IMG/VR virus record: IMGVR_UViG_3300012516_000929
Span: 1-25,114 of that record
DNA: 25,114 bases
Direction: 5' to 3' (one strand)
From: a virus
The notes under the pieces were generated by a model. The model did not search any database and was not told the origin of the DNA. It saw only the letters and a list, made by a program, of their open reading frames with translations. A program made the position numbers and the translations under genes. Of the stretch, positions 1 to 25,114 are shown one piece after another. How positions within the stretch are numbered: position 1 is the stretch's first letter; each line of letters starts with the position of its first letter.

Positions 1-1
1 C

Positions 2-685
2 ACAAACAATTGGACGGGGTTTGTATTAAACGGTGACGCGACAGGGGTTGCCATTGGTTCCGTGTCGCATACGAACGGGGCCAACACGACCATTACGCAC
101 AATCTTGGAAATGCCGACTGCTGCATCTTATTGTTTGACCGCGACACGGCTGGTTCTCGCCCTATCTGGATGTATCATCCTGAGTTTACGGCGGGTGACT
201 TGTACGACATCACAAATTATTCGGCAGAGGTGTTAGATAGTGCCATTGAAAACGTGGGCGCTAATTCTTTCGACATTGACACAGCAGAGGCGACCGGCAC
301 TTACGATTATATTGTTATGACGCCTGACAGCGGGTGTATTTCATTATCGTCAGCCGTGCCAAACGGAAGCACTGATGGTCCGTTTATCTACAACGGTCTT
401 TCTCCGATTTATCTGTGGACCGTGGTAAGGAACAGTGCTGGCGGTATGCTTGCTTATGATGCCGCGTCTGAAACATATAACCCCCGCTCTAGTTCGGCTG
501 GTCTTTATCACAATGCCGCACCGCCAAGCGTTACCGCAAACATAGACCTGTTATCGAACGGTCAGAAACTACGCTCAACAGCAACGGCATTGAACTGGAC
601 GAGTGGTGACAAGATCGTACAGCTAGTATTTGGCTCACCATTCCAAGGCGGCGACACACTCTCACAACAAGGACGGGCGAGATAA
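2..685 (+). CDS. C-terminal part of a tail fibre / receptor-binding-like protein (5' truncated by window)
   Basis: The reading frame is open from the left edge (first complete codon at position 2) to a TAA at 683-685, so the true start lies outside the window; the GTG at 62 is internal. About 227 residues are visible. They are rich in Thr, Ser, Asn, Gly and Asp with short beta-like stretches, as in phage fibre tips. The end, which reads approximately IVQLVFGSPF and finishes Gln-Gly-Arg-Ala-Arg, resembles the C-terminus of marine phage fibre-tip domains (DUF7483-like, from memory). It sits directly before the lysis genes and overlaps the next start by one base (TAATG). Its CpG-rich codon use differs clearly from the genes downstream. 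Fibre identity is inferred from composition and context; it could be another virion surface protein. Confidence 0.6.
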   Translation, partial: TNNWTGFVLNGDATGVAIGSVSHTNGANTTITHNLGNADCCILLFDRDTAGSRPIWMYHPEFTAGDLYDITNYSAEVLDSAIENVGANSFDIDTAEATGTYDYIVMTPDSGCISLSSAVPNGSTDGPFIYNGLSPIYLWTVVRNSAGGMLAYDAASETYNPRSSSAGLYHNAAPPSVTANIDLLSNGQKLRSTATALNWTSGDKIVQLVFGSPFQGGDTLSQQGRAR

Positions 686-1023
686 TGGCTGAATTTGAAG
701 GAGAAAACCGTAGGGAAAACCAATGGCACTTAGACAAAAGGGTCCCCTTAGGCCTCATAGCTGCTTTATTCCTTCAGACAGCTAGCCTTGTCTTCGTAGG
801 TGCTACTTGGAAAGCTGAGACTGATCAAAGGCTGCAAGGTGTAGAAGAGGATATTGCTGATAACATTGAAATACGTAGACGTATGTGGGATCAGATTAAA
901 AATCAAGAGGCTGTTGTAAGCGACCTTGCTAATAAAGTCACAGCAGTAGATGAACGTACCAAAGGGATTAAAGATAGTGTAGATCGTCTTTTGACCCTTT
1001 GGTTAGCAGATAAGAATAAATAA
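685..1023 (+). CDS. Small membrane protein with one TM segment and a coiled coil (spanin- or lysis-accessory-like)
   Basis: The 112-residue protein has a charged N-terminus (about 1-20), one hydrophobic segment at about 21-42, then a soluble, heptad-like charged region (about 43-108) that should form a coiled coil. This topology, N-terminus in and coiled coil in the periplasm, is that of inner-membrane spanins and other small lysis accessories. It lies at the head of the endolysin-holin cassette with TAATG junctions on both sides. No specific family motif was recognised, and no outer-membrane spanin partner was found, so the lysis role is inferred from location and topology only. The base composition switches to the typical genome style exactly here. 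Confidence 0.65.
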   Translation: MAEFEGENRRENQWHLDKRVPLGLIAALFLQTASLVFVGATWKAETDQRLQGVEEDIADNIEIRRRMWDQIKNQEAVVSDLANKVTAVDERTKGIKDSVDRLLTLWLADKNK

Positions 1024-1391
1024 TGTACACTTTTGGAACCCGTAGTAAAGAAGCACTTAAGACTTGTGATGAACGTATCATTACTGTCTTGAATGAAGCT
1101 ATTAAACATTATGACTTTAGTGTCTTATGTGGCTATCGTACTGAGGAAGAACAGAACAAAGCTTATACCTCAGGAGCCTCAAAACTTAAGTACCCTAAGT
1201 CTAATCATAATCACTTCCCCTCTAAAGCTGTAGATATTGTCCCTTACCCTATTGACTGGGAGAACTTACAAAGGTTCCATGAGCTTTCTGAAGTAATTAA
1301 GAAGGCTTGTGATACCGTTGGAGAACGTGATCTACATTGGGGTTATGATCTTTGGAAGTGGGATATGCCACATTGGGAACTACGTAAATGA
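1023..1391 (+). CDS. Endolysin, M15/LAS-family L-alanyl-D-glutamate-type peptidase
   Basis: This is a single-domain, 122-residue zinc peptidase that would cut peptide cross-bridges of host murein at lysis. The LAS (M15) signature is visible: His64 and Asp71, seven residues apart in the block SNHNHFPSKAVDI, give two zinc ligands. Asp114 and His117 in the C-terminal DMPHWE block match the catalytic acid and third zinc ligand, spaced three apart as in Ply500-type enzymes. A Gly-Tyr-Arg block at 37-39 is also typical of the family. Ser67 replaces the usual Gly of the HxxGxAxD motif. There is no cell-wall-binding domain and no signal peptide, so it needs the neighbouring holin for release. It starts by TAATG overlap and its stop overlaps the holin ATG (ATGA). 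Confidence 0.88.
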   Translation: MYTFGTRSKEALKTCDERIITVLNEAIKHYDFSVLCGYRTEEEQNKAYTSGASKLKYPKSNHNHFPSKAVDIVPYPIDWENLQRFHELSEVIKKACDTVGERDLHWGYDLWKWDMPHWELRK

Positions 1392-1783
1392 TACCTTTCA
1401 TTGGACCCCTTATCTCTGGTATCTTTGGTATCGGTGAACGTTTAATTAAGAATAAAGCTGAGAAGGCTCAGGCTAAACATGAGCGTGAAGTAGCGGTAAT
1501 CAAAGGGGACCAAGAGTGGGATCAAATCCAAGCTACCAATAGTGGAGAGTCTTGGAAGGATGAGTATCTAACTATAATTATTACAGCACCTTTTGTAGCC
1601 ATGTTTCTTGCTGCAGTCTGTAATAACATGGAGATGGTAGATCGTATTAGAGATGCTTTTGTGATCATTCAAACAAACATACCAGAACAATATTGGACCC
1701 TTTTGTTTGTAGCCTTTGCTGCATCCTTTGGGGTCAAAGGCATCGTTAAGGGTGTTCAAACTTACATTGATGGGAAGAAATAA
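1388..1783 (+). CDS. Holin, GTA-type 3-TM holin family-like
   Basis: The 131-residue membrane protein has an N-terminal hydrophobic helix (about 1-20), a Lys/Glu/Ala-rich amphipathic stretch (about 20-50), a Glu-Ser-Trp-Lys-Asp-Glu turn, and two further hydrophobic segments at about 60-80 and 100-122 with a basic C-terminus. This layout and the 'SWKDE' entry to the second TM segment match the holin family described for gene transfer agents and many alphaproteobacterial phages (PF11351-like, from memory). It would form the inner-membrane lesion that releases the upstream M15 endolysin. The start overlaps the endolysin stop by four bases, and the stop overlaps the next start (TAATG). Confidence 0.75.
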   Translation: MIPFIGPLISGIFGIGERLIKNKAEKAQAKHEREVAVIKGDQEWDQIQATNSGESWKDEYLTIIITAPFVAMFLAAVCNNMEMVDRIRDAFVIIQTNIPEQYWTLLFVAFAASFGVKGIVKGVQTYIDGKK

Positions 1784-2439
1784 TGGCCTTTAGACAGATT
1801 ATCAATAAAATCTTAATTAGGATGCGAGAGAACACTATCGCCAGTGATTGGGCTGGAGCTATTAATGATTCTACATCAGTAGAGGACTATCAGAAGCTTA
1901 TTGGTGAGTTGGTTAATGAAGCTAAACAGGTCGTAGAAGATGCATGGAACTGGGGTGGCCTTAGGACCATTGAGACGGTTACGACAGCAGCCTCTACAGC
2001 TTCCTACACCATGTCAGGGCTCAATGAACGCTCAAGGGTCCTACAGGTCATTGACAACACTAATGACTCAGTTCTGACACATATCTCTGATGCACAATTC
2101 TATCACTACACTTATGTAGGTGATACTCAAACTGGTGTCCCTTCTTATTATCGTCTTAAGGACAATGAGATTTCCTTTTGGCCTACCCCTGATGCTACTT
2201 ATGACATTAAGGTACACGCTGTACAGCCTCAGGATGACCTCACAGACGCAACAGACACTCTTACGGTCCAAGAGTACCTAGTAGTCCTAGGTGCCTACGC
2301 ATTGGCCCTTAATGAGCGTGGAGAGGATGCTGGTACTGTAAGTGATGCTGCTGCATCTCGTTTCTCTAATGCTCTCTCTGATGCTATTTCCCAAGATGAA
2401 CTTAGAACAGTAAATGAGACCACTTGGAATGCCGTCTAA
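1783..2439 (+). CDS. Head-to-tail adaptor / tail tubular protein A-like
   Basis: The 218-residue protein has a helical N-terminal half and a central beta segment with the characteristic 'GVPSYYRLKDNEISFWPTP' type block (about 121-139), followed by a helical C-terminus. This arrangement is common in podovirus tail-tube adaptor proteins (T7 gp11 / P22 gp4-type role), which bind under the portal and carry the nozzle. The next gene encodes a beta-rich, nozzle-sized protein, which is the usual order. Function is assigned from motif style, length and synteny rather than from an invariant catalytic residue. The gene starts by TAATG overlap with the holin. Confidence 0.72.
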   Translation: MAFRQIINKILIRMRENTIASDWAGAINDSTSVEDYQKLIGELVNEAKQVVEDAWNWGGLRTIETVTTAASTASYTMSGLNERSRVLQVIDNTNDSVLTHISDAQFYHYTYVGDTQTGVPSYYRLKDNEISFWPTPDATYDIKVHAVQPQDDLTDATDTLTVQEYLVVLGAYALALNERGEDAGTVSDAAASRFSNALSDAISQDELRTVNETTWNAV

Positions 2440-4063
2440 ACCTATCACACCAGTAGTCCTCAACGGACTAGGATCAGCGGGTCTAAACACCCAATCTCAG
2501 GACTCTACCCTTGGGCCTGAATGGTTGACCTTAGCTGATAACTGTGTCTTTGACTTTCAAGGACGTATTGCCTCTAGAAAGGGTATTAAACAAATCTCTA
2601 AGACAATAGCTAACCCTATTAAGTCTATTGGAGAATATACTAAAGCTGATAAAACTAAGGAATACTTTGGTGCCTCAGGGGCCACTATTGTCAAACTAGA
2701 CACCTCAGTAATCCCTGCTAGTCTAACTACTCAATCCTTCTCAGGTACCCCTCAGACCATCACAGACTCCAATTGGCAGTTCATTAACTTCAATGATGAG
2801 TTTTGGGGTGTTCAGTCTGGTCATAAAGTGATTAATTATGATGGGACTGATTGGTACGATATGGAAGACTTAGGGACCTATGCTGCACCTGCAGGTGTGT
2901 CTACATTTGACCCTGCATGTGCCTTAGGTGAATATGGTCGTATGTGGTATGGTGGTATCACTGAGGACCCCGGCGTAGTCTATTACTCTGATAACCTTAT
3001 TGGTGAAAAACTTAGTGGCGGTGCTGCTGGTGTTCTTGACCTTAAGACCGTATGGGGTAATGACTGTATTGTCGGTCTTGCTGGTATCATGAATAAATTG
3101 ATTATCTTTGGTACCAACAACATTGCTATTTATGATGGTGCCTCTGATCCTACCACAATGGTCCTTGATGAACTTATTCGTGGGGATGGTCTAGCAGGTC
3201 GAGATAACATCACGTATGTTAATACAGATGTTCTATTCTTATCATATGAGGGCATGAAGTCCCTTAGCCGTCTTGTGGAGACTGATGGTAAAGCCCCTAT
3301 TGATGATATCTCAGTGGCAGTACGTAACGACCTAACTCGTTTATTGGCTACTACAGACGTAGATGCAGTCAAATCAACTTATTATCCTGAAGATGGTATT
3401 GTAGTCCTCTTTATGCCTAATGAGTCCATCACCTACGTCTTTGATTTTACCTCTAGTAAGCTCCCTAGGATTACCACATGGTCCTTTACATCTGCACCCT
3501 TATGCGGCTTTGGTACTATTGATGGAAAGTTATATTTAGGTCTCTCAAACTCCATAGCTGAGTATGATGGATATTATGACGTAACTATTGCAAACGTCAC
3601 AGGTACTTATGCTAACCAAGGGGTCTGTGAGACCGCTCTAAACACTTGGGAAACCTCTACCTGTTGGGAATATACCAACTCTAACTATAGTTACACATTC
3701 CAAAGTGCTTGGTTGGACCTCAATAACCCTGTATTCTCTAAGATCGTTAAGAGTGGTTTGTTTACTATTGTTGGCGGTCGAGGGGCCACTGCAGAAGTAT
3801 TTGTCTCTAAAGATTATGAGACAGGTTCTGCTTTCTCTAACTCCTTTACGTTAACCTCTAGTGGTAACATATTCCTCTACGGTAAGACTGCTTCTCTCTT
3901 TGGTACTGCTACATATGCATCTGCAGAAGGACCTAGAGAATATAAAGTCTCTTTGGCACGTACTGGTAAAGTCATACGTCTTAAGATGACCGTAGAAGTT
4001 AATGGTAACTATTCAAGCCTTGTTAACACAACTCTATTGACAAAGCAAGGTAAAATAAGGTAA
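2429..4063 (+). CDS. Tail nozzle / tail tubular protein B-like structural protein
   Basis: The 544-residue protein is rich in Gly, Thr, Ser, Tyr and Asp with repeated beta-strand-like segments and no catalytic motif, as expected for a beta-propeller nozzle (T7 gp12 / P22 gp10-type role). The N-terminal region containing 'LADNCVFDFQGRIASRKG' (residues about 36-53) is the conserved opening of this group: proteins that list the ambient loci, then a propeller. I chose the ATG at 2429, which gives an 11-nt overlap with the preceding stop, a spacing recurring elsewhere in this genome. An in-frame ATG at 2414 would add five residues. A sigma-70-like promoter is embedded in its last codons. Confidence 0.72.
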   Translation: MPSKPITPVVLNGLGSAGLNTQSQDSTLGPEWLTLADNCVFDFQGRIASRKGIKQISKTIANPIKSIGEYTKADKTKEYFGASGATIVKLDTSVIPASLTTQSFSGTPQTITDSNWQFINFNDEFWGVQSGHKVINYDGTDWYDMEDLGTYAAPAGVSTFDPACALGEYGRMWYGGITEDPGVVYYSDNLIGEKLSGGAAGVLDLKTVWGNDCIVGLAGIMNKLIIFGTNNIAIYDGASDPTTMVLDELIRGDGLAGRDNITYVNTDVLFLSYEGMKSLSRLVETDGKAPIDDISVAVRNDLTRLLATTDVDAVKSTYYPEDGIVVLFMPNESITYVFDFTSSKLPRITTWSFTSAPLCGFGTIDGKLYLGLSNSIAEYDGYYDVTIANVTGTYANQGVCETALNTWETSTCWEYTNSNYSYTFQSAWLDLNNPVFSKIVKSGLFTIVGGRGATAEVFVSKDYETGSAFSNSFTLTSSGNIFLYGKTASLFGTATYASAEGPREYKVSLARTGKVIRLKMTVEVNGNYSSLVNTTLLTKQGKIR

Positions 4064-4066
4064 AAT
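4037..4066 (+). promoter_or_regulatory. Putative sigma-70 promoter for the ejection-protein operon
   Basis: A perfect TTGACA -35 (4037-4042) is followed after 18 bp by TAAAAT (4061-4066), one mismatch from the -10 consensus. It straddles the stop codon of the nozzle gene and faces the next gene at 4095, before which lies one of the few real gaps on the + strand (4064-4094). The -10 is part of a short direct repeat (AAGGTAAAAT twice, 4047-4066). Activity is inferred from the consensus match. Confidence 0.5.
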
Positions 4067-4094
4067 ATTACAATGAAACAAAAGGAATTTTAAA

Positions 4095-4898
4095 ATGGGT
4101 TTATGGGATTCAGTTGTATCTGGTGTAGGTAATTTCTTTAGTTCACCTGATACCTATAGTGGCTTAATTGGAGGTGGTCTTAGTTACCTAGGTGCTAGAG
4201 AAAACTCTCAGGCCGCTATTGCTGCTGGACGTGCTAATGCTGACGCTATTAGACAGTCAGCTACAGCCGCTCAAGCTGCTGCACAACCTTGGTCTGTTGG
4301 GTCCTTAGGTGGTACAGCTACCTTTGATGAAGACAGTCGATCAGCCCTTTTGAACCTATCGCCAGACCTACAGAATATCTATCAAGGTCTTCTTGATCGT
4401 TCAGGTATGTTTGGTGGACAAGCTACAGCATTGTCTATAGACCCCTTTAATGCTGCTAATGAGTTCTATAATCAACAACAGCAGTATTGGCAACCCCGTG
4501 AAGACGAGATGCGTACTGATGCTGAGACACGGCTCATGGCCCAAGGACGCTTAGGTTCCACAGGGGGCCAACGGGCTATGGGTGAACTTAATGAAAACAT
4601 CTTAGCCTCACAACAACAGAGACAGACACAGAGTTTTAGTCAAGCACAACAACTTATTGATCAGCTTCTTGGACGTGAGTCTGGTGACTTGGGACAAGCT
4701 CAAGGGCTCCTTGAGATGCCATTTAAACAAGGTCAGTTGGGTCTTGGTGTCGGTAGTTCTACTGGACAAGCGGCTCAATCAGGCCTTCAGGCTCGTACTA
4801 CAGCGGCTGGTATGCAGTATCAGCCTCAGGCCATTAGCCCCGGTGGTTCAGCATTGAATGCTATGGGTGGATTGTTCTTAACTCCTAGGAAGACCTAA
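4095..4898 (+). CDS. Putative internal virion / DNA-ejection protein, Ala/Gln-rich
   Basis: The 267-residue protein opens with a short Gly-rich hydrophobic stretch (about 8-34), then long Ala/Gln-rich helices (about 38-65 and 125-200), including a conserved-looking core around 'RTDAETRLMAQGRLGSTGG' (about 139-157). The C-terminus is Gly/Ser-rich. No enzyme motif is present. It begins a run of five TAATG- or overlap-linked genes behind the nozzle gene, where podoviruses encode internal core or ejection proteins. A good ribosome site (AAAGGAA) precedes the ATG. The role is inferred from position and composition; a tail-needle or other virion component is also possible. Confidence 0.6.
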   Translation: MGLWDSVVSGVGNFFSSPDTYSGLIGGGLSYLGARENSQAAIAAGRANADAIRQSATAAQAAAQPWSVGSLGGTATFDEDSRSALLNLSPDLQNIYQGLLDRSGMFGGQATALSIDPFNAANEFYNQQQQYWQPREDEMRTDAETRLMAQGRLGSTGGQRAMGELNENILASQQQRQTQSFSQAQQLIDQLLGRESGDLGQAQGLLEMPFKQGQLGLGVGSSTGQAAQSGLQARTTAAGMQYQPQAISPGGSALNAMGGLFLTPRKT

Positions 4899-6235
4899 TG
4901 GCTGTAAATGGACTACTAGGGGCAGATGTCCCTAATTGGTTAGGGGATTGGCTGTTGGGTCAAGGAGCTACTTATGCCCCTATGTCCCCTCAGTCAGGTT
5001 ATAATAGTCAGTCTAACTCTAATTGGCTACAAAACTGGCAGAGTAATTTACCTACTGGTATGGGTCAAGTTAACGCTGCTACTCCAGCTACAAATGCTCC
5101 TGTGGTCCTACAAGGGGCCAAAGGACTATTTGATAGTTTAGGCGGTGGTGGTGGAAGTAATAACCCCGGTCCTGACCCTACAACATTAGGCATGATGGAC
5201 ATAGGTAATATGGCCAATGTTGCAAGTAAGGGTCTTGGGTTGTTTGGAGCCCCTATGGCAGTAGGGTTAGGTATTAACGCTATTGGACAAGCAGTACAAG
5301 CTAACATGATGAATGAGAATGTGACTATTGGGGAAGATTTAGCTGCTAACGTTAGCCCTGTTGAAGCGTTCTTTTCAGCCTTTAATCCCTTTAGTGCTTT
5401 TGGTCCTCAAAACGCTGTATCTCAACTAACCGAACAAGATAATATGTTTGGTGAAATTAGTAACATCACCGCTCCTCTAACTATGGCTCAATTGGCCCAC
5501 ATGTCTAACCCTAATGTAGGTCTTGCGGTAAGTGGGATGCTTGGCAGTGTTGCGGGTGATGCTGCTTCTGGTGTAGAGGCTGCTCAAAGTGTCCAAGGCG
5601 TTGCTAATGCGTTAGGTATTAACATGTCAGAGGACACTCATGGAGTTGGTTTTGGTGGTATGGGTACCACATCAGGTCCTGGTGGGTCTGATAGTGGTGG
5701 TGGTTCCGAAAGCGGTGATGGCTCAGGTGGTGATGACTCCTCAGGTGGCTGTTGGGTAGCAGGTACTCAGGTGATCATGGGTGATAACTCATCTAAGAAC
5801 ATTGAGGACCTAGCTATTGGTGATGTCGTTATGACATTCCCTAAGGATGATCAACGATGGAATACTCCTTTGGAACCTAAAGCAATCACTGAACTTACTG
5901 TCTTACCTGAGAACATCTGGTGGCTTAATGACACTGGTGTCTCTAAAGAAGAGTGGGTCATTAGGTCCAACGGTGAGGCTGCTAGGGTCAAATGGCTCCA
6001 GTTGGGTGATAAACTCATGACTGCTAACGGTACTGTTTCGGTTCGACGTGTGGAGCCTAAGGGCACTGTAGAGCCTGTCTTTAACTTTATGACTGCCGAT
6101 AACTACTCATACACGGCAGATGGTATTCGCACAGTACGAGGCATGGGTGTTAAAGGTTCTAACTTCGCTAAACCAACACCGGGGAAGACTATGCGTGAAT
6201 GTTACAAACATGTATTTAAAGAGGAATTAAAATAA
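4898..6235 (+). CDS. Virion-type protein with C-terminal intein-like Hint domain
   Basis: The 445-residue protein has three parts. Residues 1-250 are Ala/Gly/Asn-rich with hydrophobic stretches (for example about 105-135), like the neighbouring ejection-type proteins. Residues about 251-284 are a Gly/Ser/Asp linker. From Cys285 a Hint-like domain begins: the first block, CWVAGTQVIMGD, is followed by a KNIEDLAIGDVV block (300-311), a WLQLGDKLMTANG block (366-378) and a final VEPVFNFMTADNYSYTADG block (391-409). The usual block-B histidine is missing (no His from 286 to 437) and there is no terminal His-Asn. Known Hint domains cleave or splice at the Cys; whether this one does is unknown. It lies between ejection-type genes with TAATG joints on both sides. 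Confidence 0.72.
   Translation: MAVNGLLGADVPNWLGDWLLGQGATYAPMSPQSGYNSQSNSNWLQNWQSNLPTGMGQVNAATPATNAPVVLQGAKGLFDSLGGGGGSNNPGPDPTTLGMMDIGNMANVASKGLGLFGAPMAVGLGINAIGQAVQANMMNENVTIGEDLAANVSPVEAFFSAFNPFSAFGPQNAVSQLTEQDNMFGEISNITAPLTMAQLAHMSNPNVGLAVSGMLGSVAGDAASGVEAAQSVQGVANALGINMSEDTHGVGFGGMGTTSGPGGSDSGGGSESGDGSGGDDSSGGCWVAGTQVIMGDNSSKNIEDLAIGDVVMTFPKDDQRWNTPLEPKAITELTVLPENIWWLNDTGVSKEEWVIRSNGEAARVKWLQLGDKLMTANGTVSVRRVEPKGTVEPVFNFMTADNYSYTADGIRTVRGMGVKGSNFAKPTPGKTMRECYKHVFKEELK
5750..6232 (+). other. Hint (hedgehog/intein-like) domain coding segment
   Basis: This segment encodes residues 285-445 of the gene at 4898. Its first codon is the predicted nucleophile Cys (TGT at 5750-5752), directly after a Gly/Ser/Asp-rich linker. 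The conserved turn sequence GTxV, the IEDLxxGD block and the second LxxGDKL block are in the right order. The lack of a C-terminal His-Asn-Cys/Ser/Thr means protein splicing is not expected; at most N-terminal cleavage or transfer could occur. Confidence 0.65.
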
Positions 6236-7524
6236 TGGCTCAAGACAATATGGGTTTATTTCAACCGGGAACTACATTCAACGATGTAGGTCGTACCATG
6301 GGGGCAGAGCGTGACCAACGTATTCGTCAGGCTATGGCTGATAATGCTGGTGCTGGTGGTAACTACTACTCGTCTTTGGTTGCCAAGGCTGCACAACAGC
6401 AAGCAGAGGCCTTACGGGCTGCTGCACCTATGTTGGCTAAAGGTGTCCCCGGTCTAACAGGTTTAGTCCCCGGTCTAGATGAAGACCCTAGGCTCCAAGC
6501 TGCACGTAAGCGTGAGACTGATAAAGCAGACATTACTAAAATGTTGGCTGATTTTCAGGCTGATGATGGTGTGATCTCTGAGAAAGAGATGCAGATGGGC
6601 TTTGGTGAGCTTATGTCCCGTGGGTATGTACAAGAGGCCCAACAGTTCCTTGTTATGGCTCAGTCCATGGCTCAGACACGTCAGAACGAGACCGTAGCCA
6701 ATTCTAAACTACTTAAAGCTATGGCTGAAGGTAAGGCTACTAAGGAACTTAAGAACACTCAGAAAGCTGGAGAGTTTAAAGACTCTACAGGCCGTAGGTT
6801 CACTAAGTTTATGAACTTCTATAAGGACGGTACCTCTGAAGAAGTCTATGTAGCTCAAGACGGTACTCAAGGGGTTAAACCTCAGGGTGCTGTGGAACCT
6901 TTAGGCTCCAAAGGCCTCACTGCGGCAGAGCGTGTAGGTGAAGCTGGAGAGACTAAAGAGACTGAGAAGTTTGTGGATACTAAGGCTTCAATCGCAGAGA
7001 ACCTTGAGGGTAACCTTTCGACCCTTAGGGCCTCACAAGAAATGCTTCGTATTCTGCCTACCATTAAGACAGGTGGTCTACAGGCCATGACTAAAGAGAT
7101 GACTGACTTCTTTGGTATCACCCCAGCTAACGTAGGTAACTTTAACACCTTAGCTGGTCGTAAGATTGTGTCTCAGATCAGACAGTTTGGTAGTCAACCT
7201 ACTGAAGGTGAACGTAAGTTCCTTGAGCGTGTTGAAGCAGGTCTTAACCAAGGTAATGCAGTCAACGAAGCTATCCTTAAGGACCTTGTGACGGTCTTGG
7301 AGAAGAAAGTTAACCGTGAGTCTAAGTATCTGAGCCCCGGCTTTACTGCTAAGGACTACCAAAAGGCTCTTTCAGACCGTGGAACAGCATCCTCTAAAGA
7401 GTCTCAAGCTATCATTAACTCTTGGGAAAATCCTAAGCAAATTAAGAATACCTCTGAGTATAATGCGTTACCTAAGGGTGTGACATACATCACCCCTAAC
7501 GGAGACAAGAAGGTTAAACAATAA
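6235..7524 (+). CDS. Putative internal virion / DNA-ejection protein
   Basis: The 429-residue, mostly helical protein is rich in Ala, Lys, Glu and Gln. Its C-terminal part (about 260-375) has the pattern 'TGGLQAMTKEM...FNTLAGRKIVSQIRQFG...PTEGERKFLERVEAGL' (given in pieces), which recurs in internal proteins of many tailed phages and in ejection proteins with lytic-transglycosylase partners. There is no signal peptide and no catalytic motif. It sits between the Hint-domain protein and a larger Gly-rich protein, joined by TAATG on both sides, so it is probably made and packaged with them. The assignment rests on helix-rich composition and synteny. Confidence 0.6.
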   Translation: MAQDNMGLFQPGTTFNDVGRTMGAERDQRIRQAMADNAGAGGNYYSSLVAKAAQQQAEALRAAAPMLAKGVPGLTGLVPGLDEDPRLQAARKRETDKADITKMLADFQADDGVISEKEMQMGFGELMSRGYVQEAQQFLVMAQSMAQTRQNETVANSKLLKAMAEGKATKELKNTQKAGEFKDSTGRRFTKFMNFYKDGTSEEVYVAQDGTQGVKPQGAVEPLGSKGLTAAERVGEAGETKETEKFVDTKASIAENLEGNLSTLRASQEMLRILPTIKTGGLQAMTKEMTDFFGITPANVGNFNTLAGRKIVSQIRQFGSQPTEGERKFLERVEAGLNQGNAVNEAILKDLVTVLEKKVNRESKYLSPGFTAKDYQKALSDRGTASSKESQAIINSWENPKQIKNTSEYNALPKGVTYITPNGDKKVKQ

Positions 7525-9536
7525 TGGAGAACCCTTGGGACAACGACCCTATCGTAGGAGCTTCTCCAGAGGCCCCTCAGGACCTCTCAGGTGGTAACCC
7601 TTGGGATAGTGACCCTGTGGTGGAACCTGCGGCTCCTGAGGCCCCTACAGAGGAACCTGCTGATGAGGCTACTGTCATGGGTTTCCTTACGGATGCTTAT
7701 GACTCCATTAAGGACATGACTGTAGATGATGTAAAGAAGTACCTCAATGAGAATGGTGAACTACCAGGAGGAATTGGTGGTGCTGTAGCTGGCGGTATCT
7801 TAGGTTTCCTAACGCCTCTCCCAGGTGGGGCTTTAGTAGGCTCTATCCTTGGGGGTGCTGCAGGGTCCAGTGGTGGGTCTTTGTATTCTGATGTAGCCAC
7901 TGGTAATGATCTAGACTTCACTCAGGCCTTGAAGGAAGGTGCTATCTCTCTTGGTATGGATGTAGCTACATTAGGCCTAGGGAAGTTTGTAGGTAAACCT
8001 GCATGGGCTGCACTTAAGGCCCGTTGGGCCGCAGGGGAACCTGCTGAGAACCTTGTTAAACAATTGGCCTCTGGTCAAGCTGCGGACTTTGGTACTGATG
8101 CAGCACGTATGCAGTCCCAAGACCTACTTCAGGACCAAGGGCTGTCTTTGACCCCCTTCCAAGTAGGTGTCACTGATGCATGGTCAACTGTACGAGAGAA
8201 CCTAGCACGTACTGGTATCTTCTCTCAGAACGTATTTAAACAAAATGAAGAAGCTATTGCTGGTCTCGTTAAGGATGATATTAACAAACTCTTAGGTCCT
8301 ACTGTGGGACTGTCTCCTGATGATATTGGTAGAGGGATTAATGAAGCACTTAACCAAGGCCGTCAGGTTATGAATGCAGAGTATGGAGTTAAGTTAGGTG
8401 AAATAGCAGCTAAGTTGTCTAACAACATGGTTGACCTTAAGCCTCTTAAGTCCGCTATTGGGAACTTTGAGAAGGCTAATGTAGATGCCCTTGGTAACTC
8501 TGTTCTTAATAATAAGACTCAGTCAGTTATTAAGGAGCTTACGGACCTAATGGGTGATACTAGTCAAGCCCCTGCTAACTTTTTATTGGACTTTGATAAG
8601 GCCTTAGGTAAGAAGATTAACGAAGTATCAAACTTTGACACTGCTGCATTTGATCCTGTTACAGCAAGAGAGCTAACCAACTTATCTAAACGAGTTAAGG
8701 TACGTATTCGTAGTGAAATCACGAAGGTTAGTCAGGTATCAGGTAGAGATTATAGAGCTTTACAAAAAGGATTTAGTCAAGACGTTACTACTATGTTCCC
8801 TGATATCAATGCTAATTTTATTCGAGGTGCTAATAAACAAACTTATGCAGCCATTGGTAATATCTTTAATGTAGGGGATAAAGTAGAGAACATCATGGCT
8901 ATGATGAAGTCTATCGACAAGGCCTACGCTAAGATACCTGCAGGTGATGTATCTAAGCTGTCCTTTAGAACCGCTGATGAAGCTAAGGAAGTCATTAGAC
9001 GTTCCTATGTAGAGAAGCAATTAGGTAGTCTGTCTGCTGATACTTTGGACCCTAAGGCATTCCTAAAGGAAGCTAAGGCCCTTGTGGACCCTGCACACGC
9101 TAAGAAGGTCAGAGCTATCTTAGGTCCTAACTACGGGAACTATAAGAAGCTTGTGAACGTGATGGCCTCTGCAGGTACACGTCCTGAGTCAGGTCTTGCT
9201 ACGTTGTTTATGCGTGGGAAGGAATATGGTACCCTTACGGGCCTTGGGGTAGGTGCTGCTGCTGGTATTGTTAATGTAGGTACCGCTGCAATGTCTGCAG
9301 GGGCGATCCTTGGTGGTCCTGTGTTCCTTGCAAGGGCTGCTACAAACCCTAAGTACGTAGCTAAACTCATTGAAATTGACAAGATGGGTGCCAAAGGGGC
9401 CTCTATGGAGAAGATCGTAGAGCAATCAACAGTATTGATTAATAAAGTTGTGGATAACATGGTCGCTGATGGATTAGATGAAGCGGAAATCATTGAATCT
9501 CTAACAGGGAGTATCTTTGGCAATGGCCAAGAGTAA
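7524..9536 (+). CDS. Large putative internal virion protein with NPWD repeats and a glycine-zipper membrane segment
   Basis: This 670-residue protein is the largest in the late operon. The N-terminus holds two copies of an Asn-Pro-Trp-Asp-x-Asp-Pro motif (residues 3-9 and 25-31), each followed by an acidic Pro/Ala-rich spacer. Residues about 82-120 form a Gly/Ala-rich hydrophobic region like a glycine zipper, and a second one lies at about 570-605. The middle is long helical sequence. Such proteins in podoviruses are ejected and help form the channel through the host envelope. No lytic transglycosylase motif was seen. The start is a TAATG overlap; its end overlaps the next gene by 14 nt. Function is inferred. 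Confidence 0.62.
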   Translation: MENPWDNDPIVGASPEAPQDLSGGNPWDSDPVVEPAAPEAPTEEPADEATVMGFLTDAYDSIKDMTVDDVKKYLNENGELPGGIGGAVAGGILGFLTPLPGGALVGSILGGAAGSSGGSLYSDVATGNDLDFTQALKEGAISLGMDVATLGLGKFVGKPAWAALKARWAAGEPAENLVKQLASGQAADFGTDAARMQSQDLLQDQGLSLTPFQVGVTDAWSTVRENLARTGIFSQNVFKQNEEAIAGLVKDDINKLLGPTVGLSPDDIGRGINEALNQGRQVMNAEYGVKLGEIAAKLSNNMVDLKPLKSAIGNFEKANVDALGNSVLNNKTQSVIKELTDLMGDTSQAPANFLLDFDKALGKKINEVSNFDTAAFDPVTARELTNLSKRVKVRIRSEITKVSQVSGRDYRALQKGFSQDVTTMFPDINANFIRGANKQTYAAIGNIFNVGDKVENIMAMMKSIDKAYAKIPAGDVSKLSFRTADEAKEVIRRSYVEKQLGSLSADTLDPKAFLKEAKALVDPAHAKKVRAILGPNYGNYKKLVNVMASAGTRPESGLATLFMRGKEYGTLTGLGVGAAAGIVNVGTAAMSAGAILGGPVFLARAATNPKYVAKLIEIDKMGAKGASMEKIVEQSTVLINKVVDNMVADGLDEAEIIESLTGSIFGNGQE

Positions 9537-11001
9537 ACGTAAGGACTTTGGTACCTCTACGGCTCAGTTAAACTACAAGGGCCTTTGGGACAATATGTCT
9601 GCTCTAGACAAAGCTGCACTTATGACCTCACCAATCCCTGTTGCTGGTGATATTATAGGAGGCATCGCTGACGCTAAGGCTCTCTATGATGATCCTAGCT
9701 GGACTAATGCAGGTCTGGCTGCTGCTGGTCTGCTGCCCTTTGTGCCGCCTATGGTGGCCGCTAGGAGTGTGAAGCAGGGCATGAAGGATCAGCTTAATAA
9801 GGCTGTACATCATGCGCCTAACTACATTCCCGGCTTCTATGGTGGCAACCCAGCACAACAGGCCGCTGGTGTTGCCTTTGCTTCAGGCCAAGGGGCAAAG
9901 AACATGCTTGAGGCTGCATACTCCCCTAAGGCACAAGGGCTATGGAAGGAACAAGGTGTATCCCTTACGGACCAAAAAGTAGCTCAAGAGATGATGGCTA
10001 AGATGGAAGGTACTTATAAACCTAATCTAGGAGATAAACTAGAGGCTCGTATCTCAGGTCAGTCCATCTATGATAATCCAGATAAGAAACTAATGGGGCA
10101 GATCAATCAATCCCGTCAGTTTAATACTCAGTATAACTCTCCTAGTAAATTCTATGATCAGTTAGATGGGATGGATCAGAAAGCATGGGCTGATCTAGAT
10201 GCCAAAAGCTACCAAGAGGTTATGGGTAAAGCTACTGGAATGAAACAAGACACCTTAGATACGGTCTTTAGGGCCATTAAACAGCTACAGGGTGTCTCTG
10301 ATGATGTTCCGTACCGTATGGCAGTACGTAGGCCTAACACGCAGTCCTCAGGTAACCTTCAGGCTATCTTTAAGTCCTCTGGTGGTAATGTATTTGGTGG
10401 ACAGAACATCAATGCAGTTAAGAGGGCCTTCACAGGTGGTCCTAAGAAGTCCAATAAAGAACTGGTGAACTCCTTAGAGGAACAAGGTATTAAAGTGTAC
10501 AACAAAGAAAAGGCCCTCAAAGGGGACCCTATCATTGTTCAAGGAGCTAAGAAGACTGACGCTTATGAATTAGGTGGTGCTAATTTTGTTACTGTCATTA
10601 AGAAGGATGGTACAATGACTAGCTTCATGAACGATGAACATGATCTGTTTTCACTTAAGGCCCCTATGGCAGACCGTCTGGTCGCTGTATCTACTCCAAT
10701 GCATTACGACCTATTGAACAAAGGACGTAAGAGTAAGGCAGTAGAGACATCTATGGACCTTGAGAGGGCAGAACAACAGGCAGCTAGAGAGTCTGTAGAG
10801 AAGGTAATGACTACACTCTTTGGGGCTGATCCTACAAAGAAGATGCCTAATGCCGTGATTAACAAAGCTCAATATCGCACTGGTGAGGCTTTGGCTAACC
10901 TTAAGCCGACACAAAAGGACTCAGGAGCTGTAGCTCAGAACGTCATGGCTGCTATTCTACGTGGGGGTAAACCCATAGCACGAACAGAGGATGAAGAATA
11001 A
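9523..11001 (+). CDS. Late-operon protein of unknown function, possible virion component
   Basis: The 492-residue protein begins Met-Ala-Lys-Ser-Lys-Arg-Lys. I use the ATG at 9523, which overlaps the previous gene by 14 nt and lies 11 nt after an AGGGAG; a TTG at 9517 is less likely. Residues about 35-85 are Ala/Gly/Pro-rich and moderately hydrophobic ('PIPVAGDIIGGIADA', then 'AGLAAAGLLPFVPPMVAA'), an arrangement seen in toxin-like and phage structural proteins ahead of a variable C-terminal part. The rest is hydrophilic with no recognised catalytic motif. It is the last large gene of the ejection-type operon and is joined by TAATG to the membrane protein downstream. Confidence 0.55.
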   Translation: MAKSKRKDFGTSTAQLNYKGLWDNMSALDKAALMTSPIPVAGDIIGGIADAKALYDDPSWTNAGLAAAGLLPFVPPMVAARSVKQGMKDQLNKAVHHAPNYIPGFYGGNPAQQAAGVAFASGQGAKNMLEAAYSPKAQGLWKEQGVSLTDQKVAQEMMAKMEGTYKPNLGDKLEARISGQSIYDNPDKKLMGQINQSRQFNTQYNSPSKFYDQLDGMDQKAWADLDAKSYQEVMGKATGMKQDTLDTVFRAIKQLQGVSDDVPYRMAVRRPNTQSSGNLQAIFKSSGGNVFGGQNINAVKRAFTGGPKKSNKELVNSLEEQGIKVYNKEKALKGDPIIVQGAKKTDAYELGGANFVTVIKKDGTMTSFMNDEHDLFSLKAPMADRLVAVSTPMHYDLLNKGRKSKAVETSMDLERAEQQAARESVEKVMTTLFGADPTKKMPNAVINKAQYRTGEALANLKPTQKDSGAVAQNVMAAILRGGKPIARTEDEE

Positions 11002-11456
11002 TGTTTGCAGGTATTTTAGGTGCTATAATTCGTGTATGGGATGGGAGTGGTAAATGGAGAAGTATCCTACACCCTAATGTCCTTATGGCCCTTACGATCC
11101 TAGTGACGGCCTACATGAGTCTACCCCTTCTATGGGGTCTCTTTGTAGCTGTACTAGCCTATGTAAGTTACCTCTTAGGACCCTCAAGGTTCATTAAGGA
11201 ACTAACTGGTGAGGGGTGGGAGTCTTGGTGGATGACACTTAGGTACTCAGCAGTCTTCATAGTGGCCTCAGGCCTTGCCGCAGCGTGTCCTGAGGTGTCC
11301 TTTGCCTATGGTGGACTACTAAGTATCCTAGTGGCTACCCTTGGGGGCCTTAGCTACCCTTTCGCATCACGTTATCTCCCAGACTACTTACATCCGACAC
11401 GTTGGGCTGAAGGAATGAGTGGGTTTGGTATGGTTGCTGGGGTGGCTCTTCTTTAA
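11001..11456 (+). CDS. Multi-pass membrane protein, unknown function
   Basis: The 151-residue protein has about four hydrophobic segments (about 27-45, 46-62, 82-100 and 104-126) and a hydrophobic C-terminus (about 137-151). It is the last + strand gene, linked by TAATG to the gene before it, and its stop codon overlaps the stop of the convergent - strand gene. No family was recognised. An inner-membrane role in late infection is possible, but nothing in the sequence specifies it; a holin-like or superinfection role would be guesswork. Confidence 0.55.
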   Translation: MFAGILGAIIRVWDGSGKWRSILHPNVLMALTILVTAYMSLPLLWGLFVAVLAYVSYLLGPSRFIKELTGEGWESWWMTLRYSAVFIVASGLAAACPEVSFAYGGLLSILVATLGGLSYPFASRYLPDYLHPTRWAEGMSGFGMVAGVALL

Positions 11457-11469
11457 AGGGTCTCTTTAA
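11453..11469. terminator. Weak inverted repeat between convergent operons, possible bidirectional terminator
   Basis: TTAAAG (11453-11458) and CTTTAA (11464-11469) form a 6-bp stem with a 5-nt loop, exactly where the two opposing operons meet. The stem is AT-rich, so termination here would be weak. No better hairpin with a T-run was found near the convergence. Confidence 0.2.
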
Positions 11470-11827
11470 CAGGAACAGTCACAACGGTATAATAAACTGT
11501 TCGTCTATCGTCTCCAATGACCTCTAAGACTTGCGTAAGGACACCTTTGGAGTCTTGGTACTCTAAAAGGATACCAGCTACAAAGGCCGTCTTCCCCGGT
11601 GGCATAAAGAGGATACATTCTCGCTCTTGAAAATACATACGCATTACCAAACCAGCAGCGTCAGTGTCCTGTGCGTCTATCTCTGCAAGTTTTAACATAG
11701 CTTGTTCAGTCTTACAGATATAGGCTATTGTAGTGGTATCACCCTTTTGATACGCTTGAGCGGTATTTTGACAAGCATATGTCAGAAGGGCAACAAAAGC
11801 AAACAAGATAAAATAGATCAGTTTCAT
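11453..11827 (-). CDS. Small exported protein or lipoprotein, unknown function
   Basis: The 124-residue protein begins with a typical export signal: Met-Lys, a hydrophobic core at 3-16, then Thr-Tyr-Ala-Cys at 16-19. The Cys could be lipidated, although the lipobox is imperfect (Thr at -3 where Leu is usual); cleavage by signal peptidase I is the alternative. The mature part is small and soluble with Cys at about 38 and 72. It is the last gene of the - strand operon. Its ATG overlaps by one base the stop of the thyX 3' remnant, which suggests this junction was once thyX-to-this-gene. No family was recognised. Confidence 0.55.
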   Translation of the reverse strand: MKLIYFILFAFVALLTYACQNTAQAYQKGDTTTIAYICKTEQAMLKLAEIDAQDTDAAGLVMRMYFQERECILFMPPGKTAFVAGILLEYQDSKGVLTQVLEVIGDDRRTVYYTVVTVPVKETL

Positions 11828-11985
11828 TACAATTCTCCTAAGACAGCCTCATAGCTTACAGGCCAGTGTTGTTTAACAATCTCAGCGATCATCACTGCGA
11901 TCTCTCTGGTCTCCTTTTGTGTGTCTGGCTTAAGCCGTAGCTTCAGCATATCTAAGAAGGCACCTAACGTGCCACTCCAGTTAAA
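11827..11985 (-). pseudogene. Remnant of a thyX 3' end (second, diverged copy)
   Basis: Read on the - strand from 11985, this segment encodes FNWSGTLGAF followed by about 43 residues that align without gaps to the last 50 residues of the complete ThyX at 12319. By eye about 38 of 50 residues are identical; shared blocks include DTQKETRE and HWPVSYEA. It has no start codon or N-terminal domain, is out of frame with the homing endonuclease gene that ends at 11981, and keeps its own stop (TAA, 11829-11827) in a TAATG junction with the next gene. The best reading is the original thyX 3' end, cut off when the endonuclease gene and a donor thyX 3' end were inserted. Silent differences exceed amino-acid differences, so it is not a recent duplication. 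Confidence 0.85.
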
Positions 11986-12319
11986 CTTTATTATCTAAGT
12001 ACTCCAGTATCTCGTTAATCCTCTTCTTTCTCCGCGCTGACATAAAAATGTAAATAGCTGAGAGTAGAGAATAAACATCCTTTTGTTTATTTAGCTGCCA
12101 ACGCCAACTTCTTTGGTAGTGTTTTGGTTTAGACGGGGCTTTGTTTTCATAGTAGTTTCCACCTAAATGACTCTTTAGTTTTTTAAGCACGTCAATGTCG
12201 ATAGACTCAACAGAAACTCTACAGGCGTAATGTCCTGTTCTTTTATCTAAGGATTTAGAGAAACACGCTTCGCCCTCTAACAGCCCTGCGGCCCAAGCTA
12301 TAAAGATATCGTCTGTCAT
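11981..12319 (-). CDS. LAGLIDADG-type homing endonuclease (single motif)
   Basis: The 112-residue protein carries AWAAGLLEGEACF at residues 8-20, a divergent LAGLIDADG motif with Glu17 as the likely metal-binding acid. A beta-rich core follows ('YACRVSVESIDIDVLKKL', about 31-48), then helices near the C-terminus with basic residues (SARRKKRI). With one motif it should act as a homodimer. Its ATG overlaps the thyX stop (TAATG), and its stop codon lies inside the first codons of the thyX remnant. The position, between an intact thyX and a second thyX 3' end, fits a free-standing homing gene whose target is thyX. No group I intron is needed to explain the layout. Confidence 0.85.
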   Translation of the reverse strand: MTDDIFIAWAAGLLEGEACFSKSLDKRTGHYACRVSVESIDIDVLKKLKSHLGGNYYENKAPSKPKHYQRSWRWQLNKQKDVYSLLSAIYIFMSARRKKRINEILEYLDNKV

Positions 12320-13002
12320 TACTTATCACCTACAAGAGCTTCGTAAGAAACCGGCCAATGTGTCTTTACTATTTCAGAAATCAGTGTAGCTACCTCTCTC
12401 GTTTCCTTTTGGGTATCCTCTTTTAATCGAAGATTTAACATATCACAGAAAGCCCCTAGAGTACCGCTCCAGAACCACTCAGTGTACATTGACTGAGGTA
12501 GTACCATACGTGCTTGTTCAGGACAGACACCACTATCTAAGGCATCTTTATACTCAGCTAAGGCATGTTCAGTTGAGGTGTATTGAGTGCTTGACCATGT
12601 AGGTGTCCATCCAGAGTCACTCTCACTACTCCCCTGCTTCTTATCATCAGCTCTCTTACGCCATACTTCAGGCTTATAGAACTCCGGTTCACTATCTACG
12701 TAGCGTCTACTGATTTCATTCCAAGGCATGAACTTATGTTTCACCAACTGACGTGCTACAAAGATAGGCGCTTTAACTCTGACTGTTAGGAATGAGTGAT
12801 TAAATGGACTTGTGTGCTGGTGACGTGCAAGATACTGAACAAGCTTAGTGTCTTTCTGGTTTAGATATAAGTGGCAGTCCTGTCCCTTAAACAGTGCTTC
12901 AGGGTCATCAACTTCCCAACCACTCTCCTTATCGAAGCTGACCCGTGCTGCATTGACAACAGTAAGATCGTCGCCACAGTGTTGTATGTAATCAACCTTC
13001 AT
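12319..13002 (-). CDS. thyX: FAD-dependent thymidylate synthase ThyX
   Basis: The 227-residue flavoprotein would make dTMP from dUMP using methylene-THF and NAD(P)H. The ThyX motif is at about 84-101: RQLVKHKFMPWNEISRRY, where the usual RHR is Lys88-His89-Lys90 but Asn95, Glu96, Ser98, Arg100 and Tyr101 are kept. A second conserved block with the dUMP-binding Arg is CPEQAR (160-165). Length is usual for the family. A Ser/Asp/Lys-rich insertion lies at about 117-140. Its last ~50 codons probably came in with the homing endonuclease gene that follows, because a diverged version of the same segment lies downstream. It overlaps the gene before it by 11 nt and works with RNR in the same operon. 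Confidence 0.93.
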   Translation of the reverse strand: MKVDYIQHCGDDLTVVNAARVSFDKESGWEVDDPEALFKGQDCHLYLNQKDTKLVQYLARHQHTSPFNHSFLTVRVKAPIFVARQLVKHKFMPWNEISRRYVDSEPEFYKPEVWRKRADDKKQGSSESDSGWTPTWSSTQYTSTEHALAEYKDALDSGVCPEQARMVLPQSMYTEWFWSGTLGAFCDMLNLRLKEDTQKETREVATLISEIVKTHWPVSYEALVGDK

Positions 13003-13192
13003 TAGTATCTATCCTTTCGTAGCGTACTGTTGACCTCATATCTGCTCCGTAAGCAGGGCAGACATGAATGTACTTAGGTAAGTAATGTTTATCTTCCTTC
13101 TCCCTACCTTCGCCACAGATAAAGTACAAACCTGTACGCTCTGCCATTGCATGAAGTACCATCTTTTTCCAGTCAGGTTCTTTAACTGCCAT
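12992..13192 (-). CDS. Small protein of unknown function
   Basis: The 66-residue protein is mixed in charge, with 'GLYFICGEGREKEDKHYL' (about 21-38) and a C-terminal 'YGADMRSTVRYERI'. It has two Cys (26 and 45) but no clear metal site. It overlaps the gene before it and thyX after it by 11 nt each, so it is part of the nucleotide-metabolism operon. No family was recognised. Confidence 0.5.
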   Translation of the reverse strand: MAVKEPDWKKMVLHAMAERTGLYFICGEGREKEDKHYLPKYIHVCPAYGADMRSTVRYERIDTNEG

Positions 13193-13400
13193 TAACTAAC
13201 ACCTCAAGTTCCATAATCAGCTTCATAGCTTGTGGGCCTACCCGTTCGATAATGACCCCTGCACCGTAGGGATCGTAGTAGGTATCATCGTTAGGAAACT
13301 TCACAGCGTAGCGATAACGCCCAAAGTAATCATCCAACCACTGTGCCCTTTCGATCTTTCCAGTTACAGGGTGGAATGTGTTGTCACTGAAGTTACTCAT
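13182..13400 (-). CDS. Small conserved-looking phage protein, unknown function
   Basis: The 72-residue protein reads MSNFSDNTFHPVTGK, then a 'WLDDYFGRYRYAVKFP' core (about 21-36). I chose the ATG at 13400, which gives an 8-nt overlap (ATGAGTAA) with the preceding stop; a longer frame reaching 13487 lies wholly inside that gene and is unlikely. The HP-x-TG and DYFGxxRY pattern is one I have seen in other phage hypothetical proteins, but its function is not known to me. Confidence 0.5.
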   Translation of the reverse strand: MSNFSDNTFHPVTGKIERAQWLDDYFGRYRYAVKFPNDDTYYDPYGAGVIIERVGPQAMKLIMELEVLVNGS

Positions 13401-13677
13401 CACGTTTAAGCTTTCTCTTAAGGGCCTCAAGGTAATTAGCAAAGTCAAGTGCCTCTTCAATAGCATGTTCAATCCACTCTTCAGCACTCAGGTCATCACG
13501 CATCATAGTGGTGCCATACTTCTTCATACCTTCAGCACTGCGTTGGCGTAGACGTACAATGTTAGTGGCGACTACAGGGTCCTCTTCATAGATACGACTA
13601 TAGGACTCCAAAGGATGATCTTCATTAGACAACTTATGTGCTTCATTCATAATTTCGTGGACATCTTTACCGTACAT
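13393..13677 (-). CDS. Small helical protein with MazG-like EExxD feature, unknown function
   Basis: The 94-residue, all-helical-looking protein contains 'AEGMKKYGTTM' (about 48-58) and 'WIEHAIEEALDFANYL' (68-83). The KYGTT plus W-x-x-H-x-x-E-E-x-x-D pattern occurs in phage proteins often grouped loosely with MazG-like or all-alpha NTP pyrophosphatases. The full EExxE...ExxD metal motif is not present, so catalysis is uncertain. It joins the RNR gene by TAATG and precedes thyX by two small genes, consistent with a nucleotide-related role. Confidence 0.5.
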   Translation of the reverse strand: MYGKDVHEIMNEAHKLSNEDHPLESYSRIYEEDPVVATNIVRLRQRSAEGMKKYGTTMMRDDLSAEEWIEHAIEEALDFANYLEALKRKLKRDE

Positions 13678-15374
13678 TATTCACATTCCTTTTTTCCGGT
13701 CTCAGGGTCATAGAAACATGCGGCCCCGTCAGACTCAGTTTCAATCTTATTGTCAGGCTCTACTTTATTAAGGATACCATAACGTTTACCTGACAGACGG
13801 AACGTTGTAACACCCTTAAGCTTACCTTTCCATGCTTTCATGTAGACATCTTTGAACTCATCAAAGCTTACGTTCTCACCTACGTTGATGGTCTTAGATA
13901 CAGCACTGTCAATCCACGGCTGCACTGCAATCTGCATGTTAAGGTGATCGTCTACAGTCAACTCATCAGCAGTCTTATCTTTAACACCATAGTAGTGATA
14001 AGCGTAGTCCTTTAGAGGCACAATGGTCGCACCGTTCTCAGTCTGGACAGTACGGTTCATTTCATAAGCGAACACTGGTTCAATCCCACTGCTAATGTTA
14101 TCTGCTGTGAAACTAATTGTACCAGTAGGTGCAATGGAAGTCAAGTGACTGTTACGCATACCCTGTGCAGCGATCTTAGCACGTAGGTCATCAGGAAGCT
14201 TCTTAGCGTAACCACTTGAGAGCCATTGGTCCCCATCGTACAATGGGAAGCTACCCTTCTCAACAGCCAGATCACTACTGGCGCTCACACATTCACAGGC
14301 TAGTGTCTTTACTATCTTACGAGTAAGACGAAGGCTATTGTCATCCCCGTAGCTATAACCGCACATAGTAATGGCATTAGCAAGCCCAGTAATCCCAAGA
14401 CCCATTCGACGCTTTTGTTTAGCTTCATGTTCCTGTTCCTTTAGAGGGTACTTGGTGCGATCAATAACGTTATCCATAGCACGTACTACATGAGGAATAT
14501 CTTCTTTAAACTGAGTAAAGTTAAACTTACCGTCAGCTATGTACTTGACTAGGTTGAAGGACCCAAGAAGACAGGCACCGAAAGGCGGTAGAGGCTGTTC
14601 ACCACATGGGTTAGTCGCTTCAATAACCTCACAGTAATGAAGTGGATTGTCTTCGTTGATACGATCAAGGAATAGAATACCTGGCTCTGCCCAATCCCAA
14701 GTGGACCGCATAATCTCATCCCACAACTTGGCTGCATCTAAGGTGCCATGTTGTTGTCCATTGAACTGAAGGGTGAACGGTTTACCTGTTTGAACACAAC
14801 TCATGAACTCATCAGTAACGCCTACAGAGACATTAAAATTAGTCAACTGGTTCTCATTACGTTTAGCACGGATAAACTCCTCAATGTCAGGGTGGTCTAC
14901 TCTAAGGACTCCCATTTGCGCTCCACGGCGCTGACCTGAGCTTGCAATCGTTCCGCAAACAGCGTCAAAAATCCGCATAAAAGAAACAGGTCCGCTGGCA
15001 GTAGAACCAAGGGAGACAATGCGATCACCAGAGGGACGAATACGGCTAAAATCATAACCAATACCACCGCCTCGACGCATCGTTTCAGCAGCTTGAGAAG
15101 CAGCAGACATGATCGAATCCATACTGTCTTCAACTTGCCCCGATACGAAACAGTTGTAGGCGGTAACATTTCGTGGAGACCCCATAGCGGATTGTACTCT
15201 CCCTGCGCCCATGAATCGTTGTTCAAGGAAGATTTGCTTGAGGACCTTACGGTGTCCTTCGTTGTCTGACATGGCTGCGGCATTACGTTCACATCCTTCT
15301 TCAAAACTTTCATTAGGCAGTCGATACTTACGTGCGTGTAGATCACTGCATTCTTTAACTTTAGGTCCGTACAT
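13677..15374 (-). CDS. nrdJ: Adenosylcobalamin-dependent (class II) ribonucleotide reductase
   Basis: The 565-residue enzyme would reduce ribonucleotides to deoxyribonucleotides using a B12-derived radical. NPCGE at 255-259 carries the thiyl-radical Cys257 and the catalytic Asn/Glu. Cys75 (AYNCF) and Cys268 form the likely redox pair; the 11-residue distance from Cys257 to Cys268 matches class II NrdJ. A PTGTIS phosphate-binding block is at 416-421 and NISSGIEPVFA at 426-436. Cys553 and Cys564 at the end would shuttle electrons from thioredoxin or glutaredoxin. There is no N-terminal ATP-cone, so overall-activity regulation is probably absent. The start follows an AAGGAG site. The host must take up or make cobalamin for it to work. 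Confidence 0.93.
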   Translation of the reverse strand: MYGPKVKECSDLHARKYRLPNESFEEGCERNAAAMSDNEGHRKVLKQIFLEQRFMGAGRVQSAMGSPRNVTAYNCFVSGQVEDSMDSIMSAASQAAETMRRGGGIGYDFSRIRPSGDRIVSLGSTASGPVSFMRIFDAVCGTIASSGQRRGAQMGVLRVDHPDIEEFIRAKRNENQLTNFNVSVGVTDEFMSCVQTGKPFTLQFNGQQHGTLDAAKLWDEIMRSTWDWAEPGILFLDRINEDNPLHYCEVIEATNPCGEQPLPPFGACLLGSFNLVKYIADGKFNFTQFKEDIPHVVRAMDNVIDRTKYPLKEQEHEAKQKRRMGLGITGLANAITMCGYSYGDDNSLRLTRKIVKTLACECVSASSDLAVEKGSFPLYDGDQWLSSGYAKKLPDDLRAKIAAQGMRNSHLTSIAPTGTISFTADNISSGIEPVFAYEMNRTVQTENGATIVPLKDYAYHYYGVKDKTADELTVDDHLNMQIAVQPWIDSAVSKTINVGENVSFDEFKDVYMKAWKGKLKGVTTFRLSGKRYGILNKVEPDNKIETESDGAACFYDPETGKKECE

Positions 15375-15384
15375 AGGTAACTCC

Positions 15385-15810
15385 TTAGGCTATAAGATCA
15401 ATGAGGTTAGGTGCTTTATAGTTAGGACCCTTTAGGACCTTCCCGTCTTCATTATAAATAGGGTTATTATTATCGTCTAGCTTAGACATATTTGAGTCAT
15501 GGATACGGTTAAATGCGACATCAAAAGGTCCATTAATCGGCTTAAGTGATACAATAGTTCCAGATAAGACATACTGCAGGTCTCCTAGTTCCTTCAAGAG
15601 ATCAGCCCATATCATCTGTGGTACACTTAAACCCCTATGTAGGAACACTTCAACGTCCTGTAGGGCCTGTACGACTTCCAAGGCTTCCTCTTGGATCAGT
15701 TTACTACGTAATTGTACCAGAGAAGCACGGGCTTGGCTATTTAAATCTAGCTTCATGTGCTTATGAAACTCAGCTACTTTATCTTCACGGGTGAATGTTT
15801 TAGTCATCAT
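15385..15810 (-). CDS. MazG-like / PRA-PH-superfamily nucleotide pyrophosphohydrolase
   Basis: The 141-residue helical protein has the all-alpha NTP pyrophosphatase metal motif: Glu41-Glu42-x-x-Glu45, then Glu74-x-x-Asp77 after 28 residues. The C-terminal part, 'FNRIHDSNMSKLD' (100-112) and 'YNEDGKVLKGPNY' (119-131), is typical of phage relatives of phosphoribosyl-ATP pyrophosphohydrolase. It would hydrolyse non-canonical or excess (d)NTPs, or possibly an alarmone; the substrate cannot be read from sequence. I use the first of two adjacent ATGs because it makes a TAATG junction. It sits directly upstream of RNR, fitting dNTP-pool control. Confidence 0.78.
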   Translation of the reverse strand: MMTKTFTREDKVAEFHKHMKLDLNSQARASLVQLRSKLIQEEALEVVQALQDVEVFLHRGLSVPQMIWADLLKELGDLQYVLSGTIVSLKPINGPFDVAFNRIHDSNMSKLDDNNNPIYNEDGKVLKGPNYKAPNLIDLIA

Positions 15811-16004
15811 TAATGCATAGCTCCTGTGGGTTGATTATGTTCTAAGGAACAAGAGTCGAGAAGAAGGATAATAGCCTGAGTAAGTGCTTGAGCCTCAAAG
15901 GTATCATCAGGATAGTCTTTAAGCTCTTTACACATGATCCTTACTTGTTCCATGCGGGGTACTAAAGGGTCCTGAGGGGCAAAGAACATACTGTCTTCAG
16001 TCAT
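15810..16004 (-). CDS. Small protein of unknown function
   Basis: The protein has 64 residues from the ATG at 16004, which overlaps the previous stop by 8 nt and follows a GAGG site. ATGs at 16013 and 16022 are possible alternatives. It is acidic and helical in its second half ('FEAQALTQAIILLLDSC', about 37-53). No motif was recognised. It joins the MazG-like gene by TAATG. Confidence 0.45.
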   Translation of the reverse strand: MTEDSMFFAPQDPLVPRMEQVRIMCKELKDYPDDTFEAQALTQAIILLLDSCSLEHNQPTGAMH

Positions 16005-16197
16005 ATGTGTCATCCTCTTCATCTATTCCTAGGACATCTACGTCATAGATTTCCTGTAGGAGTTCTATACGATCCTCTACGATATCTCCAAAGCGTTCTA
16101 GAAGGTCCTCAGAGGTAATATCAAGGACATCACAGAGTAGATCAGGGTCCGCCATAAGTGCTAAACGTTTAATGAATTGATCATATAGTAAGGGCAT
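15997..16197 (-). CDS. Small acidic protein, unknown function
   Basis: The protein has 66 residues from the ATG at 16197 (MPLLYDQF); an ATG three codons upstream is possible. It is helical with many Asp/Glu and ends in an acidic tail (DEEDDTYD). A 'LCDVLDITSEDLLERF' segment (about 21-36) looks like a small HTH or helical bundle. It lies between endonuclease I and the MazG-like gene with overlaps on both sides. Function unknown. Confidence 0.5.
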   Translation of the reverse strand: MPLLYDQFIKRLALMADPDLLCDVLDITSEDLLERFGDIVEDRIELLQEIYDVDVLGIDEEDDTYD

Positions 16198-16552
16198 CTG
16201 ATGCATTCTCCGCTAGAAACCATTTGATACCTTCTTTGTCACACCATTTAGCCATCGTTATCTTTCCACCCTTACGTACTTTAGTCTCTGGTTTGTATAG
16301 GATGAAGACTAATTCTTGATGATCTTCCAGTGCGTCTCTAATGGCTTTGTATTTCTGTGTATCCCCTACTCGAAAGAACCCTTTGGCTTCTATGATAACC
16401 TGTTTACCTGAGGAAGATTGACCAACAAAGTCTGGAGTGTACTCCCGGTGTGTGATGTAAGGGATGGTGAAGGGCTCGTATCGACAGAGACCACCTAAGG
16501 TCTCTGCGATACTTGCTTCCCAAGGGTTACGAAACGTCTTTTTCTGAGGCAT
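16181..16552 (-). CDS. T7 gp3-like endonuclease I (Holliday-junction resolvase)
   Basis: The 123-residue PD-(D/E)XK nuclease has an N-terminal Glu block (PWEASIAE, 10-17), YTPDF with Asp41, and IIEAKGF with Glu55 and Lys57 as the metal and catalytic residues. A C-terminal KGGKITMAKWCDKEGIKW region resembles the end of T7 endonuclease I. In T7 this enzyme resolves branched DNA, matures concatemers and helps break down host DNA. The length is close to the family's (about 149 in T7). It lies in the replication operon and overlaps both neighbours by about 20-26 nt. Confidence 0.88.
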   Translation of the reverse strand: MPQKKTFRNPWEASIAETLGGLCRYEPFTIPYITHREYTPDFVGQSSSGKQVIIEAKGFFRVGDTQKYKAIRDALEDHQELVFILYKPETKVRKGGKITMAKWCDKEGIKWFLAENASDALTI

Positions 16553-16727
16553 TCGTCTTAGCTTTAGAAGCTTTAGGTGCTGGAGTGTTACGGAGAAGAG
16601 CTTGGGTCATACCGCCCGTCTGTGATACAAATGGAGACCCATGAAGCTCCCACCCGTCATTCAGTAGACCTGTGATTGTACTCTCGAAACGGTCATGCCG
16701 TGGAGTGTTGACTACTTTAAATTCCAT
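16527..16727 (-). CDS. DUF1737-like small protein
   Basis: The 66-residue protein reads like the DUF1737 fold: a short beta strand (MEFKVV), then 'ESTITGLLNDGWELHGSPF' in pieces (15-33) and a final strand with 'MTQALLRN' (40-47). A Lys/Ala/Ser-rich tail follows. The family occurs in bacteria and phages with no firm function. A GGAGA site precedes the ATG, and it overlaps the nuclease gene upstream by 11 nt. Confidence 0.68.
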   Translation of the reverse strand: MEFKVVNTPRHDRFESTITGLLNDGWELHGSPFVSQTGGMTQALLRNTPAPKASKAKTNASEKDVS

Positions 16728-17610
16728 TATCTAAGTCTCCTTTTTTCCAGTTGAGTTCGTCTACTTTAGGTTCATTAACTACGGTAGTGAGAAACTTTGG
16801 ACCAGTAGAATACAAGAAGGCCCTTAAGTCTGGATAGCAATGTTCTTTGTATTGGCAGTAAGAACACATTGTAGAGAGTTTGAAGTTTCCCGACTTTCCG
16901 TCCGCGATAGGCTCCGAGCATGGAGAGGGTAGGTCTTCCGACACTACAGTTTTTTTTACCTCTTCAACAATTTCCTCAATGTCCCTACTATAGAAATTAT
17001 ACATTGGATGTTCTTTATCGTCAAGGTCATATTTTAGTACAGCCAAGTGACCATTTTGTTTGTCCATGGCTAACCATGCCCACTCACGTTTACCCTCAGA
17101 ATGAGCGTAGGCTTTGATCTGATCAATGTACCCAAAGGCATCATCAGCAGCCAGTGTACCGTCCTTAAACTTCTTGTAGCCATAGGAGCTTGTGGACTTA
17201 ACGTCTACCACCACACCGTCGATCTTACAATCCATGTGGCCTTTGACACCATTGACTTCACAAAGCTTTTGTTCATCAGTGACCTCATGACCCGACAGAC
17301 GTGTAAGGAACAACAGCATTTCTTCGATCAAGTGACCGTACATAAACTTGATGTACGTGTGTGGTTGAATTTTCTCACCACTATATTTGTTGTATGAGTA
17401 CCACTGTTGACGTAGAGGCTTACCAATGGCCGACAGACGGAGACTACGTGCATCACGCCGCTGAGGGATAAACTCTTTACGCATAAGGTCCTTAATGGAC
17501 TCACCAAAACGATTAATCTCAGCTTCAACATCAACATCTTTAGATGTATTCTTGTTGACCATAAGTGCGTAGATGTCTTCTACAAGGGTATCAAGTGTCT
17601 TCGTAGTCAT
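16717..17610 (-). CDS. RecB/Cas4-like PD-(D/E)XK exonuclease with Cys cluster
   Basis: The 297-residue nuclease has the RecB-family series: His93 in GHLIEE, Asp127 in GHMDC, Asp136-Val-Lys138 (VVDVKS) and the QxxxY motif at Gln164-Tyr168. Near the C-terminus Cys249-x2-Cys252-x5-Cys258, with Cys231 as a candidate fourth ligand, resembles the Fe-S cluster of Cas4/AddB-type nucleases. It probably replaces T7 gp6 as the exonuclease for host DNA degradation and recombination. I chose ATG 17610, eight bases after GGAG; the ATG at 17634 lies inside the HNH gene. An A8 run within codons 220-222 is a possible slippage site (see findings). Confidence 0.85.
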   Translation of the reverse strand: MTTKTLDTLVEDIYALMVNKNTSKDVDVEAEINRFGESIKDLMRKEFIPQRRDARSLRLSAIGKPLRQQWYSYNKYSGEKIQPHTYIKFMYGHLIEEMLLFLTRLSGHEVTDEQKLCEVNGVKGHMDCKIDGVVVDVKSTSSYGYKKFKDGTLAADDAFGYIDQIKAYAHSEGKREWAWLAMDKQNGHLAVLKYDLDDKEHPMYNFYSRDIEEIVEEVKKTVVSEDLPSPCSEPIADGKSGNFKLSTMCSYCQYKEHCYPDLRAFLYSTGPKFLTTVVNEPKVDELNWKKGDLDNGI

Positions 17611-17893
17611 TTTTAAATCTCCGTTCTTTCTCATGTAAAATTCTATGACAGTTGGCGCAGAGCATTATGCATTTATTTATTTCACGTTCTACTTTATCCC
17701 AACTGTGTCCAATTATGTTTGAAACTGAGTATTCTTTTTCTTTGTCGTTAACATGGTGTAGATCATAGATCGAAGTAAACTCACTCTCTATAGTACAAAT
17801 ATAACACCTATGATTAAAGTGATCAAGAACTTTCTTACGATTATCTAGAATTCTTTTGCGTTCCTGATCACGTCTTAGTGGGTCTCTGCCCAT
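17591..17893 (-). CDS. HNH endonuclease, probably a free-standing homing type
   Basis: The 100-residue protein has the HNH signature: zinc Cys30-x2-Cys33, then DLHHV (44-48) with the catalytic His, and CANCHRILH (79-87) giving Cys79-x2-Cys82 and the last His. The N-terminus is strongly basic (RDPLRRDQERKRIL), suited to DNA binding. It sits between DNA polymerase and the Cas4-like exonuclease, overlapping them by 19 and 20 nt. It is more AT-rich than both and lacks the genome's frequent AGGNCC-type words. This looks like a mobile endonuclease gene between replication genes; a packaging role is less likely, as no terminase is nearby. Confidence 0.85.
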   Translation of the reverse strand: MGRDPLRRDQERKRILDNRKKVLDHFNHRCYICTIESEFTSIYDLHHVNDKEKEYSVSNIIGHSWDKVEREINKCIMLCANCHRILHEKERRFKNDYEDT

Positions 17894-19626
17894 GTGTCAC
17901 CTACCTTGTACTCGCCGTCCAACGGACACCTCATGTTAAGCTGTGTCCCTGCAGCCTTAATACACTCTACAAACAACCAACCAGCTTTGTCTGCTTGATC
18001 AGCCCTGACTTCCATCTGGACCTCATCATGAATGTTGCCTATATATTTAACGTCGAGGTTCCACTTACGATGATAATCATCAAAGATTACAAGTGCCTTC
18101 TTCATCACAATGGCACCTGCAGACTGCAGTAGTGTATTAAGGGCCGCATGAGGGGACCTGATGATCAACTTACGACCGTCTAGACCTCGTAAGTATCCTC
18201 TTCCTGTAGCGCGTTCAACACGTTCTCGTAACTCTCCAAGAGATCGAACGTTGCTGAGGAAAGACTCTTTAAGTCTTGCACCATCTGCACTTGTGCCTTT
18301 GACAATGCTTCCGATCTTGGCGTCACCAGCCCCGTAGAGGAACGCATAGATGAAAGTTTTTGCATCATTTCTTGTTGGTAATCCAGCAGCTTTTTGGTTT
18401 GCTGTATGGACATCGCCGTTAATGACTTCATGTGTGTACTCCTCATCATTCATATAGTGACATAACATTCGTAACTCAAGGCCTGAAGCGTCACACCCAA
18501 CAAGCTTGTAACCCTCAGGGACCACCCAGCAACTACGGCATTCTTTACCATACTCTGAGTAGACGGCTGGCACCTGAGCCATATTAGGGCTGCTATGGGT
18601 CATACGTCCTGTAACAGCACCTATTGTATTGACATCCCCATGTACACGTCCTGTATCGTCTTTACGTGCCTTAAGCCATGAGTCTACCTGAGCCATACGT
18701 TTCGTGATCAATAGATACTCAGCGATCATTTGGGCCTCAGGGATATCTGTAACATCTTTAAGGACCGCCTCGTCTACAATTGCCTGTCCCTTTTCTGTAA
18801 AATCTTTAGGTTCCCACCCAAAGAACTGTAGGTACCTGCCGATCTGTTGACGTGATCCTAGATTAAACTCAGGAAAATCGACCCGACTAAAAGTGCCAAC
18901 CACAAGATCATTAAGGTATGACTTGTCATCACTAATGAACTTAAGACCGACAGTTGATAACGTACCGTCTTTGTTAATCTTTGGAGTGACTTCTTTAATA
19001 AATACTGGTAGCGGTTGAAATCGGGCATGTACTTCATGTTCTAACTCCATCTTACGAACCTTAAGGTCAGCCAAAAGGTTCCAACATTGTTTAGTGTCTA
19101 ACAACCATCCGTTATTAATCTGTGACGTGATGATATGTTGTACGCGATGCTCTAGGGCAATACTCTCACCCTCAAACTCGGCAAGCCTACCCATAAGGAC
19201 CTCATAAACCTTAGCAGTGACCCTTAGGTCTTGCTTACAATACTCAATCATCTCAGGTGTAAGCTTAGTCCAATCGTTATGATCACCTTTAGGGAACTTA
19301 AGACGCTCACCCCAAGCCTTGAGACTATGACCGTTCTCAAGTTGTGGATTGTAGAGCCTAGAGAGAATTAAGGTGTCTACGGTGTTGACGGATGGACTCA
19401 CGGTAACGCCTAACACGCGCTCTAGCACAGGCAGATCGAACCCGATTATGTTGTGTCCAATAATAGTCTCGTATGAATTTAAACATTCAGTCAATTCCTT
19501 TGTGTCCACAGGATACAGGAAAGTCTTCTCTTCTTGTGTGTCTACATCTAGACAGCCTACCATCCACACTTTAGTAGAAGGGATAGCGTCAGTCTCAATA
19601 TCTACAACCAGTTTAGAACTCTTCAT
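17875..19626 (-). CDS. T7-like family A DNA polymerase with 3'-5' exonuclease
   Basis: The 583-residue replicative polymerase is the central enzyme of the phage replisome. Exo motifs: Asp9-Ile-Glu11 (Exo I), His58-Asn59...Asp64 (Exo II), Tyr129-x3-Asp133 (Exo III). Pol motif A is GCDASGLELR (Asp379), motif B RNDAKTFIYAFLYGAG (Arg419, Lys423, Tyr427) and motif C HDEV (533-536, Asp534). Tyr427 is at the position of T7 Tyr526 / E. coli Phe762, so it is a Tyr-762-type enzyme. It is about 120 residues shorter than T7 gp5, and the thioredoxin-binding loop is probably absent. It begins 14 nt inside the primase-helicase gene, so the two should be translationally coupled. Confidence 0.96.
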   Translation of the reverse strand: MKSSKLVVDIETDAIPSTKVWMVGCLDVDTQEEKTFLYPVDTKELTECLNSYETIIGHNIIGFDLPVLERVLGVTVSPSVNTVDTLILSRLYNPQLENGHSLKAWGERLKFPKGDHNDWTKLTPEMIEYCKQDLRVTAKVYEVLMGRLAEFEGESIALEHRVQHIITSQINNGWLLDTKQCWNLLADLKVRKMELEHEVHARFQPLPVFIKEVTPKINKDGTLSTVGLKFISDDKSYLNDLVVGTFSRVDFPEFNLGSRQQIGRYLQFFGWEPKDFTEKGQAIVDEAVLKDVTDIPEAQMIAEYLLITKRMAQVDSWLKARKDDTGRVHGDVNTIGAVTGRMTHSSPNMAQVPAVYSEYGKECRSCWVVPEGYKLVGCDASGLELRMLCHYMNDEEYTHEVINGDVHTANQKAAGLPTRNDAKTFIYAFLYGAGDAKIGSIVKGTSADGARLKESFLSNVRSLGELRERVERATGRGYLRGLDGRKLIIRSPHAALNTLLQSAGAIVMKKALVIFDDYHRKWNLDVKYIGNIHDEVQMEVRADQADKAGWLFVECIKAAGTQLNMRCPLDGEYKVGDTWAETH

Positions 19627-21259
19627 CTTCCACTGCCTTCAATTCTGGTGCGGTGCCTTGTATCATTCTACCAGAGTTTTCTTCGTAGTACAACCACCCT
19701 GCTTGACCAGTACGACCAGTACGGCGGCATTTAACTAGCTGCACAAGTGTACTATTCCTAGTATACTCGTCTGCAGCCATCTTGTCACGGCTTAACAGGA
19801 TCGTGTTGAATGCAATCTGGTTGATAGAGCCAGAGCCCTTCATATCATACTCATTGACATCATGCGGGTCCTTAACATTAGGCTTACGCATGTGGCTAAT
19901 GATGATGATGGATACCCCGGTCTCCTTAGCGAGCTTGAGACACCGATCCATAAAGGCATCAATGGTCCCGTTCTCATCTGACCGTACAGCGGCATGTAGA
20001 GGGTCTACAATCAATACATCACAGTCAATACCCTTAGCCATCCAACGCATCTTAGCGAACAATGCGTCCACGTCAGACATACCTAGGTGTTCAAGAAGAT
20101 ATACGTTCTCATTCTTCTTAAAGTCATCGTAGAAATTACGATAGGCTGAATTGTCGCGTTGGGATTGTGGTACTAATGAGATATTCTCACCACTATGAAG
20201 TGACACAACCTTCTCAGCAATCTCACCAATGTCGGCCTCAAGAAACACTGCACCAATCTTTTTATTCCCTTGGGTCACCATGTCATACAACAGATTGAAT
20301 ACCATAGTAGTCTTACCGATAGACGTAAGGGCTCCAATCACAGTGACCTCACCTGCAGCAATACCACCGTTCATCATGGCATTCAAAGAGCCATAGGCCT
20401 CAGGTAGTGGGATGATTTCTTCAGTGCCACGTTTGACAAAGGCATCCCATACACGCTCGTCACTGAAGGACACAACGTCCACAGGACGGTATGGTTTAGC
20501 ATCCCACCATGCAGATACAAACTCACGTACCTTACCGTTCTTAAGCATATCACCTGCGTCCTTAAGGGGCAGTGCGACAGTCTTAACTTTACCGTGGGAG
20601 AATAAAGGAAGTACGTCTTGAGTAGCCTTTTGACCTGCAGGGTCATTATCGAAACAAACCACTACATTCTCAAAGGTCTCAAGCCACTCAAGATGCTCCT
20701 TGATGTCCTTTCGAGCCCCTGCAGCCCCTGTCTTAAGGGAGACCACAGGCCACTTACCATCAAACATTTCAGAGACTGCGAGAGCGTCTAATTCACCCTC
20801 GACAATTGTCACATACTTACCACCTTCACGCCACAATTGCTGACCAAATAGACCAGCCTGTTTTAAATCACCTTCGCTGAAAAACTTCTTGTCGTTAACT
20901 GAGCGGATTTTCTTACCGACAATATCGGTCCCGCCTTTGATTGAATAAGGGTACTCATGTTTAATAATGTTTCCTTTATCGTCTTTGATCACCGTCACGT
21001 TAAATTTACGTGTGATGTTCTCAGAGATATTACGGTCTTTGAGTGGACTGAACGTCCCTGACATTTCTATATTCCTTACTAGCTTAGGTTTCGTATTAAA
21101 AGTAAGTGATGTAGTCTGAAGAAAGCCACAGCTAAAACAATACCCATGACCATCGTCGTAGATTACTAGGTTATCTCCGGTGGAGTCCCTGCCCTCATTA
21201 CGACATGAGGGGCAGGGAACCTTAGAGACAACCACAGAGTCTGGTTGACCCGACCACAT
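19613..21259 (-). CDS. T7 gp4-like primase-helicase
   Basis: The 548-residue fusion enzyme primes and unwinds DNA at the fork. Zinc-binding domain: Cys16, Cys19, Cys41, Cys44. The TOPRIM primase has EGELDALAV at 154-162 and FDNDPAG at 203-209. The RecA-like helicase has a Walker A of type AxxxxGKT at 310-317, a Walker B DVLIVDP with Asp419, a His sensor in SHMRKP (about 456) and Arg512/Arg513 as the arginine-finger region. I use the ATG at 21259, one base after the SSB stop; an upstream ATG at 21400 would put 47 extra residues inside the SSB gene. It overlaps the polymerase by 14 nt. Confidence 0.95.
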   Translation of the reverse strand: MWSGQPDSVVVSKVPCPSCRNEGRDSTGDNLVIYDDGHGYCFSCGFLQTTSLTFNTKPKLVRNIEMSGTFSPLKDRNISENITRKFNVTVIKDDKGNIIKHEYPYSIKGGTDIVGKKIRSVNDKKFFSEGDLKQAGLFGQQLWREGGKYVTIVEGELDALAVSEMFDGKWPVVSLKTGAAGARKDIKEHLEWLETFENVVVCFDNDPAGQKATQDVLPLFSHGKVKTVALPLKDAGDMLKNGKVREFVSAWWDAKPYRPVDVVSFSDERVWDAFVKRGTEEIIPLPEAYGSLNAMMNGGIAAGEVTVIGALTSIGKTTMVFNLLYDMVTQGNKKIGAVFLEADIGEIAEKVVSLHSGENISLVPQSQRDNSAYRNFYDDFKKNENVYLLEHLGMSDVDALFAKMRWMAKGIDCDVLIVDPLHAAVRSDENGTIDAFMDRCLKLAKETGVSIIIISHMRKPNVKDPHDVNEYDMKGSGSINQIAFNTILLSRDKMAADEYTRNSTLVQLVKCRRTGRTGQAGWLYYEENSGRMIQGTAPELKAVEDEEF

Positions 21260-21260
21260 A

Positions 21261-21638
21261 TTAGAAGTCCTTTTCGTCTCCAGCGTCATCACCATCACGT
21301 TCGGCATACTCCAGAACCTTGATCTTCTCAAGGTAGGTCGATGTACCCCACTGTGGATGCTCAGGACCTGCTTTCCACTTAATACGTACCTTAGAGCCAT
21401 AAGGGATATGTTTAGAAACTACATTACCCTCAGCGTCCAGTACGTCAATAGAGTATTTACTGGCGAATTTACGCTGCTTGTTGTTCTGGTATTCCTTGAT
21501 ACGAACACCTTGGTTCTCAAGGGTAGCTGCATCTTCATCATCCATCACCAGAACGACAGAGTATTTACCAGTGTCTTGACCATTGTAACGCTCAGTCTCA
21601 GCGAGGTTACAAAATGCTACAGTACCTTCTAAAATCAT
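21261..21638 (-). CDS. T7 gp2.5-like single-stranded DNA-binding protein
   Basis: The 125-residue protein has a beta-rich, OB-like body ('GKYSVVLVMDDEDAATL', about 24-40; 'IPYGSKVRIKWKAG', about 78-91) and a very acidic tail ending in Asp-Phe (DGDDAGDEKDF). A C-terminal acidic tail with a terminal aromatic residue is the hallmark of T7 gp2.5-type SSBs and recruits polymerase and helicase. The ATG at 21638 is preceded by TAAGGAG at good spacing; the frame reaching 21710 would run into the HTH gene. The primase-helicase starts one base after its stop. Confidence 0.82.
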   Translation of the reverse strand: MILEGTVAFCNLAETERYNGQDTGKYSVVLVMDDEDAATLENQGVRIKEYQNNKQRKFASKYSIDVLDAEGNVVSKHIPYGSKVRIKWKAGPEHPQWGTSTYLEKIKVLEYAERDGDDAGDEKDF

Positions 21639-21651
21639 ATCTATAAGCTCC

Positions 21652-21849
21652 TTAGGCTGCTTTTGAATAACGGGTGTAACGGCGACCAGTGATATCCTTA
21701 CGGGTCTCACGTTTGATCTGAACCCCTTGACCCTCTAGGTCGTTAATACGACGAGAGAGTGATGCGATACGGTAGAGGTTCATGGCTTCATAGTGCGACA
21801 AACCTTTACCAGAGTCAAGATGTTTTTCGATTAACTGTACTTGCGTCAT
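21652..21849 (-). CDS. Small helix-turn-helix protein
   Basis: The 65-residue, basic protein has the pattern of small phage/bacterial HTH proteins (HTH_39-like): 'TQVQLIEKHLDSGKGLS' (2-18), 'YEAMNLYRIASLSRRINDL' in pieces (20-38) and a beta-wing 'GVQIKRETRK'. It probably binds DNA and could regulate the replication operon, which begins here. An AAGGA site precedes the ATG. The promoter at 21883-21911 lies just upstream, making this the first gene of its transcript. Confidence 0.68.
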   Translation of the reverse strand: MTQVQLIEKHLDSGKGLSHYEAMNLYRIASLSRRINDLEGQGVQIKRETRKDITGRRYTRYSKAA

Positions 21850-21882
21850 AGTGTGTAGTCCTTTCCTTCAAGCTACAAGAGT

Positions 21883-21911
21883 ATTCTATAGAGGATAAAT
21901 GTCCCCGTCAA
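21883..21911 (-). promoter_or_regulatory. Putative sigma-70 promoter of the replication operon
   Basis: On the - strand TTGACG (21911-21906) is followed after 17 bp by TAGAAT (21888-21883). The -10 lies in the 12-mer CTATAGAATACT, which is identical in the promoter at 24051-24079. It overlaps the stop codon of the gene at 21886 and faces the HTH-SSB-helicase-polymerase genes. Downstream spacing to the ATG at 21849 leaves a 5' leader of about 25-30 nt. Confidence 0.6.
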
Positions 21912-22113
21912 CAACTTTTTTCACAACGTGTTCTTTTTTTAGTGCGTAGTTAACCTCATGTTCCCTGATGAAGTATGAATACCACATGCCATCATCAGAG
22001 GCCGTAAGGGTCTCTTGAAATACTTCAGCATCATGACGATACGCAAAGATACCTTTGACACCTGCGTAGTCATAACCGTCGTATTCAAAAACTATAAAGA
22101 CTTTATCAATCAT
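21886..22113 (-). CDS. Small protein of unknown function
   Basis: The 75-residue protein opens with a beta strand and a Gly/Tyr turn ('KVFIVFEYDGYDYAGVKGIFAY', given as residues 4-25 in outline), then a helix beginning RHDAEVF. This beta-turn-beta-helix opening is like small phage proteins that carry 'activity then increment' folds (DUF7336-like, uncertain). It ends Tyr-Pro-Leu-stop, with the stop built into the promoter -10. It is preceded by the GAGCGAGG-type intergenic element. Confidence 0.5.
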   Translation of the reverse strand: MIDKVFIVFEYDGYDYAGVKGIFAYRHDAEVFQETLTASDDGMWYSYFIREHEVNYALKKEHVVKKVVDGDIYPL

Positions 22114-22134
22114 GTGTCTATCCTCGCTCTTTTA
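22114..22134 (-). repeat. Intergenic/RBS element, type A (degenerate copy)
   Basis: From the upstream stop codon the - strand reads TAA, then AAGAGCGAGGATAGACAC, then ATG. It shares GAGCGAGG with the type A copies at 22654 and 23073 and supplies the Shine-Dalgarno sequence (CGAGGAT). Confidence 0.5.
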
Positions 22135-22350
22135 TAGGATGCAGTTTTTACATGATCCGGCACCGATACCAGTTGCGTCACCGGCCATATCTAATGAACT
22201 ACAAACCAATCCAGCGTATTGAATAGAGCCATCACCCATAAAAGAGAAACGGGCGCGGGGCATCACCTTGCAAACACCTTCCTTCTTTTTTAAATCGGCG
22301 CTGTACTTGACTGCTTGATCGGCGGGTATGTCGATATATCCGTTTTGCAT
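22132..22350 (-). CDS. Small Cys-containing protein, unknown function
   Basis: The 72-residue protein has four Cys (27, 50, 67 and 70), with the last two as CxxC close to the C-terminus, so a metal site or disulfides are possible. The middle is Gly/Ser-rich ('FMGDGSIQYAGLVCSSLD', 37-54). The start follows a GGAG within the type B element. It has the higher-GC, CpG-rich codon use of this block. No family was recognised. Confidence 0.5.
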   Translation of the reverse strand: MQNGYIDIPADQAVKYSADLKKKEGVCKVMPRARFSFMGDGSIQYAGLVCSSLDMAGDATGIGAGSCKNCIL

Positions 22351-22374
22351 TTCATGCTCTCCATAGGCTCGTTA
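22351..22374 (-). repeat. Intergenic/RBS element, type B
   Basis: The - strand reads TAA (stop of the gene at 22372), then CGAGCCTATGGAGAGC and a short spacer before the ATG at 22350. It matches the copy at 22850-22874 (CGAGGCTATGGAGGGC) in 14 of 16 positions. The GGAG inside it is the likely ribosome site. Confidence 0.55.
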
Positions 22375-22653
22375 TTCGGCACTCATGCGAGTGCGTTTCC
22401 ACCACCAGACAGACCGACTACCAATGTCGATTGTCTTGGCGTTCTCCAATAAGTACGCGCCACGCTCGGCGCTAATCTTTGCTACGCGGCGAAACCCGTT
22501 GCCGCGAAACTGGTTGCCCTTATCATCAGTAACCATGTGTCGCTCAACGCCGCCGACATTATCTAAAACGCGATCATAGAAGCCGACGCACCAATGATCG
22601 CCAGGGTCTCCATCGCTGTACTTGGTCGCCAGAACGTAGTCACCTTTTTCCAT
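22372..22653 (-). CDS. Small basic/aromatic protein of unknown function
   Basis: The 93-residue protein begins MEKGDYVLATKYSDGDP, followed by 'DHWCVGFYDRV' (about 18-28), then a beta-rich region and a Trp-Trp-Trp-Lys-Arg C-terminus. The opening looks like a small SH3/KOW-like barrel seen in hypothetical proteins of several phages. I use the ATG at 22653, directly after the AGGTAAGGGC element; the longer frame to 22764 lies inside the neighbouring gene. CpG-rich codon use differs from the replication genes. Confidence 0.58.
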   Translation of the reverse strand: MEKGDYVLATKYSDGDPGDHWCVGFYDRVLDNVGGVERHMVTDDKGNQFRGNGFRRVAKISAERGAYLLENAKTIDIGSRSVWWWKRTRMSAE

Positions 22654-22672
22654 CGCCCTTACCTCGCTCTTA
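22654..22672 (-). repeat. Intergenic/RBS element, type A
   Basis: The - strand reads TAA (stop of the gene at 22670), then GAGCGAGGTAAGGGCG, then ATG. GAGCGAGGTAAGGGC is identical to the copy at 23073-23092. AGGTAAGGG provides the ribosome site. Confidence 0.6.
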
Positions 22673-22849
22673 TGCGTTCGCGTTCTTGTTAGTGATAGCG
22701 GCTTCAATGTCTGGGATGTTCGCAGGATTAAAAACCATGACTTTTGTTCCGTCAGGCACTTCATATTTACTGCGAAGGTTTACGGATACCATCGACGGCA
22801 TACAGACCGCATGATCTGCCGGAACTTTACTGCTAAATCTTGTCTCCAT
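22670..22849 (-). CDS. Small protein of unknown function
   Basis: The protein has 59 residues from the ATG at 22849 (METRFSS), seven bases after GGAGG. It is mixed in charge with a 'VPDGTKVMVFNPANIPDIEAA' region (given as about 36-55 in outline) and one Cys (16). An upstream ATG at 22864 overlaps the element itself and is less likely. No family was recognised. Confidence 0.5.
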   Translation of the reverse strand: METRFSSKVPADHAVCMPSMVSVNLRSKYEVPDGTKVMVFNPANIPDIEAAITNKNANA

Positions 22850-22874
22850 TCTATTGCCCTCCATAGCCTCGTTA
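22850..22874 (-). repeat. Intergenic/RBS element, type B
   Basis: The - strand reads TAA (stop of the gene at 22872), then CGAGGCTATGGAGGGC and AATAGA before the ATG at 22849. It pairs with the copy at 22351-22374. Confidence 0.55.
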
Positions 22875-23072
22875 GTCGGCGTTAATCTTACGGCGATAAA
22901 TCGTATGCGCCGGACAATTCGGATCGGACGCTTTACGCCCTTTCATGTGTGGCGGCGCTTGTCTCCACCAATCATTTCCACCGTGCCAAGGATGATCCGT
23001 TTCAAGGTATTCATCCGTGGCTTTTATAAACTCGCCTTTTTCAAGCTGTCTGTATGTGTGGTCCCAATTCAT
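22872..23072 (-). CDS. Small Trp-rich protein of unknown function
   Basis: The protein has 66 residues from the ATG at 23072, right after AGGTAAGGGC. It contains 'LEKGEFIKATDEYLE' (about 10-24) and Trp residues at about 29 and 35-36, then 'GRKASDPNCPAHTIYRRK'. The GExI-x-x-x-DEY-x(n)-W pattern is one I associate with small, widely spread phage/prophage proteins of unknown function. It shares the CpG-rich codon use of this block. Confidence 0.52.
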   Translation of the reverse strand: MNWDHTYRQLEKGEFIKATDEYLETDHPWHGGNDWWRQAPPHMKGRKASDPNCPAHTIYRRKINAD

Positions 23073-23092
23073 GCCCTTACCTCGCTCGTTTA
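23073..23092 (-). repeat. Intergenic/RBS element, type A
   Basis: The - strand reads TAA (stop at 23092-23090), then ACGAGCGAGGTAAGGGC, then ATG at 23072. It is the clearest copy of type A. Its stop codon supports the small upstream frame at 23090-23197. Confidence 0.6.
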
Positions 23093-23197
23093 CGAAATCA
23101 GATATTTTATCAGGTCCAGTAAAGCAAAGCCGATAGTCGGTATAACAATCCAAACCTCAAGCCTTGAATAGACCCGCTTCGTCCAGAAGTTAATCAC
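23090..23197 (-). CDS. Very small single-TM protein (GTG start)
   Basis: The 35-residue frame starts with GTG at 23197, overlaps the stop of the gene before it by 8 nt and follows an AAGGG site. It has a basic/aromatic N-terminus (residues 1-15) and one hydrophobic segment (about 16-34). Its stop codon opens the type A element, as do the stops of the other genes in this block. The overlap geometry is the main reason to think it is real. Confidence 0.35.
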   Translation of the reverse strand: MINFWTKRVYSRLEVWIVIPTIGFALLDLIKYLIS

Positions 23198-23414
23198 GCC
23201 GGTTATCCCTTGCCTTCGCGTCCGGTTTCGAGGGCGCTTGTTTCGGGCTTCCGTTGTCGGACAAATTAGGCAACGGCCTACGCTCCATAACACGCTCCGC
23301 AGCCCTGTCCGCTGCCTTTAACCTATCATCATTAAGAGATTGATACAAGTCCTCTTTAGTTAGAAACTGACTCATAGTTTTATGAGCCCTTAGGTCCCTC
23401 ACAAAGTCACTCAC
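23190..23414 (-). CDS. Small charged protein of unknown function
   Basis: The protein has 74 residues from the GTG at 23414, which makes an 8-nt overlap (GTGAGTGA) with the previous stop and follows AGGAGAAGG. An ATG at 23375 (MSQFLTKED) lacks a ribosome site and would give 61 residues. The N-terminal half is helical ('LYQSLNDDRLKAADRAAERV'); the C-terminal half is Pro/Lys/Arg-rich and probably disordered. No motif was recognised. Composition becomes CpG-rich partway through it. Confidence 0.48.
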   Translation of the reverse strand: MSDFVRDLRAHKTMSQFLTKEDLYQSLNDDRLKAADRAAERVMERRPLPNLSDNGSPKQAPSKPDAKARDNRRD

Positions 23415-23592
23415 AGTCCTTCTCCTCTTTCTCCTCATGTTCCATCCAAGTATCCCAACCTAAACAATACTCAGCCACCATATGGCCTTGTGTGAGTAGT
23501 CTACAGTCACCATACTTATCGTAATATTCACAATCACTACAAAAGGAACCATCTTCATAGACTTCACTAACAATTTCCCATTTATTCCGCAT
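23407..23592 (-). CDS. Small zinc-ribbon-like protein
   Basis: The 61-residue, acidic protein has Cys18-x2-Cys21, Cys30 and Cys43 in 'FCSDCEYYDKYGDC' and 'AEYCLGWDTW', a likely four-Cys metal site. It ends in a Glu/Lys-rich tail. The ATG at 23592 overlaps the previous gene by 11 nt (ATGCGGAATAA). The pattern is common for small phage proteins with uninformative names; function unknown. Confidence 0.6.
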   Translation of the reverse strand: MRNKWEIVSEVYEDGSFCSDCEYYDKYGDCRLLTQGHMVAEYCLGWDTWMEHEEKEEKDCE

Positions 23593-23749
23593 GATCATAA
23601 CCTTCTAAATATTCGTACAACTCACGGTCTACGTCTTTAGTGTCCAACAAGACCTTAGTAGACTTAAAGGCCTTAGGCCTATGGAATTTATCCATGTTGA
23701 CCTTAACAGGGTCTTTAACCTTACGGTTAGCTTTATTCTTTTTAGACAT
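23582..23749 (-). CDS. Very small Lys-rich protein (55 aa)
   Basis: The 55-residue frame begins MSKKNKANRKVKDPVK and ends EYLEGYDHAE. The N-terminus is strongly basic, then the sequence becomes acidic. It overlaps the next gene by 11 nt, the same overlap length used elsewhere in this genome, and codon use is of the genome's normal type (CCT AAG, GAC CCT). An AAGGT ribosome site precedes the ATG. Function unknown; a nucleic-acid-binding role is possible from charge only. Confidence 0.55.
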   Translation of the reverse strand: MSKKNKANRKVKDPVKVNMDKFHRPKAFKSTKVLLDTKDVDRELYEYLEGYDHAE

Positions 23750-23759
23750 AACCTTCACC

Positions 23760-23906
23760 TTATGTGACTGAGAAATAAAAAGCGATTAACAAAATCATAC
23801 ACACTAAAAAACATAACGTCAACTTAAAAAGACCTACAATAAAGTTATCTATAGGCCCCTTAGGGTCCATTACGTCTAAGACTTCAACCCACCCGTTATA
23901 CTTCAT
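23760..23906 (-). CDS. Very small single-TM protein (48 aa)
   Basis: The 48-residue frame opens MKYNGWVEVLDVMDPKG, then a hydrophobic segment (about 22-47) reaching the C-terminus, suggesting an N-in or N-out tail-anchored membrane peptide. AAGGA lies before the ATG at suitable spacing. It is the first frame after the tandem repeat array. A candidate promoter lies within it, so the region may serve both functions, or the frame may be fortuitous. Confidence 0.4.
   Translation of the reverse strand: MKYNGWVEVLDVMDPKGPIDNFIVGLFKLTLCFLVCMILLIAFYFSVT
23794..23822 (-). promoter_or_regulatory. Putative sigma-70 promoter
   Basis: On the - strand TTGACG (23822-23817), a 17-bp spacer, then TATGAT (23799-23794). 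It would drive the Lys-rich gene at 23749 and those after it. It lies inside the 48-codon frame at 23760-23906, so only one of the two may be functional. Confidence 0.4.
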
Positions 23907-23921
23907 TGTCTCTAGTCCTTC

Positions 23922-24000
23922 TTAAGGGTCCTAAGGGGTCTTAAGGGTCCTAAGGGTCCTAAGGGTCCTAAGGGTCCTAAGGGTCCTAAGGGTCCTAAGG
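23922..24000. repeat. 9-bp tandem repeat array, unit CTAAGGGTC
   Basis: Eight units and a partial ninth: TTAAGGGTC (23922), a 10-bp variant CTAAGGGGTC (23931), TTAAGGGTC (23941), five perfect CTAAGGGTC copies (23950-23994) and CTAAGG (23995-24000). Each junction makes CCTAAGG, a partly palindromic core. The spacing is too short and uniform for CRISPR. It lies about 45 bp downstream of the -10 of the promoter at 24051-24079, in its predicted leader. Confidence 0.9.
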
Positions 24001-24006
24001 TATTAA

Positions 24007-24026
24007 CTTTAAGATATAACTTAAAG
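24007..24026. repeat. Inverted repeat, 7-bp arms
   Basis: CTTTAAG (24007-24013) and CTTAAAG (24020-24026) flank an AT-only 6-nt loop. It lies between the promoter and the tandem array, in the position of an operator or an AT-rich unwinding element. It has no T-run, so a terminator is unlikely. Confidence 0.5.
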
Positions 24027-24050
24027 GATATCCCTTAGGACCACTTAAGT

Positions 24051-24079
24051 ATTCTATAGGTCTTCTTTCGCCTTGTCAA
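24051..24079 (-). promoter_or_regulatory. Strong putative sigma-70 promoter upstream of the repeat array
   Basis: On the - strand TTGACA (24079-24074), a 17-bp spacer, then TAGAAT (24056-24051): perfect -35, one mismatch in the -10 and optimal spacing. The -10 is part of CTATAGAATACT, also present in the promoter at 21883-21911. It overlaps the 3' end and stop codon of the gene at 24054 and reads leftward through the inverted repeat and the tandem array. Confidence 0.65.
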
Positions 24080-24224
24080 CCCATAGATCGAATTCAAATT
24101 GCGAATTAGAATAATAAATTTCACCCATACAGGACGAACAGGTATCTAGAAATCCATTGCCTTTATGGTCTTTCTTTACGCTTTCTTCTTTTGTCAACCT
24201 TTTATCACATACTTTACAACGCAT
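24054..24224 (-). CDS. Small two-CxxC zinc-binding protein (56 aa)
   Basis: The 56-residue frame begins MRCKVCDKRL with Cys3-x2-Cys6 and has a second pair Cys29-x2-Cys32 (DTCSSCMGEI), a classic four-Cys zinc finger. The C-terminus is acidic/aromatic. An AAAGGA site precedes the ATG by a good distance. Small proteins of this form are frequent in early regions of podoviruses. Its stop TAG is shared with the promoter -10 on the same strand. Function unknown. Confidence 0.68.
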   Translation of the reverse strand: MRCKVCDKRLTKEESVKKDHKGNGFLDTCSSCMGEIYYSNSQFEFDLWVDKAKEDL

Positions 24225-24238
24225 GATTTTAATCCTTT

Positions 24239-24421
24239 CTATAGATCACTGATAGGTAAGGTACGTAAGACATAATCTTGTAATTTACCTGTCGGAAATG
24301 CATGAAGTTTAAAGATGTAAGCTTGTTTCGCTAATTTAATTACCTCATGCATAGGCATATACTGAAACTCGTGTTCCCATAAGGCCTCTAGGGTCTCATG
24401 TTCTACTTCTTCATTTAGCAT
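24239..24421 (-). CDS. Small early protein, unknown function
   Basis: The 60-residue, helical protein has an acidic N-terminus (MLNEEVEHETLEALWEHE) and 'YMPMHEVIKLAKQAYIFKL' in the middle (given as 21-39). It overlaps the gene before it by 11 nt. No motif was recognised. The small size, early position and membership of a run of overlapping genes suggest an accessory host-takeover protein, but this is only context. Confidence 0.5.
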   Translation of the reverse strand: MLNEEVEHETLEALWEHEFQYMPMHEVIKLAKQAYIFKLHAFPTGKLQDYVLRTLPISDL

Positions 24422-24764
24422 ATTCTAAGTCCTCTTCTAATATAGTGTAAGTACGAAAACCCGCCTTTTCTTTAAGACTACTTAAGGTCTCCCAATACTG
24501 TTCTTTAAACTCTTCACTGGCATAAGTCAACGTAAGACCGCGTACAGTAGTGTCTACGTAATCATCACCCATATCAATACCGCCGTGTGTCATGTCTGAC
24601 TTAGCGGCAATGAACCATCTAGCGTAGGTGTTATCTAATTCGTTCTTAGGTGTCTGATAGGTCTTGAGTAGTCTAATTTCAGTGACACCGAAAGGACCTA
24701 CACCCTCAAAGATGGCATAAGGGGCCTCAAAACTAACACTCTTAGACAACAGGTTTTTACTCAT
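24411..24764 (-). CDS. Early protein of unknown function (117 aa)
   Basis: The protein has 117 residues from the ATG at 24764, which follows GGAG and overlaps the previous stop by 8 nt (ATGAGTAA). The longer frame to 24788 is less likely. It has alternating beta-like segments ('EAPYAIFEGVGPFGVTEIRLL' in outline, about 12-32; 'YARWFIAAKS', about 46-55) and a helical, charged C-terminus. No known domain was recognised. Confidence 0.55.
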   Translation of the reverse strand: MSKNLLSKSVSFEAPYAIFEGVGPFGVTEIRLLKTYQTPKNELDNTYARWFIAAKSDMTHGGIDMGDDYVDTTVRGLTLTYASEEFKEQYWETLSSLKEKAGFRTYTILEEDLEYAK

Positions 24765-24945
24765 GGTTTTTATTCTCCAATAATACACAAGGTTTAATGT
24801 AAACGTTAGTTTTCTTTATACGCTCAAGCCTATACGTAGAACACTGTTGATACGTATTAAAGGTTAAACGTATATCGGCTTTATATGGGATCATAGACCC
24901 TTGTGCGACGTAAGACGCTACAATAGAGAACACTAACACCCACAT
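24757..24945 (-). CDS. Small exported or membrane-anchored protein
   Basis: The 62-residue protein has a hydrophobic N-terminus (1-14, then Ala-Gln-Gly) that looks like a signal peptide or anchor, and two Cys (35 and 53) that could form a periplasmic disulfide. The C-terminus is charged (ENKNHE). It lies between a membrane protein gene and a soluble early gene, overlapping the latter by 8 nt. No family was recognised. Confidence 0.5.
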   Translation of the reverse strand: MWVLVFSIVASYVAQGSMIPYKADIRLTFNTYQQCSTYRLERIKKTNVYIKPCVLLENKNHE

Positions 24946-24948
24946 AAC

Positions 24949-25114
24949 TTAGGCCTTCTTAAATCGACGGTATAGACCATTACAAACAACATATACAAGG
25001 CTTAAAGGTATCCACAAGGGGCTGGCTGCGATTAGTCCTGCCCACAATAGCAGTGTGGTAAACCATTTATAACCTGTAAAGGATGTTAGTACGATAAGAC
25101 ACGCACTATAGGCC
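24949..25114 (-). CDS. Membrane protein, partial (N-terminus beyond the right edge)
   Basis: The frame is open from the right edge to a TAA at 24951-24949, about 54 residues, with no usable start codon inside. It shows two hydrophobic segments ('LLLWAGLIAASPLWIPL' and 'SLVYVVCNGLY') and a basic end (YRRFKKA). It stops three bases before the ATG of the exported protein at 24945. Too little is visible to assign a function. Confidence 0.5.
   Translation of the reverse strand, partial: AYSACLIVLTSFTGYKWFTTLLLWAGLIAASPLWIPLSLVYVVCNGLYRRFKKA

Follow-up and report, generated by a model that had tools for sequence, protein, structure and literature searches.

Structure at the 5′ terminus stabilizes bacterial mRNA, because RppH and RNase E require that this end be single-stranded (PMC3997798). 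The put-type antiterminator of HK022 has two stem-loops in each leader (PMC9378689), and in the PmrA box, built from tandem half-sites of the OmpR/PhoB family, CTTAAG/CCTAAG hexamers follow each other at intervals of about one helical turn (PMC3973317). The viral control element described here shares features with each of these by analogy, and we do not assign it to any of them. As with the stabilizing 5′-terminal stem-loops of ompA and papA, a strongly transcribed mRNA may carry a stem at its 5′ end or close to it, but here the stem belongs to an inverted repeat that is built from tandem palindromic boxes and extends into the promoter. Like putL and putR, structured leaders of about 70 nt head two phage operons; unlike them, each would form a single hairpin with a variable stem (an inner hairpin within the loop of an outer one, rather than two stem-loops), and the phages are unrelated. 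The hexamers are spaced about one turn apart as in the PmrA box, but with a 4-bp instead of a 5-bp spacer, in up to 10 boxes and downstream of the −10 element. Among isolates, the DNA polymerase closest to that of the window (49% identity) is found in HTVC103P-type pelagiphages, described together with a related marine group that is unclassified and has HMO-2011-type capsid genes (PMC8528129), but isolates HTVC104P and HTVC115P, as well as CRP-143, MEP401, and MEP402, gave no match to our model of the leader. Bacterial genomes yielded no relatives of the helicase, and we therefore inferred no host.

The window analyzed is a virus record of 25,114 bases. It contains a tandem array on the minus strand (23923 to 24000) of 8.6 units of 9 bp, with the sense unit CCTTAGGAC. 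Tandem Repeats Finder (TRF) reported period 9, 8.6 copies, 94% matches, 2% indels, and a score of 140, compared with 49 for the runner-up array in the window and at most 64 across 200 shuffles that preserved dinucleotides. The array is thus real, as the original prediction had it, and the predicted details of one unit with an extra base (AAGGGGTC, about 23933 to 23940) and of CCTAAGG at the unit junctions were confirmed. On the sense strand, the six units nearest the promoter share one sequence (CCTTAGG-AC) and those farther from it have diverged, suggesting a recent amplification. The unit had also been described as a frequent word of the genome: rotations of the 9-mer do occur 20 times outside the array, counting both strands, against about 1.7 expected under a uniform model, but in a genome-wide word test that modeled oligonucleotide composition, the unit did not rank among the top over-represented words. 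A coding origin of the array was rejected, as no ORF of at least 50 aa runs across it. Exact matches to three units in viral contigs came from two unrelated loci, neither of them homologous; in one (L006) the repeat is coding (Pro-Lys-Gly), and in the other (L005) it lies in a different gap.

The array sits in a 147-base gap on the minus strand (23907 to 24053) between ORFs of 56 and 48 aa. The gap is noncoding, as predicted, and the 48-aa ORF that flanks it from 23906 was absent from that prediction. The 56-aa ORF (24054 to 24224, minus strand) is zinc-ribbon-like (CxxC...CxxC), matches PHROG 10364, to which no function is assigned there, and provides a syntenic marker. Its 3′ end holds a sigma70-type promoter, TTGACA-N17-TAGAAT, which begins at 24079 and ends at 24051 on the minus strand, matches the consensus at 11 of 12 positions, and is the top-scoring promoter within 20000 to 25114, in agreement with the promoter originally called. 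The leader that follows on the same strand consists of a left arm with two boxes, CTTAAGTGGTCCTAAGGG (24032 to 24049), which is conserved in relatives and whose first box lies between the −10 element and the expected +1 (about 24044); an AT-rich loop (24001 to 24031) with a predicted inner hairpin, CTTTAAG..CTTAAAG; a right (3′) arm formed by array units 1 and 2 (23984 to 24000); and, at the far end, a last box, CTTAAG, that merges into a Shine-Dalgarno-like AAGGA (23916 to 23927), a fusion also seen in relatives. After the leader come the 48-aa ORF (23760 to 23906, minus strand), which is hydrophobic in its C-terminal half and is missing or decayed in loci L048 and L032, and a basic 58-aa ORF (23582 to 23758, minus strand), the first conserved gene past the leader in most relatives. 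The SSB, primase-helicase, and polymerase genes also lie after the leader. Elsewhere in the window, the plus-strand ORF at 4898 to 6235 has a C-terminal part, CWVAGTQVIMGDNSSKNIEDLAIGDVV, that by eye resembles a Hint (hedgehog/intein-like) domain; its product had no match in PHROGs.

Searches based on the helicase and on the zinc-ribbon protein gave more than 100 related loci, several of them sharing contigs, from which we took 40 unique leaders that fell into about 20 clusters below 80% identity. The same anatomy of promoter, left arm, loop, and right arm occupies the syntenic gap in about 20 diverged clusters of viral contigs. A near-consensus sigma70 promoter overlaps the end of the zinc-ribbon gene, and about 40 unique relatives keep it at the equivalent place; the left arm starts with the box CTTAAG and is followed by the AT-rich loop, and the right arm carries one to five CTTAAG-type boxes toward the ribosome-binding site. 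Locus L032, for example, reads TTGACA-N17-TAGACT, ACTTAAGTGGTCTTAAG, loop, and ACTTAAGACCACTTAAGACCACTTAAGGAG, with the final box doubling as the Shine-Dalgarno sequence. Some extra boxes in relatives lie outside the hairpin, with variable spacers. Sequestration of the Shine-Dalgarno sequence was rejected as a general mechanism, as this sequence is well outside the hairpin in L093- and L042-type leaders. The window has the same features: a sigma70 promoter directly upstream, a box (ACTTAAG) after the −10 element, complementary arms flanking an AT-rich loop, and synteny, with the zinc-ribbon ORF on one side and the small basic ORF and SSB genes on the other.

A covariance model (R1) built from the leader alignment A2, from which the window was excluded, found the window leader at 24050 to 23984 (48 bits, E value = 2 × 10−7); aside from an opposite-strand copy at the same place, the next match in the window had an E value of 1.2. 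Because the model puts the 3′ arm on array units 1 and 2, we read the array as that arm amplified: by comparison of sequences, it is the downstream arm, multiplied, of the conserved element of promoter and leader that heads the replication operon. In the aligned leaders, the array appears as additional units inside the right-arm box cluster, with 9 to 10 boxes in the window against 1 to 5 in relatives. Absence from relatives, the outcome named at the outset as refuting, was found for the expansion but not for the element itself, which dozens of relatives carry. The control role ascribed to the gap is supported, but the array proved to be part of an inverted-repeat element, starting at the promoter, and not a stand-alone repeat. 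No Rfam family matched the element at the gathering score, and a shallow literature search found no description of it, so we claim novelty only to that extent.

We then looked at whether the arms are complementary beyond the shared boxes. With boxes masked, the pairing energy of left arms averaged −13.8 kcal/mol with their own right regions and −8.1 kcal/mol with those of other clusters, and none of 20,000 cluster-level permutations reached the observed mean; the direct-repeat control was flat (−8.3 versus −7.9). Across the 16 pairs of alignment A2, 87% of cells paired and 10 pairs showed double changes, with 45 double-change cells against 17.4 ± 2.9 after shuffling (0 of 500) and at most 23 with slid partners; these counts are inflated by sequence relatedness, and the cluster-level permutation therefore matters. 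The outer six pairs (the box) are nearly invariant and the inner ten vary. Between the near-identical leaders of L117 and L118, a U-A pair is swapped for C-G. In the window, L093, and L107, the asymmetric second boxes are inverted between the arms (CCTAAGG on the left and CCTTAGG on the right). Fold z-scores were −3.5 for the window leader and −8.0 for that of L048. The comparison of sense with antisense fold stability showed no significant bias, at 14 to 6 clusters (P value = 0.11), and that of G-U with A-C showed no clear excess of G-U, at 9 to 6. In loci L043 (about 2160 to 2240) and L039 (about 1870 to 1960), an insertion that looks structured (GGGGAACCT..AGGTGAG..) comes after the hairpin; Rfam gave no match for it.

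In relatives, a box-bearing variant of the element heads the divergent late operon on the opposite strand; the window stops short of this control region, and the late form was read in the relatives. Late leaders have a conserved extended −10 promoter (TTGACTT..ATATGNTATAAT) and box pairs such as CTTAAGTACACTTAAG flanking an AT-rich stretch. Once boxes were masked, own and cross pairing were equal (−8.7 versus −8.5; 6,969 of 20,000 permutations), and complementarity came mainly from the boxes, with spacers often direct rather than complementary; a long near-perfect hairpin, as in L371, occurs in single lineages. Counted on one sequence per cluster, adjacent CTTAAG boxes in early leaders were 9 bp apart once, 10 bp 13 times, 11 bp three times, and 20 bp once, and in late leaders 9 bp apart twice, 10 bp 16 times, and 12, 18, and 20 bp once each. 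Overall, 29 of 38 spacings were 10 bp and six more were 9 or 11 bp. Relatives thus have palindromic boxes at helical spacing, and the window array has 9-bp spacing and the less symmetric box CCTTAGG.

In relatives, the control region that separates the two divergent operons contains other sequences of note. The sigma54 −24/−12 consensus is TGGCAC-N5-TTGCA, and a match to it, TTGGCAYGGTTNTTGCAT, occurs in up to three copies (L014, 4727 to 4850; L113, 2786 to 2900; L135, 3112 to 3211; L109, 2747); the window ends before this region. In the same gap, L014 (about 4560 to 4650), L113, L135, and L131 share a highly conserved TCCAAATTGCTTCCCATGTGGTCCTGAGTGT followed by GGGTCCCCCC, a candidate cos site or origin. 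In a different phage group (L144, L153, L157, and L204), a promoter plus ACTTAAGTATACTTAAAG is followed by tandem repeats of the GAGATACATGAT type and more boxes, an architecture similar to the leader element, ahead of different genes.

We propose that the transcript, which would start at about 24044 judging from the promoter position, folds at its extreme 5′ end into a hairpin, and that this hairpin would shield the 5′ end and so stabilize, or otherwise control expression of, a replication mRNA made by host RNA polymerase. Several identical units, each able to act as the 3′ arm, would make slippage tolerable, and the copy number of the array would itself probably have no function. Whether the hairpin acts in the transcript we judge to be evenly balanced. 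We prefer this reading because arms that change fast and yet stay complementary need no co-evolving protein, and the covarying inverted arms, the inverted second boxes, and the place directly after the promoter favor it. Against it, transcription of the early leaders is expected to start downstream of the first box, so the RNA probably lacks a portion of the inverted repeat, and this probably untranscribed box is the most conserved part. The recurrence of boxes at one helical turn, the way late-leader complementarity stops at the boxes, and the lack of a significant strand bias in folding or of a clear G-U excess also argue against it.

That the element is functional and the extra array copies are transient products of slippage with no role of their own seems somewhat probable, a judgment compatible with either mechanism and not exclusive of the other readings. 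The left arm of the window leader pairs with four places in the array (45, 32, 13, and 8%), so the extra copies keep the hairpin possible; together with the six identical units, which point to recent events, and a 9-bp period that departs from the 10-bp box spacing of relatives, this leads us to take copy number as probably neutral. The difference in box number from relatives and independent expansions of similar words within them point the same way; such arrays, with units of 10 to 11 bp, lie in their upstream control gap (L032, 19 to 94; L014, 4901 to 4939; L052, 5438 to 5587), one example being CTTGAGTGGT × 7.6. The originally suggested slippage-prone leader fits the copy number in this sense. 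On the other hand, tandem boxes occur in many lineages, and some multiplicity may be selected.

The cooperative operator of the original prediction is a live rival, and we consider it a real possibility, if not a probable one. Palindromic CTTAAG-type boxes one helical turn apart would be bound as DNA by a host or phage protein, with one site at the promoter start and another some 50 bp further downstream; the array would be a multiplied operator, and the inverted arms would be a by-product or would bring the two sites into a loop. The conserved 10-bp spacing in early and late leaders, the conservation of the box even where it is probably untranscribed, the further boxes with variable spacers beyond the hairpin, and the late promoter, with its boxes and often direct spacers, are consistent with this. 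It does not predict lineage-specific arm complementarity past the box or second boxes that are inverted instead of direct, the window units are off the 10-bp phase, and no cognate regulator was identified, only an HTH_39 protein encoded further along the operon. Rather unlikely, in our view, is a combination in which palindromic boxes, in phase with one another, serve as a DNA operator gating the replication and late promoters of phages dependent on host RNA polymerase, the inverted boxes of the replication leader also fold the transcript, and copy number tunes either layer.

By analogy with putL and putR of HK022, structured leaders at the head of both divergent operons could modify host RNA polymerase in cis (PMC9378689), but the leaders have one hairpin instead of two and the late ones lack covariation past the boxes; such a putative antiterminator is very unlikely. 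The iterons of an origin, as originally suggested, found no specific support. An origin of replication that combines them with an AT-rich region for unwinding, for which the promoter, the AT-rich stretch, and the position ahead of SSB, primase-helicase, and polymerase genes could speak, is the least probable reading, as strand skew tracks the orientation of genes and shows no inflection at the array (a weak test on a 25-kb fragment), relatives have few boxes, and a similar element heads the late operon, unexpected for a single origin.

To return to the leader hairpin and its amplified arm, the comparison with relatives indicates that a conserved control element, a promoter plus a hairpin, has had one of its arms amplified in this lineage to give the 9-base repeat; the promoter-leader element looks real, and the additional repeat copies may be neutral. 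The odd repeat then marks a control element that is widespread and apparently unannotated and that is common, in two forms, to the two main operons in a large uncultivated group of phages. The element offers a handle on how replication and late genes are timed from strong host-type promoters in phages seemingly reliant on host RNA polymerase and on how short tandem arrays arise within such control elements.
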